DNA of 64,000 nucleotides from an uncultured bacterium (lineage in GTDB: Bacteria > Edwardsbacteria > AC1 > EtOH8). Of this stretch, positions 1 to 64,000 are shown in pieces. Under the pieces are notes generated by a model. The model did no database searches. It was not told the origin of the DNA and saw only the letters and a program-made list of their open reading frames with translations. The stretch lies in contig CALMGM010000005.1 in assembly GCA_937863685.1 (NCBI GenBank), forward strand, positions 558,001 through 622,000. Reading direction: 5' to 3'. How positions within the stretch are numbered: the first letter of the stretch is position 1; each line of letters starts with the position of its first letter. Both the position numbers and the translations under genes were made by a program.

Positions 1-1167
1 ACGGCGGTAAAGATCTTCCGTGGCCGGGTCAATTGAAATCACCCGCATCGTGGACGGGACCGAATGATCGTCGGGGCCATCTCCGGCATAGATTATGCTC
101 CAGCGCCCCGTCCCGGACATCTTTTCCAGCCGGGGATCGGAAGGTTTTATATGGTCGATCAGAAGAAGGGCGCCTTCGGTGAAATCGAAATCCGGGATAT
201 CGTTTTTCGGAAGGCTTTTCAGGTCCAGATAATAGCTGTCCCGGCCCCTGAGTCGGCTGATAAAATCGATCTCCTTCAACAAGCCGGTCCGGCCGCTTCC
301 CTGTCCGCCGTCCAGCTTCACCAGGCGCGGTTTGGCCGGGTCATCATGGCGCAAGGCTTCCCGCAAAGCCGCCGGGGGAGATGCGTAATCGAACCTCACC
401 GGTTCCTGATCCGGGCAAAACATCCCTGCCTGGCAGCCCGCCTCCAGCAGAGACCCGGCAGAATCGTACCGCTCGATGGGATCGTAACGGAGCATTTTTA
501 TCAACAGGTCGGCCACCGGCCCGGAAAAGCGCTCCGTTATGTGGGCCGTCAGGGGCTCGTTCCGGTTGAGCCTGATCTCCGGGCGGGGCAGCTCTCCGGT
601 CAGCATCTGGAACAGCAGCAGACCCAGGCTGTAGATGTCGGAGGCCGGAATGTTGCCGCCGCGCCCCGACAGCGATTCGGGCGGGGCATAGGCCGGAGTG
701 CCGCAGCCCGGGCCGGCCCCGGCCTGTCCCAGGTCCAGCAATTTGACCGAATGGCCGGAGACGATTATGTTATCGGGTTTTATATCGCCGTGGACCAGGC
801 CCCGCTTATGAAGATACGACAGGATCCGGCAAAGCTTTTCCAGAACGGGCATGGCCTCGGCCGGGGGCATCGCCCCCGGGGCCAGCATCTGGAAAAGGGA
901 TCGGCCGGGGCAGTATTCCAGGGATAGATACCCTGTTTCCCTTTCCGGCGAGAGCGTAAGATCGTAAACCTCCGGAAGCCCGGGATGCCGGAAACGGTGC
1001 AGCCGGATGTACTCGTTCTTCAACAAATGACAAAATGGCCCGGAGGCCATTTTCAATGCCACATCCCTGCCGGCCGCCAGGTCCCTGGCCAGGAATACCT
1101 GGCCGAAACCGCCCTGCCCCAGGGACCGGACCATCTTATAGCGCCGGGGGAATATGTAGTTTTCCAT
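1..1167 (-). CDS. Ser/Thr protein kinase with a C-terminal P-loop domain (3' end outside the window)
   Basis: The frame is open from an ATG at 1167 to the window edge, giving 389 codons without a stop. The N-terminal 250 or so residues are a Hanks-type kinase: glycine loop GQGGFG at residues 17-22, VALK lysine at 39, catalytic HGDIKPDN at 126-133, and DLG at 145-147 in place of DFG. After the kinase comes a second nucleotide-binding segment, GGQGSGRT at about 287-294, followed by a hydrophobic ALLLID strand that could be Walker B. Arg replaces the usual Walker A Lys. This resembles kinases fused to AAA/STAND-type ATPase and sensor regions, which usually act in cytoplasmic signalling. No substrate can be named. 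A terminator and a tRNA separate it from ftsX, so it is probably transcribed alone. Confidence 0.85.
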   Translation of the reverse strand, partial: MENYIFPRRYKMVRSLGQGGFGQVFLARDLAAGRDVALKMASGPFCHLLKNEYIRLHRFRHPGLPEVYDLTLSPERETGYLSLEYCPGRSLFQMLAPGAMPPAEAMPVLEKLCRILSYLHKRGLVHGDIKPDNIIVSGHSVKLLDLGQAGAGPGCGTPAYAPPESLSGRGGNIPASDIYSLGLLLFQMLTGELPRPEIRLNRNEPLTAHITERFSGPVADLLIKMLRYDPIERYDSAGSLLEAGCQAGMFCPDQEPVRFDYASPPAALREALRHDDPAKPRLVKLDGGQGSGRTGLLKEIDFISRLRGRDSYYLDLKSLPKNDIPDFDFTEGALLLIDHIKPSDPRLEKMSGTGRWSIIYAGDGPDDHSVPSTMRVISIDPATEDLYRR

Positions 1168-1339
1168 TTCGCCTCTTCCCGTAATCATTCCATCACTGTG
1201 CATCCGCCCAGACCGGGCAATGGTATTGCCTGTCTATTTTGAGGGACCCCGGGGCTGCCGTTCGGCCTAAAATCACGCCCGATAATATTACATGAAAATA
1301 GTCTTTTGCGCAACAAGAAAAACCAGCTTTTTAATGAAA

Positions 1340-1364
1340 AACCCGGCAGCCATGCTGCCGGGTT
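1340..1364 (-). terminator. Rho-independent terminator after tRNA-Val
   Basis: Perfect 11-bp stem (AACCCGGCAGC paired with GCTGCCGGGTT) with a 3-nt loop, followed on the minus strand by TTTC. It lies just downstream of the tRNA and about 170 bp upstream of the kinase start. Confidence 0.8.
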
Positions 1365-1380
1365 CTAATTATGATCATTA

Positions 1381-1459
1381 TGGTGGGCGATACAGGACTT
1401 GAACCTGTGACCTCATGCATGTCAAGCATGCGCTCTAACCAAAACTGAGCTAATCGCCC
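1381..1459 (-). tRNA. tRNA-Val (anticodon GAC), CCA encoded
   Basis: A full cloverleaf can be folded: acceptor GGGCGAT/ATCGCCC, D-stem GCTC/GAGC, anticodon stem CATGC/GCATG around loop TTGACAT (anticodon GAC), T-arm ACAGG-TTCAAGT-CCTGT, discriminator A and an encoded CCA. It is 79 nt including CCA. A strong terminator follows it. Confidence 0.93.
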
Positions 1460-1727
1460 AACTTATATCATTGCTCCGTCATCCTGAGCGGTACTACTTG
1501 CCTTACTACCGAAGGACGCCCCACCTTATCATTACTTCGTTATCCTGAGACTGACACCTTGCGATCCTTACGAAGTACCCCCAAATTGAATCTATTATCC
1601 TCGCTAAAAAACACAAAACACCCGAAAATGTTTTATAAATTTAGCGCATTTCGCGGGCAAAATATATCGAGCCTTGTAACAGGGGTAATTATACAATCAT
1701 CTTTCCCAAAAGTAAAGGGCAAATTTC
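1460..1727. other. Intergenic region with degenerate dispersed repeats
   Basis: No gene is supported. It carries two degenerate copies of a CATCCTGAGCG / ACCGAAGGA type repeat near 1478-1520 and 1538-1580, a repeat style seen again at 7725 and 25706. It must also contain the tRNA promoter, but no clear -35/-10 pair was assigned. Confidence 0.5.
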
Positions 1728-2609
1728 TCAGCTGTTTCCCGGCTGGACGGTCCGGAACAGGAATTTTTGGACGGCTATCAAACTGCCCAGTCCGCCCAGG
1801 CAGACCCCGAAGGCCAGCAGGCCCAGCAGCTGCTGGCTGGTGAAGAACCCGAACATGTCGAAGTGCGAAGACAGCAGGCGGTAGGCCAGGTACAGCAGGC
1901 CCAGCCCGGCCATACTGCCGGCCAGCCCCTGCAGCATGCCCTCCAGCAGGAACGGCCGGCGGATGTGGGCCCCGTCCGCCCCCACCAGCTTCATGATCTC
2001 GATGGCCTGGCGCCGGGCATACAATGTCAGCTGGATGGTATTGAACACCACCATCACCGCCGCCAGGCCGACTATCACCATCAGGGAAAAGTCTATCACT
2101 ATCAGCAGGCGGACCACCCGGTACAGCCGGCCCAGCCAGGCCTTGCCGTATTCCACCTCCTCCACCCCGCCGAGCTTCCGGATCCGCTCGGCGATCTCGG
2201 TGATGGCCTCGGGGTTGCGAAACTCCGGTTTGAGCTTGATCCTGAATGATTGGGGTAGGGGGTTGGTCTCGATGGCGTTCAGCAGGTCGGCCTTGTCAGC
2301 CAGTTCCTCCCGGAACTGTTTTAGGGCCTCCTGCTTGGACACGTATTCGGTCTCCTGGATCCCGGGGATGTCCCGGATGCGACTGCCGACCACCAGGGCC
2401 TGGCTGGAGGCCACGTTGTCGCGCAGAAAGGCCTGGATCTCGAACTTGCCCTTGACCTGGTCGATGGCCCTCTGAAAATTGAAGGTGACCAGCAGGAACG
2501 ATCCCAGGATGAACAGGGCCGCGGTGATGCTGGATACCGACAAAAAGGTCATCAGCTTGGCCCGCTTAAGGCCGGCCAGGGCCTCCCGCCAGTAATAGTT
2601 GAGCCGCAC
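1728..2609 (-). CDS. ftsX: Cell division protein FtsX
   Basis: 293 residues, normal length for FtsX. There is a cytoplasmic N-terminus, a first membrane helix at about 20-45, and an extracytoplasmic domain at about 50-165 with the family pattern VKGKFEIQAFLRD and later NPLPQSFRIKL. Three more helices follow at about 168-195, 218-240 and 255-280. FtsX works with the ATPase FtsE to control cell-wall hydrolases at the septum. FtsE usually lies directly upstream, but the upstream neighbour here is a gamma-carbonic anhydrase and no ftsE is visible in the window. The TAG-containing region just upstream of the start has a GGAGG-type ribosome site. Confidence 0.93.
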   Translation of the reverse strand: MRLNYYWREALAGLKRAKLMTFLSVSSITAALFILGSFLLVTFNFQRAIDQVKGKFEIQAFLRDNVASSQALVVGSRIRDIPGIQETEYVSKQEALKQFREELADKADLLNAIETNPLPQSFRIKLKPEFRNPEAITEIAERIRKLGGVEEVEYGKAWLGRLYRVVRLLIVIDFSLMVIVGLAAVMVVFNTIQLTLYARRQAIEIMKLVGADGAHIRRPFLLEGMLQGLAGSMAGLGLLYLAYRLLSSHFDMFGFFTSQQLLGLLAFGVCLGGLGSLIAVQKFLFRTVQPGNS

Positions 2610-2786
2610 TATAGAGCCTCCTTAGCATAATCTTCTACGCAGATAAACTCTTCCCACGAAACACACGAAAAAGTAAAACTATATTTGCTTATTTTTACTG
2701 TTGAATATAATATTCCTGTAAAACTTTGCGCACTTCGCGTCTTTGCGGTAAAAGAACTTTATTACTGCTGCCCTGCGCTCCGTTTA

Positions 2787-3305
2787 TTATTTGTAATCCT
2801 CGGCCAGGTCCACGTAGTGCCTGGCGCTGGCGCGTATCTTCTCCAGGGCCTCCTCCGGCAGCTGGCGCTTGACCTCGGCCGGCATCCCCATCACCATGGA
2901 GTGGGGCGGGATCTGTTGGCCCTCCTTGACCAGGGCCCCGGCCGCAATGACCGAGCCGGCCCCGATGCTGGCCCCGGAAAGCACGATGGCCCCCATGCCG
3001 ATCAGGCAGTCGTCGCCGATCTTGCAGCCGTGCAGTATGGCCCCGTGCCCCACCGTGACCCGGTCGCCGATGATGGTGGCGCAGTCGCCCAGCCCCCGGT
3101 CGTTGAGGTCCACATGGATGACCGTGTTCTCCTGGATGTTGGTTTCGGCCCCGATCCGGACATGGTTGATGTCGGCCCGGATGGCCACCCCGTACCAGAT
3201 ACTGGCTTTCTCCCCTATCTCCACATCGCCGATGATGACGGCGTTCTCGGCCACGAAGGCCGATTTATCAATTTTTGGTGTTTTATCTTTGTATGTTTTG
3301 AACAT
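2787..3305 (-). CDS. Gamma-type carbonic anhydrase family protein (left-handed beta-helix)
   Basis: 172 residues made of hexapeptide repeats (pattern [LIV]-G-x4) over about residues 12-140, as in the YrdA/PaaY/gamma-carbonic anhydrase family, which form trimers. Three histidines at the metal positions are kept: H64 (TVIHV), H87 and H92 (VGHGAILHG). Zinc or iron binding is therefore likely. True carbonic anhydrase activity is not certain in this subfamily. It lies in line with ftsX and the HD gene on the same strand, without a tight operon. Confidence 0.85.
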   Translation of the reverse strand: MFKTYKDKTPKIDKSAFVAENAVIIGDVEIGEKASIWYGVAIRADINHVRIGAETNIQENTVIHVDLNDRGLGDCATIIGDRVTVGHGAILHGCKIGDDCLIGMGAIVLSGASIGAGSVIAAGALVKEGQQIPPHSMVMGMPAEVKRQLPEEALEKIRASARHYVDLAEDYK

Positions 3306-3383
3306 TTATTCCATCCTTAATTTCAGCTTGTTCTTATGCTTACATTTCAAACATTTCCAACCTTTCGAACATTTCAAACCTAT

Positions 3384-3929
3384 TTACAGCCCCAGATCGT
3401 CGGAGATCCCCTGCATCGCGCTCAAACACTTCCCCACAAAATCCTCCAAACTCAGCCCCAGCCGATCGCAGGTCTGGATCTGCTCCCTATTGGCCCCGGC
3501 GGCAAAACGCTTCTCCTTGTAACGTTTCATGATGAAGGGCACGTCCACATTGGCCAGCTTCTTGGAGGGATGCATCAGGGCGGCGGCAACAATAAGACCG
3601 GTCAGCGGGTCCACCGCATACAGGGCGAAGTCCATCTTGCTCTTGGCCTCCACATGCCCGGGATGGGCCTTGATGGCGTAGATGATGTCCTCGGAGATGC
3701 CCCGGCCATCCAGCATCCGGGCGGTGACCAGCCCGTGGTTGGGGAAATCGTCGGCGGTCTGGTCGTAGTCCAGATCGTGCAGCAGCCCGGCCAGTCCCCA
3801 TTTATCCTGATCCTCGCCGAAATGAGCCGCCAGTCCCTTCATGCAGGCCTCGGCCGCCAGCATGTGCTTCTGCAGGTTCTTGTTGGGTATGGTCCGCTCC
3901 AGAATGGTTTTTGCTTCTTGGCGTTGCAT
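3384..3929 (-). CDS. HD-domain phosphohydrolase-like protein
   Basis: 181 residues. An HD signature is clear: first His at 22 (LQKHMLA), HD doublet at 51-52 (GLLHDLDYD), further His in NHGLV and AHPGH, and a distal Asp in YAVDPLTG. These are the metal ligands of HD/HDIG hydrolases. The family has been annotated as HDIG proteins related to small nucleotide or phosphate hydrolases; the substrate is unknown. It diverges from the strong promoter of the small plus-strand peptide gene, with 120 bp between the starts. Confidence 0.8.
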   Translation of the reverse strand: MQRQEAKTILERTIPNKNLQKHMLAAEACMKGLAAHFGEDQDKWGLAGLLHDLDYDQTADDFPNHGLVTARMLDGRGISEDIIYAIKAHPGHVEAKSKMDFALYAVDPLTGLIVAAALMHPSKKLANVDVPFIMKRYKEKRFAAGANREQIQTCDRLGLSLEDFVGKCLSAMQGISDDLGL

Positions 3930-3978
3930 TACATCTCCAAATTTATTAATGGGCTAATAAGGACACTGCGGAAAACTA

Positions 3979-4007
3979 TTGACAGGGTTCCGTTTTTTTT
4001 ATATAAT
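3979..4007 (+). promoter_or_regulatory. Near-perfect sigma70 promoter for the 37-residue peptide
   Basis: TTGACA at 3979-3984 and TATAAT at 4002-4007 are separated by exactly 17 bp, both matching consensus. The transcript would start near 4014, leaving a leader of about 36 nt that ends in an AAGGAGG ribosome site. Confidence 0.9.
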
Positions 4008-4049
4008 AACTATGTAAATGTATTCATATAATTAAAACAAGGAGGACAA

Positions 4050-4163
4050 ATGAAAGAACTTACCCTGAATCAGCTGAAAGCTATCTGCGGTGGTGATGGC
4101 GACGGCGGTATCGTTGACGAAACAGACGTTGAACTGGCGATCGAAAAGATCGAAAGAGCCTAG
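4050..4163 (+). CDS. Small double-glycine leader peptide (37 aa), RiPP/bacteriocin-like or signal peptide precursor
   Basis: The ORF has a consensus promoter, an AAGGAGG site 6 nt upstream of ATG, and a terminator 13 bp after the stop. It is therefore a monocistronic, strongly expressed unit and the only convincing plus-strand gene in the window. The first 15 residues (MKELTLNQLKAICGG) fit the double-glycine leader pattern (hydrophobic residues at spaced positions, then I-x-GG) cut by C39 peptidase-transporters. The remaining 22 residues start DGDGG, are strongly acidic, and contain no Cys; the only Cys lies in the leader. No C39 transporter is visible in the window. It could be a secreted signal peptide, a modified peptide or a small acidic cytoplasmic protein; the leader reading is an inference. 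Confidence 0.75.
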   Translation: MKELTLNQLKAICGGDGDGGIVDETDVELAIEKIERA

Positions 4164-4176
4164 GCCTTTCACCTTT

Positions 4177-4203
4177 AAAAGCGGCACATAGTGCCGCTTT
4201 TTT
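4177..4203 (+). terminator. Bidirectional terminator between convergent genes
   Basis: AAAAGCGGCAC / GTGCCGCTTTT stem of 11 bp with a 3-nt ATA loop. T-runs on both strands allow it to end the peptide gene (plus) and the Cys-cluster gene (minus), whose stop codon overlaps it. Confidence 0.85.
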
Positions 4204-5299
4204 ATTGGCCGGCCTTTATCAGTATCCTGTTCTGATACAGCGAGGTCAACAGTTCTTTGCTTAATTTTACTTTATACTTTTCCTGCAATAATTTATCGGC
4301 CTCCCCGTTGTTGATTTTCCCGTTGAATATATCCAGCTGATTGAAGATCTCTTTGGAAAGCTCAAACATCCCTCCCGGAGAAATGATCTTGACTTTTTTC
4401 TCCCCCTCCGGATATATTTTAAGCTTGGGGTTTTTACGGAGAATATCCGGGATCGGGGTATTCTTGGCATCGTTCAAACGCCTGCTTATCAACTTAATAT
4501 GGATATCGTTGGCATAGCCGGCTATTTCCTTGAATTTCTCCCGGTCCAGCCTGCCGATCATTTCAAAGGCCCTCTTGTAAAAATCCTCTTCCTTTCCTCG
4601 CCAATTATCCCACAGGGCCGAATACTTTTTGGCGGGCAGGGGAATATCCTCGATCTCCTCCAGGGTCAATTCTTCCGTTTTCCGGGTGAAATATTTTACG
4701 ATGGATCCTTCCATGACCGTCTCGGAGGGCCAGCCGCTTTCCATCACTACATAATTGGTCAAGATATCCTCCACGAACCTGAGATAATCTTGGATGCTTT
4801 CCCAAAACATCCTTCCCTCGATGCCGCAGGCATGCTTGCAAAAATATGTCGAGCAGATGACCGCCCGGTATTTCCAGATGGAACAGCCGCCGCTTTTTGC
4901 GTCGTAATAGGGGCAGCGCATGGTGCCGGCCTTGCCGAATATGTTTTTCCCTTTCAGGTAAAGCATCCAGTATTTCCGGGGGGGGAAGATACCATGCGGG
5001 GTAACCCCCTTCCTGCCGGATATGACCTGCTTGACCTTTTCGATCCCCTCCTTGTTCCGGGGATCATCATCGCACAGAAGGCCGCCCACCAGATAATTTG
5101 GCAATGCCGGATAGAATGTGCAGCATTTGGTTTCTTTTGAAAAATATGCGAAATCCGAACCGAGTCTCTGGTCGTCTTCCGGCAAAACCATTATGCAATT
5201 GCCACAGGTGGCCATGCTTTCATCCGGAATATCTTGAAGCAGTTCGCTTGGCAGAAATTTATTATAGATATCCGGGAGCTGGCCGAACAAATTTCCCAT
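4202..5299 (-). CDS. Cysteine-cluster protein (YkgJ-like), function unknown
   Basis: 365 residues. Cysteines are concentrated in the first half: CGNC at about 32-35, a CC pair near 58, then C-x8-C and C-x6-C-x3-FC-x3-C spacings around 127-155. This is like the CxxCxxCC metal or Fe-S binding proteins of the YkgJ group. The last 60 or so residues (from PGGMFELSKEIF onward) have the strand-helix-helix look of a PqqD-like peptide-recognition domain, but the similarity is weak. It faces the double-glycine peptide gene tail to tail, so a link is possible but unproven. Ribosome site GGAG lies 9 nt before ATG. Confidence 0.6.
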   Translation of the reverse strand: MGNLFGQLPDIYNKFLPSELLQDIPDESMATCGNCIMVLPEDDQRLGSDFAYFSKETKCCTFYPALPNYLVGGLLCDDDPRNKEGIEKVKQVISGRKGVTPHGIFPPRKYWMLYLKGKNIFGKAGTMRCPYYDAKSGGCSIWKYRAVICSTYFCKHACGIEGRMFWESIQDYLRFVEDILTNYVVMESGWPSETVMEGSIVKYFTRKTEELTLEEIEDIPLPAKKYSALWDNWRGKEEDFYKRAFEMIGRLDREKFKEIAGYANDIHIKLISRRLNDAKNTPIPDILRKNPKLKIYPEGEKKVKIISPGGMFELSKEIFNQLDIFNGKINNGEADKLLQEKYKVKLSKELLTSLYQNRILIKAGQ

Positions 5300-5337
5300 T
5301 TCACGCTCTCCAAAGTTAGATAAGATTCCTTGCTGTC

Positions 5338-6657
5338 CTATACCTTCTCCCCGAACAGCTCCAATGCCTCGCCGGCCAGGAACAGCGACCCGGTGACGAC
5401 TATCAGATCGTTGACGGCCACCAGCTGTCTGGCCTTCTCCAGGGCCTCGCCCAGGTTTTCGGTGATTATGGCCGCCACTCCGTGCCTGGCCACTTGTTCT
5501 CTGATGATCTCGGGAGACGCCGCCCGGGAGTGCCGGGCCCTGGTGATCACCACCGCCCGGCAGCCCGGCGCCAGGCTGTCCACTATCCCGGCTATGTCCT
5601 TGTTGGCGGAGATGCCCAGCACCGCCACCCTCCCGGCCCCGGGATAGGTGTTCTCCAGGGATTGCATCAGACGCTTGGCGGAATGCCCGTTGTGGGCCCC
5701 GTCGATGATGATCACCGGGTCTTTTGATATCTGCTGCATCCGGCCCGGCCAGTTGACCGAGCGGAACCCGTCCCGGATGACGTTGTCGCTCAGGATCAGG
5801 TTGCGGTACTGCAGGCTGCGCAGCGCGGCGAAGGCGGTGGCGGCGTTCTCGGCCTGGAAATCACCGGCCAGCCCCACCTCCAGGTTGGTCATGGAGCCGA
5901 AGGTCCCGGCCAGGTCTATGGTGACGCTGTGCGGCGTCTGGTCGGTTATCCGGAAGCCGACATCGCGGCCCACCTGGAACAGCCGGGCCAGCGAATCCTG
6001 GCATTTCTTGAGGATCACCTTGAGGGCCTCGGCCGGCTGGGGGGCCGTTATCACCAAAGCGTCCTGCCGGATGATCCCGGCCTTCTCGGCGGCGATCCCG
6101 GCGATGCTGTCGCCCAGGATATCGGTATGGTCCAGGCTGATGTTGGTGATCACCGCCGCCCGGGGATTGACCACATTGGTGCAGTCCAGCCGGCCGCCCA
6201 CCCCCACCTCCAATACCGCCCACTCCACCCCCACCTCCTGGAAATACAGAAAGGCCATGGCGGTCAGGATCTCGAACACCGAGCGGTGCTGGCCGGCCTG
6301 GCGGGATTTCTCCAGAAAAGGCTTAAGCCACTCCAGCCGCTGGGCAAGATCGCGTTCCAGGATGCTCTTGCCGTCTATTTTTATCCGCTCGCAGAAACTG
6401 ACCAGGTGGGGCGAGGTGTAAAGCCCGGTCTTCAGCCTCTGCTGGCGCAGCACCGATTCTATCATGACCGCCGTGGAGCCCTTGCCCTTGGTCCCGGCCA
6501 CCAGGATGGACTTGAAGGAATTCTGGGGGCTGCCCAGCTCGGCCAAAAACTGCCGGAAGCCCTGCAGGTCGTAATGCTCCTCCTGGTACTTCTGCCCCGG
6601 AACCCTCTCCCGGTCCACAAAGGACATCAGATATTCTACGGCTTGCTGATAGGTCAT
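5338..6657 (-). CDS. folC: Bifunctional folylpolyglutamate synthase/dihydrofolate synthase
   Basis: 439 residues, normal length. It has the Mur-ligase type P-loop GTKGKGST at 55-62 and the substrate segment GLYTSPHL soon after. Later come the central domain motif SLDHTDILG and the C-terminal domain with IIDGAHN. The enzyme adds glutamate to dihydropteroate and tetrahydrofolates. The next gene downstream is cheC, 88 bp away, with no evident functional link. Confidence 0.95.
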   Translation of the reverse strand: MTYQQAVEYLMSFVDRERVPGQKYQEEHYDLQGFRQFLAELGSPQNSFKSILVAGTKGKGSTAVMIESVLRQQRLKTGLYTSPHLVSFCERIKIDGKSILERDLAQRLEWLKPFLEKSRQAGQHRSVFEILTAMAFLYFQEVGVEWAVLEVGVGGRLDCTNVVNPRAAVITNISLDHTDILGDSIAGIAAEKAGIIRQDALVITAPQPAEALKVILKKCQDSLARLFQVGRDVGFRITDQTPHSVTIDLAGTFGSMTNLEVGLAGDFQAENAATAFAALRSLQYRNLILSDNVIRDGFRSVNWPGRMQQISKDPVIIIDGAHNGHSAKRLMQSLENTYPGAGRVAVLGISANKDIAGIVDSLAPGCRAVVITRARHSRAASPEIIREQVARHGVAAIITENLGEALEKARQLVAVNDLIVVTGSLFLAGEALELFGEKV

Positions 6658-6745
6658 GGCACTCTCTGAATGTTGGCGGATGACGGCGCTGGGCGCCTGT
6701 TCGACGGATAATTTTACGACCGAGACCGGCCGGCGGCCCCCGGGC

Positions 6746-7375
6746 TCAGGCCCCGTCCACCTTCATGGCGGTCATGATCCGCTGGAGCGAAGCGGCATCC
6801 GGCAGCATCATGAAATAACCGCTGGTGGTCCCGGTCTCGCCGGGAAAGCGGAAACGGTTCTGGACGTAGGCCAGGATGTCCCCGAAACGGGCGTACTCGT
6901 TCAGGATCCTCCCCATCACCTTCTGCATGGGGCCGGACAGCATCAAAGGGGGCGAGGGAATGGAGGTCAGCTCCAGCATGTCGCCCAGGGTGTTCAGGTA
7001 GGACTCGGTCAGCACCGAGGATATCTCCAGGTGGATGTGCCCGAAATGGAACTCGGCCTCGTTCTTGGCCCGGGGCATCTTGTGCCAGCATTCCTGGGCG
7101 AAGGCCAGGGCGGTCTCGCCCGGCATCAGCCACAGGGTGCAGCCGGAGATGTCGCCCACGAAGATGTTGACCAGGCAGACCACCGGCAGATCGGGCTTGA
7201 CCAGGGAGGACAGGGCCTCCTCCACGGTGCTGATCTTGATCTGGGGCACCGATACCAGCACCCGCTGATGGACCACCTCCGACAGGGTGGTGGCCGCATT
7301 GCCGGAGCCGATGTTGAAGATCTCCTTGAGGGCGTCCTGCTGGACCGGGGATAATGTTTTGCTGGGGATGCTCAT
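6746..7375 (-). CDS. cheC: CheC-family chemotaxis phosphatase
   Basis: 209 residues, the usual CheC length. Two phosphatase-type helices are recognisable: E-x-x-NIGSGNAATTLSE near residues 18-32, and ISSVLTESYLNTLGDML near 117-133. In CheC/CheX these carry the E-x2-N residues that dephosphorylate CheY-P. No other chemotaxis or flagellar gene lies nearby, so the partner response regulator must be elsewhere. Other members of the CheC/FliY/CspP fold remain possible. Confidence 0.85.
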   Translation of the reverse strand: MSIPSKTLSPVQQDALKEIFNIGSGNAATTLSEVVHQRVLVSVPQIKISTVEEALSSLVKPDLPVVCLVNIFVGDISGCTLWLMPGETALAFAQECWHKMPRAKNEAEFHFGHIHLEISSVLTESYLNTLGDMLELTSIPSPPLMLSGPMQKVMGRILNEYARFGDILAYVQNRFRFPGETGTTSGYFMMLPDAASLQRIMTAMKVDGA

Positions 7376-7475
7376 TTTTTCGGATTGTGTGATTTCAAAT
7401 ATTCAACGTTCCTGCCGGCCAATGGAAATATTAACATAAAACGGAGCCGGATAAAAGAAAAATAATCGACAAAAT

Positions 7476-7497
7476 AACCGCTCCTCCCGGAGCGGTT
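7476..7497. terminator. Hairpin, possible terminator
   Basis: Perfect 9-bp stem AACCGCTCC/GGAGCGGTT with a 4-nt loop. It is followed by TTATTTAATAAA on the plus strand and ATTTTGTCG on the minus strand. It may end minus-strand transcripts coming from the PAS gene. Confidence 0.5.
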
Positions 7498-7724
7498 TAT
7501 TTAATAAAACTTTTTAACCACCAAGACACCCCCGTTTTTTCGGGGTTCCCGCATCTTGTTTTTAGTGGTGGTTCTCAAGGCATCAAGGTTTATAACTTTA
7601 ACCTTTGAACTTTTAACTTATTTCACCGCAGAGGCGCAGAGGCTTTCAACCTTTCTTGCCCGGCCCGCATCTCCCCTGACAAGGGGAGAACCAGAGGGGT
7701 GTCCTGGGTTTTCTTTTGTCTTTT

Positions 7725-7840
7725 CGTCATTCTGAGCCCGGCAAGCCTGCCCGCCCAGCCGAAGAATCTGTATCGGCGTAGATCCTTCGTTTGCTAAACT
7801 AAATGCCCCTCTCAGGATGACGCGCCAAAAACTTTATGAA
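7725..7840. repeat. 116-bp dispersed repeat, copy A
   Basis: Matches 25706-25821 in the same orientation with about 3 differences in 116 bases. The match continues less perfectly upstream (CCCGCATCTCCCCT phrase near 7666 and 25631). The unit holds a CATTCTGAGC ... CTCAGGATGA inverted arrangement typical of mobile palindromic repeats. Confidence 0.85.
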
Positions 7841-8184
7841 CTTTCAACTATCAGCTTTGAACTGGCCCAATGCAGAGACACAGAGGCTTTTATTCTTTTC
7901 CGACTTTCTGCCTGCCTTCCGTGTCATTGCGAGAATAGCACCGAAGATTCACCAACGAAGCAATCTCCGGTCCCTTTTAACCACCAAGACACAAAGACTT
8001 TTCTACTTTATAAACTTTAAAACTGCGTACTTCTCCCTGTTACTGTATACTGACTCCTGTATACTGTCTACTGTCAACCATACCCTCAAGGCCTGCTTTT
8101 AACTATCACCTGCCGTTTGTGCCGCTAAAAACCCAAAATTATTTTAGCGCCCTTTCGCGTGTTTCGTGGGGAAAGAGTACCCCG

Positions 8185-8592
8185 TTATTCTGACAGCAGC
8201 CGCTTCTCCCCCTCCAGTTCCCGGATGTACTGAACATCCAGGGTATGCTCCAGGCAGCCCAGGTATTTTTTATCCTGGTCGCGCAGGGCAAAGAACTCTA
8301 TCAGCACCTTGTGCTTCTCCTTGTTGGGCCCCAGCGGCAGGTCTATCCAAAACCGGGCACTGTCGCGCTTCCCGGACCTCATCTCCTCCACGATCTGCTC
8401 CACCTTGGGCAGGCTGGCCTTGGGGTGGCAGCTGCGGAAATTGATTCCCATGCTGTCCATGGGCCGGTGGAACAGCCGGGTGTCGTGCTTGTTCCAGCCG
8501 ATCACCTCGTCGTTGTGGTCTATCACCGAGATCTCGCCCGGCATGGCCTCCAGCAGGGCCTTGATCACCGTTTCGTTCATGCGGTCTATCAT
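8185..8592 (-). CDS. PAS-domain sensor protein (PAS_10/DUF438-like)
   Basis: 135 residues, essentially a single PAS domain: an N-terminal helix, PGEISVIDHNDEVIGWNKHD, then GINFRSCHPKASLPKVEQIVEEM and a closing set of strands with VLIEFFALRD and YLGCLEHTLDV. This matches the PAS domain found at the end of DUF438/hemerythrin-like proteins, here standing alone. A His and Cys (SCHP) in the pocket could hold a cofactor such as haem, but this is a guess. No output domain is attached. Confidence 0.75.
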   Translation of the reverse strand: MIDRMNETVIKALLEAMPGEISVIDHNDEVIGWNKHDTRLFHRPMDSMGINFRSCHPKASLPKVEQIVEEMRSGKRDSARFWIDLPLGPNKEKHKVLIEFFALRDQDKKYLGCLEHTLDVQYIRELEGEKRLLSE

Positions 8593-8667
8593 GGCTACTC
8601 CTTTATTTATTTACCCGTTTTGCCACATAAGACACAAAGACTTCTATTCTTTAAGCTTTTAACTTTG

Positions 8668-8731
8668 AACTTATTTCACCGCAGAGACGCAGAGACTTTT
8701 ATTCTTTAAACTTTAAGCTTTCAGCTTTGAA
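8668..8731. repeat. 64-bp exact dispersed repeat, copy 1
   Basis: Identical over 64 bases to 10056-10119, same orientation. It contains CACCGCAGAGACGCAGAG followed by AT-rich CTTTAAACTTTAAGC text. The two copies bracket the HEPN/MNT gene pair. Confidence 0.9.
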
Positions 8732-8734
8732 TTT

Positions 8735-9193
8735 TCAGTTATCGTTCGTCATTGCCAGAAGCCCGGGATGCTTGGATCTCAGCCATGACAGGACTTTTGC
8801 CTCCAGCCCGATTGTAAATTCCATCAGCTCTTGGGCGTCAACATGGGTCACTCCGCCCACCGATTCATATTCGACGATGTTCCTTTTGTTGCGGCAGGCA
8901 TCCAGGTAATCGGCATCACCCTGGTATTGTTTTCCCATAATGACCGGCAGGGCCTGCAGGGTCCGGTAATGCGCCAGGGTCTTTTCGGGGCGATAGCCAT
9001 CGGCATATAAAAGGATGGTGCACAGCTTAAGCGCGGCGTTGTAGGCGATACCAAACCGCCAGTCGGCCGACAGCTTCTTCTGGCCGGCATCGGCCAGGTC
9101 CCGGCGGACGATGGCCAGCAGGTTGCCTATCTCCTGAGGACTGGTCTTATGCGCTTTAAGCCAGCCGTCAGCGGCCCACTGCTTTAAGCTCAT
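8735..9193 (-). CDS. HEPN-domain protein, partner of the MNT gene
   Basis: 152 residues, all-helical, with the HEPN feature RNKRNIVEYE near residues 112-121. The classic RNase motif R-x4-6-H is not present in that position, since Asn/Ile/Val replace the His region, so RNase activity is doubtful. Its start overlaps the end of the nucleotidyltransferase gene by 26 bp, the usual arrangement of HEPN-MNT toxin-antitoxin or defence pairs. In such systems the MNT enzyme inactivates the HEPN toxin by adding nucleotides. Confidence 0.75.
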   Translation of the reverse strand: MSLKQWAADGWLKAHKTSPQEIGNLLAIVRRDLADAGQKKLSADWRFGIAYNAALKLCTILLYADGYRPEKTLAHYRTLQALPVIMGKQYQGDADYLDACRNKRNIVEYESVGGVTHVDAQELMEFTIGLEAKVLSWLRSKHPGLLAMTNDN

Positions 9194-9755
9194 TTTCCGT
9201 CCCCTTTATCCATATTTTGGGCGCAGCCATAACCGACGAGATGAAATGCTCTCTTGTTTTGACCCGTTTGATGAATTCATCGGTTGTCATGGCGTGCGGG
9301 TTGATCACCCGGCCTATGCGGCCGCTGACGCCGGACAGAACGGCCGACAGTTTTCTTAAACCTACGCTGCCGATGACCATCAGGTCCAGGTCGCTAGCGG
9401 CGGTCTCGCTGCCTTGGGCGACGGAGCCGAAGATGAAGGCGTATTTCACGCCGTCTATATCCAAGGCTTCTTTCAAAACATCTGCCAAACCGCCGGTTTT
9501 AAGCACCAGATTTCGGATATCTGGATACAGCGGGTGCGCCCTATTGGCGGAATAGTTGATGCGGTTGCCGTCCTTCTGGCTAACCACGATGCCCAGTTTT
9601 TCCAGCTTGCCCAGATCGATGCTGACGGTGCGGACAGCCAGCCTGGTTTCCCGCTGGATCTCGCGCAAGTGAAAGGTTTTGGGCGATACTCCGAATAAAA
9701 CCCGGAGGACCTCGGCCCTCACCTGGGAGGAAAATAATAATTTTAAAGTATTCAT
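9168..9755 (-). CDS. Winged-helix plus MNT nucleotidyltransferase fusion (antitoxin-like)
   Basis: 195 residues. Residues 1-75 form an ArsR-like winged helix (FHLREIQRETRLAVRTVSIDL). Residues 100-180 are a minimal nucleotidyltransferase with FGSVAQG at 109-115 and the metal pair D122-x-D124 (SDLDLMV). With the overlapping HEPN gene it forms a two-gene module. The DNA-binding domain fits autoregulation: two 21-bp palindromes lie 19-60 bp upstream of its start codon, over the likely promoter. Confidence 0.85.
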   Translation of the reverse strand: MNTLKLLFSSQVRAEVLRVLFGVSPKTFHLREIQRETRLAVRTVSIDLGKLEKLGIVVSQKDGNRINYSANRAHPLYPDIRNLVLKTGGLADVLKEALDIDGVKYAFIFGSVAQGSETAASDLDLMVIGSVGLRKLSAVLSGVSGRIGRVINPHAMTTDEFIKRVKTREHFISSVMAAPKIWIKGTENELKAVGR

Positions 9756-9773
9756 TAACCCCTTAAGAATATA

Positions 9774-9815
9774 TTGTATGCTTTAGGCATACAATTGTAT
9801 GCTTTTAGCAGACAA
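9774..9815 (-). promoter_or_regulatory. Two abutting 21-bp operators upstream of the HEPN/MNT pair
   Basis: TTGTATGC-5-GCATACAA at 9774-9794 (perfect) and TTGTATGC-5-GCAGACAA at 9795-9815 (one mismatch) touch each other with a period of 21 bp, two DNA turns. On the minus strand they overlap TACAAT -10-like hexamers. They are probably bound by the winged helix of the downstream protein. Confidence 0.75.
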
Positions 9816-9853
9816 TTTGCAAGAATTATTTTCGGGGCTTCCCTTACTCTGTC

Positions 9854-9873
9854 ATTCCCGAGAAGTCGGGGAT
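9854..9873. repeat. Mini palindromic repeat (ATTCCCG type)
   Basis: ATTCCCGA-gaag-TCGGGGAT, flanked by GTC on one side and CCTGG on the other. It is the inverted-orientation relative of the elements at 46241-46260 and 53741-53760. Confidence 0.7.
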
Positions 9874-10055
9874 CCTGGACCTTTTTAACCACCAAGCGCA
9901 CCAAGGCACCAAGGTTTTTAATTCAACATTCTTGTCGCTCTGAGACAACTTAACGCAAGGCAGGTTGAACGGGTGCCGAACTTCAATATTCTATATTCAA
10001 TAATCACACATTCAGCCAGTCAGGCAAGACGGCCTTCTCGGTGTGACATGCTTTA

Positions 10056-10119
10056 AACTTATTTCACCGCAGAGACGCAGAGACTTTTATTCTTTAAACT
10101 TTAAGCTTTCAGCTTTGAA
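10056..10119. repeat. 64-bp exact dispersed repeat, copy 2
   Basis: Identical to 8668-8731 (see that entry); the copies are 1388 bp apart and flank the HEPN/MNT module. Confidence 0.9.
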
Positions 10120-10177
10120 CTTTAGTCTTTATACCAAATACTGACTCCTGTCTACTGTCTACTTAAAGTATGCTCTT

Positions 10178-10300
10178 CTATGACAGCAATCTCTTTCCCC
10201 CCTCCGCCACCTTTATCTCTTCCTCGGTCAGCCCGTATAACTTTTGGTATAACTCTTTGACCCTCTTATCCAGATCGTTGCCTTTTTTTGGTCTCCTTTT
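10178..10300 (-). pseudogene. Remnant: C-terminal tail of a type IIG restriction enzyme gene
   Basis: The minus-strand frame reads ...KELYQKLYGLTEEEIKVAEG... and stops at TAG (10178-10180). The same ending, YKLYGLTEEEIKVVEG, closes the intact enzyme encoded at 14370-17405. Only about 35 codons remain and the rest of the gene is gone. It marks the former 3' end of another restriction-modification gene. Confidence 0.75.
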
Positions 10301-10510
10301 ACCACAGAGAGCACAGAAAACACAGAGGTTATTTAACTTTAAACTTTTAACACTTGCCCTGCCTGCACGCCGCAGGTGTGGGCGAAGTCGAAGGGTTATG
10401 CTTTAAAACTTGTTTGCAATATACCAACCACTACCTACGCAATCAGGCTTTTATTCTTTTCCCTTTATACTTTAAACTTTCAGCTTTATGCTTATACAAA
10501 CTACTGTCTC

Positions 10511-10580
10511 CTAAATACCCATACTCGCTTTAATGGCTTTAATGGCCTGGCGGAGGGCCGGGGTGTAGGATTGGCGTATT
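10511..10580 (-). repeat. Short tail repeat immediately after the Fic gene
   Basis: Starting right after the Fic stop codon, one frame reads IRQSYTPALRQAIKAIKA and ends at TAG. A related 17-codon frame (MNRRQPFTSALRQAIYY) follows the gene at 12000-12758. It may be a remnant of an older gene end or a recombination site. Confidence 0.5.
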
Positions 10581-11726
10581 TTATTGTTCAGTGCCCTTGG
10601 CAATAAGATCTACAAATTCCTTAAAAATATATTTTTTATAGCGTTTTTTTCCCGTGATCTCTTTTAATACACCAATTTCTTCAAATCTATTTAAAAGCTG
10701 GTTGGCTGACACCTGGGATACTTTTAGTTTTTTACCGCATTCTTTGGCATCAATTATTGGCGAGTTGAAGATTACATCTATCAAACGTATGGCACCCGAA
10801 CTGGCGTATGATTTTTGGCATAATGTGGCTATAATCCTCTCTTTTAATCCTATGATTGCTTTGGCTGTCCTCGCCGCCTCATCTGATGTTTCGGCCACGC
10901 CTATCAAAAAGAACTTCACCCAACTTTCCCAATCGCCTTCGTTCCTGACCTTCATCAGTAGGTTATAATATTCCTGCTGGTTCTTTTTTAGATACAAGCT
11001 CAAATAAAGCAGGGGTTTTGAAAGAATCCCCTTCCAGAAAAGAAAATAAGTGATAAGCAACCGCCCCACCCTGCCGTTGCCATCTAAAAATGGATGTATG
11101 GTTTCGAATTGGGCATGGATCAGGGATATCTTGACTAAGGGAGGTAGACCGTTTACCGAATGCATGTATTTTTCCAAATCGCTCATGGCTTGATTGGATT
11201 CTTCCGGAGGTGGCGGCACAAAGACTGCCTGGCTAAGTGTAGCACCATGCGGCCCGATCCAATTTTGGGAACGTTTGAATTCGCCAGGTGTTTTGTTTTT
11301 ACCGCGCACGCCATCCATTAGTATTTTATGTATTTCCTTTATCAGTCTTAATGACATGGGCATTTCAGCCAGACGTTTGATGCCATGGTCCAAGGCTTTT
11401 ATATAATTTATGACCTCTCTGACATCATCCACACCCTCACGTGGTATAATATCGGCCTCGTACTCCAATACGCCCTCCAATGAAGCCTGAGTCCCTTCTA
11501 TCTGGGAGCTTAACAAAGCCTCCTTACGGACATACATGGAAAGAAAGAATTCCGGGTTGGGCAAGACCGTAGTTACACCGTCCAGTTTTGCCAATGCACG
11601 ATCTGCCGCAGAAATATGATTTTGCAGTTCGGCATAACGAATCAAAGGCTGTGGAGGCAAGGGCTTGGGAATAAAAGCCTTATACCCCAAAGGCTGATTT
11701 ATGTATAATCCGGCTCTTTCCTTCAT
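10581..11726 (-). CDS. Class II Fic protein (AMPylase) with C-terminal winged helix
   Basis: 381 residues. The catalytic Fic motif HPFLDGNGRVGR starts at H211. The inhibitory helix motif S-x3-E-G is at 73-78 (SSQIEG), upstream of the Fic core, which makes it class II. An N-terminal Fic_N-type region covers about 1-100, and the end (about 310-375) is a winged helix (KECGKKLKVSQVSANQLLNRFEEIGVL). Such proteins transfer AMP or other NMPs to target proteins, and the wHTH members are thought to regulate their own genes. Palindromes upstream (11762-11828) fit this. It stands alone in the island, with no separate antitoxin. Confidence 0.93.
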   Translation of the reverse strand: MKERAGLYINQPLGYKAFIPKPLPPQPLIRYAELQNHISAADRALAKLDGVTTVLPNPEFFLSMYVRKEALLSSQIEGTQASLEGVLEYEADIIPREGVDDVREVINYIKALDHGIKRLAEMPMSLRLIKEIHKILMDGVRGKNKTPGEFKRSQNWIGPHGATLSQAVFVPPPPEESNQAMSDLEKYMHSVNGLPPLVKISLIHAQFETIHPFLDGNGRVGRLLITYFLFWKGILSKPLLYLSLYLKKNQQEYYNLLMKVRNEGDWESWVKFFLIGVAETSDEAARTAKAIIGLKERIIATLCQKSYASSGAIRLIDVIFNSPIIDAKECGKKLKVSQVSANQLLNRFEEIGVLKEITGKKRYKKYIFKEFVDLIAKGTEQ

Positions 11727-11761
11727 AATTTACCATCCTTTTGTTATTTATCACTTGAAAC

Positions 11762-11828
11762 TTTTAAGATAAGTTTGCTTATCTTAAAATGATTGGCGCG
11801 CCTATAAGATAAGTTGTCTTATTTTAAA
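11762..11828 (-). promoter_or_regulatory. Two large operator palindromes upstream of the fic gene
   Basis: TTTTAAGATAAG-4-CTTATCTTAAAA is perfect with 12-bp arms at 11762-11789. A second, imperfect copy with the same core AAGATAAG-4-CTTATTTT is at 11803-11828, 40 bp centre to centre. A half-site (TTTATTCTAAG) follows near 11838. They lie 36-102 bp before the ATG and are probably bound by the Fic protein's own winged helix. Confidence 0.75.
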
Positions 11829-11949
11829 GTAATTTGGTTTATTCTAAGGTAATTAAGGTTAAATTGCCAATCCATTGATTGCGCCAGAAACCTATGAATG
11901 AAATTAGGTAACATTTATTTTCATTTTTTTCATTTCCACAAACCGTTTA

Positions 11950-12003
11950 TTAATAATAGATAGCCTGGCGCAGGGCGGAAGTAAATGGTTGGCGACGATT
12001 CAT
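11950..12003 (-). repeat. Short tail repeat overlapping the stop of the next gene
   Basis: A 17-codon frame, MNRRQPFTSALRQAIYY, begins with an ATG that overlaps the TGA of the 12000-12758 gene (ATGA). Its RQ-x-[YF]-T-x-ALRQAI core matches the tail after the fic gene at 10511-10580. Confidence 0.5.
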
Positions 12004-12758
12004 GGTTTTAATAATTTATCTAATATTTTATTCTTATATTTTCCCAAGTGTGCGGCTCTGGTCTCCGAACCATTAAATATTATCACGTTTTTTGACCGCT
12101 TAAGCTCCCAAACATCGGCCTTACGGGCAACTAAAATCAATATTTCGCCATTTTTAGCCCTTGGTTTTAAAATATTTTTTACATAATCTACCGCCATTTT
12201 AGGGCTTACCAGTTTTTTTATTATTTTCTTGCTTATCGCAAATTGGTTAGAATGATAGGGAAAATATTCAATAATGGCGACACGTTTGCTTATATGGGAA
12301 AGAGCCTGTTGGTAACTACATCTCTTCTTTCTCATTATTTCTTCGGTTATTCCGGCGAATTTTTTGCTCCAATACCTGCCGCCACCGGTCCAAAGAAAAC
12401 GGGGGTTAAGTGGCAGAAAAGGGTATTGGTTGTCAAAATATTTCTGCTTAATATTGTTTATGATGGCTTTCCTGTATGCTTTGCTTTTATATTCTGCAAA
12501 ATAGTCTATAGGCTCAAAGCCGGGGTTTAAAAGAAGAATTAATATTTTTGCTTTGGCAAGATCTCCCAGATAAGGGATCGGCAAAAGTCCCAAATGAATT
12601 GTTTTTCTATTATTTATATATGCGCTTTTTATAAAATCAGAGTAGCTAGTAAATTTCTGGACATTCTGATTGTCTTTAATTTCCTCATCGCCCGTTAAAA
12701 CATACGGGGGCTTTTTAAATCTTGTCCTTGACCAGACATTTATTAAATTATTTTTCAT
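12000..12758 (-). CDS. Hypothetical protein, possible uracil-DNA-glycosylase-like fold
   Basis: 252 residues, basic, AT-rich compared with the housekeeping genes. The segments AKILILLLNPGFEPIDYF (near 69-86) and VAIIEYFPYHS (near 161-171), then ILILVARKADVWEL, follow the order of the UDG-like fold (active-site strand with NPG, later FPYH/S, then a Rossmann strand). The match is by eye only. It lies 33 bp downstream of the PD-(D/E)XK-like gene and may share a transcript with it. A role in DNA modification or defence is only suggested by the island. Confidence 0.5.
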   Translation of the reverse strand: MKNNLINVWSRTRFKKPPYVLTGDEEIKDNQNVQKFTSYSDFIKSAYINNRKTIHLGLLPIPYLGDLAKAKILILLLNPGFEPIDYFAEYKSKAYRKAIINNIKQKYFDNQYPFLPLNPRFLWTGGGRYWSKKFAGITEEIMRKKRCSYQQALSHISKRVAIIEYFPYHSNQFAISKKIIKKLVSPKMAVDYVKNILKPRAKNGEILILVARKADVWELKRSKNVIIFNGSETRAAHLGKYKNKILDKLLKP

Positions 12759-12791
12759 ATTATGATTTATTATAAAAGCCTTAACTTATGC

Positions 12792-13157
12792 CTATAAATT
12801 AATGTTTCTTATTATTTCCCAGCGCATTTCATGAATAGCATTAAGCTGTGATAAAAGGTAATTTTTCCACCGTGGGCCTTTGTATGTTTGCACAAATATA
12901 ACCGGTATGGCATTAATATTATAAACATCTCTCCGGTAATTATAATCTTTATCCCTTGGGGTACCGCAAACTTCAATATATACGCCTAATTCAGGCAAAT
13001 AAAAGTCCGGGTTCCATACTCTCGGCCTATCTTTTTCATCCATTAGGAACACCGGCTGTTCGAATAACCAATAAATATTATGCCTTGCTAGAAAATCAGC
13101 CACTTCAATCTCGGCACCTGTCATATCTCCATAAACTGAAACCTGTCTTCGTTTCAT
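12792..13157 (-). CDS. Small PD-(D/E)XK nuclease-like protein
   Basis: 121 residues. An N-terminal helix with TGAEIEVADFLARHNI (about 13-28) is followed by NPDFYLPELGVYIEVCG (about 49-65). That order matches restriction-endonuclease-fold proteins of the Vsr/DUF559/NERD type (E in the first helix, PDF, then E-x-K-G). The catalytic Lys of E-x-K is replaced by Cys here (IEVCG), so activity is uncertain unless a Lys migrates from elsewhere. Its start sits inside the remnant of a type IIG gene tail. Confidence 0.55.
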   Translation of the reverse strand: MKRRQVSVYGDMTGAEIEVADFLARHNIYWLFEQPVFLMDEKDRPRVWNPDFYLPELGVYIEVCGTPRDKDYNYRRDVYNINAIPVIFVQTYKGPRWKNYLLSQLNAIHEMRWEIIRNINL

Positions 13158-13169
13158 TTATTCCCCCTT

Positions 13170-13300
13170 CCACCACCTTTATCTCTTCTTTTGTCAGCCC
13201 GTATAACCTGTACACCAACTCGTCAATTTCCTTGTCTGTTACGGTAATGTCTGCCGCATGGCGCTGTCGTAGGGCTGGGTTGAAGGCTTCCTATAAGGCG
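13170..13300 (-). pseudogene. Remnant: second type IIG C-terminal tail
   Basis: The minus frame reads ALRQRHAADITVTDKEID followed by ELVYRLYGLTKEEIKVVEG, again the ending of type IIG enzymes (compare DHEIDQLVYKLYGLTEEE in the intact gene). No in-frame stop follows directly: the reading runs into the start of the 12792-13157 gene, so the normal stop has been lost. Confidence 0.75.
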
Positions 13301-13316
13301 GTGCAATAGGCTGTGC

Positions 13317-14339
13317 CTAACAAACAATGCTATCTTCTTTGCTATCCATACAAACATATGTCCTTATTATAAATTTTGTATAATAAGTGTGGAATATGCG
13401 CCAATAACCTAAACCCAATAACCATGCTACTATGTATGTGCTAAAAAGCTGTATTCTAAAAGCATCGTAATTAACTTTATTGCCAAATGTTAAAATAATA
13501 ACCATAAAAAAACATACAATATAAGCAGCTGTTGAAATGTTCCTTGAAAAACCATACAAATGCAACCAATTGCGTATCAGTGCTACATTTTCCGGTGCGC
13601 TGTTATTTACTTTATGGTATGGCAACCAAAAATTATCGGAACCAACTTCATCGGATATCAAACTAAAATCATTTTTAAATTTTATTTTATATCTTTTAAT
13701 AAAATTATCACTGAACGTTCTATCTACTGATATTAATTTTTTTAACATTGTTATATAAATTTCAATAATTTTATAAGGCAGTAAACTAAACCTAACTAAT
13801 TTGTTATTGGCTATTTTTTTTAAAATAATTTTACTCTGTTCATTTGTCTCAAATATTGCAATAATAAATCTAAAAATGAATAATATAATTATTATAATTG
13901 TAGCCCATATTGCAACTATTTTTATTTTGTTTTGGTCAGTAATGAATAAGGGCAATAAAATAAACATATTTAGTATAAATAATGAATAACCATGCGATGC
14001 TCTTGAATATTCTCTTATTACAGTTGGTATTTTCAGTAATGTTATGTATGGGTAACCGGTTATCCCATCATTTATAATACCGTAAATTATTGAACTTAAA
14101 GTTGAAACAACATGGCCCAATATATATAAAAGTACTATCGCAAATGAACCAAGGAGGACGACCATTAATACACCATTTTCCCTGCATGTTGACCAAATGG
14201 TATTGCATATAAGTTGATCAATAAAAGAATATTTAAAAAATATAATTGAAGAAATAAATATAAATATACCTGGGAATAAATAACCATAAAAATCATATAA
14301 ACCGAAAGGGACCCAGGGCGCAATATCTCTAGAATTCAT
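13317..14339 (-). CDS. Multi-pass membrane protein of unknown function, AT-rich
   Basis: 340 residues. Hydrophobic stretches at about 18-36 (LFPGIFIFISSIIFF), 56-78 (VLMVVLLGSFAIVLLYILG), 119-135, 142-163 (IWATIIIIILFIFRF), 270-290 and 300-320 suggest about six membrane helices. A charged cytosolic part lies at about 165-262. Base composition is strikingly AT-rich and Ile/Lys/Asn-rich, unlike the core genome. A GGAGG site lies 9 nt before the ATG. It follows the type IIG gene by 30 bp on the same strand, so it may be co-transcribed and act as a membrane effector, but nothing in the sequence proves a function. Confidence 0.7.
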   Translation of the reverse strand: MNSRDIAPWVPFGLYDFYGYLFPGIFIFISSIIFFKYSFIDQLICNTIWSTCRENGVLMVVLLGSFAIVLLYILGHVVSTLSSIIYGIINDGITGYPYITLLKIPTVIREYSRASHGYSLFILNMFILLPLFITDQNKIKIVAIWATIIIIILFIFRFIIAIFETNEQSKIILKKIANNKLVRFSLLPYKIIEIYITMLKKLISVDRTFSDNFIKRYKIKFKNDFSLISDEVGSDNFWLPYHKVNNSAPENVALIRNWLHLYGFSRNISTAAYIVCFFMVIILTFGNKVNYDAFRIQLFSTYIVAWLLGLGYWRIFHTYYTKFIIRTYVCMDSKEDSIVC

Positions 14340-14369
14340 AATAAAAGTCCTCCACTTATATATTAAACT

Positions 14370-17300
14370 TTATTTCCCCTCCACCACCTTTATCTCTTCC
14401 TCTGTAAGCCCGTATAGCTTATAAACAAGTTGGTCTATCTCGTGATCCACCGCTGCGATTTTTAAACGGTTTATTTCACGCATTTCGGGCGTTTTGTTTA
14501 AGGCCAGCATTTCTTTTGTTAGCTTTACAATATTATCGTGAAATTGTTTTTCCCTCTTATTTCCAATAATTTTTATTGGCAACTGTTCAACATACATTGG
14601 TTTTGCTTCGATGAATCCCCCAGCTCTTTCTGCAGCAATTGACGTAAGGAACCACCAAATTAATTTAGAATTTAATAAAGCCAACAAATACTTATCACCT
14701 GATGTCAAGATGCAGGCTGGCGCATTGATAAAATGATTAGTTGTGTCCAATGTGAAGGATGCTCTATTGCATAAATTACCCCAACATATTTTAGGTTTTT
14801 CAAATTCATCGTAATATACACAAGCTCTCAATTCCCACCAATACTCGCCTTGATCAGATCTTTTTATGGCTTCTTTTTTGTTTTTACTTAAATGCTCAGC
14901 AATAGCACTGTAATGGGTTTCAAACCAACCCCATTTATCCTTTTCTTCCTTCGCATTCTTTTCAGTCCATCCATTAGGTATAAAAATTAAATATCTGTTT
15001 TCTTTGTTTATCAAATATCGGTTTATATCTTTACCCAATAAATACGGTTTGATTAGTTCATTGTTTTTTTTGTTTTTCTTTATTATTGTATCTTTAGTTC
15101 TTTCATCAATAATAAAGGCATCATTCAAGCCAGTTTTAACACCATATAATATTTTCAAACCACTGTTCTCAGTTAACGCTATCCCTGTGTTTTTTATTTT
15201 ATTTACTAAATCACAGCCTTCTTTATTTTTTAACCCCCATATATCATCACTAAATTTCTCTTTTGTTATGGTGTACTGTATACTCTCTATATATGAAGAT
15301 AATCTATTTTCCATTATTTTATCTAGTTGGGCAACTTTAAAAGAAGTACTTGCTTTTCCACCTTTGATTACCATTATACATGGGTAAATAGTTACGCCCT
15401 CAAAAACATGCAGATCACCAAAATCAATTAGCTTCGCTATATTCTTCCCTAAAAGCCATTTTCTAAACGCTTTCCCGTAATTTGCCCTCATCCATTTGTT
15501 TGCAACTATAAAACTGAAATAGCCGTTTTCATTAAGCAAACTAACGCCCTTTTCAATAAAATATACGTATAGGTCTGCGCTTGTATCAAAAACGTTATAG
15601 GTTTCAGAAAAATAAACCTTCAGTACGCCCAAGCCTTCTTGTCTAACATATGGCGGGTTTCCAATCACCGCATCAAAACCACCTTGGGCAAAAACTTCTG
15701 GAAATGCCACCTCAAAATTTAACGGTTGTTGTTCATCCGGCTTGCTGAAATAAACAGCCAAGTTGCCGTTCAACCTGCGGTTCAGCGTTATCTCTGCGCT
15801 TTGTATATCATCCCATAGCTTATGTTTTACCGCATCTTCACTGGATTTGTAAAACTGCTTATGCAGTTTCAAAAGTTTTACAACATCCCCGTCTGTTTCA
15901 TAAACGTTGAACATGTTCAACTGTTCCTGGTCGGCCAGGGATTTACCGGAAACAAGAGAGTTTCCATGCCTTATATTAAGATGCAGGCTGGGCAGTAACT
16001 TACGCCCTTTAAGTTCGTCCCACTTATGCTTATCCAAAGCCTTTAACATCAAATTTAGCTTACATATCTCCACCGCCCGCTGGTCCAGGTCCACACCGTA
16101 TAGGTTGTTCTGCAAAATGGTACGCTTAATGTCAAAATCCTTTTTATCCGGGGTGGCCTTTTTATAGGCGGCGTGGAATTTATCGAAGGCATTGATCAAA
16201 AACGAGCCGGAGCCGCAGGCCGGATCCAGCACTTTTATTTTCTTGATGTCTTCAAAGCTATGCGTCTTTTGTAATAATTCGCCGACCGTGTTGGTAACGA
16301 TGTAGTCCACGATATATTCCGGTGTGTAATAGATGCCCTGGCTCTTGCGCTTGAACCTGGCCTTGTCCAACCGTACCGTGATCCCCTGTTTCTTGCCGCC
16401 CCGCAGCATCTCGCCCAGATAATCCTCGTAAACATCGCCAATTATGTTGACAGGCAGGCGTGAGAAGTCCACCGAGGCCAGTTCGGAAACTATTGGCGCC
16501 AGGACCTCGTTGCTTATTTCAAAACCATTTATATACTTATCGCTTTCAAACAGGTCGGTATTGAACCTATCGTCCATGGTTACGAACCACTTTTTCAATT
16601 CGTCATAGACCTGTTTTTTGGTATAAAGGATCGAATCATGGGCGTTGGGGCCGATGATCCTTTTATCATGACATACGTCTATGAATATCATCCGGTCAAG
16701 TATCTTTTGGGCGTACAGGTCTATCTTTTCTTTGTCAGGTAAAAGCTGGTTGTTTTTGGCCCACAGCTCTGAACGCAGGGATTCGCGCCAGCCCTTGAGC
16801 ATTAAAAAGAAATCATCCCTTATGTTTTTTTCTTCGGGATAGTAAATTTTATCTTGGGTAATTAGGCCCTGCGCTTTGCAGAAAGGATGGCGTTTGAATG
16901 TGCTTAAAAAAGCAAGCCCCTCCTTGGAAAGAAGGTCAATGTAACCCTTCTTGTCGACCCCGGGCCATAATAGGTCATGGAAAGCGTATTTCTTATTCTG
17001 GTATATTTGTCCAAACTTGACGGTATACAAACGCCATTCTACAAAGTTGGTCAACACGCCCCAGTACACGCCTTCGGCTTTGCAGTAATTTATTAACTGC
17101 TGTTCAAATGTCTTTTTGTTCTTGCCCGAACCATAGTAGCCGTCAAGCTTGTTTGCACCGCCGGCATCCTTGCATTCCACAACCAGCAGAGTCCATTTAT
17201 TGGCATCCTTTAAAAGGATATCGGGCACCTTGCCGGTGGCTACATCCTGCCGGTCGCCCTGGGCCATGCCGCCGTCGTTCCAGTCCAGCATTTCCAAGAC

Positions 17301-17405
17301 TTTTACCACATAGCTGGATTGGATCTGCATTTCCGACAGGCTATAAATGTCCCGGGCTTTCGCCTGGGCCACTAAATTTTGGAGGGACGTTTTTAGAACT
17401 GACAT
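14370..17405 (-). CDS. Type IIG restriction enzyme/DNA methyltransferase (Eco57I-like)
   Basis: 1011 residues. The N-terminal nuclease region has PD at 61-62 and E-C-K at 77-79 (VVECKD), a PD-(D/E)XK site. The methyltransferase core has SAM motif I VLDPACGSGSF at about 392-402 and the adenine N6 motif IV NPPY at 583-586. The C-terminal 300 residues are the TaqI-like target-recognition region, ending in YKLYGLTEEEIKVVEGK. One polypeptide therefore cuts and methylates. Transcription probably starts at a TTGACA/TATATT promoter at 17445-17473, overlapped by a large inverted repeat. Cognate remnants lie at 10178 and 13170. Confidence 0.93.
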   Translation of the reverse strand: MSVLKTSLQNLVAQAKARDIYSLSEMQIQSSYVVKVLEMLDWNDGGMAQGDRQDVATGKVPDILLKDANKWTLLVVECKDAGGANKLDGYYGSGKNKKTFEQQLINYCKAEGVYWGVLTNFVEWRLYTVKFGQIYQNKKYAFHDLLWPGVDKKGYIDLLSKEGLAFLSTFKRHPFCKAQGLITQDKIYYPEEKNIRDDFFLMLKGWRESLRSELWAKNNQLLPDKEKIDLYAQKILDRMIFIDVCHDKRIIGPNAHDSILYTKKQVYDELKKWFVTMDDRFNTDLFESDKYINGFEISNEVLAPIVSELASVDFSRLPVNIIGDVYEDYLGEMLRGGKKQGITVRLDKARFKRKSQGIYYTPEYIVDYIVTNTVGELLQKTHSFEDIKKIKVLDPACGSGSFLINAFDKFHAAYKKATPDKKDFDIKRTILQNNLYGVDLDQRAVEICKLNLMLKALDKHKWDELKGRKLLPSLHLNIRHGNSLVSGKSLADQEQLNMFNVYETDGDVVKLLKLHKQFYKSSEDAVKHKLWDDIQSAEITLNRRLNGNLAVYFSKPDEQQPLNFEVAFPEVFAQGGFDAVIGNPPYVRQEGLGVLKVYFSETYNVFDTSADLYVYFIEKGVSLLNENGYFSFIVANKWMRANYGKAFRKWLLGKNIAKLIDFGDLHVFEGVTIYPCIMVIKGGKASTSFKVAQLDKIMENRLSSYIESIQYTITKEKFSDDIWGLKNKEGCDLVNKIKNTGIALTENSGLKILYGVKTGLNDAFIIDERTKDTIIKKNKKNNELIKPYLLGKDINRYLINKENRYLIFIPNGWTEKNAKEEKDKWGWFETHYSAIAEHLSKNKKEAIKRSDQGEYWWELRACVYYDEFEKPKICWGNLCNRASFTLDTTNHFINAPACILTSGDKYLLALLNSKLIWWFLTSIAAERAGGFIEAKPMYVEQLPIKIIGNKREKQFHDNIVKLTKEMLALNKTPEMREINRLKIAAVDHEIDQLVYKLYGLTEEEIKVVEGK

Positions 17406-17413
17406 AATATTTT

Positions 17414-17473
17414 AAAGCGGTATATTATTACTTATTTAGTATTAAATATACCGCTTTGGTTATAGGTTGTCAA
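17414..17473 (-). promoter_or_regulatory. Promoter and overlapping inverted-repeat operator for the type IIG gene
   Basis: On the minus strand TTGACA (17468-17473) and TATATT (17445-17450) are 17 bp apart. A perfect 12-bp inverted repeat, AAAGCGGTATAT (17414-17425) and ATATACCGCTTT (17446-17457), overlaps the -10 box and the leader. Part of this region (17434-17479) is duplicated at 20641-20686. Confidence 0.75.
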
Positions 17474-17497
17474 ATGAAAAGTGGTGGGAAAGCAAGT

Positions 17498-17521
17498 AGC
17501 CCGGTCAGTAATAACCGGGCT
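17498..17521. terminator. Hairpin after the ATPase gene
   Basis: AGCCCGGT/ACCGGGCT, 8-bp stem, with extra GC pairing outside. It is followed by GCTTTTG on the plus strand and by ACTTGCTTTCC on the minus strand. It lies 36 bp after the stop of the 17557-19647 gene and before the type IIG promoter. The T-run is weak for the minus strand. Confidence 0.5.
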
Positions 17522-17556
17522 GCTTTTGTAATGCTTTAACTATAATATTAATAAAA

Positions 17557-19647
17557 TCAAGATTTTAAATACAATTCTATAGTTTTGACTGCATGTTTGT
17601 TTGATTTTGAATTGTTTTTGTTCTTAAATATTTTATCCTCACATACCGACGCTTTGTTTAACAAGCTCAACCAATCCTTTAATTCTTCTTGATACAAATA
17701 CGACATTTTTTTCGATTTCACAATGTTCAACATAGACAATGCCGTATTTGATATAATTTCGTTAACAATAATACCATTTATAAATCTTTTATTTATCGGT
17801 GTATTACTTATGTATTTCCTTGTCTGCCTATAATCACTTTCTAATAATTCATTTAGGCATTTTCGCATAAATGAAAATCTTTCTATAAGTGATGAATAGT
17901 CAACCTCATTAGGGACAGCTTTCGGCCATAAAGCTGCGGCAAAACATTCTTGGTTATATACAAGCTCATTAAGTAATACTTCTAAATATCTCTGCCCTGT
18001 ATAAGTTATGTTTACCCTATCATTTGGTGATGAGAACAAATCATTAGTACTCTCATAGTGATTTTTACCATCAACATATATTAATTTTTTTCTTGCGTTC
18101 ATTAATATATTTATATCACTCAATATTATACGATTATCCCAATTATAGAGTCGTTTTAATTGATCTAATAGGATTTGTATTGTGGCCCTTTTTTTATTTT
18201 TCTTTGCGTTATAAAGTAATTGTAATATTCTTATTTTCAACAATGAATTCAAATTATCTTCCTGTGAGACATAAAGATTAGTCACTAAAGAGTCTTTTGG
18301 ATTTATGGTACCCTCTTCATTGTTTGAAACAAATAAGGCACGAATAAGGTCGTTTTCATACGGACTTGGTTCGTCATATTTAATTACATAGTTTAGAAAT
18401 AGTCTACATGTTATATATAAACCACGCCTTATACTATTTCCGGATATTGCGTCAATAACTTCTCGTAGTCGATTATTTGCATCTGCTCGCAATAAATCAT
18501 ATATATGCCTTAATCTAACCTCATATTTATCAATATAGTCACTATTTGGTGCCTTTTTCAACTGTTTATAGTTCGCATTGGTATCACCTTGTTCAATATA
18601 ATATTTCATTCTATTTGTTATTATTTTTATGGGCAATACACCCGCGAACACAAAATGTCCAAAGGAATATGCTGCATTTGCAGCTATCCAGCCAAAAGCT
18701 GTTTGTCGCATTGGTATTAATATTTTAACTTTTGCAACTTCTGAAAATCTAAGTATAAAAGTCAAAATATCATTTTGAACTTCTTCTTGTGTTAATTGAT
18801 CAATATTGTCAAACAGAATGATAAAGCAACCCTGGCGTATATAATTACTTTCTTTTACGAATCTGATCAAATAGCCTAATAACGCAATTTTGCTTTCATA
18901 ATCTGTTTTTTGATCTATCCAGTTAAATAAGCACTCATTTTTTTGTATAAGTGTATAATTATTCCATTGTGTATTGTTTTTTACGTTACTTGAAACAAAA
19001 TCATCAAATTTTGATTCCCATTGGTCATCACTCTCATCTTTAATGTTTGTGTTTATTACCTTATCAACAATATTATCTGTAGCAGGGTATTTATTATATA
19101 TGTTGGTTATTTTTCTTTTTAACTTATTATAAAGATCTTCCGTGAAAGTATGCATAATCGCACTGTAATTACTGGGCAAATAACCATCAATAAAATTTAT
19201 TCTAATACTTATAAAGTTTTTTATTTTACAAGCGTTGCATGCTTCAACATCATTATTTGTGTGATTAATATTTACTGAGATATAATCCAACACATGTTTA
19301 ACAGTTGCAGTTTTGCCTATACCCAAAGCCCCAGGCATGACAATAGTATTATATGTACTACTTAGCAAATAACCAACCAAACATTTTTCGACCGGTCCTA
19401 ACTTATTTAAATTGACAATGTTTGTCCCGTTAGGTATTTGTGCACTTTTGGGGTCTATCAGATCGTCCTGGTATAAATTTTCAGTTTGATGCCGGTTATT
19501 TACGAAGTTATCTACTGTAGATAAGTGATATCCTTCTGGCCCAATACTTTGCTGTTGCATCATCTCATCGACAATAGGTTTTATTTCATGTATAAAAGCT
19601 TTGTTCTCTTTTACATAAAAAGGCGCATTTAATCTTGTAACAGCCAT
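17557..19647 (-). CDS. P-loop ATPase (STAND/AAA-like) of a putative defence module, AT-rich
   Basis: 696 residues. Walker A GALGIGKT lies at 106-113, and Walker B is FIILFDNID with the Asp at 280. Nearby IPMRQTAF could be the sensor arginine segment. A CNAC pair sits at about 137-140. The C-terminal 300 residues are helical with no recognisable domain. Composition is very rich in Asn, Ile and Lys, unlike the core genes, which suggests transfer. It lies 9 bp after a small membrane-protein gene on the same strand. Such ATPase plus membrane-protein pairs in restriction islands are often anti-phage systems; that role is an inference. Confidence 0.75.
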   Translation of the reverse strand: MAVTRLNAPFYVKENKAFIHEIKPIVDEMMQQQSIGPEGYHLSTVDNFVNNRHQTENLYQDDLIDPKSAQIPNGTNIVNLNKLGPVEKCLVGYLLSSTYNTIVMPGALGIGKTATVKHVLDYISVNINHTNNDVEACNACKIKNFISIRINFIDGYLPSNYSAIMHTFTEDLYNKLKRKITNIYNKYPATDNIVDKVINTNIKDESDDQWESKFDDFVSSNVKNNTQWNNYTLIQKNECLFNWIDQKTDYESKIALLGYLIRFVKESNYIRQGCFIILFDNIDQLTQEEVQNDILTFILRFSEVAKVKILIPMRQTAFGWIAANAAYSFGHFVFAGVLPIKIITNRMKYYIEQGDTNANYKQLKKAPNSDYIDKYEVRLRHIYDLLRADANNRLREVIDAISGNSIRRGLYITCRLFLNYVIKYDEPSPYENDLIRALFVSNNEEGTINPKDSLVTNLYVSQEDNLNSLLKIRILQLLYNAKKNKKRATIQILLDQLKRLYNWDNRIILSDINILMNARKKLIYVDGKNHYESTNDLFSSPNDRVNITYTGQRYLEVLLNELVYNQECFAAALWPKAVPNEVDYSSLIERFSFMRKCLNELLESDYRQTRKYISNTPINKRFINGIIVNEIISNTALSMLNIVKSKKMSYLYQEELKDWLSLLNKASVCEDKIFKNKNNSKSNKHAVKTIELYLKS

Positions 19648-19656
19648 TTATTCCTC

Positions 19657-20292
19657 TTATATTTTTGAGTTTATAATGTTTTGTTTTAATTGGTTGAAAA
19701 ATGTTTTGTTTGTCTCATAAAATTCCATTAACATATTGTACTCATTTTCATTATAATAATTGGAATTAAAGTTTGCATTTAAAAAAGTATTCATTATATT
19801 TTTATACTTATCAATGTGGCATTTAATTAAATACTTATTCAATAACTCATATCTTTCAGTATCTTTAAAACATATGTATCTATGGATATTACCTATGTCA
19901 TCAGTAAATCTGTACCAATAAAAACACAATTCACTTTTATTGTATTTCTGTCCACTATCGATAAGTACCCTTATCTCTTCAGTTTTTCTTTTTAATAAAT
20001 CGTTATTGTTTATAAATATTCGATCAATACTATCTATCATCAAACTATATTCATTTAGCTTACTTTTTATTTTTACTATCACATTAATAAAATACGCGAA
20101 GATTATGCTGACTATACCTGTTTTAATCCACTCTGATGTAAAATTTGCATAATCAAATACAATATAATTCTTAAATACAAATGCAGGCCAAAATATTAAT
20201 ATTATGATTAAAATTACAAATAGATACTTATTTTTAATTATTAAAAATTTGTAATACATTTCAGGCCCTAAGTTATAGTTAATAAATATCAT
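19657..20292 (-). CDS. Small membrane protein paired with the ATPase
   Basis: The frame is open from 20403, but the first 37 codons (Arg-rich) read through a hairpin and look non-native, so the start is placed at ATG 20292; ATG 20259 is also possible. No strong ribosome site helps to choose. The protein of about 200 residues has two membrane helices near its N-terminus (KYLFVILIIILIFWPAFVF and WIKTGIVSIIFAYFINVIV). A long helical cytosolic part with a YWYRF segment follows. It is AT-rich like the ATPase gene 9 bp downstream, and the two probably form one unit. Confidence 0.65.
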   Translation of the reverse strand: MIFINYNLGPEMYYKFLIIKNKYLFVILIIILIFWPAFVFKNYIVFDYANFTSEWIKTGIVSIIFAYFINVIVKIKSKLNEYSLMIDSIDRIFINNNDLLKRKTEEIRVLIDSGQKYNKSELCFYWYRFTDDIGNIHRYICFKDTERYELLNKYLIKCHIDKYKNIMNTFLNANFNSNYYNENEYNMLMEFYETNKTFFNQLKQNIINSKI

Positions 20293-20306
20293 TATTAGTT
20301 TTGAAT

Positions 20307-20343
20307 ACTCACCCCCAACATCTACTGTCAGTTGGAGGTGAGT
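20307..20343. terminator. Strong hairpin between the gene fragment and the membrane-protein gene
   Basis: ACTCACCCCCAAC pairs with GTTGGAGGTGAGT (12 of 13 positions) around an 11-nt loop. It lies just after the stop of the 20354-20611 fragment. No T-run follows on the minus strand, so it may protect or slow rather than terminate. Confidence 0.5.
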
Positions 20344-20353
20344 TGGTCGTAGC

Positions 20354-20611
20354 CTACTGTGCCTTCTTCTTCTCCCTGGTCTCCTTAGCCTTCTTGGCCG
20401 CACCCCTTTGTGCCTTGGTCTTGGTGCTGAGGGCCGGCACCCCCAGCTTCTCCAGATACTCCGGCTTGGTCCTTAACGCCACCTTGGCGATCTTTACAAA
20501 CATCGCCATCCACTCGTTAAGCGCCTTCAAGGCCGCCTGCTGGTCCCGGGCCGCGTTCTGGGCCTCGCCCTTGGCCTTCGGTGCTTGTAAGCTGCTTTTA
20601 AACTGTAGCAA
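20354..20611 (-). pseudogene. Truncated helical protein gene (C-terminal part only)
   Basis: The 85-codon frame begins with TTG and no ribosome site. It encodes helical text (ALKALNEWMAMFVKIAKVAL, then KPEYLEKLGVPA) ending in a Lys/Arg-rich tail. This looks like the end of a larger helical protein of the sort encoded at 21008-21715. A promoter copy lies 40 bp upstream, but the first ATG after it reads only two codons. It is most likely a gene cut at its 5' end by the rearrangement that created the duplicated promoter. Confidence 0.55.
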
Positions 20612-20640
20612 AAATTAATCAAAACATTTTATGTGCCTTT

Positions 20641-20686
20641 ATTTAGTATTAAATATACCGCTTTGGCTAGTGGTTGTCAAATAAAA
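20641..20686 (-). promoter_or_regulatory. Duplicated promoter copy (direct repeat of 17434-17479)
   Basis: Twenty-six bases (20641-20666) are identical to 17434-17459, and the match continues with a few changes to 20686. It holds TTGACA (20675-20680) and TATATT (20652-20657) 17 bp apart on the minus strand. The second arm of the operator present at 17414-17425 is missing here. Confidence 0.75.
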
Positions 20687-20946
20687 TATTCGTGACCATA
20701 CAGCCCTAAATGGGCAACGATCTGTACGTCATTTGTAACCTTTTTTACGGCATGCGTGACCCTCTTTCCGCTGTGCGGACCCGCCTTTCCACCCTGCATA
20801 ACCCGCTTTTCCATATCCGCTATTCGCTTTCCGCTGTGCGGACCCGCCTTTCCGGCATGCGGGACTTGTTTTCCGGAATGTTTGGTCACTTTACCGGCAG
20901 GCGCAACCTGTTTTCCGGCATATATAAAGGCTTTCCCGTTATGCAT
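20677..20946 (-). CDS. Heptapeptide-repeat small protein, function unknown
   Basis: 89 residues, nearly all made of a 7-residue unit [AS]-G-K-x-[VIAG]-x-[HP], about nine copies (AGKQVAP, AGKVTKH, SGKQVPH, AGKAGPH, SGKRIAD and so on). The DNA is a degenerate 21-bp tandem repeat, and the plus strand is also open over 94 codons because of this. Minus is preferred because all neighbours lie there and the unit is more regular. The repeat extends one unit upstream of the ATG (AGKGVMH), so the start is unsure. Lys/Gly/His-rich composition suggests binding to an anion, nucleic acid or metal, but no family is recognised. Confidence 0.5.
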   Translation of the reverse strand: MHNGKAFIYAGKQVAPAGKVTKHSGKQVPHAGKAGPHSGKRIADMEKRVMQGGKAGPHSGKRVTHAVKKVTNDVQIVAHLGLYGHEYFI

Positions 20947-21007
20947 AACCCCTTTTCCGGCCTGCGCGCAATAAAATTGCGGGCAGGCCGCTAGTTATTT
21001 ATTACTG

Positions 21008-21715
21008 CTATGCTTGGGGCTGGGCCTCGGGGGCTTTTTTGTTGTTATGGCGCCGCCTTAGTATGGAAAGATTGTAAGCCGCAGCCTGTTCCGGGCTGTC
21101 GGCATGCAGTTCCCGCCCGGCGTCGTTTATCACCTTTAATCCCACGTAAACCGTGCCCTTTTGCAGGTAAAAGGCCTGCACCGTCTGGGGCAGTTCTTTA
21201 AGCCGCTTCAACTCCTGGGCCGCATCGGCTGCCTTCAAGGCCTGGGCGATTCCCTGGCCCTCGGTTATCAGGGCGGCGGTGTCGGCCATAAGGCTGGCCT
21301 TCTCCGATTCCAGCAGCTTTACCATTTTGTCCAGCTGGCCGGCCAGGGCCGGCACGGTCCGGACATCGTTAAGCTTGGTCAGCTCATCCGGCATCTTGGT
21401 TCCCAGCCGGGCCGCCCGGCGGCAGCGGTGCATCACTTTCCGCCGCCAGACCTTGGCCTTGGCATAGGCCGCATTCTGGGCTCCGGTGGCGCTCTTGGAT
21501 TCCTCGGCCATCAGGGCCTTGTCCTTGAGGGCCGCGCTCAGCCCCGCTTGGGCCTCCTTCATCTCGGCCAGATAATCCTTGGGCAGCAGGGCGGCCAGGG
21601 CCGTGCCGTCCTTGGCCGCCAGTCCCAGGGTGTAGCCGGCCTGCTCGGCCAGGTAGTCCGCCCGGTACCGGGCACCCATGGACATCAATTCGTCATGGGC
21701 CAAAGTGGTGATCAT
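21008..21715 (-). CDS. Hypothetical helical protein
   Basis: ATG 21715 is chosen over 21769 because AAAGGAG sits just before it; this gives 235 residues. The protein is helical and Ala/Lys/Leu-rich throughout, with a KAKVWRRKVMHRCRRAARLG basic stretch at about 86-105. A short beta end (KGTVYVGLKVINDAGRELH) and a Lys/Gln/Ala tail close it. It resembles a family of uncharacterised four-helix proteins; the fragment at 20354-20611 may be related. No function is known. Confidence 0.65.
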   Translation of the reverse strand: MITTLAHDELMSMGARYRADYLAEQAGYTLGLAAKDGTALAALLPKDYLAEMKEAQAGLSAALKDKALMAEESKSATGAQNAAYAKAKVWRRKVMHRCRRAARLGTKMPDELTKLNDVRTVPALAGQLDKMVKLLESEKASLMADTAALITEGQGIAQALKAADAAQELKRLKELPQTVQAFYLQKGTVYVGLKVINDAGRELHADSPEQAAAYNLSILRRRHNNKKAPEAQPQA

Positions 21716-21790
21716 GGGTCTCCTTTCGTAATGGTTGGTTGGTTTGAGGCTTATTTTAAGGTTTGCCAAACCTTTAAAACAAATACGACA

Positions 21791-23020
21791 CTATTTCTGA
21801 TCCAATAAGTTTAAGAGCAAACCCAACATGACCTGCGATTCGCTTTGTTCATTCAATTGGCAGTTTATATCACTGATACCGCGTGAGTATTTTGCGATTA
21901 ACTTGAAATTGCTGGATGGCAGTTCCGTGCCCAGCGATACATCATAATTGTATTCCCACCCGGCTCCTGCGGTAAAATTGTTAAAGGCTTTGGCGTTAAT
22001 ATATATTGCTGCGGTTTTCATTATGGGAATGTAATAATATAATTCGCCGAATACCTGCCCGTCATTTTGTTTTGCCTTCAATATTTTATTTTCATATTCG
22101 AACAGCCCTTTCATACCGACCTTTAGAACCGGCTTCAGCCGCAAACGGTATTGATTATTGGTAAAATCCACCATGTTGGGCAAGATGGCCTGGATGGCTG
22201 CCGTGGGGGCATACCGCTGTACGGTAAATGACTGGTTTGCCTCTATATTGAACGACAGCATATATTCGGTCGGGATATTTCCCGTGGCATATGTTTTATT
22301 GAATGACATGGGACATACCGCTATCCTATTCAGGGCATCATCCTTGTTGGTGCTTAAACGGCCGTCAAGCGACCAGAACCAATATCGGAAACAATGCACA
22401 GCGCCGTAATAGCTGAATGTCGCGTAATAAGCATTGATCGATGCCTCGGATGATTTTATCTGCCTGCCGATGTCGATTTTATTATTGTAGGCGCCGTTTT
22501 CCCCGCCCAGTGACCTTACCAGAAGGTCATACATTTCAGGCTCAACCTTATTCATTGCCCCCGATGCCTTTTTCATCAATGCCGGGGATATGGTGACCAA
22601 GCGCGTCGGCTGCATGCCGGCAGAGTCGACCAATTGGATTTGCAGTTCGGCGGGTATGAATATGTAATACGGCAGCTTGTCCTTGAAAAGGAGTTTGGCT
22701 GTTCCCTTGTTTGACAGCATACTATCATTCACATTCAACACGACATAGCCGTTGCCGCATGACCCGCCCATCCCATCGATTTCGCCTGTTACGACAGCCG
22801 AGTCGTTCGATTCAAGGCGCACCTCGAACCTTTCCTGAAATCCGGGGATAGTATTGAACGCCGGCGAGATCGTTTCATCGCTATCCATATCTAAGTATAT
22901 TTGGAATTGCAGTTCGGTTATCTCGATGGTGTTTATTTCACATTCAATCCGCTTTATTTGAGCATTGCTCTGCAATGAACCGAGGAGAATAATGCTCATC
23001 ATAAATATGATCTTTTTCAT
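21791..23020 (-). CDS. Secreted hypothetical protein
   Basis: 409 residues with a clear signal peptide: MKKIIFMMSIILLGSLQSNA then QIKR. The mature part is rich in beta-type segments, with alternating hydrophobic residues in the last 150 residues (for example ELYYYIPIMKTAAIYINAKAF, then WEYNYDVSLGTEL). It ends in a LLLNLLDQK segment, so an outer-membrane or periplasmic beta protein is likely. Only 9 bp separate it from the gene upstream, suggesting co-transcription with the 110-residue protein. No family is recognised. Confidence 0.65.
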   Translation of the reverse strand: MKKIIFMMSIILLGSLQSNAQIKRIECEINTIEITELQFQIYLDMDSDETISPAFNTIPGFQERFEVRLESNDSAVVTGEIDGMGGSCGNGYVVLNVNDSMLSNKGTAKLLFKDKLPYYIFIPAELQIQLVDSAGMQPTRLVTISPALMKKASGAMNKVEPEMYDLLVRSLGGENGAYNNKIDIGRQIKSSEASINAYYATFSYYGAVHCFRYWFWSLDGRLSTNKDDALNRIAVCPMSFNKTYATGNIPTEYMLSFNIEANQSFTVQRYAPTAAIQAILPNMVDFTNNQYRLRLKPVLKVGMKGLFEYENKILKAKQNDGQVFGELYYYIPIMKTAAIYINAKAFNNFTAGAGWEYNYDVSLGTELPSSNFKLIAKYSRGISDINCQLNEQSESQVMLGLLLNLLDQK

Positions 23021-23029
23021 GGCTTCTCC

Positions 23030-23362
23030 TTACAAAGCAATTTTGTTTTGCACTTCCAATAGTTGCTGTTTGTTGTAAACATAATCAATACACGCACCCA
23101 GGACAACCCATCTGTGTATCATATCTTCGTTCAAGGGAATGTTATAACAATATGTGACCCTTTTGCCCTGATTGGTCCAAATAAACCTTTGATTTAAAAG
23201 GTTCAATTTGATGTTCATTAAGAATACTTTTTCATGAAAGTCAGAAAATGCCTTAAAATTATTGCGTTCGATGTTGGGGTCATCATCTCTGAAGTCCGCT
23301 ATCTTTTGTAAAGCGTCCAGAACGATGCTTTTGACTCTCTCCCTTGGTAATTGCCATGACAT
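23030..23362 (-). CDS. Hypothetical protein (110 aa)
   Basis: A small cytoplasmic protein with an N-terminal helix (RERVKSIVLDALQKIADF) followed by a region that alternates strands and helices. The helix and the following DDDPNIERNNFKAFSDFHEKVFLMNIK segment loosely recall an acyl-carrier-protein-like or EF-hand-like helix bundle, but no carrier Ser motif is seen. It directly precedes the secreted protein gene. Confidence 0.5.
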   Translation of the reverse strand: MSWQLPRERVKSIVLDALQKIADFRDDDPNIERNNFKAFSDFHEKVFLMNIKLNLLNQRFIWTNQGKRVTYCYNIPLNEDMIHRWVVLGACIDYVYNKQQLLEVQNKIAL

Positions 23363-23685
23363 GTCCGCATCCTTTCATTTTATTGTTGAATGTTTGTTCT
23401 CCCGGATATTCAACCCGGGGCGGCCAGTTGTTTATGCGCCTTTTTCGTCGTATGGCCGGGGCTCTTGGATTGCTTCGTTTGATGTTCTTGGATGCTTTCC
23501 TCGCAATGACCCCGGCACTATATCGCGGCATTCCGGTCCCCCGCCTGCGGCAATTTTGTCCTGCTAAGCACAAGCCGGTCGTTTTGGCCGGAGCAAAATG
23601 ATCGGCCGGGGCAAGGGGGCCCGGATCCCTGTCGGAATTTATCCCGCACTTGATGCGGGACAGGGGTGACATGCCTGCCCTGTCC
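23363..23685. other. Intergenic region with palindromic repeat text
   Basis: No supported gene. It carries a hairpin CCCGCACTTGATGCGGG near 23645, preceded and followed by a GGGATCCCTG / ACAGGGGTGACA frame similar to the mini palindromes elsewhere. Confidence 0.55.
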
Positions 23686-23862
23686 CTATCTGGCCGCCGC
23701 CTTCAACCCGGCATAGATAATGACCCCCGCCGCTCCGGCGCCCAGGGCGGTGATCAGGAGGATGGTCAGCATCGCCTTCAGGGTCCGGAACGGTTTGGAT
23801 CCGAATGGCCGGCCCCCGGCCGGAGTGATGTTTTGGCGCCTGGATCGTATATCTTTTTTCAT
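23686..23862 (-). CDS. Small single-pass membrane protein in the peptide cluster (58 aa)
   Basis: The ATG at 23862 gives 58 residues: a basic N-terminus (MKKDIRSRRQ), a middle GGRPFGSKPF part, and one membrane helix at about 31-50 rich in small residues (LLITALGAGAAGVIIYAG). It follows the six-cysteine precursor gene by 44 bp on the same strand. It may be an immunity, export or second-peptide component. No strong ribosome site is visible, since the hairpin at 23874-23898 lies just upstream. Confidence 0.5.
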   Translation of the reverse strand: MKKDIRSRRQNITPAGGRPFGSKPFRTLKAMLTILLITALGAGAAGVIIYAGLKAAAR

Positions 23863-23873
23863 GAATATCCGGT

Positions 23874-23898
23874 GCCGGGAGATCAAAGATCTCCCGGC
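23874..23898 (+). terminator. Strong hairpin after the precursor peptide gene
   Basis: Perfect 11-bp stem GCCGGGAGATC/GATCTCCCGGC with a 3-nt loop. The T-run (GTTTTTTG) follows on the plus strand; on the minus strand the run of A precedes the stem. For the minus-strand gene it would work as an mRNA end-stabilising hairpin rather than a classic terminator. Confidence 0.55.
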
Positions 23899-23906
23899 GT
23901 TTTTTG

Positions 23907-24032
23907 TTATGCGCAAACGCAATGCAGCAAGTTGATGGCGCAAAGAGTCCCGCAGCAAGGATTCCCCAAAGAACCGCTCTCCTCTTTGCACTCGCCCTTT
24001 AATGCCGTGATGCCCTTATTCACTAATTCCAT
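23907..24032 (-). CDS. Six-cysteine RiPP precursor peptide (41 aa)
   Basis: The ATG at 24032 is preceded by AAGGAGGTGAT, a full match to the 16S anti-Shine-Dalgarno, 4 nt before the start; this settles the start over the longer frame. The leader-like part is MELVNKGITALKGE. The rest contains Cys at 15, 26, 27, 31, 38 and 40 with Gly, Ser and Asn (GNPCCGTLC, then LLHCVCA at the end). It lies 59 bp after the radical SAM/SPASM gene, the expected partner for crosslinking such a Cys-rich core (for example thioether bonds). The modification is an inference. Confidence 0.8.
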   Translation of the reverse strand: MELVNKGITALKGECKEESGSLGNPCCGTLCAINLLHCVCA

Positions 24033-24058
24033 CGTATCACCTCCTTTTATTAAAAGAT

Positions 24059-24081
24059 CTGCCGGTTTTAAAACCCGGCAG
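24059..24081. terminator. Hairpin between the maturase and precursor genes
   Basis: CTGCCGGTTTT pairs with AAAACCCGGCAG (one bulged C). TTTTT follows on the plus strand and ATCTTTTAAT on the minus strand. On the minus strand it may act as a partial terminator that tunes precursor against maturase levels. Confidence 0.55.
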
Positions 24082-24091
24082 TTTTTACCTG

Positions 24092-25411
24092 TCAGCTTCG
24101 TTCCAGTTTTTTCAGCAGCCAGTGCTCCCAGTAACCGCACATCTCATCATTGGGGACCTTGAGCCTTTTCCGGGCCGAGGGGCATCCCCCCATGCATATC
24201 GGCAGGTAGGCGCAGTTCCCGCAGGCCGCCTCTTTGAAGGGGTTGTTCTGGAACCACTCCCAATATTTCTGGTTGGGGACCAGCTCTCCGTTCTTTATAC
24301 AGCCGACCTCCTCCCCGGGATCGGTCCTCTCGGCGCACTTGTAGACCGCGGCCCCGGGGCCGATAAAAAAGGTCTTCTGCTGGTCCGCCCCGCAGTAGTT
24401 CAGCTTGGTGTAGAAGACGTTTGACCGGCTTTCCAGGTTGCTTTTTTTATCGTCCAGTTCCCTGATAACTGCGTAGATCGACTGCTGGATCTGCTGGTGC
24501 TCCCTTCCGGTGAAGCAGTCGGTGTCCTGGTGGCGCTCCATCTCTCCGCCCATGTACTGCCGGAGATTCCCGATGCTGATGTTCACCCTGGGGCTCCTGA
24601 AGACCGGTTCCTTTTTGATCAGCTCCACCACCCCCGGGTAGTTGTTCCGGTTGGTGTTTATCCGCACATCCACCTGGGAAAAATGCCTTTCGGCGGTGCG
24701 GATGGCATCCATCACCTGCCGGAAGGTGCCGGCCCCGTTCTTTAATCTGCGGGTGCTGTTGTGGTCGGCCTCGTTCCCGTCGATGGAGATCTGGAGCCCG
24801 TCGATGTTGGCCTTCCGCAGCCGGTCGGCCGTCCGCTCCGTCAGCAGGTAGCCGTTGGTAAGTATGTAGTCCCTGGCCCTTTCGATGTCCAGCTCCCGGC
24901 ATATCCGGCCGATCTCGGAGGACAGCCTTTCGATCAGGTCCAGGCACAGCAGCGGCTCCCCGCCGTAAAGCCCGTAGCTGAAGGCTTCCGGCTTCATCTC
25001 CTTCAGCTCCTTTCTCAGAAACAGCTTGATCTCGGCGATGTCGTTCTCGGACAGCCGCTGGTGCGATTTGTTGTGCTCGAAACAGTAGGGGCAGGCGAAA
25101 TTGCAGTTGGTGGTGGGGATTATGGTGATGGTCAGTCTCTTGCCGCCGAACACCCCCCGGTAATAGCGGTATTTGAGCATCTCCATCTCGTCGATGCCGG
25201 CCTCCAGCAAAAACCCGTTATCCCGCAGCAGGGAAACTTCGCTTTCGGCCAGGGCGCTTATCCTTTGGGGGTCCTCCAAAACGCCCCTGATCTTTCCGGC
25301 GTGCTCCCGGTCCAGTTTCAACAGGCCGGTGGTAAAAGTGTTGTACAGCAGGGTCTTCTCCCTGTTCTCCTGCCAGACATTGAACCGTGAAGCCTTGTAA
25401 GTTGCCGTCAT
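24092..25411 (-). CDS. Radical SAM/SPASM peptide maturase
   Basis: ATG 25411 is chosen (AAAGGGAGGCAGG just upstream), giving 439 residues; the frame is open back to 25507. The radical SAM cluster C-x3-C-x2-C lies at 103-107-110 (NCNFACPYCFE). SAM-binding strands follow, with YGGEPLL and ISIDG. A C-terminal SPASM domain binds extra Fe-S clusters (CGNCAYLPICMGGCPSARK plus a last MCGYW). The first 90 residues contain a PqqD/RRE-like region. It is of the kind that modifies ribosomal peptides, and the 41-residue six-Cys peptide downstream is the likely substrate. Confidence 0.9.
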   Translation of the reverse strand: MTATYKASRFNVWQENREKTLLYNTFTTGLLKLDREHAGKIRGVLEDPQRISALAESEVSLLRDNGFLLEAGIDEMEMLKYRYYRGVFGGKRLTITIIPTTNCNFACPYCFEHNKSHQRLSENDIAEIKLFLRKELKEMKPEAFSYGLYGGEPLLCLDLIERLSSEIGRICRELDIERARDYILTNGYLLTERTADRLRKANIDGLQISIDGNEADHNSTRRLKNGAGTFRQVMDAIRTAERHFSQVDVRINTNRNNYPGVVELIKKEPVFRSPRVNISIGNLRQYMGGEMERHQDTDCFTGREHQQIQQSIYAVIRELDDKKSNLESRSNVFYTKLNYCGADQQKTFFIGPGAAVYKCAERTDPGEEVGCIKNGELVPNQKYWEWFQNNPFKEAACGNCAYLPICMGGCPSARKRLKVPNDEMCGYWEHWLLKKLERS

Positions 25412-25907
25412 CCTGCCTCCCTTTAAGTTGTTGGTGCTTTCTGTTTCCGGGGCCCGCCCCGGCTTTTCCCTGCAAAAAAACGCCGCCCTGCGACCCAGCC
25501 AGTCCAACCGAGTGCCGCATGGCGGCTATCCCAAGCACCGGTCCTTATGCCTGGTGAATTCCGGCTTCAAACTCTTTTCACCAGGGAACGCAGATGCTTT
25601 CTGCTTTATGTACGTTAAACTGCACGCCTGTCCCGCATCTCCCCTAATAAGGGGAGAACCAGGGGGCTGTCCCAAGGCAAATCCTTTTAATAAATATTTG
25701 CTTTTCGTCATTCTGAGCCCGGCAAACCTGCCCGCCAAGCCGAAGAATCTTTATCGGCGTAGATCCTTCGTTTGCTAAACTAAATGCCCCTCTCAGGATG
25801 ACGCGCCAAAAACTTTATGAATTTTAAGCTTTGTACTTTAAACCAAAGACGCAGATGCTTCTGTTCTTTGAACCTTAGACTTTGAACTTTAAACTGATGC
25901 ATGTTCC
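25412..25907. other. 496-bp intergenic region with a long-distance repeat
   Basis: No gene is supported. It contains the second copy of the 116-bp repeat (25706-25821) and a CCCGCATCTCCCCTAATAAG phrase near 25631 that matches 7666. AT-rich ACTTTAAAC-type text as in other gaps follows. Confidence 0.6.
25706..25821. repeat. 116-bp dispersed repeat, copy B
   Basis: Same orientation and about 97% identical to 7725-7840, 18 kb away. Both copies sit in gene-poor gaps. Confidence 0.85.
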
Positions 25908-26534
25908 TCATCCCCTCCCGTACTCGCTCCGGGCGGCAAAGCCCTCCATCCGCATCAGGGCCCGCAGGCTTTCCAGCCGGTCCTGCAGCCGGGATATCCG
26001 GGTCCCCATCTCATCCAGCCGGATGTCCCTCACCCCCAGCTTCTTCAGGATGCGATCCATGTTATGGTAGTGGAAATATCCCTGCAGATACTCGGCCAGA
26101 TCGTTCCGGCGCACCGTCCGGAAGAACAGCCGGTAGCCGGACCCCTGCCCTCCCTGGCCGGTCAGGCGGCGCCAGATCTCTTTTTTGGTCTTGGCGCCGG
26201 AGAAGTACCGCAGCCAGCGCTCCAGGCACAGCTCCCGGGCCAGGAACAGCCGGTCATCCCGGGCCCTTTGCAGCTGGCCCTCGATGACGGCCAGCTCGCT
26301 GAAGATGTTTATCGGCGCCCAGATATAGGCCTCGTTCATCCCCCGGCCGGCCTCCTTGAGGAAAGAACTGAGCTGGTAGCGCTGCTTGCAGCGGCAGCAG
26401 TTCATCTCCCAATGCTCGTCGAACAGGCCGCCTTTATCGTAGTAGCTGTGGACAGTATAATAGCTTTTGCCGCAGGGGCATTTGTACTTTTGCTGCTGAT
26501 TGGGCGATGCCATGTCTGATCCTCCGGAAGGCAT
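25908..26534 (-). CDS. Hypothetical zinc-ribbon protein
   Basis: 208 residues. The N-terminus has two Cys pairs, CPCG near 19-22 and CCRC near 46-49, arranged like a zinc ribbon. The rest is helical and rich in Arg, Leu and Glu, with a coiled-coil-like end (RISRLQDRLESLRALMRMEG). It could bind nucleic acid. The alternative ATG at MASPNQQQ (about 8 codons in) is possible. It is last in a three-gene run with the 111-residue protein and the LCAT-like hydrolase. Confidence 0.6.
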   Translation of the reverse strand: MPSGGSDMASPNQQQKYKCPCGKSYYTVHSYYDKGGLFDEHWEMNCCRCKQRYQLSSFLKEAGRGMNEAYIWAPINIFSELAVIEGQLQRARDDRLFLARELCLERWLRYFSGAKTKKEIWRRLTGQGGQGSGYRLFFRTVRRNDLAEYLQGYFHYHNMDRILKKLGVRDIRLDEMGTRISRLQDRLESLRALMRMEGFAARSEYGRG

Positions 26535-26590
26535 TTATTGCGGTTGATGTAAGGCGGCAACGGCCGGTCCGCCGGCCGCCATCCCCGGTT

Positions 26591-26926
26591 CTACAGCTTG
26601 GTCTCCCCGTTCTGCTCCAGATCGAACAGGGCCCGGAGCCCGTAATAAAAACGTTCCTTCTCCAGGGCGTTCTCCCACTGTCTCAGGATCGGAAAGGCGT
26701 CCAGGCTTTTCTCCTTCAATTTGGCCCCCAGCTGGTCCTGCTTTCTCTTTCGGGACTCCTGGGCCGATTTGACCCAGGCATAGGGGACCGTCTTGCCCTT
26801 GCTGCGCAGGATCAGGTAGGCTTCGGAGGCGTTCCCCCCGGTGGTCTCAAAAAGGCCCGGCCGCTTGACGTTTCTTTCCGCCGCCGGGGCTTCTTTGGTC
26901 TTTTCCCCTTCCGGATTGCCGTTCAT
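26591..26926 (-). CDS. Hypothetical charged protein (111 aa)
   Basis: A soluble, Lys/Glu-rich protein with a disordered start (EGEKTKEAPAAERNVKRPG) and a core that contains EAYLILRSKGKTVPYAWVKS and a helical end. No family is recognised. It sits between the LCAT-like hydrolase (63 bp upstream) and the zinc-ribbon protein (56 bp downstream) and may be co-transcribed. Confidence 0.5.
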   Translation of the reverse strand: MNGNPEGEKTKEAPAAERNVKRPGLFETTGGNASEAYLILRSKGKTVPYAWVKSAQESRKRKQDQLGAKLKEKSLDAFPILRQWENALEKERFYYGLRALFDLEQNGETKL

Positions 26927-26989
26927 GCTCTTTCCTTTCGTTTGTATTTTTGATTTTTATCAACCGGGGCTTCCGGTCGATCATCGGCC

Positions 26990-28240
26990 TCAGAACCGGC
27001 AGATGGGCTCCCGGTCCAGCTTATCCACCTGGTCGGGGGTGAATTTGGGCAGTTGCTCCATCTCCGTCAGCTTGAATTCGGTCCGCACCGTCTTGATGGC
27101 CTTTCCGGTCAGGAATGATATCACCAGGTCCTGAATCAGGTCGTAAGCGCAGAACGAGGCGTGGAAACCTGCCACCTTGCCCAGGTCCAGTTCCCAGTCG
27201 CCCACTTTCTTTTTGGTGACGCAGGCCTGGTAAATGCCTTCGCAGTAAGTGCTGATGGCCGGCACCGTGCCGTCGCCGATGGAGTCGCAGCGGTCGTCCC
27301 GGGGAAAGTTATACTCCGGCGGCTGGCGGCTGCCGACGTTGACCTCCCGCATGGTCCTCTCCCCTTTGCCGTATATCATCAGGACGTTCTTCCTGAATTC
27401 CGGCGAGAAATCCCGGGCGTTGCGGTAATAATTGTAGGTGTTGCCCAGATGGCGGGCCAGCACCTCCGGCCCGATCTGGGCGGCCACGTTCTCCTGCCAG
27501 CTGGAGGGGTCGAATATGTTCACCGGTTCGCCTTTTCTCTCCACCGCCGGGCAGGGCCACAGCAGCTTTTCGTCCGGGTTTCCGAAACCGTCATACGGCA
27601 GCAGGTCGTACACCCCGGGCAGGGTCCGGGCAAAGCGTCTCTTGCCCTTGCGGGTGAACCAGTCGAAGAACCAGGCCTCGCCCATTATCAGATGCTTCAG
27701 GGCATACAGCGAGCCCCTTAAGGGGGAAGCCAGCATCACCAGCCGGTTTATCCGGCTTTCTCCCAACAGCACCGTGGCGTAATGCTTGGCCAGGCACCCT
27801 CCCATGCTGTGCCCCACGATATTCACCTTATCCACCTTGATCTTTTGGTCGCGGTAAAGGGGGTGGAGGTCGCTTTTGCGGATGATCAGCTCCACGAAAT
27901 CCGCCAGTTTAACGGCATTATGGCTGATGGAGTGTCTCCAGTCATAGGGAAATACGTAGGTTTTGACGCATTCCCCTTTATTCAAATCCAGCGGCAGATT
28001 CTCCCGCAGTTCGGCTATCATCTCGCCGTACACCAGGGAGATCACCTCGTTCTGGTATATCAGCCGGTCCAGCTGGCGGTCGTATTCCCCGTTATCGTCC
28101 AGCATCACCGGGTCGAAATCGGTCATCATTTTATCGAAGACCGGATTGTAGATCGTCTGGTGATCCAGCGGGTAGTGATCAGACAGGGATGTCCCCATGA
28201 TCCCGGGGATGAATATTATAGGATAGCTGTTCTTCTCCAT
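26990..28240 (-). CDS. LCAT-like alpha/beta hydrolase (lipase/acyltransferase)
   Basis: 416 residues. It begins with PIIFIPGIMGTSL, the oxyanion-loop start of lecithin:cholesterol acyltransferase-like enzymes, then VFPYDWR (about 92-98). The nucleophile elbow GHSMGG lies near 142-147 (Ser nucleophile). Later SIGDGTVP supplies a likely Asp and GFHASF a likely His. Such enzymes cut or transfer acyl chains on lipids. There is no signal peptide, so it acts in the cytoplasm or leaves by another route. It leads a three-gene run with two hypotheticals. Confidence 0.8.
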   Translation of the reverse strand: MEKNSYPIIFIPGIMGTSLSDHYPLDHQTIYNPVFDKMMTDFDPVMLDDNGEYDRQLDRLIYQNEVISLVYGEMIAELRENLPLDLNKGECVKTYVFPYDWRHSISHNAVKLADFVELIIRKSDLHPLYRDQKIKVDKVNIVGHSMGGCLAKHYATVLLGESRINRLVMLASPLRGSLYALKHLIMGEAWFFDWFTRKGKRRFARTLPGVYDLLPYDGFGNPDEKLLWPCPAVERKGEPVNIFDPSSWQENVAAQIGPEVLARHLGNTYNYYRNARDFSPEFRKNVLMIYGKGERTMREVNVGSRQPPEYNFPRDDRCDSIGDGTVPAISTYCEGIYQACVTKKKVGDWELDLGKVAGFHASFCAYDLIQDLVISFLTGKAIKTVRTEFKLTEMEQLPKFTPDQVDKLDREPICRF

Positions 28241-28404
28241 TTTATATCGCCTTTATCAAATACCGGACACCGCCGGAGGTTGAGCCTTATTTTCTTTCAA
28301 ACTTACTATTCCGTTGATCGACAGCCAACTGGCTTTTATTTTATATTCCCAAGATTCATGCCAAATGACAGGTTAATATTGGTTCAGCCAAAATCATGCA
28401 TTAC

Positions 28405-28422
28405 AATATGTTACAACATATT
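28405..28422. promoter_or_regulatory. Perfect palindrome, possible operator
   Basis: AATATGTT-AC-AACATATT, 8-bp arms, 165 bp upstream of the LCAT-like hydrolase start. A regulator-binding role is a guess. Confidence 0.45.
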
Positions 28423-28449
28423 TACCAATCGGTTTCATTAAGAAAGAAA

Positions 28450-28480
28450 AAGCCGGTGAGACATTCCGTCTCACCGGCTT
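28450..28480 (-). terminator. Rho-independent terminator (minus)
   Basis: AAGCCGGTGAGAC pairs with GTCTCACCGGCTT (13 bp) around a 5-nt loop and is followed on the minus strand by TTTCTTTCTT. It ends transcription from the 28729-34682 gene group. Confidence 0.88.
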
Positions 28481-28728
28481 ACGCTGGTAAAGTATCTTAT
28501 TGTTATAAGTATTTATTATTTTATTAGTTAGTTGAATTGTGACATTACGGCACAATATTTTTAAATGTCACACTTCTGTGGGATCTTTATTCTGTAAAAG
28601 TTCGGCGGGTTCATCCCGATTGATCTGAATCCCGTCATGGCAGCTGGAATATTGTCCCGCTTAGATATAGCCCTGCCCGGTATTTATCAAGGGCCGGTAT
28701 GGCCGCTTCAGCCGGGGAATACCCTTTA

Positions 28729-30303
28729 TTATTTGGCCCGGCCGTGGTCTTTCCAGAAAAATTTTGTCAGGCCGTTTTCTCCCCCGATCCATAATGTTCC
28801 ATCAACCGACAATAGACCGGTCACCAGATCATCCAGCAGCCCGTCATCCTTGCGGTAAACGGTCCACAGGATCTTCTCCTTGTCAAGACGCACCAGCCCG
28901 GCGTCGGTGCCGATCCAGAGGTTATTTTCATCGGCAGTCAGGCACAAAGCCCGTCCGGCGTTGTAATTGCCCGCCCGGGGATATTTCTCCCAGGCCGAGG
29001 TCCTTCGGTCGTAGCGCAGCAGCAGGTCCGGGGTCAGCCACCAGACCCAGGGCCCGTCGACGGCCACCCCCAGGACCTGGTCGTCCAGCTCCGGCGGGGA
29101 GCTGTTGTCGTAGCGGAATATCTTAAGGCTGTCCGACCGGTCCAGCATCAGGCCGCCCCGGCTGGTGGCCAGGTATATAAACCGCTGATCGAAGGCCATC
29201 TGATAAATTATCCTGTCATCCTGCCCCTCCCACCGGTCGGCTCTTTTCCCGGCCCTAAGCAGGTAGATGGCCGGGCCGGACCTGGTGCCGATCCACAGGG
29301 TGTCGGATTGCAGCAGCAGCGAGGTGACCATGTCGTCTGGCAGTCCGTCATAACGGGATATGGTGGAAGCGAAATCGTCCCCCCGCTTGAGGGCGATGAT
29401 CCCCCGGTCGGTCCCGATGAACACCCTTTTCCCGTCAAAGGCCAGGCAGTTCAGACGGTAGCCCGTCAGATCAAGGTTGAACAGTTTGTTCAGCTGCTGC
29501 CATTGGTCCCGGCCGTCGTCTATCAGCGTCACCCCGCCCGGTCCGGTTATGCCCACTGTGCCGCCGCTGGCGTACAGCCCGGTGACGCCGGTGCTGGCCA
29601 AAAATCCGCTGGTCAACTGGGTCTTTTCTCTGGTTATCAGGTCATACTTCCACAGCCCCAGCCCGGCATAAGCCGCCCAGGCATAGTTGCCGGTGAACTC
29701 CGTGGCATAGGCGGTCAGCTGGTGCCGGCCGGCCCAGTTGTCCCAGACCGGCTGGGCCAGGAAATACAGCTGTCCGCTGGACCTCAGCGCCTCGGCATCG
29801 GCCCGCCCGAACCATTCCAGCTGCTGGGGAACGGCCGCGTCCTTATTGCACTTTCCCGACCAACGGTCGCACTGATAATATCCTCCGGGGGTTTGGACCC
29901 AGATCCCCCGGCCGTCAAAGGCCACCCGGATGATGGTCTGGGGAAGGTAGATGGCGGGGTTTTGCATGTCGGATATCATGCGGTAGGGGATCATCTTGTC
30001 GGCATAGACAAAGTAGAGGTCATTGAAGTAATGATCCAGGGCCGCAAACTGGTAGCTGCCGGAGGGCAGGTGCCCGATGAACGAGAAATCCCATTTGTCG
30101 AACAGCTTGTCGTACCTGGCCCCGGAGACCGAGGAAAAAGCGTACACATAGCGGGTATCGGAAATGATGGTCCTGATGTCGCCCTCGAAGGTGGTGCCGC
30201 CGAAGTTCCGGTACTGGCGCCATTCAGTTTGAAAGGCCGCTGCGCCGGCTCCCAGCCAGGCCGAAGCCAGCAGCAGGATGATTGTCCTTGCAGTGTTCTT
30301 CAT
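28729..30303 (-). CDS. Secreted beta-propeller protein (two-component-regulator-propeller-like)
   Basis: The start at ATG 30303 is chosen because it begins a signal peptide (MKNTARTIILLLASAWLGAG then AAAFQTEW); the frame is open to 30357. The mature protein of about 500 residues is built of repeated blades with the motifs LWIGT-[DR]-[AR]-G, [VI]FIGTDRGI and TLWIGGENGLTKF. These are typical of the propeller repeats seen in hybrid sensor kinases, but no kinase follows. It probably acts in the periplasm or on the cell surface. It follows the 30312-30863 lipoprotein gene by 8 bp. Confidence 0.75.
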   Translation of the reverse strand: MKNTARTIILLLASAWLGAGAAAFQTEWRQYRNFGGTTFEGDIRTIISDTRYVYAFSSVSGARYDKLFDKWDFSFIGHLPSGSYQFAALDHYFNDLYFVYADKMIPYRMISDMQNPAIYLPQTIIRVAFDGRGIWVQTPGGYYQCDRWSGKCNKDAAVPQQLEWFGRADAEALRSSGQLYFLAQPVWDNWAGRHQLTAYATEFTGNYAWAAYAGLGLWKYDLITREKTQLTSGFLASTGVTGLYASGGTVGITGPGGVTLIDDGRDQWQQLNKLFNLDLTGYRLNCLAFDGKRVFIGTDRGIIALKRGDDFASTISRYDGLPDDMVTSLLLQSDTLWIGTRSGPAIYLLRAGKRADRWEGQDDRIIYQMAFDQRFIYLATSRGGLMLDRSDSLKIFRYDNSSPPELDDQVLGVAVDGPWVWWLTPDLLLRYDRRTSAWEKYPRAGNYNAGRALCLTADENNLWIGTDAGLVRLDKEKILWTVYRKDDGLLDDLVTGLLSVDGTLWIGGENGLTKFFWKDHGRAK

Positions 30304-30311
30304 AGATCTGG

Positions 30312-30863
30312 TCAGGGAGCCGGGAAAACAAGACTGCCGTCGGGCTGGTAAACCCATTTAAAAGTGGCCTCGGCAATACTGCTGCTATCAACCGTGATTT
30401 TGGTGATAAGTATCTTGGCATATTTATTCTGGTGCGCCCTGACCGCAATTGTTTGATATGCCGACAAATCGAATATTGGGGAAACAAATCCCGCCGTGTC
30501 CGAAATAGCCGCCAAAGAATCAAAAAAGGCGTAAGCCGAGGCCGAATCCAACGCGGAATTCAGCAGTTTAAAGGCCGAGTTGTGATCAATCGACCAAAAG
30601 TACGGCATGCCGGTGGAGGATGAAATCTTTACCGAAACATCCGGGTAGACCTGGCTGCTGTTGGGATAAAATATCACCCGGGCGGTCGAGAATAAAAATC
30701 CGCTGCCGTCATAATTTGCCACGGCTTTATTGTCAACGGTGACGGTGCCCGATGTGGGATATGCCGGATCGTCCGGATCGTCCGTCTCGACCGGTTTGGC
30801 GCAGGACAATAAAAGATACACCGCCGTTAACAATAAATACGCATTACGGGTTCTGCCTGGCAT
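30312..30863 (-). CDS. Lipoprotein of unknown function
   Basis: 183 residues. A lipobox is clear: hydrophobic segment LLLTAVYLLLS followed by the Cys at about 21 (LLSC-AKPV), then an Asp/Pro-rich linker DDPDDPAYPTSG and a beta-type domain. The upstream gene (M20 amidohydrolase) overlaps its start by 20 bp and the propeller gene follows, so all are co-transcribed. Confidence 0.7.
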   Translation of the reverse strand: MPGRTRNAYLLLTAVYLLLSCAKPVETDDPDDPAYPTSGTVTVDNKAVANYDGSGFLFSTARVIFYPNSSQVYPDVSVKISSSTGMPYFWSIDHNSAFKLLNSALDSASAYAFFDSLAAISDTAGFVSPIFDLSAYQTIAVRAHQNKYAKILITKITVDSSSIAEATFKWVYQPDGSLVFPAP

Positions 30864-32052
30864 TCATGGCTCCTTGCTGCCGGGATAAATAATTTAATGC
30901 TATTTCCGCCAGGATCCCGGCTCCCAGCGGAAGCGCCTTTTCATCTATGGCGAATTTGGGATGATGCCAGGGGTAGGAGGTGGCCCCATCTTTGCGGCTC
31001 CCCAGCCTTACAAAAGCCCCGGGGGCCTTTTGCAGAAAGTAGGCCATGTCCTCTCCGCCCATCATGGGCTCGGAGATGCGGACCACCGCCCTTTTGCCGC
31101 AAAGCGAGATTATCACTTTTTCGCAGAGATCGATCATTCCCGGATCGTTGACCAGCACGGGATAACCCCTCTCATAACTCAAACTGGCCTTCAGGCCGTT
31201 GGCCCGGGCAATGCCCTCGGCCATTTGCCCGATCCAGACCGGCATCATTTTGGCGGAATGGGGATCGATGGTCCGCGCGGTTCCGGTCAAAATGGCCTGC
31301 TGGGGGATTATGTTATGCTTGCTGCCGGCCTGGACCTGGCCGACGGTCACCACCGCCGGCCAGACCGGGTCGACCCGGCGGCTGACTATGGTCTGCAGCC
31401 CGGTTATTATCTGGGCCGCTGCGGTCACCGGGTCCAGACAGTCGTGGGGCCGGGCGGCATGGCCTCCTTTTCCGGCAATGGTGATCTCGAAGTTATCCGA
31501 GGCCGCCATCATCGGCCCCTTGCGAAGTCCCGCCTGGCCGGTGGGAAGCGAAGAATCAAGGTGAAAGGCAAAGACGGCATCCACCCGGGGAGCTTCCAGG
31601 GCCCCGTCCCGGATCATTCCCAGGGCGCCGCCGGGGGGCGTCTCCTCCCCCGGCTGGAAAAGAAACTTCACTTGCCCGGCGATGTCTTTTCTTTGGCGGG
31701 ACAACAGCCTGGCCGCCCCCAATAGCATCGCCATATGGCCGTCATGCCCGCAGGCATGCATGATCCCCGGGTTTTTTGAAGCATAGGAAGTTCTGTTGTC
31801 CTCATCGACCGGCAGGGCGTCCATGTCGGCCCTCAGGGCCACGGTCCTTCCCTTGCGGCCGCCCTGGAGCAGGCCCACCACCCCGGTGCCGCCGACCCTG
31901 GATCTGACCATTATCCCAAGTTTTTTTAATTCGGCCGCCACCGCCCGGGAGGTCTGAAATTCCCTGAACGAAAGCTCGGGATTTTTGTGGAAATGTCTCC
32001 GCCAGGCTATGACGTAACTGTCGATGCCGGGGGGCCTCTTCATCAATCTCAC
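30844..32052 (-). CDS. M20D family amidohydrolase (N-acyl amino acid or peptide deacylase)
   Basis: 402 residues. Metal ligands are arranged as in M20D enzymes: ADMDALPV with the Asp near 94, HACGHDGHM near 109-117, and the Glu pair in PGEE near 145. A late H-x-x-K (HHPK) sits near the end. The dimerisation domain with GKGGHAARPH is present. Likely reactions are removal of acyl groups from amino acids or small peptides. A second ATG three codons in (MKRPPG) could be the start. It overlaps the diguanylate cyclase gene by 4 bp. Confidence 0.9.
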   Translation of the reverse strand: MRLMKRPPGIDSYVIAWRRHFHKNPELSFREFQTSRAVAAELKKLGIMVRSRVGGTGVVGLLQGGRKGRTVALRADMDALPVDEDNRTSYASKNPGIMHACGHDGHMAMLLGAARLLSRQRKDIAGQVKFLFQPGEETPPGGALGMIRDGALEAPRVDAVFAFHLDSSLPTGQAGLRKGPMMAASDNFEITIAGKGGHAARPHDCLDPVTAAAQIITGLQTIVSRRVDPVWPAVVTVGQVQAGSKHNIIPQQAILTGTARTIDPHSAKMMPVWIGQMAEGIARANGLKASLSYERGYPVLVNDPGMIDLCEKVIISLCGKRAVVRISEPMMGGEDMAYFLQKAPGAFVRLGSRKDGATSYPWHHPKFAIDEKALPLGAGILAEIALNYLSRQQGAMNARQNP

Positions 32053-32900
32053 TCCTCCTTGCAGATCCCGTAGGCCTGGTTCTTTCCCAAGGCCTTGGCC
32101 TTATACAGCAATTTGTCGGCGCAATCCAGCAGGTCGATCTTGCTGGCCCCGTCATCGGGGAACGACGCCACTCCGGCGCTGACCGTGATCTTGCCGCCCG
32201 GCATGACCTTTTGGTTGGGAAAGTGTCCGGCGGCAATCTTCTGGCAGATCCGCCCGGCGATGGTCAGGGCCCCTTTCTTCTTGGTGGAGGGCAGGATGAC
32301 GGTGAATTCCTCCCCGCCGTAGCGGGAGGTGGCGTCCACCTTGCGCACCGCCTTCAGCAGGATCTTGGAGATCTCCACCAGCAGCACGTCCCCGGCGATG
32401 TGCCCGTTGGTGTCGTTGTAGATCTTGAAATCATCCACATCGATCATCAGCAGGGAGAATGACAGCCCATAACGCCGGGCCCTCTCCACCTCCTCGTCCA
32501 GGCGGTCCTGGAAAAAACGGTGATTGTACAGCCCCGTCAGGCCGTCGGTCACCGCCGACAGCAGGGTTTTCTCGAACAGGTCTATCTCGATTATCTTGGG
32601 ATTCTGTATCTGCTGCTGGAGGTTGATGAAATAATCCAGCAGGGCCACCCTGACGCCCACATTGCGGTCCAGCTTCCGGCTCATCCCCTGTTTGTGCTGC
32701 AGGATCTTCTCCCAGTGCTGCTTGGCCTGGTTCTCGCTGAAGTGGAGATGGACCAGGGTATATATCAGGTCGCTGTACAGGCTGTCGGCCTTCTCCCGGC
32801 GCACCTCCTCCACCTGCTTCAATATCTCCGCGGTCTCCCCGTTGTCCTGGCCCAGGGAGGAAATGATCTCCTTGGTGAAATTGTTCTTTCGGGATTTCAT
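32049..32900 (-). CDS. GGDEF diguanylate cyclase with inhibitory I-site
   Basis: 283 residues. A helical N-terminal region (1-110) is followed by a GGDEF domain with the active motif GGEEF at 195-199. The metal Asp is in LMIDVDDFK (about 151-159). An I-site R-x-x-D lies at 186-189, five residues before the motif, so product inhibition by c-di-GMP is expected. It makes c-di-GMP in the cytoplasm; the input signal is not evident. It is translationally coupled to the amidohydrolase gene (ATGA-type overlap). Confidence 0.92.
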   Translation of the reverse strand: MKSRKNNFTKEIISSLGQDNGETAEILKQVEEVRREKADSLYSDLIYTLVHLHFSENQAKQHWEKILQHKQGMSRKLDRNVGVRVALLDYFINLQQQIQNPKIIEIDLFEKTLLSAVTDGLTGLYNHRFFQDRLDEEVERARRYGLSFSLLMIDVDDFKIYNDTNGHIAGDVLLVEISKILLKAVRKVDATSRYGGEEFTVILPSTKKKGALTIAGRICQKIAAGHFPNQKVMPGGKITVSAGVASFPDDGASKIDLLDCADKLLYKAKALGKNQAYGICKEE

Positions 32901-32950
32901 GGCTCACCTCATCTGAATATTGCTGATGATATGGAACCGGGCTTGCGGGC

Positions 32951-34150
32951 TCAGCTGGATTTGCCCTCCAGGCCGCAGGATGTCCGGGGAGCGATGGGCG
33001 ACATCTCCCTCAGGCGGGCCACCGCCTGGGCCAGCACCTTGACGGTGTAATCTACCTGCTCTTCGGTGTTGTCCCTGCCCAGCGAAAAACGCAATGACCC
33101 CTGGGCGATCTCGGTGGGCACCCCCATGGCGGCCAGCACATGGGACGGTTCCAGGCTGCCCGAGGTGCAGGCCGAACCCGAAGACGCCGCGATCCCCTTC
33201 ATGTCCAGCGAAAGCAGGATGCCCTCGCCTTCGATGTATTCGAACGAGACATTCAGGGTCCCCGGCAAAGAATTCCGGGGATGTCCGTTCCGCCGGACAC
33301 TGGGAATGTTCTTCTCGATGCCCTGCCACAATCTTTCCCGCAGGGCGGTGAGATGGCCCTGTTGGAACAACCTTTCCCCGGCGGCCAGTTCGGCGGCCGC
33401 TCCCAGCCCGGCGATCCCGGCCACATTCTCGGTACCGGCCCGGCGGTTCTTTTCATGCCCTCCCCCGTGGATCAGGGGATGAAGGCGGGTACCCTTTTTT
33501 ACATATAAGGCCCCGGACCCCTTGGGCCCGTATATCTTGTGGGCCGACAAAGACAGCAGGTCCACCCCCAGCTCATTTACGTCGGTCTCCAGCTTTCCGA
33601 AGGCCTGCACTGCGTCGCTGTGGAACAGCACCTTGTTCTCCCGGCAGATCCCGGCCAGTTCGGCCAGCGGCTGGATGGTGCCGACCTCGTTGTTGGCCTG
33701 CATCACCGAAACCAGGATGGTTTGGCCGTTTATCGACCTTTTCAATTCCTCGGGATCCACCAGGCCGTAGCGGTCGACCCCCAAAAATGTGGTCCGGATG
33801 TTGAAATATTTTTGCAGGTACTCAAAGGTGTGCAGCACCGCATGATGTTCTATCTTGGTGGTGATGATGTGGTCGCCCTTGGCCCGATTGGCAAATACCG
33901 CTCCCTTTATGGCCTGGTTGTCGGACTCGGTCCCGGACCCGGTGAAGACCACCTCGGCCGGATCGCAGTTAAGCGCCGCCGCCAGCTTTTCCCGGGACCC
34001 TTCGACGGCCCGGCGGGCCTCCCGGCCCAGAGAATGAATGCTGGAGGGGTTTCCGAATTCAGGCCCGTAGAAGGGAAGCATGGCCTGCAGCACCTCGGTC
34101 CGCACCGGGGTGGTGGCGTTATGATCAAGGTAGATATGTTCCATTTTCAC
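32951..34150 (-). CDS. nifS: Cysteine desulfurase (NifS/IscS type)
   Basis: 399 residues, class V PLP enzyme. The PLP lysine is K205 (SLSAHKIYGPKG) and the catalytic Cys is C328 in SSGSACTSGS. H103/H104 and D179 are also in place (KIEHHAVL, HSDAVQ). It releases sulfur from cysteine for Fe-S clusters, thiamine or tRNA thiolation. The next gene upstream codes for a thiamine-binding MTH1187 family protein. No iscU is seen beside it in this window. Confidence 0.92.
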   Translation of the reverse strand: MKMEHIYLDHNATTPVRTEVLQAMLPFYGPEFGNPSSIHSLGREARRAVEGSREKLAAALNCDPAEVVFTGSGTESDNQAIKGAVFANRAKGDHIITTKIEHHAVLHTFEYLQKYFNIRTTFLGVDRYGLVDPEELKRSINGQTILVSVMQANNEVGTIQPLAELAGICRENKVLFHSDAVQAFGKLETDVNELGVDLLSLSAHKIYGPKGSGALYVKKGTRLHPLIHGGGHEKNRRAGTENVAGIAGLGAAAELAAGERLFQQGHLTALRERLWQGIEKNIPSVRRNGHPRNSLPGTLNVSFEYIEGEGILLSLDMKGIAASSGSACTSGSLEPSHVLAAMGVPTEIAQGSLRFSLGRDNTEEQVDYTVKVLAQAVARLREMSPIAPRTSCGLEGKSS

Positions 34151-34178
34151 ACCCCCACGTCAAACAGCTGAATCGGCA

Positions 34179-34484
34179 TTATTTCTTCTTAAGCCCTTCC
34201 ACCACCCTGGCCCGCTTTCCCTCGATGGTGACCGGTTTGTCCCTGCGGTCATCTATCTTTATGGAGGTGAACACCCGCTGGGCCCCGGTGGACAGGCAGC
34301 GCTGATGCATGGCCTGGGCCACCGCCAGAATATCCTCCAGCGGGCCCTCGATGTTGGTGCCCATGGATGTTATCTCCAGCTTCAGTCCGGTGCTCTTTGC
34401 CAGCTTGATGGTATCAACCACAAAACCGGAAACGCTGGGACTTCCGGTGCCAACTGGTATCACGGTTATTTCAGCAATAGCCAT
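34179..34484 (-). CDS. MTH1187/YkoF-type thiamine-binding protein
   Basis: 101 residues, the usual length. Family marks are IAEITVIPVGTGSPSVSGFV at the start, LEITSMGTNIEGPLEDIL in the middle and RVFTSIKIDDRRDK near the end. These dimeric, ferredoxin-like proteins bind thiamine or its pyrimidine part. It lies between nifS (28 bp away) and the tiny basic protein (66 bp), and all three probably share the 34729-34758 promoter. Confidence 0.88.
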   Translation of the reverse strand: MAIAEITVIPVGTGSPSVSGFVVDTIKLAKSTGLKLEITSMGTNIEGPLEDILAVAQAMHQRCLSTGAQRVFTSIKIDDRRDKPVTIEGKRARVVEGLKKK

Positions 34485-34550
34485 CTGTTTTCTCCTAAAT
34501 TATGGATCGCCGGCAGCCAGGCCGCCGGCCGGGATCTGGCGGGCAGCCGT

Positions 34551-34682
34551 TTACTTCCGGGCCGGGGTTTTTTTCACCGTATCGGAGGTCTTCTTTAACT
34601 GTTTCTTTCTCTGGACCTTTCGGGTGCGCTTCCTTTTAAATTCAAGCTTCAACCTTTTTTGTTTGTTCTTGCTCCTGGCCAT
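34551..34682 (-). CDS. Very basic 43-residue protein
   Basis: ATG 34682 follows a good AGGAG site by 5 nt. The 43 residues start MARSKNKQKRLKLEFKRKRT and contain about half Lys/Arg with no Cys or His. This looks like a nucleic-acid-binding peptide (ribosomal-protein-like or nucleoid-like), but it matches no family I can name. A TTGACA/TATATT promoter lies just upstream, so it is probably expressed strongly, ahead of the thiamine-binding protein and nifS. Confidence 0.65.
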   Translation of the reverse strand: MARSKNKQKRLKLEFKRKRTRKVQRKKQLKKTSDTVKKTPARK

Positions 34683-34728
34683 GTTTGCTCCTGTAGATGA
34701 TTGTTATAGTTATTGGTTTACCGTTATT

Positions 34729-34758
34729 AATATACAACTATGGTTGCCCTGTTGTCAA
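34729..34758 (-). promoter_or_regulatory. sigma70-like promoter for the basic peptide operon
   Basis: TTGACA (34753-34758) and TATATT (34729-34734) on the minus strand, spacing 18 bp, 47 bp before the small basic protein's ATG. Confidence 0.75.
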
Positions 34759-34776
34759 GAAGGTATTTGCCGGATC

Positions 34777-36222
34777 TCATTTATAAATACGGAAGGGCCT
34801 GGCCGCATTTTTTACCCGGTTGTTATTTTGGTCCCGGACCTCGGCCACCAGTATATATTCCCCCGGCGGAAGGTCCGCTGTTGCTATTCCGCTGGCCAGG
34901 GATATTTTTTCGCTGGTTGCCGTTATCAATTGTTTCTGGGTCGACAGAGCCTGTTTTCCCTTTTTGGGGAATATCAGATACCGGATCTGCAGGGTTCTGG
35001 GTTCGGCCCCGGGAGGTCGTATATTATACAGTTCATAATAAAAGTAAATGTCCCGGCCCTTCTTAAAAGCGCTTCCGGGCTGAGGTATTATACGGTAGCC
35101 GCCCCGGTTGAATTTTCCGTTACCGCTGTCAATCCGGATATCGCCGGATAGCATCAGATCGCTGGTCTCTTCCGCCCCGGCCTTATAATCAATCACGGAG
35201 AAACGGTATTTGTATATCCCGGTCTTGCCGGAATTGAGGTCCATCAGGCTGATGGCCATGTTGTAGCCCCCGGGTTTCAGAATGAATTTTACCAGGTCCA
35301 CGGCTTGGGACTCGCCCCCCTCCGCCTCATCCCCCGGCTTCTGGGGTGTAAGCATACTTTCCTCCCGGGCGCTCTCCGCCAGGTTCTCGTCAAAGATGAC
35401 AATGCTCCTGTTCAACAGCCCCCGGCCGGACGCCGGGTCGTAGATTATCTTCCCCAGAGGAACAGCGTACGATACCCACACCTCGGACTTTTCTCCCGAG
35501 GAAAACCTGGCCAGGACGAAGGGAAAGTCCAGGGGCTGGCCGTAATCATGCCGGTATATATCGGAAGGCAGGGTGTCGCTCAAGGTGGGAATCGGTGCGT
35601 CAATGGCCTGCAGCGATCGGATGGTGGACTGATATCCCCCGCTTTTGGCGGCGTCCAGGTCGCTCACCAGAACATATCCCACATCCTTTTGGAGAAAAGA
35701 GAATGTTTGGGCCAGCTGGCCATAGGTCCATTTCTCCCAGCCGTAGGTTCCCGATGTTCTGCGAATCGTCACCGGTTCATCGCCAACCCTGGTGTTGATG
35801 TCGTCGGTGCCGGCAAAGGGATCGCTGCTGTACAAGGCGTCTCCCATGGGGTTCACCTCCCGGTAGTCCGGCTCGCCGTACTTAATATATATCTTCCCCC
35901 GGTCGTCCCAGAAATGTATCAGCTGCGGGAAAAATGTGTCGGCGTATGCCACCCGACGCTGGTGCTCCTGGTATCTTTCGTTGTCCCGGGTGGTCGGGGT
36001 GGGGTCCTTTTCCTTCCAGAATTTCTGCCAGAACATCTCACGGTCGGCCGAATCGGCCATGGCAGCATATTGGTCCGCCAGGCTTTGAGAAGAGACCGCC
36101 GCCAGCTCAAAAAACCTTTTGCGCTCCGCCCGGGGCACCTTTTGAAAATCCAGGGTGGCACAGCCCCCGGCCAGGGATAGCGAAACCGCTAAGCAGTAAG
36201 CTGCTTTGTGTGTTTTCATCAT
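34777..36222 (-). CDS. GWxTD-domain lipoprotein, copy 1
   Basis: 481 residues. A lipoprotein signal (LAVSLSLAGGC-ATLD) is followed by a GWxTD-type N-terminal domain: FWQKFWKEKDPTPTTRDNER, YADTFFPQ and the later DDRGKIYIKYGEPD. A C-terminal beta region with VGYVLV and PPGEYILVAEVRD completes it. GWxTD proteins are typical of the FCB and related phyla; their function is unknown, probably in the outer envelope. A paralogue ends 1 bp upstream of its start. Confidence 0.82.
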   Translation of the reverse strand: MMKTHKAAYCLAVSLSLAGGCATLDFQKVPRAERKRFFELAAVSSQSLADQYAAMADSADREMFWQKFWKEKDPTPTTRDNERYQEHQRRVAYADTFFPQLIHFWDDRGKIYIKYGEPDYREVNPMGDALYSSDPFAGTDDINTRVGDEPVTIRRTSGTYGWEKWTYGQLAQTFSFLQKDVGYVLVSDLDAAKSGGYQSTIRSLQAIDAPIPTLSDTLPSDIYRHDYGQPLDFPFVLARFSSGEKSEVWVSYAVPLGKIIYDPASGRGLLNRSIVIFDENLAESAREESMLTPQKPGDEAEGGESQAVDLVKFILKPGGYNMAISLMDLNSGKTGIYKYRFSVIDYKAGAEETSDLMLSGDIRIDSGNGKFNRGGYRIIPQPGSAFKKGRDIYFYYELYNIRPPGAEPRTLQIRYLIFPKKGKQALSTQKQLITATSEKISLASGIATADLPPGEYILVAEVRDQNNNRVKNAARPFRIYK

Positions 36223-36223
36223 A

Positions 36224-37699
36224 TCAACGCCGCAATGGTTTCCGGGGCGGACGGAGGTCCGGGATGGCCTTATTCTTATCCTCCGGCGGACGGGCCGTAA
36301 ATTCCTGCCCGTCCTGAATTTCGAACCGGTGGGTAATCTTGCTCAGCCTCCCCGATATCAGGTCCTTGACATCGATCACCAGAATATATTCTCCGGGCTC
36401 CAGGGCCATGGGGTGCACCTTATGACAGGCGCTTAAGTAATCACCGGCATCCTGGTAGAACAGGTCCCTGGTATCGACGATGCATTCTTTCAGTGATCCG
36501 GTGGTGTCACTGAGGTAGATGCCGTGCCCCACCGTCACCTGATGTTCGCCGGCGGCATCGGTGGCCAGGCTGTAAACCTCGTAATAGACATAAAACGGCT
36601 GGTACCGGTTTATTTTCCCGGAGACCGCGGAAATGACCCTGCGATATTTGTCTTTTCGAAAGTCGGAAGAGACATAAGTGCTGTCCTGCAGAACAGCCAT
36701 TTCAACATCGCTGGCCTCCCGAACCCCGGAACGGTACCCCACCAGTTCGGTTTCCATCTCCCCGGCATAAACAGTGTCCCCGGGCTGCGATCTCAATTGA
36801 ATTTTCATCTTGTAACGTCCCGGAGGCAGGTCCGTATTCCTTTGGCCGTATGCCTGGGGCCGCAACAGCTCGTCTCCGGTATATTCCAGGCGGTATCCCA
36901 GGGTATCGCTGGAGATCAATCCGTCCTTGCCGTGCAGGTCGAATATTCCCAGATATCGCCGCCCTTCCCCCTGCTGGCTGTTCCGGGGAGCCGGGATCCG
37001 CCAGTAGATCTCCCACCGGACCCTGCCGCCGTCGGCCGACCGGAATCGTCCGAACTCGCAGGCCAAAGGCTGCTGTGCCTTATTTGGAAGAATTTCCCCG
37101 GGATGAAAAGTATCGGCCGCGAAGAATGCCACCGGGTGCAGTTTGTCGCTGTAGACATCCGCCACCAATTGGAAATGTCCGTCTTCCAGCAGAAGATCAT
37201 AGCAGCGGCCTTGGGAGGGATATTCCCAGATCACCCAGGCTCTTTCCTTTATATACGTTCCTCCGGCGAGCTGTTTATTGCCGAGGGCATGCAGAAACGG
37301 TTGGTTCCCGGTCTCTTTTTCCGGCGGGCCGTATCGGATCAAAATCCCGCTGCGGCCGTCCCGGAAGAACATCCTGCCGCCGAATTCCCTCCAGGCCCGG
37401 TCCAATCTTGACCGGTGCTCCGCCAGCAGCGACCCGTCCGGGTCTTTTGCCGCCCAATATGTCTTATACCAGGCATCCCGCGACTCCTGGTCCGGCAGGC
37501 TGCGGTACTGGGCCAGGATGGTGTCTTCTTCGATGAAGGTCAGGCCGAAGTATCTTTTCTGCTCGTCGGGGCTCCACCTCTGCCAAACGGAGGTGGTGGC
37601 GCAGCCGGCAAACATAAAAAGCAGCAGGCAGAACATCACGCAAACAAAGCAAAGATGTTTGCCTCCGCTGGGGGGGAAAGACAGATCCTGCCCGTTCAT
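36224..37699 (-). CDS. GWxTD-domain lipoprotein, copy 2
   Basis: 491 residues. Signal and lipobox (LLLFMFAGC-ATTS) are clear, with W-x-K-T-Y-WAAKDPDGSLLAEHRSR followed later by SGILIRYGPPEKE. That is the same domain plan as the neighbour. Both end in a beta domain with PGEYILV. Promoter at 37755-37783 with a GGAG-type ribosome site. The tandem paralogues probably form one operon and a shared envelope complex. Confidence 0.82.
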   Translation of the reverse strand: MNGQDLSFPPSGGKHLCFVCVMFCLLLFMFAGCATTSVWQRWSPDEQKRYFGLTFIEEDTILAQYRSLPDQESRDAWYKTYWAAKDPDGSLLAEHRSRLDRAWREFGGRMFFRDGRSGILIRYGPPEKETGNQPFLHALGNKQLAGGTYIKERAWVIWEYPSQGRCYDLLLEDGHFQLVADVYSDKLHPVAFFAADTFHPGEILPNKAQQPLACEFGRFRSADGGRVRWEIYWRIPAPRNSQQGEGRRYLGIFDLHGKDGLISSDTLGYRLEYTGDELLRPQAYGQRNTDLPPGRYKMKIQLRSQPGDTVYAGEMETELVGYRSGVREASDVEMAVLQDSTYVSSDFRKDKYRRVISAVSGKINRYQPFYVYYEVYSLATDAAGEHQVTVGHGIYLSDTTGSLKECIVDTRDLFYQDAGDYLSACHKVHPMALEPGEYILVIDVKDLISGRLSKITHRFEIQDGQEFTARPPEDKNKAIPDLRPPRKPLRR

Positions 37700-37754
37700 T
37701 TTATGGAATCTCCTATCAATAGGAATAGATCCGGGCGATGGGGTTCACATATTC

Positions 37755-37783
37755 ATGTTAGTATAAAAAAACAAGCCTGTCAA
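37755..37783 (-). promoter_or_regulatory. sigma70-like promoter of the GWxTD operon
   Basis: TTGACA (37778-37783) and TAACAT (37755-37760), spacing 17 bp, on the minus strand, about 56 bp before the ATG at 37699. Confidence 0.7.
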
Positions 37784-37800
37784 TACAATATTCCTTCGAT

Positions 37801-38598
37801 TTATAAAGCCCTGGCATTGATGATCCCTTCCAGCATCCGGGGCATGATCTCCCCGGCCGGGCCCAGGAAAACATCATTGAACAGCGGGCTGAGCTCGGTC
37901 CTCTCCAGGTTGACCTCCACCAGGGCCGCCCCGTTGTTTTTTGCTACCAGCCCCAGGGAGGCCGCCGGCTGGACCACCGAGGAGGTGCCCACCGAAAAAA
38001 AGATATCGGCCTTCTCGGCCGCCCGCCAGGCCTGTCTGAGAACTGCTTCCGGCAGCATCTCGCCGAACCATACCACGTCCGGGCGGATGCGCCCGCCGCA
38101 CTTACAGCGGGGCGGGACCTGATCGGAGACCGGCAGGGTCTCGATCATGGTGCCGCAGCGGGAACACTTGTTGCGGTTGAGGTTGCCGTGCAATTCCACC
38201 ATCTTGGAACTGCCGGCCCTCTGGTGCAGGCCGTCTATGTTCTGTGTGACCAGAAGAAATTCTTCGAAATGTTTCTCCATTTGGGCGATGGCCTTGTGGG
38301 CGGGGTTGGGCTGAACCAGCGGCAGTTTCTCCCGGCGCCACTGGTACCACTCCCAGACCTTTTGGGGTTCGCAGGCAAAGGCTTCTGGGGTGGCCAGCTT
38401 CATGGGATCGAAATCGTCCCACAGGCCCTGCATGCCGCGGAAGGTCTGCAGACCGCTCTCGGCCGAGACCCCGGCCCCGGTAAGGATCAGGCAGGTTTGG
38501 GCACTTTTTAACGCTTCGATAAGTTTGCTGGAAAATTCCATTTTATAACACATTATTTCAAAAGATAAAAGCCGATCAGGCAATCGGCTTATCTTCAT
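37801..38598 (-). CDS. cobB: NAD-dependent protein deacylase (sirtuin)
   Basis: 265 residues. Sirtuin motifs are complete: GAGVSAESGLQTFRG (about 41-55), TQNIDGLHQRAG, catalytic His in VELHGN, zinc Cys pairs CSRCG and CKCGG, and later FFSVGTSSVVQPAA. The start at 38598 overlaps the upstream gene (ATGA), suggesting coupling, but ATG MEFSSK (about 20 codons in) fits the family better. It removes acyl groups from lysines using NAD. No clear substrate enzyme is nearby. Confidence 0.9.
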   Translation of the reverse strand: MKISRLPDRLLSFEIMCYKMEFSSKLIEALKSAQTCLILTGAGVSAESGLQTFRGMQGLWDDFDPMKLATPEAFACEPQKVWEWYQWRREKLPLVQPNPAHKAIAQMEKHFEEFLLVTQNIDGLHQRAGSSKMVELHGNLNRNKCSRCGTMIETLPVSDQVPPRCKCGGRIRPDVVWFGEMLPEAVLRQAWRAAEKADIFFSVGTSSVVQPAASLGLVAKNNGAALVEVNLERTELSPLFNDVFLGPAGEIMPRMLEGIINARAL

Positions 38599-39083
38599 CC
38601 CTTACCTTTTATCCCAAAATATTCCATCCACTCTTTCACATCTATCTTTCCGGGCTTCTCTTTATCCGCGCCCCGACGGGACATCTCCCGTTCCATCTTT
38701 TCCAGGAAGGCCCCTGAGCCGATCACCTCCACCTGCCGTCCCTTGACATTATGGGCCAGCTCCCGGTCGGAGGTGACCACTGTCAGGACCCTGGTCTTTT
38801 TCAGGACGGAGACTTTGTCCTTGATCACCCGATCAGCGTTCTGGGGAGGCTTGGAGTAAATGACCCTGATGCCCCTGACCTTGTCCCCCTTATGTTCCTT
38901 TCCTTCCGCCCCGTCGAAGATGACGGTAATGTCATACCCGAATGCCTTCTTATACCCAGCCAAAATGTCCAGCAATAAGGCCCGTCCTTCTTTCTTTCCC
39001 TTGAGCAGGACCGGCCTTATCTTGCCGGAAGCGAAGGCCAGATTGTAGCCGTCTATGATGATGGTTCTGGCCATAATGATCAA
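38595..39083 (-). CDS. NYN-domain (YacP-like) RNase/RNA-binding protein
   Basis: 162 residues. The PIN-like fold is visible: IIIDGYNLAFA (first Asp and the Asn), DITVIFDGAEG (second Asp) and TVVTSDRELAH (Asp pair position). A Lys/Arg-rich end follows. YacP/Rae1-type proteins cut or bind RNA, often ribosome-linked. The start at MIIMARTIII may really be the second ATG (MARTII). It ends overlapping the sirtuin gene by 4 bp. Confidence 0.85.
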   Translation of the reverse strand: MIIMARTIIIDGYNLAFASGKIRPVLLKGKKEGRALLLDILAGYKKAFGYDITVIFDGAEGKEHKGDKVRGIRVIYSKPPQNADRVIKDKVSVLKKTRVLTVVTSDRELAHNVKGRQVEVIGSGAFLEKMEREMSRRGADKEKPGKIDVKEWMEYFGIKGKG

Positions 39084-39125
39084 CGTAAGTGATGGTTTAT
39101 GCCGATCCTGGAAAGGTCCGGACGG

Positions 39126-40001
39126 TCACAGATTATAGGCCAGCCCGATCGACGGTCCGTGCAGCGACGGCCCCTGCCAGATCAGCTGGGCCTGGTATCC
39201 GGCCTTCAATTCCAGCCTTTTCCAATAGTACGACAGCCAGCCGTCCAGCTCGTGAAAGGCCGTGCCGTTGTCCGGAAAAAGATCAATATCATATCCCAGA
39301 GTGACGGCGATGCGATTCAAAGTGAATATCTTGAACTGCGTGCCCAGCAGAACTCCCGACATCCCGGTTCCGCCCTTCAGATAGCGCCAGCCCAGGTGGT
39401 TCTGCCAGATCAGCTGGTCACCCACCGCCTTGCGGACCCCCAGTTTGACCGCCGCCAGGTGCAGGGAATTTTGGCCGCCGGAAACCGTCTCGCGAAATTG
39501 CTGATAGGACAGTGCGGCAACAAAGGAATGGGTGAAATAATTCATCCGGGTCTCATAGGTGGGGATGTCCCGGTAGGTGTACTGGAAGCCGCCGTCCAGC
39601 TCCAGATAGCTGGCCGGGCTGGGATGGTAGCTGGCCGAAAAGGGAGAACGAAAACAGTAGGGGTAGGGGCCGTAATTGGGGCCGGGCAGTCCGGCGTAGG
39701 TCTCCGCGCAGGCTTTGAATATCTCCCGGGGCAGAAAGAATAACACCTCGCCCCAAAAATTGCCGGTGGTGTCATCCTCCTCGCACCGCTGATGATGTTG
39801 CTGGTCGGCGGTGTCCAAGGTATCTCCGTCGGAAAGGGCTTTTTCGAATGTCCGGAGGCGGCCCTGGGCCGAATCGGGGGGCACTGCAATTTGGGCCGTC
39901 GCCGTCCCATTAATAATAATCATTCCCAAAAGCAATATCGCTAATAGCACCGTTAAAATACCTGTTGAGCCCTGGCGGGTATGGTTGATAGATAAATACA
40001 T
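39126..40001 (-). CDS. Outer-membrane or periplasmic beta-protein, unknown
   Basis: 291 residues. A hydrophobic start (ILTVLLAILLLGMIIINGTATA) acts as a signal. The mature protein is rich in Tyr, Gly and alternating strands, with repeated aromatic patterns (GGFQYTYRDIPTYETRMNYF, LGYDIDLF). It ends in a short barrel-like strand, GLAYNL. A beta-barrel is likely. It stands 42 bp from the NYN gene, on the same strand, and precedes phoU in coordinates with no shared function evident. Confidence 0.6.
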   Translation of the reverse strand: MYLSINHTRQGSTGILTVLLAILLLGMIIINGTATAQIAVPPDSAQGRLRTFEKALSDGDTLDTADQQHHQRCEEDDTTGNFWGEVLFFLPREIFKACAETYAGLPGPNYGPYPYCFRSPFSASYHPSPASYLELDGGFQYTYRDIPTYETRMNYFTHSFVAALSYQQFRETVSGGQNSLHLAAVKLGVRKAVGDQLIWQNHLGWRYLKGGTGMSGVLLGTQFKIFTLNRIAVTLGYDIDLFPDNGTAFHELDGWLSYYWKRLELKAGYQAQLIWQGPSLHGPSIGLAYNL

Positions 40002-40076
40002 ATAATCAAATCATTTGTATGTTGGAAACGTCATGAAGAACTGTATTGGGAAAACCTGTTCCAGAACATTGATTGA

Positions 40077-40736
40077 TCAATCCAGTTGGTGATGCCGGAT
40101 GTCCCTGCCCTGCACCACGAAGATCACGTCCTCGGCGATGTTGGTGGCGTGGTCGCCGATCCGCTCCAGGCTGCGGGCCACCAGTATCAATTGGATGGCC
40201 CGGTTTACCGAACCGGAATCCTTGGCCATGAATTCGGTCAGCTCGGCCACTATCTTGTCCTTCAGGTCGTCCAGCTGATCGTCCTGCATCAGCACCGCCC
40301 TGGCCTTGTCGACATTGCGCTCCACGAAGGCGTTCAGGCTGTCCCGGACCATGTCGGTGGAGATGGCCACCATCTTGGGAATATCTATCAGCGGCTTGAG
40401 CTGCGGTTCCTGCAGCAATTTTTCGACCACCTCGCAGATGTTGATGGCCTGATCTCCCAGCCGCTCCAGCTCGGTATTGATCTTGGAGGCTCCCAGCAAA
40501 AAACGCAGGTCTCCGGCGGTTGGCTGGTAGAGGGCGGTCAGCCTCAAGCAGTCCTCGTCTATGCTCACCTGAAGGCCGTTGACCTCCTTCTCCTGCTTAT
40601 ATATCTGTTCCAGCTGGCCGGCGTCCCTCTCCACCAGGGCGGTGACTGCGGCATCCACCATGGCCTCGGCCAGAGCCCCCATCTTCAGCAATTGCTGCTT
40701 CAGCTGGTCCAGTTCGGTATCGAAATGTCTTTCCAT
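40077..40736 (-). CDS. phoU: Phosphate transport regulator PhoU
   Basis: 219 residues, two helical repeats as in PhoU. The sequence opens with ERHFDTELDQLKQQLLKMGALAEAMVDAAV and ends in LVARSLERIGDHATNIAEDVIFV. The E-x3-D-x2-x-N metal motifs are visible in both repeats (LERLGDQAINI, LERIGDHATNI). It blocks the phosphate transporter and Pho signalling when phosphate is plentiful. It is the last gene of the pst group, 169 bp after pstB1. Confidence 0.95.
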   Translation of the reverse strand: MERHFDTELDQLKQQLLKMGALAEAMVDAAVTALVERDAGQLEQIYKQEKEVNGLQVSIDEDCLRLTALYQPTAGDLRFLLGASKINTELERLGDQAINICEVVEKLLQEPQLKPLIDIPKMVAISTDMVRDSLNAFVERNVDKARAVLMQDDQLDDLKDKIVAELTEFMAKDSGSVNRAIQLILVARSLERIGDHATNIAEDVIFVVQGRDIRHHQLD

Positions 40737-40905
40737 TGGCGCTCCCCGTTATTAACGATTATGGGTATTAGATTCTTCGGTTTGAATAGCTCCGAAGCAA
40801 GCTCAGAATGACGCTGCCTTTTGCCACCCGTTCCGCTTACGCTTCACTTGTGTGATAAAATTAGGCGGGATCCTGTCGGATCATGTCAATCCTGTCTGAA
40901 AGAAC

Positions 40906-41661
40906 TCAGCCGTAACGGCCGGTGATGTAATCCTGGGTGCGGGCATCGCTGGGGTTGGTGAAGATGGCGGCGGTCTGGCCCAACTCCACCATCTCTCCCA
41001 GCAGCATATAGCCGGAATATTCCGAGACCCGGGCCGCCTGCTGCATGTTGTGGGTGACGATGGCGATGGTGTACCGCTGTCTCAGCTCCAGCATCAGCTC
41101 CTCCACCTTCATGGTGGCGATGGGGTCCAGGGCCGAGCAGGGCTCGTCCATTAATATGACCTCCGGCTCCACCGCCAGCAGGCGGGCGATGCACAGGCGC
41201 TGCTGCTGGTCCAGCGGCAGTTCCAGGGCCGGCTTATCCAGCCGGTCCTTGAGATTCTCCCACAGCCAGGCCCCTTTCAGGCTGCGCTCCACCGTTTCGG
41301 ATATACGGCTGCCGTCGCGCATGCCGGCCACCTTCAAGCCGTAGGCCACATTGTCGTAGACCGATAGGGGAAAGGGGTTGGGCCGCTGGAACACCATGCC
41401 CACCCGTTTCCGGAGCTCCGGCACCTCGACGCTGTGGGAATAAATATCGATCCCGTCCAGCAGCACCTGGCCGTCTATCCTGACCCCGGCGATCAGGTCA
41501 TTCATCCGGTTGAGGCAACGCAACAGGGTGGACTTGCCGCAGCCCGATGGCCCGATCAAAGCGGTGATGGAATTCTTCCTTACCGGCATGTCCACCGATT
41601 TCAGGGCGTGAAACTTGCCGTAGTGCAGATTGAGTTTTTTTATTTCTATCTTGTTGTTCAT
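40906..41661 (-). CDS. pstB: Phosphate ABC transporter ATPase PstB, copy 1 (degenerate signature motif)
   Basis: 251 residues. Walker A GPSGCGKS (37-44), Q-loop Q92 ([11 protein letters not shown]), Walker B MDEP with catalytic E173 and the H-loop His 204 (IVTHNM) are all intact. The ABC signature is not: LSGGQ is replaced by LPLDQ at 148-152 ([11 protein letters not shown]). Its partner PstB2 (42392-43156) has the opposite pattern: normal signature, missing Q-loop Gln and H-loop His. The two are thus likely to pair as one asymmetric ATPase. A methyltransferase gene lies between them, only 11 bp upstream of this start. Confidence 0.93.
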
Positions 41662-41672
41662 TATAGAATATC

Positions 41673-42299
41673 TTACTTGGTCTTGAGACCGATCGTTTTT
41701 CTGGCTAATACGCGATTTGTAGCATGTTTGTGAGGGATCCCGCTGGACATACAGTCAAATATTTCTTCTGTTGAATACTCTATCATCCAATCATGGTAAT
41801 ATGTCAAAAGTTCTCCAGAAATCCATTTATGCGAATTCTTCTCGCCTTCAGGAGCGGGTTCAATGAATGGTTTTTTTACAAAAACCGATAACATGTGTAA
41901 GCCATTTTCTTCCGTGTGGTCCTTATAATTTGTAAAAATATCCTCTCTAACTTCCTGAGGAATGTAGTGAAGTGAACCTACGGAAAAGATGATATCAAAT
42001 TTATCAGCCAATCGATATTCATTTATATTGGCTTTAAAAACATTAACATTCACGCCGCTCTTATCCGCTAATTTCTTTGTCTTTTCCACACCAGCATCAG
42101 CCAAGTCGAAAGCAGTCACATCATAACCGTTACGGGCAAAAAACACAGCGTTTCTTCCTTCACCACAACCCAAATCCAAAAGCCTTAAATGTTTGGTAGG
42201 AGGCAATATCTGTAATACTTTATAACATGTTGGCGAAGGGACAAACCCCCAATAATAATCTTCCTGCTCATATATATCATCGTAAATGTTTGACATCAA
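41673..42299 (-). CDS. Class I SAM-dependent methyltransferase (TehB-like) inside the pst operon
   Basis: 208 residues with the SAM-binding loop [20 protein letters not shown] (about 38-57), the acidic end of beta-2 (VTAFDLAD) and [16 protein letters not shown]. It resembles small-molecule methyltransferases such as TehB; the substrate is unknown. It is more AT-rich than the pst genes on both sides and interrupts the pstB2-pstB1 pair (92 bp and 11 bp gaps), which suggests a later insertion. Confidence 0.82.
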
Positions 42300-42391
42300 T
42301 CCAAACCTCTCGCTTTTTAAATAATGACACCCATCACTTATGGTCTTAGTGGCTAAAACTCCTTTCGAGTGTTTCGCGGGCAGGTCCCTTT

Positions 42392-43156
42392 TCAGCCGAA
42401 GCGGCCGGTGATGTAATCGTTGGTCCTTTTATCCTGGGGCACGGTGAACAGATCGCTGGTCGGCCCGTATTCTATCAGCGAACCCATCAAAAAGAAGGCA
42501 GTCTGGTCGGCCACCCGGGCGGCCTGCTTGGTATTGTTGGTGACCAGGATGATGGTGTACTTCTGCTTGAGGATGGTCAGGGCCTCCTCGATCTTGGCGG
42601 TGGAGATGGGGTCCAGACCGGAACAGGGCTCGTCCAGCAGGATCACCTCCGGCTCTTGGGCCAGGATCCTGGCCAGGCACAGCCGCTGCTGCTGTCCGCC
42701 GGACAGGCGCATGGCCGGTGAACCAAGGCGGTCCTTGACCTCATCCCAGATGAAGGCCGACTTCAGGCTGGCCTCCACCAGCCGATCCAGCTTTTTCCAG
42801 TCGCCGATTCCCGACAGTCTGGGTCCGTAGACCACGTTCTCATAGATGCTCTTGGGCAGGGGCACCGGCAGGGCAAACAGCATCCCCACCCTTTTGCGCA
42901 GGGCCACCACATCGAAGTCGGGGTGATAGATGTCCTGGCCGTCCAGCAGGATGCTGCCCTCTATCCGGAAGCCGTGCACCAGATCGTTGAGGCGGTTCAG
43001 GCTTCGCAAAAAGGTGGTCTTGCCGGAACCGGAAGGCCCGATGATGCCCAATATCTGATTGGCCTGGATATCCATATTCAGGGACATCAGCAGCTGCTCC
43101 GGCCCGTAAAAGGCCTTGAGGTCCCGAGTAGCTATTTTTATTGCGTTGTTCATCAA
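42392..43156 (-). CDS. pstB: Phosphate ABC transporter ATPase PstB, copy 2 (degenerate Q- and H-loops)
   Basis: 254 residues. Walker A GPSGSGKT is normal (40-47), the signature is canonical LSGGQ at 151-155, and Walker B keeps LDEP with E176. Yet the Q-loop Gln is Ala 95 (GMLFALPVPLP in place of FQxPNPFP), and the H-loop His is Asn 207 (LVTNNTKQ). The pattern complements PstB1, which has an intact Q- and H-loop but a broken signature. A heterodimer would form one complete site (PstB1 Walkers with the PstB2 signature) and one dead site. It is 4 bp from pstA. Confidence 0.93.
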   Translation of the reverse strand: MMNNAIKIATRDLKAFYGPEQLLMSLNMDIQANQILGIIGPSGSGKTTFLRSLNRLNDLVHGFRIEGSILLDGQDIYHPDFDVVALRKRVGMLFALPVPLPKSIYENVVYGPRLSGIGDWKKLDRLVEASLKSAFIWDEVKDRLGSPAMRLSGGQQQRLCLARILAQEPEVILLDEPCSGLDPISTAKIEEALTILKQKYTIILVTNNTKQAARVADQTAFFLMGSLIEYGPTSDLFTVPQDKRTNDYITGRFG

Positions 43157-43160
43157 GCCG

Positions 43161-43997
43161 TCAGTTGTTCTTGGCCACGAACCGGTTCATCAGTCCGTAG
43201 GCCGTCAGGTTTATCAGCAGAATGGTGATCACTAAAATGGCCGCGGTGCCGTAGGCGTTCTCGGTGGAGATGCCCTCCCGGGCCAGAATGTAGAAATGGA
43301 CCGACATGGTGCGGACCGAGTCGAACAGCGAGGACGGCATCCGGAGCGACGAGCCGGCGGTGAAGATCACCGCGGCGGTCTCGCCGATGGAGCGCCCCAC
43401 CCCCAGCATCACCCCGGTGACGATGCCAGGCAGGGCGCTGGGCAGCACCACCTTCTGGACGGTCTCCCAGCGGGTGGCCCCCAGCGAGAAGGACACCTCC
43501 CGGTAGGAGTTGGGCACCGATTTGATGGCCTCCTCCGAGGTCCGGATGATGGTGGGCAGGATCATGAAAGCCAGGGTCAGCCCGCCGGACAGGATGGACC
43601 AGCCCATCTGCAGTATGGTGACGAAGAAGATGAATCCGAACAGGCCGAAGATGATGGAGGGGATCCCGGCCAGGCAGTCGGCCCCGAAACGGATGATCCT
43701 GGTGGCCCGGCTCTCCCGGGTGTATTCGGTCAGGTAGATGGCGGTGCCCACCCCCAGCGGTGTGGCGATCAATATGGCCACCAGGGTCAGCAGGATGGTC
43801 CCCACCACCACCGGGAAGATGCCCCCGGCCTTGCCCATGTCCCGGGGAGCGGAGAGCAGGAACTTGAAGCCCACCACCGGCAGGCCCTTCTCCAGCACGA
43901 ACAGGATGATGAACACCAGTATGGCCAGGGTGGCCAGGGTGGCCAGTCCCATCACCAGCTTGGCGGCCGTCTGGGTATATCTGGGAGGTATTCTCAT
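43161..43997 (-). CDS. pstA: Phosphate ABC transporter permease PstA
   Basis: 278 residues. About six membrane helices are visible; the first is at about 15-37 (GLATLATLAILVFIILFVLEKG). The EAA-type coupling loop SYREVSFSLGATRWETVQKVVLPSALPGI is in the expected place. It forms the channel with PstC and is driven by the PstB pair. It overlaps pstC by 4 bp. Confidence 0.94.
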   Translation of the reverse strand: MRIPPRYTQTAAKLVMGLATLATLAILVFIILFVLEKGLPVVGFKFLLSAPRDMGKAGGIFPVVVGTILLTLVAILIATPLGVGTAIYLTEYTRESRATRIIRFGADCLAGIPSIIFGLFGFIFFVTILQMGWSILSGGLTLAFMILPTIIRTSEEAIKSVPNSYREVSFSLGATRWETVQKVVLPSALPGIVTGVMLGVGRSIGETAAVIFTAGSSLRMPSSLFDSVRTMSVHFYILAREGISTENAYGTAAILVITILLINLTAYGLMNRFVAKNN

Positions 43998-44851
43998 CTT
44001 TTGCCCGCCCTCTTCCTGATGGCCATCCCGGCCAGGGAATTCAGGATCATGATGATGATCAGCAGCACCACCCCGGTGGCGAACAGCGCCTGGCGGTGCT
44101 GCCCGGTAGCGTAGCCCATCTCCAGGGCGATGTTGGCGGTCAGGGTTCGGACCGAATCCAGGGCCGATCCGGGGATCTTGACCGCGTTGCCGGCCACCAT
44201 GATCACCGCCATGGTCTCGCCGATGGCCCGCCCCATGCCCAGGATGATGGCGGCGATGATGCCGGATTTGGCGGCCGGAACCGTCACCATATGGGTGGTC
44301 TGCCAGTGGGTGGCGCCCAGGGCCAGCGAACCCTCCCGGTAGGAATTGGGCACCGACTGGATGGAATCTATCGAGATGCTGATGATGGTGGGCAATATCA
44401 TGACGCCCAGGATGATGGCCCCGGCCAGCACCGACAGCCCCGGCCCGCCCAGCTGGGAGCGGATCAGCGGGGCCAGCACCATCACCCCGATGAATCCGTA
44501 AACCACCGAGGGGATCCCGGCCAGCAGTTCGATGGTGGGCTTGATGACCCCCATCACCCGGCGCGGCACGAACTCGGTGAGGTAGACGGCGCAGGCCACT
44601 CCCAGCGGGGCGCCGACCAGCATGGCCCCCAGGGTTACCCAGACCGAGGCCACTATCATGGGCCAGATGCCGAATTTTCCGGCCTGGGGCTGCCAGTCGG
44701 AGGAAAGCAGGAACTTTACCGGGCCGTAGCTGATGATGAACGGCAGACCCTCTTTGATGATAAAAAGGGCTATCAGAAGCAGGGCCGAGATAGCCGAAAA
44801 AGCTATCCCCGCCAATACTCTCCGAACGCCCTTCTCGCCTAAGAATTTCAT
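43994..44851 (-). CDS. pstC: Phosphate ABC transporter permease PstC
   Basis: 285 residues, several membrane helices, and the coupling loop SYREGSLALGATHWQTTHMVTVPAAKSGI. LGMGRAIGETMAVIMVAG, a conserved PstC/PstA stretch, is also present. It leads the pstC-pstA-pstB2 part of the operon. The 553-bp structured region separates it from pstS, so it may have its own leader or be expressed at a lower level than PstS. Confidence 0.94.
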   Translation of the reverse strand: MKFLGEKGVRRVLAGIAFSAISALLLIALFIIKEGLPFIISYGPVKFLLSSDWQPQAGKFGIWPMIVASVWVTLGAMLVGAPLGVACAVYLTEFVPRRVMGVIKPTIELLAGIPSVVYGFIGVMVLAPLIRSQLGGPGLSVLAGAIILGVMILPTIISISIDSIQSVPNSYREGSLALGATHWQTTHMVTVPAAKSGIIAAIILGMGRAIGETMAVIMVAGNAVKIPGSALDSVRTLTANIALEMGYATGQHRQALFATGVVLLIIIMILNSLAGMAIRKRAGKR

Positions 44852-45404
44852 GAAATATTCAGTTTAATGTTTGCCCTCATGTCGATCATTTTTCTTTATT
44901 ACGCAACATGACCCTAGTACTATATTCTTGTTTCTCACCACTAAAACGACCTCTCCGCTTTCTCTTATAACTAAGAGAAAGCTCCAAAGAAAAGTTTTAG
45001 GGGACGGCAAACTAACGTAAACAATAGTAATATGTCTTCAACCCGCTGTTTTGTTATCACTAAGACTGTTACATCAGTAACGCCGACCGTAGCCGTCCCC
45101 TAAGACCCGGCTTAACCTGTATATACTTACAGGTTAAGTTAAGTGGACCAAGCGTCCCAATGGGGTCCGGGGGCACAGTGCGAATAACTGCTGAAAACAA
45201 TACCTAAATGATCAATGCTTCGTAGCGTGTGCTCATTTCTTCAAAAATTATTGATTATATAAGCGGTCCATAAATCGTTAAGCCCTGTGCCCCCGGCGGG
45301 TCTTTCGCCCTTTCTGCCCGGACAGAAAGGGCTGTGCGAGTTATATAAAATTTATCCGCTGGCACGCTTTCCATTATTGAAGAAGAAACAACACCGAGAA
45401 AATA
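44852..45404. other. 553-bp spacer between pstS and pstC, rich in inverted repeats
   Basis: No open frame of note. Holds the structured block at 44957-45332 (see ncRNA entry). Lower coordinates (44870-44950) are plain AT-rich leader text before pstC; 45333-45404 is a plain stretch after the last stem. Confidence 0.8.
44957..45332 (-). ncRNA. Candidate structured RNA: five perfect stems between pstS and pstC
   Basis: Perfect stems in order: 44957-44967/44972-44982 (GCTTTCTCTTA, TAAC loop); 44997-45008/45092-45103 (TTAGGGGACGGC, 83-nt interior with an inner GTTAC/GTAAC stem); 45111-45121/45128-45138 (CTTAACCTGTA); 45167-45178/45285-45296 (CCGGGGGCACAG, 106-nt interior); 45307-45316/45323-45332 (GCCCTTTCTG). 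A smaller GGACC/GGTCC pair spans 45145-45168. No known RNA family was recognised. The strand is assumed from the operon. It could be a leader controlling pstCAB, a stable ncRNA, or a mobile palindromic element. Confidence 0.6.
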
Positions 45405-46199
45405 TTATTTGACCGGGATCAGTCCGCTGCTCTTGATGGTCTCCTGGCCTTCGGGCGAAAGCATGTAGTCGATCACTTGTTTGACCGCACCTTCCGGCGG
45501 TCCCTGGGTCAGCAGGAAAACCGGGCGGACCAGTTTGAACTTTCCGCTGATGATCTGCTCGGTGGTGCACTCGACCCCGTCCAGTTTGACCGGCTTGATC
45601 TTCTCGTTGATCAACCCGTGAGATAGATATCCGACGGCGTTGGCATCGTTGGCCACCGTTTCCCGGATGGTCCCGTTGGAATCCTGGATCAGGGCCTCTT
45701 TCATCAGAGAGATATCGCCCACTATCTGTTCAAAGGAGGTCCTGGTGCCGGATCCGGCCTCGCGGGATACCACCGTGATCGGCCAGTTATCACCACCCAC
45801 CTGTTTCCAGTTGGTAATGACGCCATTGAATATCTCCCTCACCTGCTTGATGGTCAGCCCCTCGATCTTGTTGCCGGGATTGACCACAATGGCGATGCCG
45901 TCCCGGGCCACCTCGGTGGCGGTGAGATCCTTGGCCTCCTCCGGCAGCTGCACCAGGTCGGCCATCCCTATCTGGGCGGTGCCGGCCAGAGCCGACTGGA
46001 TGCCCACCGCCGAGCCACCGCCCTGGACAGTGACGTTGATGCCGGGATTCAGGGTCATGAACTGGTCGGCCAGTTTTTCGGCGAAAGGCTGGAAGGCGGT
46101 GGAACCGGCCATGATGACCGCCTCCCGCTTTGTGCCGCAGCCGGCCAGCATCAGGACCGCCGTTATAAGAGACATGGCTGCAAGATATCTTTTATTCAT
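45405..46199 (-). CDS. pstS: Phosphate-binding lipoprotein PstS
   Basis: 264 residues. The signal peptide has a lipobox (VLMLAGC-GTK). The phosphate-binding fold has the typical AGSTAFQPFAEKLADQF start, GGGSAVGIQSAL and the later REAGSGTRTSFEQI, both ligand loops of the PstS family. It captures phosphate in the periplasm or at the outer face. First in the operon order, followed by the structured spacer then pstC. AAAGGAT lies 5 bp before its ATG. Confidence 0.93.
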   Translation of the reverse strand: MNKRYLAAMSLITAVLMLAGCGTKREAVIMAGSTAFQPFAEKLADQFMTLNPGINVTVQGGGSAVGIQSALAGTAQIGMADLVQLPEEAKDLTATEVARDGIAIVVNPGNKIEGLTIKQVREIFNGVITNWKQVGGDNWPITVVSREAGSGTRTSFEQIVGDISLMKEALIQDSNGTIRETVANDANAVGYLSHGLINEKIKPVKLDGVECTTEQIISGKFKLVRPVFLLTQGPPEGAVKQVIDYMLSPEGQETIKSSGLIPVK

Positions 46200-46240
46200 T
46201 ATAAATCCTTTTGATAAAATTTATGGTTAAACTGGCCTGG

Positions 46241-46260
46241 ATTCCCGACTTCTCGGGAAT
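46241..46260. repeat. Mini palindromic repeat (ATTCCCG type)
   Basis: ATTCCCGA-cttc-TCGGGAAT, perfect 8-bp arms, flanked by CCTGG before and GACAG after. Same plan at 53741-53760 and, inverted, at 9854-9873. The gap to ctpA (46266-46462) also holds CCTGAGAAATC and CAGCCAGTCAGGC phrases shared with 10012. Confidence 0.75.
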
Positions 46261-46462
46261 GACAGAATAGGTGATTTTTTCAAAATAGGTCACCCTGAGA
46301 AATCTGCCTGCCTGGCAAGCCGAACGGGTGACGATCATTTATCCCTCAGCCAGTCAGGCAAAGATGCCATCTCGGGAGGACAATAAAATAAATTCACTAT
46401 CTTGGTGACTTGGTGGCAAGGGAAACCCCTATTAACTATTAACGAATAACTATTATCTGTCG

Positions 46463-48070
46463 TTATTTTCCGTTCTGCCCCTCCTTGAGCAGTTTGGTAA
46501 GGTCCTTGTTCTTCTGCAGCAGCTCCACCGCCTTCTGGGCCTGGGCGTCGTTCTGCAGCAGATAAGCGGTGCGGGCCTTGTCGCCGTAAAGCTTGGACAG
46601 CAGCTCCCGCTTGATGCCCTGTCTGATATATTCCTTGCTCTCCTTGAATTCTTCGGGGGTGTACTCTATCTTGTCATCTTTGAGCAGTTTGGTGAACTCA
46701 TCGACCATGGCCTCGTCCACTATAAGATCATTCGGCAGGTTGCTGTGGGCCACCGTGTATTTGATGGCGAACTTGAAGAAGACTGTCTTGCGCTCCAGGT
46801 CCATCTGGAAGCGGTTGAGGCGCGGCAGGTCAACCTTGATGTCCGGGGTGATGCCGCCTCCGCCGTAGACCTTGCGCTTGAGGCCGCCCAGCGTGGTATA
46901 GACCTCCTGGGCCGCGGTGGAATCCTCCACCAAACTGTCCAGGTCGCCCGACTGCCAGGCGCTGTTGTCCCGATGAATGCAGCGTCCCGAAGGGGTGTAA
47001 TATTTGGCGGTGGTCAGCTTGATGGCGATGGAATCGCCCAGCGGCATCACGTTCTGCACCGAACCCTTCCCGAAGCTGGTCTGCCCCAGCACCAGGGCCC
47101 GATCCCAGTCCTGCACCGCGCCGGCCACGATCTCCGAGGCCGAGGCCGATCCCTGGTTCACCAGCACCACCATCGGTCCCTTTTTGGGCCCGAACAGCAC
47201 ATTGCCCGAGGCCTTGTAATCCTGATCCGATTCTTTCAGCCGCCCTCTGGTGAAAACCACCAGCGAGCCGTTATCCAGAAAATTGCTGGAGACCTCCACC
47301 GCTTCGTTCAACAGGCCGCCGGGGTTGCTGCGCAGGTCCAGTATCAGCTGCTTCATCCCCTGCTTTTCCAGATCCTGCAAAGCCCGGTTCAGATCCGGGC
47401 CTGATTTCTGGGAGAAATTGGCCAGCCAGATGTAACCGATCTTATCGTTGATGAAACCGTAGTAGGGTATGCTTTCGATCTCTATCAGGGCCCGGGTGAT
47501 GGTGTAATCCATCAGCTCGCTTACCCCCTCGCGCTCGATGGTGATGGTGACGTTGCTGCCGGGATCGCCTCGCAGCTTGCCCACCGCCTCGTCGCTGGTG
47601 ATCCCCTTGGTGGATTTGCCCTCGATCTTGACGATCCGGTCTCCGGCCTGGATGCCCATCCGCGAGGCCGGGGTCCCGGCCATGGGGGCGATCACCGTCA
47701 GCACCTCGTCCCGCACCCCGATCTGGATGCCTATGCCGCCGAAGGAGCCCTGGGTGCTGGATTTTAGATCGCGGAATGATTTGGCATCCATGAACACCGA
47801 ATGGGGGTCCAGGGTCTCCATCATGCCCTTGATGGCGCCGTAGATCAGCTTCTGGGGGTCGGGAGCGGTGACGTAGCGATCCATCACCTGCTTGAAGGCC
47901 GTGGAGAATATCCTTAATTGAAAAGTTATCTGATCAAAACTCCGGCTTTGGGCGAACAGACCGATGGTCCCTCCGGCCAGCACGCTGAACAGCACGATGG
48001 CCGACACTATCAAAGCGAATTTACGCCTGGTGATCATGATGAACCTGCCTTTCTGAATACCTTCTTCCAT
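46463..48070 (-). CDS. ctpA: C-terminal processing protease (S41 family, CtpA-like)
   Basis: 535 residues. The N-terminal hydrophobic segment (about 13-35, FALIVSAIVLFSVLAGGTIGLF) anchors it in the membrane. A PDZ domain follows at about 100-185 (GSFGGIGIQIG, MAGTPASRMGIQAGDRIVKIEG). The protease core has the Ser in VNQGSASASEIV and the Lys in SFGKGSVQ. It trims the ends of envelope proteins in the periplasm. It is 16 bp after tmk. Confidence 0.93.
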   Translation of the reverse strand: MEEGIQKGRFIMITRRKFALIVSAIVLFSVLAGGTIGLFAQSRSFDQITFQLRIFSTAFKQVMDRYVTAPDPQKLIYGAIKGMMETLDPHSVFMDAKSFRDLKSSTQGSFGGIGIQIGVRDEVLTVIAPMAGTPASRMGIQAGDRIVKIEGKSTKGITSDEAVGKLRGDPGSNVTITIEREGVSELMDYTITRALIEIESIPYYGFINDKIGYIWLANFSQKSGPDLNRALQDLEKQGMKQLILDLRSNPGGLLNEAVEVSSNFLDNGSLVVFTRGRLKESDQDYKASGNVLFGPKKGPMVVLVNQGSASASEIVAGAVQDWDRALVLGQTSFGKGSVQNVMPLGDSIAIKLTTAKYYTPSGRCIHRDNSAWQSGDLDSLVEDSTAAQEVYTTLGGLKRKVYGGGGITPDIKVDLPRLNRFQMDLERKTVFFKFAIKYTVAHSNLPNDLIVDEAMVDEFTKLLKDDKIEYTPEEFKESKEYIRQGIKRELLSKLYGDKARTAYLLQNDAQAQKAVELLQKNKDLTKLLKEGQNGK

Positions 48071-48086
48071 AATAAATATTCTTTCA

Positions 48087-48758
48087 TTATCTTTTTTTCA
48101 TGGCGCTCAGCGCCAGTTGCCGTACCGCGGCGTGGATCACGTCCGGGGACTGGCTGCCATCCAATATTTTGACCCGCTTAGGATCCCCGCTGGCTATGGC
48201 CTTAAAACCCTGCCTGACCCTTTTGTGGAACTTCAGGGCCTGGGTCTCCATCCGGTCCAGATTGCGCCGCCGGCCCTGGGCCCTTAAGAAACCCTTCTCC
48301 ACCGGAAGGTCCAGCACCAGCGTCAGCTGGGGCCAGTGCCCGTCCACCGCGAACTGGTTCAGCTCGTTCACCATCTTCAGGTCCATTCCCCGGCCGTAGC
48401 CCTGGTAGGCGGTGGAGGAGTCGGCGAAGCGGTCGCAGAGCACCACCTTCCCGGCCTTCAGGGCCGGCAATATCACCTGGACCAGATGCTGGACCCGGGA
48501 GGCCTGCAAAAGCAGCAGCTCGGTCAGGTCGGACATCCCCTTGTTTCGGTTGTCCAGCAGGATCCTTCTGATCTTCTCGGAAATAGAAGGGCCGCCGGGT
48601 TCCCTGGTCAGCACTACCTTAAAGCCCTGGGCCTTGAGCCAGCTCTCCAATAGTTTGGCCTGGGTGCTTTTCCCGCAGCCCTCTATGCCCTCGAAAGAGA
48701 TGAACAATCCTCCGGAATTCTGAATTCTGAATTCTGAATTCTGAATTCGGCCAGCCAT
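48087..48758 (-). CDS. tmk: Thymidylate kinase with a tandem-repeat N-terminus
   Basis: 223 residues. P-loop FEGIEGCGKSTQ (about 21-32), the dTMP-binding TREPGG (about 54) and the CDRFADSSTAYQGYGRG stretch are canonical. The first 16 residues (MAGRIQNSEFRIQNSG) come from a 7-bp tandem repeat (48715-48748), not from the enzyme fold. The start ATG overlaps the end of ino1 closely. A copy-number change of the repeat by one unit would shift the frame, unless translation starts later. It makes dTDP for DNA synthesis. Confidence 0.92.
   Translation of the reverse strand: MAGRIQNSEFRIQNSGGLFISFEGIEGCGKSTQAKLLESWLKAQGFKVVLTREPGGPSISEKIRRILLDNRNKGMSDLTELLLLQASRVQHLVQVILPALKAGKVVLCDRFADSSTAYQGYGRGMDLKMVNELNQFAVDGHWPQLTLVLDLPVEKGFLRAQGRRRNLDRMETQALKFHKRVRQGFKAIASGDPKRVKILDGSQSPDVIHAAVRQLALSAMKKR
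48715..48748. repeat. 7-bp tandem repeat at the 5' end of tmk
   Basis: Four full GAATTCT units plus GAATTC (34 bp) lie inside the first codons of tmk. The unit length is not a multiple of three. Confidence 0.93.
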
Positions 48759-48760
48759 CG

Positions 48761-49894
48761 CTATTTTCTTCCCAGCTTCTTTATGAACTCCTCAACGTTC
48801 CTCTTGGCCTGGTCGTCCGGCACCTGGACCATGGGCGACTTCATGAAATAGCTGGAGGGCTCCAGCATGGTCCCGGAGAGCTTGTGGTCCAGGGCCAGCT
48901 TGGCGCAGCGCACCGCGTCGATCACCACCCCGGCCGAGTTGGGGGAATCCCACACTTCCAGTTTCATGTCCAGGTTCAGCGGCACGTCACCGAAGGTCTG
49001 GCCCTCCATCTTGATGTGGCAGAATTTCCGGTCCAGCAGCCAGGGCACGTAATCGGAAGGACCGACATGGATGTCGTCGGGATCCATCTTGTAATCCAGC
49101 ATGGAGGTGACGGCGTTGGTCTTGGAGATCTTCTTGGATTCCAGGCGCTCCCGCTCCAGCATGTTAAGGAAATCGGTGTTGCCGCCGAAGTTCAGCTGGT
49201 AGGTCTTCTGCAGTTTTACTCCGCGGTCCATGAACAGACGGGTCAGCACCCGGTGGGTGATGGTGGCGCCCACCTGCGATTTGATGTCGTCGCCGATGCA
49301 GGGCACCCCGGCCTTCTTGAAGCGGTTGGACCAGTACTGCTCGCGGGCGATGAACACCGGGATGCAGTTGACGAAGGCGCATTTGGCCTCCAGTATCTGC
49401 TCCACGTACCATTTGGTGGCCATCTCCGAACCCACCGGCAGGTAGCTGACCACCACGTCGGTCTTGGTGTCCTGCAGCAGTTTGACGATGTCCACCGTGG
49501 AGCCCGGGGCCTTTTGGATTATCTGGGACAGGTACTTGCCCAGGCCGTCGTGCAGCATGCCCCGCTGGACGGTGATCCCGCTCTTGGGCACCTGGCAGAA
49601 CTTGAAAGTGTTGTTGGGCTTGGTGTAGATGGCGGCGGCCAGGTCCTTGCCCACTTTGTTCTTGTCGATGTCGATGGCGGCCGAGAACTCAATGTCCGAG
49701 ATGTGGTAGCCGCCCAGGTTGACGTGCATCAGGCCGGGGACCTTGTCGCTCGGCTTGGCGTTGCGGTAATAATGGACGCCCTGGACGAAGGAGGAGGCGC
49801 AGTTACCCACCCCGATGATAGCCACCCTCACTTTACGCTGACCGGAACTTTTGACGGCCGGCTTAACGGTTTTTTTGATGATTTTCTTTGCCAT
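48761..49894 (-). CDS. ino1: Myo-inositol-1-phosphate synthase
   Basis: 377 residues. NAD-binding [18 protein letters not shown] (about 22-39) and the family segments [42 protein letters not shown] and [16 protein letters not shown] are clear. It turns glucose-6-phosphate into inositol-1-phosphate. The gene is followed by tmk (2-bp gap) and preceded by a CDP-alcohol phosphatidyltransferase (45 bp away), the pair needed for inositol phospholipids. The first 18 residues are Lys-rich. Confidence 0.93.
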
Positions 49895-49939
49895 GTGGTC
49901 CTTTCCTGACGCTAAATTTTATTTTTCTTTTTATATTTT

Positions 49940-50560
49940 TTATTTCTTCAAGGGAATTCCCTGTCCCTTGGTCTTCTTCCTAATGTAGAGGATCCGCTGC
50001 ACCGCGGTGACGTTGGTAAAGATAGCCAGGACCCACAGGGCGGCGGTAAAGATCCAGTGCTTGTCGAATATCCCGGTGAACACCGTGCCGGTGATTATCA
50101 CCGCTATCCGTTCCGGACGTTCCATGATGCCCACCTTGCAGTCCTCGCCCAGCCCCTCGGCCCGGGCCCGGGTATAGCTGACGATCAGCGAGCCGGCCAG
50201 AGCCAGATCGGTCAGAATGGTCTGCAGCCACATCCCGCTATGAGAATAGAAATATGACAGACCTATGAACATGGCCAGCTCGGAGTAGCGGTCCAGCACC
50301 GAGTCGTAGAACATCCCGAACTTGGTGGCGTTGCCGGATCGTCTGGCCAGCGAACCGTCTATGGCATCGCAGATGGCCGACAGCAGGGCCACCATCCCGC
50401 CCCAGAAGAAATGATTGAGGGCGAACAGGAATCCCGACCCCACCCCGAACAGAAAACCGGCGGTGGTCAGCCAGTTGGGTTTGACCCTGGTCCAGACGAA
50501 GAAATTTATGACCGGGTTGAACAGGTTGACAAACCCGGTCTTCAGCCAATTGGGAAACAT
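49940..50560 (-). CDS. CDP-alcohol phosphatidyltransferase (possible inositol-phosphate lipid synthase)
   Basis: 206 residues with several membrane helices. The family motif D-G-x2-A-R-x8-G-x3-D-x3-D appears as AIDGSLARRSGNATKFGMFYDSVLD (about 67-91), all metal and CDP ligands kept. Enzymes with this motif join CDP-diacylglycerol to an alcohol such as glycerol-phosphate, serine or inositol-1-phosphate. The ino1 gene directly downstream argues for inositol-1-phosphate as acceptor, giving a phosphatidylinositol-phosphate. Its start touches the end of rsmI, so the three are one operon. Confidence 0.87.
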   Translation of the reverse strand: MFPNWLKTGFVNLFNPVINFFVWTRVKPNWLTTAGFLFGVGSGFLFALNHFFWGGMVALLSAICDAIDGSLARRSGNATKFGMFYDSVLDRYSELAMFIGLSYFYSHSGMWLQTILTDLALAGSLIVSYTRARAEGLGEDCKVGIMERPERIAVIITGTVFTGIFDKHWIFTAALWVLAIFTNVTAVQRILYIRKKTKGQGIPLKK

Positions 50561-51235
50561 CTATTCCTTTCCGGCAATGACGATTACAAATTCTCCTTTG
50601 GGTTTCTTGGTCCGATACTTCTCGGACAGTTCCGGCAGGGTGCCCCGTTCAAACTCCTCGAACAGCTTGGTGATCTCCCGGCACAGCGCCGCCGGGCGGG
50701 ATTTAAAAACATCAGCCAGTTCCTGCAAGGTGCGGCTGATGCGGTGGGGGGATTCATAGATCACGATGGTCCTGGTTTCCCGCTCCAATTGCTCCAGGAC
50801 CTTGGTCCGGCGGCCCGATTTCACCGGCAGGAAGCCGGTGAACACGAACTGGCTGGTATCCAGGCCGGAGGCGATCAGGGCGGAGATCAGCGCTGTCGGC
50901 CCGGGAATCGGGACCACTTTGATGCCGGCCTCCACCGCTTGGGATACCAGGGCCACCGCCGGATCGGAGATGCCGGGAGTCCCGGCATCGGACACCAGGG
51001 CCACATCGATCCCATCCTGGATCCGGCGGATCAGCTCCGGGGCCTTATCCTTCTGATTGTAGGAGTAGAAAGAACTCAACGGGGTGCTTATCCCGTAGTG
51101 TTTCAGCAGCAGGCCGGTATGCCGGGTGTCCTCGGCCGCCACCAGCTGGACCTCTTTGAGGACCTTAAGCGCCCTTAGGGTGATGTCCTCCAGGTTGCCT
51201 ATGGGCGTGGCCACTAAATATAATTTTCCAGGCAT
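50561..51235 (-). CDS. rsmI: 16S rRNA C1402 2'-O-methyltransferase RsmI
   Basis: 224 residues, shorter than the usual 280 or so because the C-terminal region is reduced. The tetrapyrrole-methylase fold has LYLVATPIGNLEDITLRA at the start, AAEDTRHT, LVSDAGTPGISDP and IPGPTALISAL, then GFLPVKSGRRTK, all standard for RsmI. It is directly followed by the CDP-alcohol phosphatidyltransferase gene. Confidence 0.93.
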   Translation of the reverse strand: MPGKLYLVATPIGNLEDITLRALKVLKEVQLVAAEDTRHTGLLLKHYGISTPLSSFYSYNQKDKAPELIRRIQDGIDVALVSDAGTPGISDPAVALVSQAVEAGIKVVPIPGPTALISALIASGLDTSQFVFTGFLPVKSGRRTKVLEQLERETRTIVIYESPHRISRTLQELADVFKSRPAALCREITKLFEEFERGTLPELSEKYRTKKPKGEFVIVIAGKE

Positions 51236-51285
51236 TTGAATAATCTTTAAACGTTTAAAACCTTTTCAACATTTTAAACGTTGGC

Positions 51286-52254
51286 CTAGAGCAAATCCTT
51301 CAGTTTTGAGTACCGGCCGAAGCTGGATGACTTGAGGGCGAACCGGAAATCCTTCAGGGCGGCCTGCACGATCCCGTCCAGCCGCTTGCCCAGCACTATC
51401 CGGAAGGAATCCACGAAATTGTCCATCCACTCGGCAAAGCCCTTGCCCAGTTCCTCGGAGGTGGTCACGATCTTGCCCTCGCCGCTGATCTCATCGTTGA
51501 ACTCGAATTCCTTGAGGAAGGGGTAATGCACCGAGGCCGCCTCCTTGGAGGAGGCGATGGTCTTGCTGACCAGGGTGGGCCCGGCAATGTTCTTCAGTTC
51601 GGCCATCAGCTTGTTCATGGCCTTGACGAAAAGTTCTATCTGGGCGGGGCTGGCATGCTCGGCCAGCACCGGCAGCTTGTCGTAGGCGTCGACGATCACC
51701 GCCCCGGGGGCGGTGGCCGCGGCCTTAAGGGCCGCCTTCAGCAGGTCGGGCGCGATGCCCTCCACCTTCCAGGTGAAATAGCCGGAGGTGGGCGCCCCCT
51801 CCTTGAAGCGGACGTAGGAGATGTCCACCCCCCGCCGGATCTCCATGAAGCCGTCGAACTTGACCGAGGTCAGTTTTTCGAACAGCTTGTCAGGTTCCAC
51901 ATTGGAAAGGTCCAGGTTCTTGAACACCGGCTTGACGCTGAAGGTGGCCAGCATCATGTCCACCAGCTCCTCCGGGGTCTCGTAGATTGAGACCGTGCCG
52001 GTGGTGGATTTCTTGGCCTTTTCGATCACCTCGGCGATGGAGATCTGCTTGCGCTCGGTGCGGGAAAAATGGCCGGCGTTTACCGGCTCGCCCTTCTTGA
52101 GGTACAGCAGCTGAACCATGTCGGGATAGATGATCTCCAGGTACCCCGAGATCTTGCTGGCCCGTTCCTTTTTATTGTCGGCCAGGATGTTGTCCAGGTG
52201 GACGAACTCCAGTTTGGCGTTCTGCAGGTTGGACTTGCCCTTGGGAAATCGCAT
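51286..52254 (-). CDS. Conserved hypothetical protein (322 aa)
   Basis: A soluble protein with a mixed alpha/beta plan. It contains KISGYLEIIYPDMVQLLYLKKGEPVNAG (about 33-60) and FDGFMEIRRGVDISYVRFKEGAP (about 134-156), two related units. The units look like DUF4388-type single-use segments that read out small effectors. The end is helical. No catalytic motif was found. It lies between the secreted sorting-domain protein and rsmI in the same direction. Confidence 0.6.
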   Translation of the reverse strand: MRFPKGKSNLQNAKLEFVHLDNILADNKKERASKISGYLEIIYPDMVQLLYLKKGEPVNAGHFSRTERKQISIAEVIEKAKKSTTGTVSIYETPEELVDMMLATFSVKPVFKNLDLSNVEPDKLFEKLTSVKFDGFMEIRRGVDISYVRFKEGAPTSGYFTWKVEGIAPDLLKAALKAAATAPGAVIVDAYDKLPVLAEHASPAQIELFVKAMNKLMAELKNIAGPTLVSKTIASSKEAASVHYPFLKEFEFNDEISGEGKIVTTSEELGKGFAEWMDNFVDSFRIVLGKRLDGIVQAALKDFRFALKSSSFGRYSKLKDLL

Positions 52255-52261
52255 CTTCGCT

Positions 52262-53701
52262 CTATCTGATTATTGAAATTTTTTGGATCTTACTTTCGTT
52301 TCCGGATATGACATTTAAAATGTAAATTCCGGCCGTTACTTTCTTGCCGTTCTGGTCCGTGCAATTCCAGACAGTCTGGTTGCCTTTGATATCGATGTTT
52401 TTAACCAGTTGCCCGGTTATGTTGTATATTTTAGCTTTTGTGTTTTTATTATCAATGCCGTTGCACTGGATGTTTATTTTATTTCTGGCCGGGTTGGGCC
52501 AGCTTGCCACCGTAAATGTTACGGGTTTGTTTATTATTTCCGGCTTCCCCGAAACCCCAAGGGGGACGGATGTTTTGGTGACATAAATTTCACAGTCTGA
52601 TTGATAGCAGACCCACATTGTAGAATCATTTTGCACAACAATATCCGGATTTATACAAGCATTCAAGGTGCTATCCGAAACCAGCATAGGTGTTGCTGAC
52701 CACATAGTGTCACAAAAAGCGCTGGCATATATTTTTTGACTGTCGCTCCAAACCGCAACTGGACATAATCTTCTACTTACTGACCCTGAATGAACTTTAG
52801 CGTTGATTTGTAATATGTATGTATTTAGATATTGATAATCGGTTTGTGAATATTTATTGCATTTTAAGGTTCCACTACCATTGGAAAAGGAATCACAAAA
52901 TATCGTAAGAAGGTTGTTATAACTATCATACCCTATCCCAACTTCCTTGGTAAATAAATCTATAATTTCCCAACTACTGTCAGGAGACCAACAAAGTGCT
53001 TGTATAGATTCCCCGAAAAAACCGCCCATAGACCATGAAATTGTATGGCAGAGTACAGCAGGATGTTGATATTGATTCAATGCCAAGCTTTGTGACAAGC
53101 AGTTATTATCATAAAGCATGGACATTCCATTGCCCTGTAATACACATGTCGGTTGACCCCATGATCCACTGTCATAGCGCATAATATAAACGCTATGATA
53201 CCCTGTTGTATCATCAGCCGTCCAGGAAAGAAATTTCGTTCCTGAATCCCCGGCCATAATTGATATACGTCCATTTGTTCTGTATTGGGGAAAAGTAAAC
53301 ACACTATCTATTGCAGTATACGTGCCATACCAACTACCGGAATATACGGTGTATTGTATTTTCCCGGAACTATCCCAAGCTGTCCATACCGATCCTGTAA
53401 CCTTATTGCAGGTTATATCGCAGCTTATCTGATCAACATCATCATTGGTTAACCAGCCACGACTTGACCAACCGGCATTATAGCGACGATAGCATACATC
53501 ATAATTACCCTGGGCGTTGGACAGCCACTCCACCCATATCTGATCTTGGTTATCTATTATTATCCTGGGAAGACTATCGCTATAGCTATCGCTGGTCAAA
53601 CGCCAGGTTTGGCTTGCCGCATAACTAATATCAAAAGCTATCAAAGAACAAAACGACAAAATAACCAGGGAGATAAGCCGCCTCATAGTAGCACCTCCCA
53701 T
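52262..53701 (-). CDS. Secreted protein with C-terminal sorting domain
   Basis: 479 residues. The signal is in MRRLISLVILSFCSLIAFDISYA (a few residues after the first Met). The body is a beta-propeller-like series with repeated W/Y-rich blades (IWVEWLSNAQGNYDVCYRRY). The last 85 residues start WPNPARNKINIQ and end in ILNVISGNESKIQKISIIR, a type-A (Por/T9SS-like) sorting domain. It is likely exported and fixed to the surface. Ribosome site GGGAGGTG is in place. Confidence 0.75.
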   Translation of the reverse strand: MGGATMRRLISLVILSFCSLIAFDISYAASQTWRLTSDSYSDSLPRIIIDNQDQIWVEWLSNAQGNYDVCYRRYNAGWSSRGWLTNDDVDQISCDITCNKVTGSVWTAWDSSGKIQYTVYSGSWYGTYTAIDSVFTFPQYRTNGRISIMAGDSGTKFLSWTADDTTGYHSVYIMRYDSGSWGQPTCVLQGNGMSMLYDNNCLSQSLALNQYQHPAVLCHTISWSMGGFFGESIQALCWSPDSSWEIIDLFTKEVGIGYDSYNNLLTIFCDSFSNGSGTLKCNKYSQTDYQYLNTYILQINAKVHSGSVSRRLCPVAVWSDSQKIYASAFCDTMWSATPMLVSDSTLNACINPDIVVQNDSTMWVCYQSDCEIYVTKTSVPLGVSGKPEIINKPVTFTVASWPNPARNKINIQCNGIDNKNTKAKIYNITGQLVKNIDIKGNQTVWNCTDQNGKKVTAGIYILNVISGNESKIQKISIIR

Positions 53702-53740
53702 TAATAATCAGTGTTCATCCGTGTCCCATTGTTTCCCTGG

Positions 53741-53760
53741 ATTCCCGTCTGCACGGGAAT
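53741..53760. repeat. Mini palindromic repeat (ATTCCCG type)
   Basis: ATTCCCGT-ctgc-ACGGGAAT, perfect 8-bp arms, with CCTGG before and GACAT after. Third member of the family at 9854 and 46241. Confidence 0.75.
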
Positions 53761-53944
53761 GACATTTATTGCCGGGCGGAGAAGCCTGGGCGGATCGCGA
53801 TCCGCCCCTACAGTAATATTTTCTTTGTGAGCTTTATGCTCTCTGTAGTTTAAATTGCTTAATCGCCACCCATTCATCCTGCCAGACAGGGAGGAAACTC
53901 AGGGTGACAAAAAACTCTGTGCCTCTGTGTCTCAGTGGCGCGTT

Positions 53945-54589
53945 CTAAACCTCCTTGAACTTCTCCTTGAGCGTGGCGTAGCGCCAGTATTCCTCCAGGT
54001 CCGGCATGGACGGTATCTTGATCCCCTCGCCGGAGAAGGCTATCAGCGAGGAGGCCTGCATCTTCTCCAGGATATCCTTGGCCTTGGCGATGCTGACGCC
54101 CACCTGCTTGGCCAGCCCCTCCGGAGTGTAGTTGCCTTTGATGAAAACGCCCGCTCCGTCCGGGGCGCCCTTCTCCCGGCCCATGGCCAGCAATGAGGCC
54201 GCCACCCGGCAGACGTCGTCCTTCTGCAGCAGGATCTTCACCTGCTCGTTGGTCTCCCGCAGGCGCTTGACCAGGCTGGAGATCAGGTATTCCACCATGG
54301 GATTCTCCTGCAGCTGGGCCTTGAAGGCCGCCCGGTCCAGTATCAGCAGGGATACCTCTGTCAGGGCGATAGCGGCGGCCGAGCGAGGGGCGTCGTCTAC
54401 AATGGCCATCTCGCCCAGAAAAGAGCCCTCCGACAGTTCGGCCAGGACCTTTTTGACCCCTCCGGCGTTGTTGGAGATCTCCACCTTGCCGGATTTTATC
54501 AGGTACATCTCCTCGCCTTTGTCGCCCTCCTTGAAGAGGACCTCCCCGGCGGCCAGGTTTCTTTCGAATGCTCCTTGGGCTTCGGCCAT
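53945..54589 (-). CDS. Crp/Fnr-family cyclic-nucleotide-binding regulator
   Basis: 214 residues. A cyclic-nucleotide domain (about 10-120; EGSFLGEMAIVDDAPRSAAAIA is the PBC-like cassette) is followed by a winged helix with YTPEGLAKQVGVSIAKAKDILEKM (about 155-178). R at the PBC position suggests cAMP-like ligand binding, but specificity is unknown. A direct repeat TTGTTAAGT brackets its -10 region (54610-54645), a possible self-binding site. Confidence 0.85.
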   Translation of the reverse strand: MAEAQGAFERNLAAGEVLFKEGDKGEEMYLIKSGKVEISNNAGGVKKVLAELSEGSFLGEMAIVDDAPRSAAAIALTEVSLLILDRAAFKAQLQENPMVEYLISSLVKRLRETNEQVKILLQKDDVCRVAASLLAMGREKGAPDGAGVFIKGNYTPEGLAKQVGVSIAKAKDILEKMQASSLIAFSGEGIKIPSMPDLEEYWRYATLKEKFKEV

Positions 54590-54622
54590 GATCTTCTCCT
54601 TTTAAAACACACTTAACAAAAT

Positions 54623-54652
54623 ATCATACCACAACTTAACAAATATTGTCAA
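54623..54652 (-). promoter_or_regulatory. Promoter of the Crp/Fnr gene with flanking direct repeats
   Basis: TTGACA (54647-54652) and TATGAT (54623-54628) with 18 bp between on the minus strand. TTGTTAAGT occurs twice, 24 bp apart, one copy inside the spacer and one just downstream of the -10 box, suggesting a regulator site. Confidence 0.75.
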
Positions 54653-54660
54653 TAATAAAT

Positions 54661-56361
54661 TCAGCCCTGCCGGGCATTCCACCCGACCATCCTCTTTTCG
54701 ATTATCCCGGCCAGCTCCCCGATCCGATACCTCTCCTGGCCCATGGTATCCCGGTCGCGCAGGGTGACGGTCTGGTCCTGCAGGGTCTGAAAGTCCACCG
54801 TGACGCAAAACGGAGTGCCGATCTCATCCTGGCGGCGGTACAGCTTGCCTATCCCGGCGGTGTCATCGTAGACCGTGCGCAGGGCGGGCTGAAGCAGGGC
54901 TCTTATCTTCTTGGCCGTCTCCACTATGCCCGGCTCGTTCTTTTTGAGCGGCAGGACCGCCACCTTGATGGGCGCCAGCTCGGGGTGCAGCTTGAGGACG
55001 GCCCGGGTATGCTCGTCGCACAGCTTGCCTACTGTCAGGCGAACCTTTTTAAGCAGTTCTATCCGGTCGGCGCCGGGCAGGCTGCAGGCGGCATCGGTCT
55101 CCAGCAATGAGCCCGGCAGTTTTTCTATGGCGGTCTGTAATGACTTTTCTATGGCCTGCAGCTGCTCCAGGGTCGGACCATCGGAACCCGGCTTTTTTTG
55201 GGCTTCGGAGATCTTCTTGCCGATGCTTTTTAAAGCCGCTGTTGCAGCCTCCTTCAGCGGGGCCAGTGATTCATCAGACGGCTGGCTTAGCTGCTCTTCA
55301 TGATAGGCCTCGCACAAAAAGGCCAGAGTGGCCCGGTCGGCCCCGGCCGAGGGCTCTATTACGCAGGGAATGTACTTGGCGCCCTTCTTGCCGGTGGTTG
55401 AGTCCACATAGGCCTCGTCAAAGTATTCCATCTTTTCGGTAGAGTGCTCGTTCCGATTGAGTTTCAAGCGAACCAGATCCGCTTCGGGAACATTGTTGCT
55501 GTGGGCGGTCAGGTCGTAATCCTGGCGGTTGGCCACGCCCTCCAACTCGCTCCAGCCCAAAGAGCCGGGGAACAAGTATTCCAGGTCCACGCAGGCTTTG
55601 GCATAATGAGCCAGTTCCTCAGGGGCCTGGGGACGTTTTTTCAGGCGCTCCGGGTTCATGCCCAGGCCGATATACCAGTTGTAGCGGGCCTCCACCCATT
55701 CCTGGTGCAGCTGTTCATCGGTCTTCTCGCCGGGCTGAAGGTATTGCGGCGGCTTGCAGAAATATTCTATCTCCATCTGCTCGAACTCCCGGGTGCGGAA
55801 GGTGAAATTGCCGGGGGTGATCTCGTTGCGGAAGGCCTTGCCGATCTGGGCGATGCCGAAGGGCAGTTTGCGCCGCATGGACTGCAGCACGTTGAGGAAG
55901 TTGGTGAAGATGCCCTGGGCGGTCTCGGGCCTAAGGTAGGCTAGGCCGCTCTCGTCCTGCACCGGGCCGACGTAGGTTTTGAACATGCCGTTGAAATCGC
56001 GGGGTTCGGTCAGCTCGCCCCCGCACTCCGGGCATTTGTCGCCCTTGACGTGGTCGGCCCGGAATCTTTTGCGGCATTTCTTGCAGTCCACCAGCGGGTC
56101 CACAAAGGTCTTCTCATGGCCGGAATACTGCCACACCAGGCGGTTCATGATGATTGCGGCGTCAAGGCCCTCCATGTCATCACGCTGGTAGACCACGCTT
56201 TTCCACCAGGCCTTTTTGACGTTGTTCTTGAGCTCCACCCCCAGCGGACCGTAATCCCAGGTGGAGCCCAGGCCCCCGTAGATCTCGGAGGATTGGAATA
56301 TGATCCCCCGCCGCTTGGACAGGGAGACTATTTTTTCAAAGGCATTATCTGGTCTGGGCAC
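54661..56361 (-). CDS. glyS: Glycyl-tRNA synthetase (single-chain, class II)
   Basis: GTG 56361 is taken as start (GAGG 8 nt before; protein begins [10 protein letters not shown]), not the upstream TTG 56394; 566 residues. Class II marks include [39 protein letters not shown] and the late [15 protein letters not shown]. An insertion of about 120 residues (helical, Ala/Leu-rich) lies between the motif 3 region and the anticodon-binding domain. It charges tRNA-Gly. Its leader plus the first codons are partly duplicated at 59009-59215. Confidence 0.92.
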
Positions 56362-56545
56362 TTGAATTTCCTCGCAAAAGTAATTATTAAACAAAACAGC
56401 ACACGGATAACGCAGATGGTTTGGATTCCCACTGATTAATAATATGCCACAACTATCTCCACTATCCGTGCGATCCGTGTTTGATTTGCCTTTTAATTAT
56501 AACTCTTAACCGCCTTTAAAATCAAGGATAAATCGGCCTAATAAA

Positions 56546-56572
56546 AAACCCTGCGGCAATGCCGCAGGGTTT
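56546..56572 (-). terminator. Terminator of the 56593-58911 gene
   Basis: AAACCCTGCGGC/GCCGCAGGGTTT, perfect 12-bp stem with a 3-nt loop, followed by TTTATTAGG on the minus strand. Confidence 0.9.
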
Positions 56573-56592
56573 TACTAAAAAGTCCGCAGGCC

Positions 56593-58911
56593 TTACCTGA
56601 CCACTATGAGCTTTTTGGTGAACACCTTATCGCCAGCTTTCAAGCGGTATATGAACACGCCCTGGGATACCTTTCTCCCGTTGTCGTCGGTGCCGTTCCA
56701 TCTCACCGCATGGTTCCCGGCCGGAAGGTTGCCGCTGGTCAGGGACCTAACCTTTTGGCCGATCACGTTGAATATCTCCAGACGGGTCTGCCCTTCCCTG
56801 GCTAAACCGAACCGGAACTCGGCCGAGTTTTTTACCGGGTTGGGGCTGGCCGGAGACAGGAAAAAACTGTAGGTTTGGGCGCCGGGCTTCCCTTCCACCC
56901 CGGTCACAGCGGTGGTAAAGCTGACAAATGTGTCGGGTAGACTGGACAACGAGATACCGGCCAAATCGGTTCCAGCGGTAACCACCACCGACATCAGGGT
57001 ATTCTGGTCGTATGAGGAATCGGGCGTCATTGTTAAGGTGTCACCAGCGTAATTCCAGGTAAGAGTAAAGTTGTGAGCCGGGAACGGATAACCGTCAACA
57101 GTCCCGGTGTCCATCGGCTCCGAGAAGGCGATCACGATCGGGGTGTTCAGTCCCACGTCTGCCGAGCCGTCGGCTGGCGAGGTGGAGACGATAAAAGGCG
57201 GGATGCTGTCCGACGGGGGAAAGAAACTGGCGCTGTCCCGTCCCAGGACGAAATCGGAGAAGGAGGTTATTCCTGACAGCATTATGGTATTGCCGGCCGT
57301 ATCCCTGGCCGCAACCTGCGGAAGTGTCCAGACACCGTCATATTTGCCGGCCGCCATGCCCCCCTCTTCCGCCGGGGTCAGCCCGGTGTTGAAATCATCG
57401 TCCAGATAGGCCAGGGTGATAGCGCAGTTGTCAAAAGACACCGGCATCAGGGAGTACGGGCTGACCGTCCAATATCTCTTCAGTGTCTGGGCGGAATCAG
57501 CCTGGGGATGGATCCCCTGGCTGACCTTGACCATCAGGGCCCCTTCGGAATAAACGGTATCGAGAGATACTATCACCGGCGAGTAGCCGTTGGCCGTACC
57601 CACGGGGCAGGTCTCCGTCCTGTTAAGCGAGTCGAAGACGCTGTAGTAATTGCCGATCACGTGCCCGGAGTATCGGAAGGCGGTGTCCTTGACCCCCATG
57701 GAGTAGGCCCCGGTATTGATGTTGCCTCCGTCAAGGTACAGGTTGCGGGTGCACAGGATGTCCTTGGTCAGGTCCAGGCTGGCCCCGTTCTCTATGTACA
57801 GGCTCCTCAGCCTGGTGTAGTTCAATAACGTGGCCTCGAAAAGCTCGGGTCCGCTGATGAAGGCCTGGGGCCCGGTATAGATCACGTTGATGGATCCGCC
57901 GTCAAAGATGTGGGGCTCCGCAGTTATCGCGCCCGAATCTCTCAGGATCGTTCCCGGGGAATGTATCCGGAAGTTGTTGGCGCTGTTGTTGTAGGTCCCC
58001 CGGCGGAGCTCCAGCTTCCGCAACCGCACCGGGAACCCGGGCGCAAAACCGGCCGGATTGTTGAGCACCAGGGTGTCGACATAGACGGTGTCGGCAGATG
58101 TCCAATTGATGGTCCCACCTTCGTTGATAACTATCGTTTCCGAGCCCAGGGTTGATACCGAACTGCATACCAGACTGTCCCCCAGGTTAAGCGTGCCGCC
58201 ATTCAGGGTAAGAGAGGTCGCATACCCGGCAATGACGCTGATGTTGAAATTCATGCCCGGCTGCAGGGTCACGGTCCCGGCAATGGTGATGCCGGCGTTG
58301 ACCGAGGCGTTCGCCATGTCGCTGTTGTTGAGGGAAAAGAATGACGACGGTCCGAAGGCCAGTGTCTTTCCGGTATCGACCACTATGGATGTATTATCCT
58401 GGCCGTTAGCGGTGAGGGCCGCCCCAGTATAGTGAAGACTTATGTCCTGGGCGATGGTCAGGGTCGTGGTAGGGGCTCCCGGCCGGAGGCGGCTGAGTTC
58501 CGTGGTCCCGGCGCCAGAAATTGTAATATCGTTGTAATACTGAAGCAACAAGGTGTCGGCAGGGCCTCCCAAAAGTCCGTTATTGATGATCGAATCTCCG
58601 TAAACATGAAAATTGCGGAGGTTGAGGCTGTTGCTGCGCAAAACCCCGTCCGATTCGATCACCAGGTTCCGGCAGGAGTCCGGGCTAGCGGCAAAGGTAA
58701 CGGTGTCCCCGGCCGATATCTGAACGTTATTGGCAGAGCCTGGTTTGGCTGCTGGAGCCACCCAGCCGGTGCCGTTCCATGTCTCCCAGGTGGCCAGTAT
58801 CCTCCAATTTCCATTCTGCCTGGAACGGTAGTCCCCCACTTCTTGAGCCATTGCTGAAGCTGCCAGCATCAACAAGCAGACCGCTATTAATCCCACATTT
58901 TTCAGGGACAT
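56593..58911 (-). CDS. Large secreted protein with Ig-like and C-terminal sorting domains
   Basis: 772 residues. The signal peptide is MSLKNVGLIAVCLLMLAASAMAQ. A right-handed beta-helix-like part (residues 60-380) is rich in Asn/Gly ladders. A Big_5-type Ig-like domain with PPFIVSTSPADGSADVGLNT and IAFSEPMDTGT follows, and a FlgD/Por-type end (SPASPNPVKNSAEFRF ... IFNVIGQKVRSLTSG, final TKKLIVVR) closes it. A close paralogue of its second half lies at 61761-64000. RBS CGGAGG precedes the ATG. Confidence 0.8.
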   Translation of the reverse strand: MSLKNVGLIAVCLLMLAASAMAQEVGDYRSRQNGNWRILATWETWNGTGWVAPAAKPGSANNVQISAGDTVTFAASPDSCRNLVIESDGVLRSNSLNLRNFHVYGDSIINNGLLGGPADTLLLQYYNDITISGAGTTELSRLRPGAPTTTLTIAQDISLHYTGAALTANGQDNTSIVVDTGKTLAFGPSSFFSLNNSDMANASVNAGITIAGTVTLQPGMNFNISVIAGYATSLTLNGGTLNLGDSLVCSSVSTLGSETIVINEGGTINWTSADTVYVDTLVLNNPAGFAPGFPVRLRKLELRRGTYNNSANNFRIHSPGTILRDSGAITAEPHIFDGGSINVIYTGPQAFISGPELFEATLLNYTRLRSLYIENGASLDLTKDILCTRNLYLDGGNINTGAYSMGVKDTAFRYSGHVIGNYYSVFDSLNRTETCPVGTANGYSPVIVSLDTVYSEGALMVKVSQGIHPQADSAQTLKRYWTVSPYSLMPVSFDNCAITLAYLDDDFNTGLTPAEEGGMAAGKYDGVWTLPQVAARDTAGNTIMLSGITSFSDFVLGRDSASFFPPSDSIPPFIVSTSPADGSADVGLNTPIVIAFSEPMDTGTVDGYPFPAHNFTLTWNYAGDTLTMTPDSSYDQNTLMSVVVTAGTDLAGISLSSLPDTFVSFTTAVTGVEGKPGAQTYSFFLSPASPNPVKNSAEFRFGLAREGQTRLEIFNVIGQKVRSLTSGNLPAGNHAVRWNGTDDNGRKVSQGVFIYRLKAGDKVFTKKLIVVR

Positions 58912-59008
58912 AATATCCTCCGTTACATTTTAGGTTTTATTGCCTGGCCAGTTAAAATCAAAATTGGGGTATATCGCTAACCGAAATTGCTTATCCGGCT
59001 GTTTTCTG

Positions 59009-59215
59009 CCTTTTCAAAGGCATTGTCGGGGCTGGGCCCTTGAATTCCCTCGCAAAAGTATTTATTAAACAAAACAGCACACGGATAACGTAGATGGTTT
59101 GAATTCCCACAGATAAAAAACATTCCGGGAGTATCTTCGCTTTCCTTGCAATCCATGTTCTATTGAATATTTATTTGATTATAACTCTTAATGCCAAATA
59201 AAATCAAGGATAAAT
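59009..59215 (-). repeat. Duplicate of the glyS leader and first codons
   Basis: Aligns to 56331-56534: shared text includes GCAAAAGTA, TTATTAAACAAAACAGCAC, ACACGGATAACG, ATCAAGGATAAAT. The glyS GTG start is changed to GGG, so it cannot start the protein. About ten glyS codons (GPSPDNAFEK) are included. Confidence 0.75.
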
Positions 59216-59248
59216 AAGACCGGGGCGACCTGATATCGCCCCGGTCTT
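59216..59248 (-). terminator. Terminator after the lipoprotein gene
   Basis: AAGACCGGGGCGA pairs with TCGCCCCGGTCTT (13 bp), loop of 7, followed by ATTTATCC on the minus strand. It ends the 59272-60078 gene. Confidence 0.85.
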
Positions 59249-59271
59249 TGAGAGTTTGGATGCGAGATCCT

Positions 59272-60078
59272 TTAAAACCCCACCACCACCCCGGCCAGAA
59301 ACCTTGTCACCGACGCCGGACGAACATCCACCAGATAGGCCGGGTCGCTGCCCAGGTCCACCCGCACCCCGCTTTCTTTCATTGCGAAAGCGTGAGATAT
59401 TCCCAACTGGGCCTTGATCCAACCCATATCCGCTTCCAGGCCGGCCCCGGCGATAATGGCCGAGCCCTTCAGCTCGTCGGTCATCAGCCAATGATCGATC
59501 GCGCCAGCGGTGTCGTAATAGGTCTGGTCAAATTCTATGCTGACCGGATACTGGGCCCAGCTGAGATTTCCGAAGAATCCCAAACCGCTCAATCCATCGC
59601 CGGGATCAATCGAATCATTCCCGAACGGCCGATACGAACCGGATGCTGTCCCCCGGAAACAGATAGTCTTATCGCTTTTCCAGCCGGCGGCCGTCAGGGC
59701 CAGGCAGGGATCGCTGGTCCTGGGACGAAAGACCAGTTCGGCAGCCGGCCCCACGGCGTCCATCATCCCTGTGACCGAAAAAGACCCGACGGGCGAATAG
59801 GACAGGTACAATAGGCTGTTAGACTGGTTCCAGGCCGAAAAGGTCTGATTGACCTGGCTGGTGTAGAAGTAGTCTATCTCGACCGTGTCCCGGCTGCTGA
59901 AATCGTGGAACACCCCGGCTTGAAAGGGTTTCCCGGAGCGGCTGTTGTCGACGATGATCGGCAGGTTGCGATGGATGTCGTATTTGATGGACACAGTGGG
60001 GGCACAGCCCGGAAAAACCGCCGTTGATATTGCTAACAGCAGTGCTGTAACAAATGCTGGGGACAAGATTCGTTTCAT
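59272..60078 (-). CDS. Lipoprotein, probably a small beta-barrel-like envelope protein
   Basis: 268 residues. The signal has a lipobox (AISTAVFPGC-APT). The mature part has alternating strands in the second half, ending in RFLAGVVVGF. No family recognised. It is followed by a strong terminator and has no tight neighbour. Confidence 0.65.
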   Translation of the reverse strand: MKRILSPAFVTALLLAISTAVFPGCAPTVSIKYDIHRNLPIIVDNSRSGKPFQAGVFHDFSSRDTVEIDYFYTSQVNQTFSAWNQSNSLLYLSYSPVGSFSVTGMMDAVGPAAELVFRPRTSDPCLALTAAGWKSDKTICFRGTASGSYRPFGNDSIDPGDGLSGLGFFGNLSWAQYPVSIEFDQTYYDTAGAIDHWLMTDELKGSAIIAGAGLEADMGWIKAQLGISHAFAMKESGVRVDLGSDPAYLVDVRPASVTRFLAGVVVGF

Positions 60079-60126
60079 TTTGAATTTTTAGAAATTGCTG
60101 ATCGATTCCGATCAAATCACCGCTTG

Positions 60127-60864
60127 TCACCTGGATTGTTTCTTCACTATCTCCTCGAGCAGCGGCCCCAGCTCGACGCTGTATTCGTCCTTCTTATCCG
60201 GGTTAATGGAGATCATCACGCTTCGGCCGATCAGTTCGCCCTCCGGCTTCACCCCTAACTCCTCCGACTCGAAGTCCTCCTCCCAATCTGACCCCGGTCT
60301 GGCGCCCCGGCAGATGAATACGTAGCGGCCCCGGCTCCTTTCCCGGACCCCGGTGATCCGGCCTTCGATCCTGACCGCCTTGCCTCTGGCCTCCAGCATC
60401 CGGGCCCTGATGCTCCGCCCGGCCGGGCTCTTCCCTCCCTCGATGTCGCCGAAAATATAGAACACCCCCGAGGCCAGGAACAGGGCCAACAGCCCCCCGA
60501 TGGTCAGCAGCAGCGGCCCCAGCCAGAAATGTGAGAACTTGGCCAGCTGGGCCTGTTCGGGTTTTTGGGGATTGTACCTGACATCAACCTCGGCCCCGAT
60601 CGCGAACTCCGGACTGGAACTGCCGGTGCTGCCCTTGAATTGGAAACTCCGGCCATCCGGGGTCTGGAACTCTACCACCGGGTAGTAGGATGGACGGGGG
60701 CTTTCCTCGTCGTCGACCACCTCGCCCTGGTGCATCGCCACCACCCTGCCCGGAGCTACCAATCCGGTTCGGAAAAGTGCCGCTCTCTTGGCCCCCCACA
60801 CCAGGCCGGCAATCAGTGAAGCCAGCCCCATGCCCCCAAAAATAACCAAAACCACCCACTTCAT
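60127..60864 (-). CDS. DUF3592 membrane protein
   Basis: 245 residues. Two membrane helices at about 5-25 and 116-140 (LLLTIGGLLALFLASGVFYIF) frame a domain with YYPVVEFQTPDGRSFQF. ADVRYNPQKPEQAQL also fits DUF3592, a family of unknown function often in envelope operons. A second soluble part from about 148 carries a Gly/Arg/Glu-rich stretch. Confidence 0.8.
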   Translation of the reverse strand: MKWVVLVIFGGMGLASLIAGLVWGAKRAALFRTGLVAPGRVVAMHQGEVVDDEESPRPSYYPVVEFQTPDGRSFQFKGSTGSSSPEFAIGAEVDVRYNPQKPEQAQLAKFSHFWLGPLLLTIGGLLALFLASGVFYIFGDIEGGKSPAGRSIRARMLEARGKAVRIEGRITGVRERSRGRYVFICRGARPGSDWEEDFESEELGVKPEGELIGRSVMISINPDKKDEYSVELGPLLEEIVKKQSR

Positions 60865-60927
60865 ATGGCCGCCCTTTTCGAGTTTTCCATCCCTGTTATC
60901 TAATTAAGAATCACGCCATCCACGGTT

Positions 60928-61749
60928 TTACGGGTTGGGCCAGGACGGGGGATTGGGAATGGTCCTGGTGGTTGGCTCCTGGGCCGGAGGCTCGTCGCCT
61001 CCACCGCCGGCGATGATCACCACCACGGTGGTGGCCACCACCGCCGCCGCCCCCCCGATGATCGCCGGGGTGCTGGCGTACCACGCCGTGGCCGCCGCGC
61101 TCCCCATCGACCCGATCTTGATGGCAGCTCCCGCCCACATGGTGATGAACGCTATCTTGGCCGCCGTCATCACCACCGGGTTGTGCGCCGAATCCCCCTT
61201 GGCCACAGTGATCATCATCTTGTCCTTCACCAGCACCTCGCCCCCCGTATCCCCCTGGATGCCAACCTCCCCTTTCAGAACATTCAGTTCGGTGGAATCC
61301 CCCTCCACAAACACCCCGAACACCGTCCCCCGGATACCAGCCACCGCCGTAGGCGTGGTCACCGTGAACTTGGAGCTCTTGCTGGACAGCTTTTTAATGG
61401 ATCCAAGAACTTTGCCTGAGGCCAGCTTGAAGGAGTTGATGGCGGTGGCCGGTTTTTTTTGTCTCTCCATCCTCTCGATCTCCAGCCGGCCCTTGTCCTT
61501 CAATTTCAAAATGCTTCCGTCCGACAGCTTCAGTTCGGCCTCGGATCCGTCATCGGTGGAGATCATGTCCCCGGGATACACCGCCATCTTCATCACGGCC
61601 GGCACCGCAGACTCGCTGCCCTTGCGCTGCACCTCCACCTTTCCCTTCATGAAGGTGATCCTGGCCTGGGACGGTTTGAACTCGGCCCGGGCGGGATGAA
61701 GGGCTGTCAGCAATAGGGCCGCGGTAAAAATTAAAATGATCTTTTTCAT
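60928..61749 (-). CDS. FecR-domain periplasmic protein
   Basis: 273 residues. The signal (IILIFTAALLLTALHPARA) is followed by FecR-type folds: GKVEVQRKG, YPGDMISTDDGSEAELKLSDGS and TPTAVAGIRGTVFGVFVEGDST near 126-147. The C-terminus has a Gly/Ala-rich region that could be a membrane segment (IIGGAAAVVATTVVVIIAGGG). It is 11 bp after the large sorting-domain gene upstream, so the two are one unit. Confidence 0.82.
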   Translation of the reverse strand: MKKIILIFTAALLLTALHPARAEFKPSQARITFMKGKVEVQRKGSESAVPAVMKMAVYPGDMISTDDGSEAELKLSDGSILKLKDKGRLEIERMERQKKPATAINSFKLASGKVLGSIKKLSSKSSKFTVTTPTAVAGIRGTVFGVFVEGDSTELNVLKGEVGIQGDTGGEVLVKDKMMITVAKGDSAHNPVVMTAAKIAFITMWAGAAIKIGSMGSAAATAWYASTPAIIGGAAAVVATTVVVIIAGGGGDEPPAQEPTTRTIPNPPSWPNP

Positions 61750-61760
61750 GGCATATCTCC

Positions 61761-64000
61761 TTATTTGATCTTCACTAATTTGCGGGTCCGCTCCTGGCTG
61801 CCCGACACCAGACGCATTATGTAGACCCCGGAGGCTATACGGCGGCCGTTGTTGTCCCGGCCGTTCCAGGTCTGACTGTAATAGCCCGGCAGGGCGGTGC
61901 CCTCAATCATGGTCCTGACCAGCTGTCCGGCCACATTGTATACCTTAAGACTCATCTGCCCGGCGGCGGCCAGCTGGTAATTGACCGTTATGCTCTGGGC
62001 AAAGGGGTTGGGATAGGTCTGGTTTAGATCGAAACTTAGCGGCTTTAAGTCCAGGCCACCCAGGCTCCGGTTGGTGTAGATGACGGCGAACTCCTGGCTG
62101 CCGGAGAATCCCAGCTTGCCGCTGCCGCTAATCACTGTGGCCTTGCCGGTCCTGCGATCCACCAGGTAAAGCTGGAAGCCGTCGGTCATGGCCCGGGACA
62201 GGCTGTAGGCCAGTTCCGCCGGTTGTTCATCCGTTGAAGCCTTGACCGTCAGGGGCCATTCGATGTGATCGGAACCGGGGCGGAAGTCGTATTGATATGC
62301 CCGGCAAGGCCCCTGGTTCCAGTCGTCATGCGGGATATAGGCCAAGATATCGCTGCTGACCAGCGGCGGCTTTTCGGCATCCAGCCGGTCATAGCCAGCC
62401 TTAGCCTGGGGCGAGATTCCGATCCTGATGCCCCGGTCGGCGGCCTGGCCGCTGGCCACCGAGAATTCCGCCTGCCAGCTGACGTCGGTCTTGGGCGAGG
62501 TCACAAAGCGGCTCCCCTTGGCCGGGGCCTTGAAGGCCGGCATCATGAACAGCGAACAGGGCTGCAGGGCATAGACCGCATAGCCCTCCCAGGCCTGAAG
62601 ATGTTTGGTGCTGTCGAAGGCCGACAGGCTGTCCCAGGCCCCGTTGTTGACAAAATCGTAGCTGTTGTCGTTATAGCTCCACATCCTCTGCCGGATGACG
62701 TTGTCGTTTAAAAACATATTGTTTGTGGTGTCATTGTACATCCTTATCTGTTGCAGGGTGTCGGTGACCTCGATGGACTGCACCAGTACCGGGTTCTCGA
62801 ACGGACAGCCTATCAGATTCCAGCCGGTCTGCAGCCCCACCGTCGAATAATTGTCCTGCTTGAGGCCCTGGGCGTCCAACGTGGCATTATTGGCCGAGGC
62901 CAGCCAGTAGCCGTAACCGTTGTAGATGTCCGGACGGGCCACAAATGAATTACCGCTGGCATTATAACCATACATCAACCAGGTGCTGTCGCTGTAAGCC
63001 CCCAGGTCGTCCCCCAGCACCGACTGCGCCGGATTGAGGGCCGGTTTGAGCGGAACCGAGAACAGCTTATAGGCCCCGCCGTTCCAGGCCACGCTGAGTG
63101 TCTCGTAGGGCTGGGCGGTAAAGGTCCAGGGATTGGGCACGGTCACGGTGTCGGTGCGCAGAGGATTGCTGTTGATATCGTTTACCGAATCCACTCGGAA
63201 GGAATAATTGACACCGGGGGTGAAGTTGCTGTGAGAAAGGAAGACATTGTACCCGGCCGAATCCCAGTTCTGCACCCATCCGCCGGGGTTGGGGGTGCAG
63301 GAAAAGCGCAGGGAGAAACTGTCGGCCGGCTCGGAGAACCCGATCATGATCGGCTCGTCCAGCATCACCCCGGTCTGTCCGTCGAACGGCTGAACGAAGC
63401 TTATGTACGGCCCGATGGTATCGGGCGCGGCCATGGTGGCAAACCCTATGCTGTCCCTGCCGGCCAAGACATTCCCGGCCGTATCCTGAACCCCGATCAC
63501 CCGGACGGTGTATGAAGTCAGTCCGGCAAAGGCACTGTGGTTGAAGGTTATCGAGGTGGAGTCGGCGCTCCAGACAGTATCCACCAGTCCGGGATTTGGA
63601 ACAAAGGTATAGCTAACCAGCGATTTCCTTACCGGTTCCGAGAATGTCATCCCCACGCTGTCGGCAAGACCCACTCCGGTAGCCCCGTCGGCCGGCAGGT
63701 TGGAAGCGATGAAGGGCAGCGTGGTGTCGGCAGCCAGATTGGCGATGGCCAGAGAATCGCGTCCCAGGGTGAAATCCGGGGCATCGGCGAAACTGCCGGC
63801 ATGGGTCAGCACCACCGATCCGCCGTCGGCGTTCCCGAAGATGTTGCGGATGGCGATGTCTGGAAACTGCCAGCCCGGCGTGGCACCGTTGTCGTAGCGC
63901 CCGGCCACCATGGTGGATTCGTCGGCCGCCTCAGAGAATCCGGTGTTGAAATCGGACGGCAGGTAGCTGAGCACAACCTGGCTGGAATCCGCCGCCAGGC
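61761..64000 (-). CDS. Large secreted protein with Ig-like repeats and C-terminal sorting domain (5' end outside)
   Basis: The frame is open through the right edge; the apparent start at 63974 (GTG) is not used, because the upstream sequence still codes (ADSSQVVLSYLPSDFNT matches the paralogue). There are at least two Big_5 Ig-like domains (SNLPADGATGVGLADSVGMT; FVQPFDGQTGVMLDEPIMIG), a long beta-rich region, and a FlgD-like C-terminus. NQTYPNPFAQSITVNYQL, KVYNVAGQLVRTMIEG and a final KLVKIK mark the sorting end. It is related to the 56593-58911 protein over much of its length. Confidence 0.8.
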   Translation of the reverse strand, partial: LAADSSQVVLSYLPSDFNTGFSEAADESTMVAGRYDNGATPGWQFPDIAIRNIFGNADGGSVVLTHAGSFADAPDFTLGRDSLAIANLAADTTLPFIASNLPADGATGVGLADSVGMTFSEPVRKSLVSYTFVPNPGLVDTVWSADSTSITFNHSAFAGLTSYTVRVIGVQDTAGNVLAGRDSIGFATMAAPDTIGPYISFVQPFDGQTGVMLDEPIMIGFSEPADSFSLRFSCTPNPGGWVQNWDSAGYNVFLSHSNFTPGVNYSFRVDSVNDINSNPLRTDTVTVPNPWTFTAQPYETLSVAWNGGAYKLFSVPLKPALNPAQSVLGDDLGAYSDSTWLMYGYNASGNSFVARPDIYNGYGYWLASANNATLDAQGLKQDNYSTVGLQTGWNLIGCPFENPVLVQSIEVTDTLQQIRMYNDTTNNMFLNDNVIRQRMWSYNDNSYDFVNNGAWDSLSAFDSTKHLQAWEGYAVYALQPCSLFMMPAFKAPAKGSRFVTSPKTDVSWQAEFSVASGQAADRGIRIGISPQAKAGYDRLDAEKPPLVSSDILAYIPHDDWNQGPCRAYQYDFRPGSDHIEWPLTVKASTDEQPAELAYSLSRAMTDGFQLYLVDRRTGKATVISGSGKLGFSGSQEFAVIYTNRSLGGLDLKPLSFDLNQTYPNPFAQSITVNYQLAAAGQMSLKVYNVAGQLVRTMIEGTALPGYYSQTWNGRDNNGRRIASGVYIMRLVSGSQERTRKLVKIK

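Follow-up and report, generated by a model that had tools for sequence, protein, structure and literature searches.

A putative ORC/STAND-like ATPase and a small membrane protein as a candidate two-gene anti-phage system with nuclease-fused relatives on mobile elements

For STAND-type defense proteins, a swapping of the N-terminal effectors has been described, and for the transmembrane proteins of STAND-type systems, a role as cell-suicide effectors is assumed; both points are made in PMC9122126. Here, we describe a gene pair encoding a P-loop ATPase and a small membrane protein, which lies in an AT-rich island at about 10-20.7 kb of the window, as the whole analyzed stretch of 64,000 nucleotides is called. 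We consider it moderately probable that this pair represents a two-gene anti-phage system, in which the ORC/Cdc6-STAND-like ATPase would serve as the switch and the membrane protein as the effector. The features of the locus are the following:

20639..20686, minus strand: promoter repeat, first copy (TTGACA-17-TATATT), which precedes the membrane-protein gene by about 390 bp
19657..20259 (200 aa) or 19657..20292 (211 aa), minus strand: small membrane-protein gene, from hydropathy and reading frames
17557..19647, minus strand: ORC/STAND-like P-loop ATPase gene, 696 aa, Walker A GALGIGKT, Walker B FIILFDNID
17498..17521, minus strand: terminator-like hairpin of 10 pairs after the ATPase gene, which would stop the transcript of the pair before the type IIG gene
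17432..17479, minus strand: promoter repeat, second copy, directly upstream of the type IIG gene
14370..17405, minus strand: 1011-aa type IIG restriction enzyme-methyltransferase, a neighbor outside the pair that has a promoter of its own

A sequence-only reading of this DNA had reported a 696-residue P-loop ATPase with the motifs given above, a neighboring gene at a distance of 9 bp whose product has two N-terminal membrane helices, and a composition of both genes far more AT-rich than the core. All of this was found again. Between the end of the membrane-protein gene at 19657 and the start of the ATPase gene at 19647 lie 9 bp, and hydropathy places the hydrophobic helices at residues 22-40 and 55-73 (211-aa numbering). 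The GC content is 21.9% for the membrane gene and 30.1% for the ATPase gene, compared to 40.7% for the type IIG gene and 55.7% for the window outside the island. The start of the membrane gene had been placed at 20292, where an ATG is indeed present; the ATG at 20259, however, has by eye the better ribosome-binding site and gives a 200-aa form in place of the 211-aa one. Beyond its two N-terminal helices the membrane protein has a helical, presumably cytosolic part. Its structural model is all-helical (pLDDT 58.5), but derives from a two-row alignment and is too poor to use. The two-gene pair is confirmed to be real, and a full-length homologue at E 2e-23 shows that the ATPase gene is truly coding.

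The identity of the ATPase is less obvious. It has no significant Pfam match (best E 0.023; AAA E 0.038), no PADLOC family at E up to 1 and no PHROGs match, and the NCBIfam model TIGR02928 (orc1/cdc6) reaches E 0.0015 with 17.5 bits against a cut-off of 181.3, covering Walker A only. The C-terminal region appears to have a wHTH-like make-up. The model of the ATPase (pLDDT 42.8), again from a two-row alignment, is too poor to use; the top ranks of the fold search are ORC, Cdc6, TnsC and BrxC chains, with a best E of 3.9e-3 and none at E <= 0.001. A weak match to ORC4 chains (E 0.003) was also obtained with the profile of the ATPase family defined below as class A. By Pfam and a motif check, the ATPase itself contains no nuclease motif or other effector domain, and the membrane protein matches nothing in Pfam, PADLOC or PHROGs and one NCBIfam model at E 0.099. 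This agrees with the earlier statement that neither protein shows a recognized effector domain, since Pfam, PADLOC, NCBIfam and PHROGs give no significant match. A housekeeping origin of the ATPase, which would have spoken against the proposal, did not emerge, as no housekeeping family was matched at the curated cut-off. A replication ATPase of this kind was considered as a candidate and rejected, given that no Orc1/Cdc6 match lies above cut-off and the distribution is patchy.

In a search of 386 genomes, from which 16 match rows at E 0.017 or worse were dropped, the window ATPase has two real relatives, one in genome G336 (E 2e-23, nearly full length) and one in G189 (E 1.9e-14); in the same search no homologue was found in the 9 other genomes of the window's family. 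The contig of G336 belongs to Calditrichaeota bacterium isolate CLD3 222 (QQUF01000047.1). Profile searches yielded matches in 2 of 348 genomes (one taken further), 1 of 194, 3 of 193, 3 of 96 (two already known) and 2 of 198 (one taken further), in 3 of 386 (two already known, one left aside), and in small sets in 1/9, 1/7 and 0/1 genomes. Those left aside, G565, G1282 and G074, are short P-loop matches. As the larger genome searches scored only few candidates per genome, absence from a genome is weak evidence. Searches with the window ATPase by itself gave no match in GTDB contigs, plasmids, phages or viral contigs, and likewise alignment A1 and the ATPases of the two relatives (loci L021 from G336 and L022 from G189) found nothing in viral contigs, plasmids or phages. 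A scan of the GTDB contigs with alignment A4 returned only the Calditrichota contig of G336. The ATPase of locus L035 found nothing in plasmids, and that of locus L037 a single plasmid record at E 4e-3, itself a locus of the nuclease-fused class described next. In this sample, the ATPase family is rare and has a patchy distribution, which fits a mobile gene. For the membrane protein no phage record was matched, and its 11 plasmid records all concern a single Shigella effector gene, with an identity of about 30% and E values of 0.1 or worse; they were rejected as AT-rich chance matches.

The relatives fall into two classes. Class A comprises the five members found with an ATPase lacking a nuclease, i.e., the window, L021, L022, L035 (G1107) and L037 (G1082). 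The commoner class B, with L027, L034, L036, L044 and L045 as genome members, carries the same ATPase fused to an N-terminal PD-(D/E)XK (HsdR_N-like) nuclease. The invariant residues E29, D65, E78 and K80 (L036 numbering) of this N-terminal extension fit a PD-(D/E)XK nuclease, and Pfam HSDR_N matches three of the five genome members, with E 0.0022 at best and below cut-off. The alignments of the two classes match each other over 445 columns (hhalign probability 99.8, E 2.6e-28). Furthermore, with the class A HMM all five genome members of class B are found, their E values ranging from 5e-22 to 5e-12, while the controls (reversed sequences and P-loop proteins without relation to the family) score 0.4 or worse. 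In a maximum-likelihood tree with 35 rows, a branch with support 100/99 separates the classes, and many branches are long; five of the 30 class B loci from viral contigs (L060, L069, L071, L074 and L077), which are truncated or split, were left out of the tree and the class B counts.

Walker A is present in 35/35 family members, in one of them with A for the first G, and DNxD stands as Walker B in all 35, where the usual glutamate is absent. AAA+ motors usually carry this glutamate, and a DNxD motif devoid of it may suit a switch more than a motor. The nuclease motif occurs in none of the 5 class A and in all 30 class B proteins, whereas an adjacent small membrane gene accompanies 4/5 class A and 0/30 class B genes (Fisher p 1e-4, with criteria set post hoc). 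A partner was counted if it had 120-270 aa with 1-3 hydrophobic stretches near the N-terminus and lay on the same strand within 60 bp, a rule that was set after four partners had been seen. Because A and B are single clades, the mutual exclusion of nuclease and partner amounts to a single evolutionary change and is overstated by the Fisher values. The window pair itself combines the homologous core, the DNxD motif and the adjacent small membrane protein. In two class B proteins of viral loci, L081 6792-9464 and L068 7161-9827, an S1 RNA-binding domain forms the C-terminal end, a hint that this end might be the variable sensor and may bind RNA.

For such a neighboring gene, the background rate is 3 of 49 other genes of at least 400 aa (from the window, three E. 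coli K-12 stretches and L021), or 5/51 if the two pairs themselves are included. The genes overlap by 4 bp in L021, L035 and L037, compared to the 9 bp that separate the window genes. The membrane gene of L037 lies downstream of the ATPase and has a weak second hydrophobic stretch, while the other three lie upstream. The concern that the pair might not recur was thus not borne out, as an ATPase next to a small membrane protein is present in 3 other genomes. The partner sequences resemble each other no more than expected by chance: the window-L021 score was reached by 8/300 shuffles and the other pairs are at chance. Because of this, we claim that the arrangement is shared, but not that the partners form one protein family. 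L022 lacks a partner on the same strand; a convergent two-helix protein lies 237 bp away. The phage insertion that contains the L022 ATPase also encodes, at L022 6117-7378, a 211-aa two-helix coiled-coil protein after a 209-aa protein, a unit that is perhaps the partner of this ATPase or a separate abortive-infection unit.

The surroundings of both classes were also inspected. In the Calditrichota MAG, the pair of L021 sits between a CBASS locus and a caspase/TIR stretch. The former consists of a CD-NTase (E 1.1e-104), TRIP13 (7.4e-115), a 2TM Sa_NUDIX effector (3.5e-114), E1-E2, JAB and SAVED-TM; on the other side a caspase, two ThsB-like TIR genes, a Schlafen-type protein and an ArdC-like protein are found. 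The L022 ATPase lies between phage baseplate genes, with 42.5% GC compared to 60% in the surroundings. In the window, the adjoining gene is a type IIG gene, as had been claimed (PADLOC REase_MTase_IIG, E 5.4e-106), and PADLOC matches nearby are a SoFic-type Fic protein (1.5e-125) and a PDC-M05A/B pair (5.2e-55 and 1.9e-45). Co-occurrence with defense genes, which the sequence-only reading had named as support, is therefore strong in the window and the Calditrichota MAG, but no recognizable defense neighbors were seen by eye in the ORF lists of L035 and L037.

Class B is mobile. With the class B alignment as query, 30 loci in viral contigs were confirmed, and tblastn with L036 gave 29 plasmid records, where the protein is annotated as hypothetical protein, P-loop NTPase fold protein or predicted type IV restriction endonuclease. 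The interval between gpA and portal is given as a defense hotspot of P2-like phages in PMC9122126. This flank was checked for L081, L066 and L073: in L081 and L066, the class B gene is flanked on one side by a P2-type gpA (Phage_GPA E 1.1e-128 and 2.7e-95) and on the other by a portal gene (6.2e-16 and 1.1e-17), and in L073 only the portal was found. As class B has a nuclease in the place of the membrane partner and resides on mobile elements, an effector role of this partner is supported. The general anti-phage plan suggested earlier is in this respect partly supported by the nuclease-fused mobile relatives, but not by the membrane partners, which are unlike in sequence.

Within the island, the claim that the pair lies between two copies of a promoter holds as well: the 48-bp repeat has 92% identity between its copies, with 2 matches compared to a mean of 0.00 in shuffles. 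On the minus strand the order is promoter repeat, PQLLE fragment, membrane gene, ATPase, hairpin, promoter repeat and type IIG gene, and the copy at 20639..20686 may drive the pair. Terminator-like sites number 3 in the stretch, compared to 1.2 +- 1.3 in shuffles. A third copy of the promoter core, with 2 mismatches in 26, lies about 120 kb away (G000:C5:454140-454165; L050 5141-5166, minus strand), and downstream of it a UvrD-like helicase and a NACHT-like/SduA_C (Shedu) protein are encoded; judged by these neighbors, one promoter might be common to defense loci. By eye, an inverted repeat around the start region continues the 17432 copy and the third copy, but not the 20639 copy. Since the type IIG gene has this repeat as its promoter and a third copy exists elsewhere in the genome, the sharing of the repeat looks like island history rather than function.

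Several further observations concern the island itself. At its edge, 20354-20611 encodes a C-terminal fragment of a PQLLE-family protein (NF052641 positions 163-211, E 4e-14, below its cut-off), which adjoins a reading frame at 20677-20946 made of repeats spaced in multiples of 21 bp; a short protein near the third promoter copy (L050 5871-6224) looks similar by eye. A 66-nt repeat of the type IIG 3'-end occurs three times (10199-10264, 13165-13230 and 14376-14441; 71 and 79% identity to the reference copy) and flanks cargo genes, as if the island had grown by exchange at the ends of restriction genes. Furthermore, the island encodes a 252-aa protein at 12000-12758 with a weak match to Brig1, an anti-phage DNA glycosylase (NF047634, E 1e-5, 25.2 bits, cut-off 230), a small protein at 12792-13157 whose match to PHROG 9019 (Holliday junction resolvase, E 8e-6) is nuclease-like, and a protein of 340 aa at 13317-14339 that matches PHROG 12528 (E 2.4e-9).

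From these data we infer a course of action that leads from sensing via oligomerization, physical interaction and membrane damage to phage defense itself. A sign of infection would be sensed by the C-terminal region of the ATPase, and ATP binding would result in an ATPase oligomer. The effector would be the separate membrane protein, replacing the N-terminal PD-(D/E)XK nuclease of the relatives. The activated ATPase would engage the cytosolic helices of the membrane protein, the two membrane helices would cluster and the membrane would be breached, so that the infected cell is stopped before phage release. Because the ATPase core is found with either a fused nuclease or a membrane protein and never with both, the membrane protein is the likely effector.

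Alternatively, the membrane protein might be an anchor or sensor only, which keeps the ATPase at the site of phage DNA entry in the inner membrane, while the ATPase itself acts via its wHTH-like part by DNA binding or remodeling. This would fit the fact that ORC/Cdc6-like and TnsC-like ATPases bind DNA and that such chains head the low-confidence fold search, and also that the partners have in common only their N-terminal hydrophobic helices, as an anchor would. Nevertheless, class B uses the same ATPase core with a fused effector, so that class A would then be effector-less, and the constant lack of the Walker B glutamate fits a switch better than a motor; this explanation appears unlikely to us. 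The tight coupling of a small membrane protein to its partner in an AT-rich island would also be in line with a toxin-antitoxin-like stabilization, where a membrane toxin is checked by the ATPase and selected for maintenance of the island instead of phage defense. Against this, which we judge to be quite improbable, stands the ATPase of 696 aa with its nuclease-fused sister family in phage hotspots, a protein of a kind not known among antitoxins.

The position of the pair between two copies of the type IIG promoter could further suggest an accessory of the neighboring type IIG enzyme, with a promoter in common. However, the ATPase is separated from the type IIG gene by a terminator-like site and by a second promoter, and no type IIG gene was seen by eye in the ORF lists of L021, L022, L035 and L037, which renders such a role highly improbable. 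The two-gene anti-phage reading is retained, and the circumstantial evidence for phage defense by the class A family is good. The chances are evenly balanced that the two-gene system is an undescribed one, in which a widespread, mobile nuclease-ATPase family exchanged its fused nuclease for a membrane-disrupting protein encoded by a separate gene while keeping the same sensor-switch core.

By this analysis, an orphan pair of a poorly sampled phylum is linked to a mobile ATPase family that is common in the cargo of prophages and plasmids and for which none of Pfam, PADLOC, NCBIfam and PHROGs provides a family model. If the proposal is true, one switch core would serve two kinds of effector, DNA cleavage or membrane attack, a DNA-cutting defense would have been turned into a membrane-killing one, and the family would become findable by its DNxD-ATPase profile.

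A paper describing this pair was not found in the open-licence PMC literature, supplements apart. PMC12724215 was considered as an account of the family and set aside, as it concerns a ParA-like ATPase instead. In comparison to known systems, the pair resembles Avs/AVAST and other STAND NTPases in the combination of effector, P-loop switch and C-terminal region, as laid out in PMC9122126. It differs from these by its effector as a separate gene and by the lack of a detected repeat sensor and of a PADLOC match, since up to E 1 the ATPase reaches no PADLOC model, including those of Avs. Across the family, the PADLOC model matched most recurrently is MADS mad8 (PDLC04140; L037 8.7e-13, L022 1.6e-5), whereas the window ATPase has no mad8 match at E up to 1 and no full MADS gene set was seen among the neighbors scanned. 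BrxC and BrxD of BREX share the ORC/Cdc6-like P-loop, in line with the weak family matches to TIGR02928 and ORC4, and BrxC also has a wHTH after the ATPase, according to PMC12839542. In contrast to BREX, the window system consists of two genes only, has no PglZ and shows the DNxD motif and a membrane partner. The 2TM effectors of CBASS are similarly small, with two N-terminal membrane helices, and are believed to disrupt the membrane, but the window pair comes without a cyclase (none among the 9 island proteins scanned), a nucleotide-sensing domain or a PADLOC effector match, and CBASS adjoins the pair only in L021, as a separate locus. For DefensePredictor, validated PD-(D/E)XK and P-loop systems are reported in PMC13092281, and class B could be hidden among these. 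The single-gene HsdR_N-ATPase proteins of class B share the homologous ATPase core and the DNxD motif with the pair: there the nuclease is fused and no membrane gene is adjacent, and in class A it is the reverse.

Follow-up and report, generated by a model that had tools for sequence, protein, structure and literature searches.

A probable two-gene RiPP cassette of a radical SAM/SPASM maturase and a cysteine-rich precursor in a sparsely sampled bacterial phylum

In a 64-kb stretch of DNA from a 2.72-Mb genome (C5:558001-622000; the window), a gene encoding a radical SAM/SPASM enzyme is followed directly by a gene for a 41-residue cysteine-rich peptide. We conclude that the two probably make up a horizontally moving RiPP cassette, in which a maturase of the Clo7bot/CefB/geopeptide superfamily would convert the precursor into a thioether-crosslinked, ranthipeptide-like peptide. 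Within modified-peptide systems of a known type, the pair forms a new, small branch. Its features are as follows.

24092 to 25411, minus strand: radical SAM/SPASM peptide maturase, 439 aa (ORF, Pfam Radical_SAM, AlphaFold)
25142 to 25411, minus strand: N-terminal domain of the maturase, about residues 1-90, a predicted RiPP recognition element (AlphaFold, Foldseek)
25082 to 25105, minus strand: radical SAM cluster motif C103-x3-C107-x2-C110 (invariant in 50 aligned relatives)
24137 to 24394, minus strand: SPASM domain with seven invariant Cys (alignment of 50 relatives, family profile)
24059 to 24081, minus strand: hairpin in the spacer between maturase and precursor (folding)
24037 to 24046, minus strand: Shine-Dalgarno sequence of the precursor, AAGGAGGTGA (sequence)
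23907 to 24032, minus strand: precursor peptide, 41 aa (counterparts behind the maturases of genomes G002 and G006)
23874 to 23898, no strand assigned: strong hairpin behind the precursor, with a T-run on the plus strand (folding)
23686 to 23862, minus strand: 58-aa single-helix membrane protein, a neighbor outside the cassette (synteny in genome G003)

The precursor gene lies downstream of the maturase gene, both on the minus strand, across a gap of 59 bp; in two relatives this spacer measures about 22 and 92 bp, and we do not put its hairpin forward as a family feature. The 59-nt spacer has a folding energy of -17 kcal/mol (z -3.0). The hairpin at 23874-23898 (-22.2 kcal/mol, z -4.9), which separates the precursor from the membrane protein gene, is terminator-like on the plus strand only. 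An Rfam search for known RNA elements gave no match. Beside the window cassette there is no transporter, protease, or immunity gene. An earlier note on this DNA had given the coordinates of the region and the cysteine positions of the 41-aa peptide, and all of these were correct.

A cysteine-rich peptide recurs behind related maturases

The precursor, MELVNKGITALKGECKEESGSLGNPCCGTLCAINLLHCVCA, starts with the leader MELVNKGITAL, has Cys at positions 15, 26, 27, 31, 38, and 40, and terminates in the core ending CCGTLCAINLLHCVCA; F, Y, and W are all absent. In a whole-genome search, the combination of the Shine-Dalgarno sequence and the leader-start pattern occurred once, at this precursor. As a chance test, we searched for ORFs of 25 to 60 aa that contained four or more Cys and had a Shine-Dalgarno match of at least 8 bases. 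The precursor was the sole ORF in the 64-kb window to pass. When 20 kb around each related enzyme in G002 and G006 was searched, one ORF apiece passed, directly behind the enzyme, encoding MELLNKGVNAFTSSQHYGQKGDTMFALPCSSCCPDNVSCSDPRYVCQ and MEILRTGKHNIYTTEAESENAAPISCCADNLCIPTKVCY, respectively. A further 169 kb, drawn from both related and unrelated genomes, contained none.

When the three peptides were aligned, M1, E2, G7, C31, N34, V39, and C40 were invariant. All three begin with a leader of the form ME..xxG and finish with C-x2-N-[LV]...VC-x, and the cores are otherwise variable. Leader similarity between the window and G002 peptides was reached by none of 200,000 shuffles; that between the window and G006 peptides is modest (2,574 of 200,000 shuffles). 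A conserved leader start, a changing core, and the same position behind the enzyme are together the signature of a RiPP, and, as far as the sequences can tell, the 41-aa peptide is very probably the substrate modified by the maturase. A search for orphan precursor copies elsewhere in the phylum gave none that was convincing.

The earlier note had read the locus as a RiPP cluster, and this reading was borne out, with a peptide kept behind related enzymes, variable cores, an enzyme that groups with peptide maturases, and a predicted fold like that of CteB. Neither of the outcomes that the note had named as speaking against it was seen: the peptide is conserved behind the G002 and G006 enzymes, and the maturase does not group with enzymes acting on other substrates.

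The maturase is predicted to resemble a thermocellin synthase

A Pfam search of the maturase found Radical_SAM (67 bits) and no RRE (RiPP recognition element) sequence model. The Cys of the CxxxCxxC motif (C103, C107, and C110) and of the SPASM domain (C340, C359, C397, C400, C406, C410, and C425) are invariant among the 50 aligned relatives. The AlphaFold model (pLDDT 91.2, pTM 0.89) places strands at residues 5-33 and helices at 35-64 and 75-88 in the N-terminus. With Foldseek, the top structures were those of CteB (5WHY and 5WGG, E 7e-16), followed by TigE (8VPO), anSME, SuiB, and ChlB. The alignments to CteB, over 456 to 470 columns, are nearly full length, and both CteB structures carry an RRE; an N-terminal recognition element is thus predicted by the model for the window enzyme also. 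A profile of the 50 relatives searched against the PDB likewise had CteB as its best match (E 1.3e-48). Motifs, predicted fold, and the CteB match all uphold the earlier description of a SPASM maturase with a likely recognition domain.

CteB is the thermocellin synthase, whose recognition domain binds the leader as a strand; in its auxiliary cluster, a site toward the substrate is left open, whereas the auxiliary clusters of anSME and SuiB are fully ligated (PMC8326336). Between SPASM Cys 1 and 2, anSME has an additional Cys that is absent from the family profile. Because this Cys is missing and there are only seven, one auxiliary cluster of the window maturase is expected to have an open site, which would liken it to thioether synthases and set it apart from anSME and SuiB.

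The maturase is a divergent branch of a known superfamily

The enzyme is carried by 3 of the 10 genomes of the phylum that we examined, namely, that of the window, G002 (44% identity), and G006 (33%). In the tree, the three enzymes form one well-supported clade (support values 100/97 and 100/99), which sits in a nine-row group (97/91) with enzymes from Bacteroidota, Spirochaetota, Bacillota, and archaea. Several peptides of this group end in Cys clusters, such as CCNGCSCTT and CSCSC.

To look for closer enzymes, we scanned the genomes of about 85,000 species. Among the matches listed, relatives showed at most 32% identity and came from many phyla, with the wider superfamily spanning many bacterial and some archaeal ones. 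As the scan relied on two short peptide patterns and considered the matches listed, relatives closer than 32% may exist. The scan's relatives have as neighbors short Cys-rich peptides starting with M-[KE]-[FYW]-[ILV]-[ILV]-[KN]-P. One locus, L068, is a true Clo7bot system (enzyme, 775 bits; peptide, 52 bits against a cutoff of 31), and Geobacter-type relatives have geopeptide-like ORFs with V/L..xG..CC (the enzyme at L109 scores 622 bits). By sequence inspection, ABC-transporter-like genes adjoin two relatives (L126 and G231b). Approximately unbiased (AU) tests rejected neither Clo7bot (p-AU 0.30) nor geopeptide (p-AU 0.09) enzymes as the sister group. The clade lies inside the Clo7bot/CefB/geopeptide maturase superfamily as a divergent branch.

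The nearest NCBIfam models of the window maturase all describe maturases of Cys-rich peptides: CefB (NF038107, 198 bits), Clo7bot (TIGR04334, 195 bits), TIGR04463 (167 bits), FlmE/OhkG (131 bits), geopeptide (121 bits), and PapB (100 bits). Every score is far below the curated cutoff, and the window peptide matches none of the precursor models, including TIGR04333. The earlier note's remark that the core matches no nameable class can be made more precise: the maturase falls, as a divergent branch, in this superfamily.

Three further observations were made in this survey. A Nanoarchaeota genome encodes a related maturase and an 80-residue candidate precursor ending in LDACGCTGNGSCN (L067:1760-2002). 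A shortened RRE/radical SAM/SPASM paralogue of 394 aa, retaining CDQNCSGC, occurs in most genomes of the phylum (L035:8793-9977, minus strand; G000:C5, about 1,023,800-1,025,000; also L037, L038, and L039), with a TPR-like gene adjoining and no precursor near; it may belong to the core genome and act on another substrate. A second peptide family combines a leader like that of Clo7bot with a core motif conserved as LYG[IV] or CYGI (L031:8263-12568, L156:2563-5971, L057:393-512, and L069:3802-3912), and at L031 and L156 these peptides adjoin an additional radical SAM/SPASM enzyme, for which nif11-class 3 is the best NCBIfam model (about 250 bits; cutoff, 725).

Comparison with named systems

With Clo7bot (TIGR04333 and TIGR04334), the window pair shares the enzyme architecture, an adjoining short Cys-rich peptide with a strong Shine-Dalgarno sequence, and a leader start of the form M-[KE]-hydrophobic-hydrophobic-x-x-P/G with a turn residue at position 7. 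However, the maturase reaches only 195 of the 600 bits of the TIGR04334 cutoff, the peptide has no TIGR04333 match, and its leader, ME-LV-NK-G, has G at position 7 where Clo7bot peptides have P. The CC motif and the VC-x ending also differ from the regularly spaced Cys of Clo7bot. The geopeptide system (TIGR04280) has in common with the window pair the two-gene layout and a leader in which V/L-x-x-G precedes a CC pair. Here, too, the enzyme score is far from the cutoff (121 of 400 bits); in addition, geopeptide cores stop soon past the CC pair without further Cys, and the peptide precedes the enzyme in the geopeptide loci examined.

CefB is the top NCBIfam model, but its cutoff of 600 bits is missed, and the Cys in the window peptide are not spaced at every fifth residue. 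With CteB and thermocellin, a ranthipeptide of the SCIFF type, the likeness is in the RRE, radical SAM, and SPASM fold and in six Cys per about 45 residues. Identity over the fold is, however, about 17%, the leader and the Cys pattern are unlike, and the crosslink of the window peptide is a prediction.

The pair moves independently of its neighbors

The pair occupies three different genomic sites in three species. The Zn-ribbon gene upstream of the window cassette (25908-26513) is present in G001, G002, and G003 (60 to 70%), in none of which the enzyme is found there. In G002, the pair lies between two genes that are 187 bp apart in G006 and 634 bp apart in G001. The G002 enzyme gene has a GC content of 28.8%, versus about 54 to 56% in its surroundings and at another G002 locus; that of the window enzyme gene is 58%. 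From the different insertion sites, the relatives in which such sites lack the pair, and the 29% GC copy in G002, we conclude that the two genes are an accessory unit that moves horizontally and was acquired or moved independently.

Contrary to the earlier note, the 58-aa membrane protein does not belong to this unit. Its gene has no recognizable Shine-Dalgarno sequence. In G003, a sister species, a homologue (46%) neighbors the Zn-ribbon gene at a distance of a few hundred bp, and neither enzyme nor peptide lies in between; the maturase-peptide pairs of G002 and G006 occur without the protein. It is a resident neighbor of the cassette, and a role as exporter or immunity partner is ruled out by this synteny.

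An inverted repeat of 94% flanks the region (23652-23668 and 25623-25639). Its downstream copy belongs to a palindromic repeat, CCTGTCCCGCATCAAGTGCGGG, which is scattered through the genome at eight places; we therefore rejected the terminal repeats as a boundary and claim none for the cassette. Elsewhere in the window, an ORF on the minus strand (20677-20946) consists of short repeats around xxAGK/HSGK (MHNGKAFIYAGKQVAPAGK...).

Proposed product and alternatives

In the mechanism that we propose, the leader (MELVNKG...) would dock on the N-terminal recognition domain of the maturase. A 5'-deoxyadenosyl radical from the radical SAM cluster would abstract hydrogen from one of the core residues. 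A core Cys, bound at the openly coordinated auxiliary cluster, may then close a thioether with the resulting carbon radical. A non-alpha, ranthipeptide-like crosslink is favored over an alpha one. Leader cleavage and export would be left to host proteins, since no genes for processing and export are encoded beside the window cassette. Aromatic chemistry of the cyclophane, PQQ, streptide, or darobactin kind is impossible within the peptide, since it lacks F, Y, and W.

The fold and the expected open site do not fix the chemistry, and in sactisynthases, too, the auxiliary cluster is openly coordinated (PMC8326336). The same pair could make a sactipeptide, with Cys sulfur bonded to alpha carbons, which we consider unlikely. 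SkfB is among the Foldseek matches, but at rank 23, and both family profile and fold are much nearer to CteB. The PapB ranthipeptide model scores 100 bits, while no sactipeptide model is among the best 25 NCBIfam models for the window enzyme. Thr, Asp, and Asn are known ranthipeptide acceptors (PMC8326336), and residues of these types stand 2 to 3 positions past core Cys in all three peptides (window, T29 and N34; G002, D35/N36 and D41; G006, D29/N30 and T35). The product is most likely a thioether-crosslinked ranthipeptide rather than a sactipeptide.

That the Cys are a conserved core feature of all three peptides, and that the missing SPASM ligand fits thiolate binding, argues against a RiPP pair with some other modification (thio-oxazole formation, epimerization, cyclopropanation, or an unseen bond) and Cys that are free, in disulfides, or metal binding. 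We regard this as quite improbable, even though radical SAM/SPASM enzymes catalyze many reactions, TigE is the next structure behind CteB, and our literature search found no account of Clo7bot or geopeptide chemistry. It is hardly credible that the locus is no RiPP system, with a chance ORF downstream of a radical SAM enzyme that modifies proteins (for example, a sulfatase maturase). This would account for anSME among the structural neighbors, but the model for sulfatase maturases gives just 76 of the required 349 bits, the 169-kb background contained no such ORF, and the recurrence of the peptide behind related enzymes already contradicts this reading.

Significance

The favored reading is thus a mobile pair making a ranthipeptide-like product. 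The clade has three members only. For its biological role, signaling or antagonism are the likeliest guesses. We would suggest only tentatively, and with more doubt than confidence, that the clade constitutes a thioether-RiPP subfamily of its own, in which the enzyme closes a core that begins with CC and contains Asn (C-x2-N-[LV]...VC-x) into an undescribed bond pattern, and which has spread as a minimal two-gene mobile unit through species of a sparsely sampled phylum. With two genes in less than 1.6 kb and a peptide without aromatic residues, the cassette is a small, expressible test case. Its place is between systems of the Clo7bot and geopeptide types. If its product were defined, this would hint at what the wider superfamily makes.

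Follow-up and report, generated by a model that had tools for sequence, protein, structure and literature searches.

Between pstS (45405-46199, minus strand) and pstC (43994-44851, minus strand), the 64,000-nt window analysed here, the whole stretch of DNA taken from an uncultured member of the Edwardsbacteria, carries a 553-nt spacer dense in potential secondary structure. The question this raises is whether the structure serves the phosphate operon that contains it or arrived there by other means. A first-pass annotation had described five perfect stems of 10-12 bp, two of them closing loops of 83 and 106 nt, in a gap without an open frame that divides the two genes, and had offered a phosphate-linked leader, a transcript processing signal, an autonomous ncRNA or a palindromic mobile element as readings. 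All five stems lie where it placed them, and the gene coordinates confirm the division. Such stems are expected by chance 0.09 times on average and at most twice (100 dinucleotide shuffles of the 553-nt spacer), and the spacer folds with z-scores against shuffles of -8.1 on the plus strand and -9.5 on the minus strand. An ORF check bears out that no coding frame is plausible here: of the ORFs that overlap the spacer, the longest (72 aa) runs mostly antisense to pstS, and the longest that starts and ends within or near the spacer has 49 aa. We find no promoter or intrinsic terminator above chance in the block. Rfam covariance models score at most 14.6 bits against it and assign no family, just as none had been recognised by eye, and in related loci, including those of a second subfamily, only tRNAs reach Rfam's gathering score. 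Further along the operon, a class I methyltransferase-like gene (window 41673-42299, minus strand) sits between two pstB-like genes.

The block is a dispersed repeat. In its longest copies, similarity begins at 44955 and stops at 45332, close to the edges first proposed for the structured region (44957-45332). The block's own genome (G000) holds eleven matches including the block itself, at unrelated intergenic sites, some of them pieces of one copy; not counting the block, there are at least eight copies, full or partial. Matches number 18, 3 and 7 in three congeners; other genera of the family show similarity at the ends only, and genus g4 gives no match. A strict pattern for the right end, run against 84,980 species genomes, returns only records of Candidatus Edwardsbacteria (UBP2), and plasmid, phage and IMG/VR collections contain no match. 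The copies examined, which come partly from draft assemblies (as most of the genomes are) and lie in some cases at contig ends, are intergenic, occur in both orientations relative to flanking genes, including between co-directional genes, and have no fixed gene neighbour. Close relatives differ in copy number, from 1 to about 9. A 142-nt core is identical in loci L002 and L012, whose flanks are unrelated, an identity that gene conversion could also have produced; the orthologous copies L010 and L012 are just 82% alike. A literature search for Edwardsbacteria repeats or mobile pseudoknot repeats found no match, and we consider this a previously undescribed repeat family in a poorly known phylum.

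The block is made of two related units set head to head as an inverted pair, which we write <A B>, with the hairpin ends facing outward. A unit measures about 170 nt and has a long closing stem and, at its outer end, a hairpin, with a pyrimidine linker between them. Its features, with the five perfect stems numbered from left to right, are as follows.

44955-45332, no strand assigned: whole repeat <A B>, delimited by where its similarity to other copies in the genome starts and stops
44957-44982, minus strand: outer hairpin of unit A; perfect stem 1 (44957-44967/44972-44982, 11 bp, loop of 4 nt), loop TAAC, which is GTTA on the minus strand
44985-44993, minus strand: pyrimidine linker of unit A, a mirror of the hairpin arm
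44994-44996, minus strand: possible 3-bp loop contact of unit A, AAC with GTT of the loop (44969-44971); weak
44997-45103, minus strand: closing stem of unit A and its 83-nt loop; perfect stem 2 (arms 44997-45008/45092-45103, 12 bp)
45111-45138, no strand assigned: central hairpin between the units, its sequence varying and its pairing kept; perfect stem 3 (45111-45121/45128-45138, 11 bp, loop of 6 nt)
45167-45296, plus strand: closing stem of unit B and its 106-nt loop; perfect stem 4 (arms 45167-45178/45285-45296, 12 bp)
45297-45300, plus strand: 5' strand of the pseudoknot, CGGG, covarying with 45317-45320 at all four pairs
45301-45306, plus strand: linker of unit B, TCTTTC, of which TCTTT is invariant and mirrors TTTCT in the hairpin
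45307-45332, plus strand: outer hairpin of unit B; perfect stem 5 (45307-45316/45323-45332, 10 bp, loop of 6 nt), whose loop CCCG (45317-45320) is the 3' strand of the pseudoknot

The description as an inverted pair follows from the order of elements: read on the minus strand, unit A runs from closing stem through a short element and pyrimidine linker to outer hairpin, as unit B does on the plus strand. A second subfamily, recovered with a covariance model of the right end, keeps this architecture, and its closing stems change in a compensatory manner (GGGGGCTTTG/CAAAGCCCCC and GGGGGATTTG/CAAATCCCCC). An inner motif beside the 3' arm of the closing stem, ACGTTAGTT, is also common to this subfamily and to unit A as read on the minus strand. 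Wobbles of the G-U type in the closing stems favour each unit's own strand (minus for A, plus for B) by 13 to 2; the cells are not independent, and we take this bias as supporting evidence only, in agreement with the inverted pair. The terminal sequences differ (GCTTTCTCTTA versus GCCCTTTCTG), so that the two ends are alike in architecture only. In unit A, the pair closing the hairpin loop changes on both sides between A-T and G-C in L007, L025 and L029. The A stem-loop is bounded by TA at 44998-44999 and at 45101-45102, and in L017 and L028 it is precisely missing, with a single TA left behind. Units are also found alone, nested or recombined, a trait known from BOX, BIME and REPIN repeats: unit B occurs alone in L005, L006, L018, L031 and genera g2 and g3, and unit A in L007 and L025, and the solo copies L018 and L031 are kept at orthologous sites. 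An integron attC site, suggested by GTTAAGC/GCTTAAC boxes, was considered and dropped, as these boxes are plain stem sequence.

At the outer end of unit B, the hairpin loop CCCG pairs with the upstream CGGG to give a 4-bp H-type pseudoknot. Each of the four pairs in this helix covaries, over three genera and the second subfamily. The variants include CGCC/GGCG, TGCC/GGCA, CGGC/GCCG, TGCG/CGCG and CGAT/ATCG in relatives, and CGCT/GGCG and CACT/GGTG in the second subfamily. In an alignment of 18 sequences of B and the second subfamily, two-sided changes are seen at 8 of 14 pairs (4/4 in the pseudoknot, 4/10 in the hairpin), and 98.7% of pseudoknot and hairpin cells are paired, where slid controls reach 59% at most. 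None of 500 shuffles, uncorrected for relatedness, reached the covariation score, but the changes are spread over several separate lineages; L015 and L131 each have one broken pair. Compensatory changes maintain the closing stems, the outer hairpin and the 4-bp pseudoknot. Scattered copies and compensatory changes had at first been set against each other as marks of a mobile element and of an RNA; in fact both are found. For the left end, an equal pseudoknot was considered and dropped, the possible contact amounting to 3 bp and one compensatory case (GAC/GTC in L029). Although the secondary structure leaves it unpaired, the TCTTT linker between the pseudoknot strands is invariant; it exactly mirrors the TTTCT of the hairpin, which is likewise invariant. 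Pyrimidine triplexes of this sort occur in telomerase-type pseudoknots, and the mirror arrangement means that a triplex could form here: the linker could occupy the major groove of the hairpin.

Comparison with close relatives shows the same sites with and without the element. The pstS-pstC spacer of two sister species, G002 and G003, measures about 20 bp rather than 553 bp, and in G002 it reads CAT-TGGCTGGATAAAATCAATCT-ATTTGAC. In G001 the element is present at this site, with different modules and extra nested hairpins. PstS identity to G000 is 93% in G002, 89% in G003 and 86% in G001, so that the two species lacking the element are the nearer ones; this patchy pattern argues for insertion combined with loss or exchange rather than simple descent. 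Similar sequence at pst in G000 and G001 extends beyond the block, which would also fit ancestral presence followed by two losses in place of a recent insertion. Other sites behave likewise: that of L003 is empty in G002, where the matching flanks lie 13 bp apart, and that of L017 is empty in G000, G002 and G003. No clean target-site duplication is evident around the copies in g1 and G000, where spacers have diverged. In G005, a B unit (L030:1255-1630) lies within longer inverted repeats, TTTGAGTATCCAATC and GTTTGGATAGTCAAA, which are flanked by the direct repeat TGCGATA, an arrangement suggesting that other vehicles may carry units.

The element is dispersed, modular, and present or absent between sister species. 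We propose, with a probability of roughly 0.7, that Edwardsbacteria carry it as a non-autonomous mobile DNA element, a structured inverted pair moved in trans. Of the readings first offered, the palindromic mobile element is strongly supported, by the scattered copies and by the sister species that lack the block at pst. Under our model, a transposase supplied in trans would recognise the outward-facing 3' ends in folded, single-stranded form, probably as DNA and less probably as RNA. The inverted pair would be the moving form, and solo units would be remnants or one-ended copies. One such element would have landed between pstS and pstC, so that any effect of its hairpins on pst mRNA would be a by-product, and the best reading is that any influence of the block on pst expression is incidental.

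Searches for a mobilising enzyme speak against this model. The Y1 (RAYT) transposase profile PF01797 has no match in G000, the one genome searched, while positive controls matched. TnpB (PF07282) is absent from all B-bearing genomes, its one match being in G009. IS110 transposases are found only in G003 and G007 and not in the block's own genome, and no gene was seen carried inside a full-length relative. A retron or group II type retroelement was rejected as partner because the distribution of reverse transcriptases mismatches that of the units: there is a retron in G000 and otherwise a reverse transcriptase in G003 only, and the unit-bearing G001, G004, G005 and G007 have none, so that even genomes rich in units are without one. 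The retron-type locus of the block's own genome (L107, contig C5, about 292600-293200) encodes a 339-aa reverse transcriptase with a YADD motif, adjoining a 299-aa protein that resembles, by eye, a nucleoside deoxyribosyltransferase.

Other explanations have to account for the same observations. In two species the block stands precisely in the gap separating pstS from pstC, and the pst mRNA could be affected by its hairpins, which suggests a signal acting in cis on the pst operon as a leader or in processing or attenuation; the roughly 20-bp spacers of G002 and G003 largely refute this, copies stand beside unrelated genes in both orientations, and the G001 pst site has different modules, making it very improbable. 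The phosphate-linked leader of the first-pass annotation fails on these grounds together with the opposite strands of the two units, and mixed orientation with no fixed neighbour and no promoter or terminator excludes a phosphate-specific role and a one-strand leader. A stronger case can be made that each unit is a structured ncRNA gene or RNA domain, its pseudoknot having a cellular function and its spread due to recombination rather than transposition. The earlier idea of a structured strand is supported as well, since stems and a pseudoknot covary. The covarying pseudoknot, the invariant TCTTT linker, the own-strand wobble bias, the orthologous retention of L018 and L031 and, in genera g2 and g3, an inner hairpin of the GNRA type (GGCC..GAAA..GGCC, with GGAC/GTCC in L081) speak for a functional RNA. 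Copy number that varies up to about ninefold among close relatives, nested insertions that break several copies, the lack of a fixed neighbour gene or of a promoter above chance, and the missing match in genus g4 all speak against it, and we regard the ncRNA gene as unlikely.

We give about the same low weight to a nested heap of unrelated, ordinary TIR-type MITEs, in which the structures would be terminal inverted repeats only. Here the A stem-loop does act as a TA-flanked insert, as L017 and L028 indicate, and the B unit of G005 lies within longer inverted repeats flanked by a direct repeat. However, a covarying helix between a loop and an upstream strand, with an invariant unpaired linker, is unexpected for plain TIRs, and A on the minus strand and B on the plus strand have one architecture.

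Among known systems, IS200/IS605 elements have ends formed by a terminal hairpin with a nearby 4-nt pairing element, and TnpB guide RNAs contain a pseudoknot. Our element likewise combines a terminal hairpin with a nearby 4-nt element, which pairs with the hairpin loop and not with a cleavage site, and unlike these systems it has neither Y1 nor TnpB detected in its own genome. It resembles MITEs in being non-coding, dispersed, and present or absent between relatives, and differs in lacking identical terminal inverted repeats. In REPINs and BIMEs, inverted REP doublets are mobilised by RAYT, the doublets being the moving form of REPINs and singles remnants (PMC3116915). Like them, our element is non-autonomous, intergenic and an inverted pair of hairpin units, its singles seem more diverged, and a folded single strand is the proposed substrate (PMC3116915). 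It differs from REPs and REPINs in unit size (about 170 nt, against 20-40 nt), in its covarying pseudoknot end and in its low copy number (PMC3116915); its feet have no GTAG tag (a CGTC-like one in L013 is coincidental), and no Y1 transposase is detected in its genome. Without sequence tag, REP size or transposase, it does not qualify as a REP. CGTC-tagged repeats are also dispersed palindromes with no recognisable dedicated transposase (PMC3733652), but are single short stem-loops, and the present ends have no consistent CGTC tag. The BOX elements of Streptococcus pneumoniae share the modular mosaic, strong RNA fold, variable modules and nested repeats (PMC3049150); they are tandem A-B-C arrays rather than an inverted pair with outward pseudoknot ends, and no sequence relation is known. 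We therefore file the element as a structured intergenic repeat outside the REPIN, CGTC-repeat and BOX kinds.

Evolution has kept a pseudoknot, and not a mere hairpin, at the ends of what is probably a miniature mobile element, and its covariation provides a direct handle for finding what recognises such ends. The locus also warns that structured spacers within operons may be insertions and not regulators. Only tentatively do we suggest a new class of mobile structured nucleic acid, of which the unit would be the type member: after a closing stem would come, on the 3' side, an H-type pseudoknot containing a triple helix of the pyrimidine motif, and a mobilising enzyme would recognise the single-stranded form. 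If this is true, matches in another lineage would extend the class beyond one phylum. The right-end model was scanned over 290 genomes, and G058 gave the sole plausible-looking outside match; matches to model R1 in G025, G085, G094 and G187 had no closing stem or loop pairing and were taken as chance. G058 has four weak, mutually similar copies (L116, L127, L134 and L135) of the form AGCGCG-TTTTG-GTGCCTTTTG[CGCAAGAC]CAAAAGGCAC, like the 3' end of B, possibly the same class in another phylum.

Several other repeats accompany the units. A separate high-copy palindromic repeat, ACCTCTCCC..GGTGAGGT, has inserted into the A hairpin in several copies and, in L024 and L034, into the B hairpin. Its form ACCTCTCCC..GGGTGAGGT, at L017:1442-1492 and in many places in G000, G002 and G003 (tens per genome), often sits within other repeats. 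In L016, L022, L023, L027 and L032, the A hairpin begins a third module type, in which an A-like hairpin is followed by CAGCGCTG..GCTGCC..GGCAGC; genus g4, although without B, has this module too. A further repeat with scattered copies, GTTCTTTTTCTTTTTTGT..GAAAAAGAACCAAAAAGAAAAAAGC, lies upstream of position 1501 in L005, where a long structured stretch with TAAATTTGACAAA..GCCAAATTCTTAA follows it, and downstream in L018 and L031, and shows the same hairpin-plus-purine-arm grammar as unit A.
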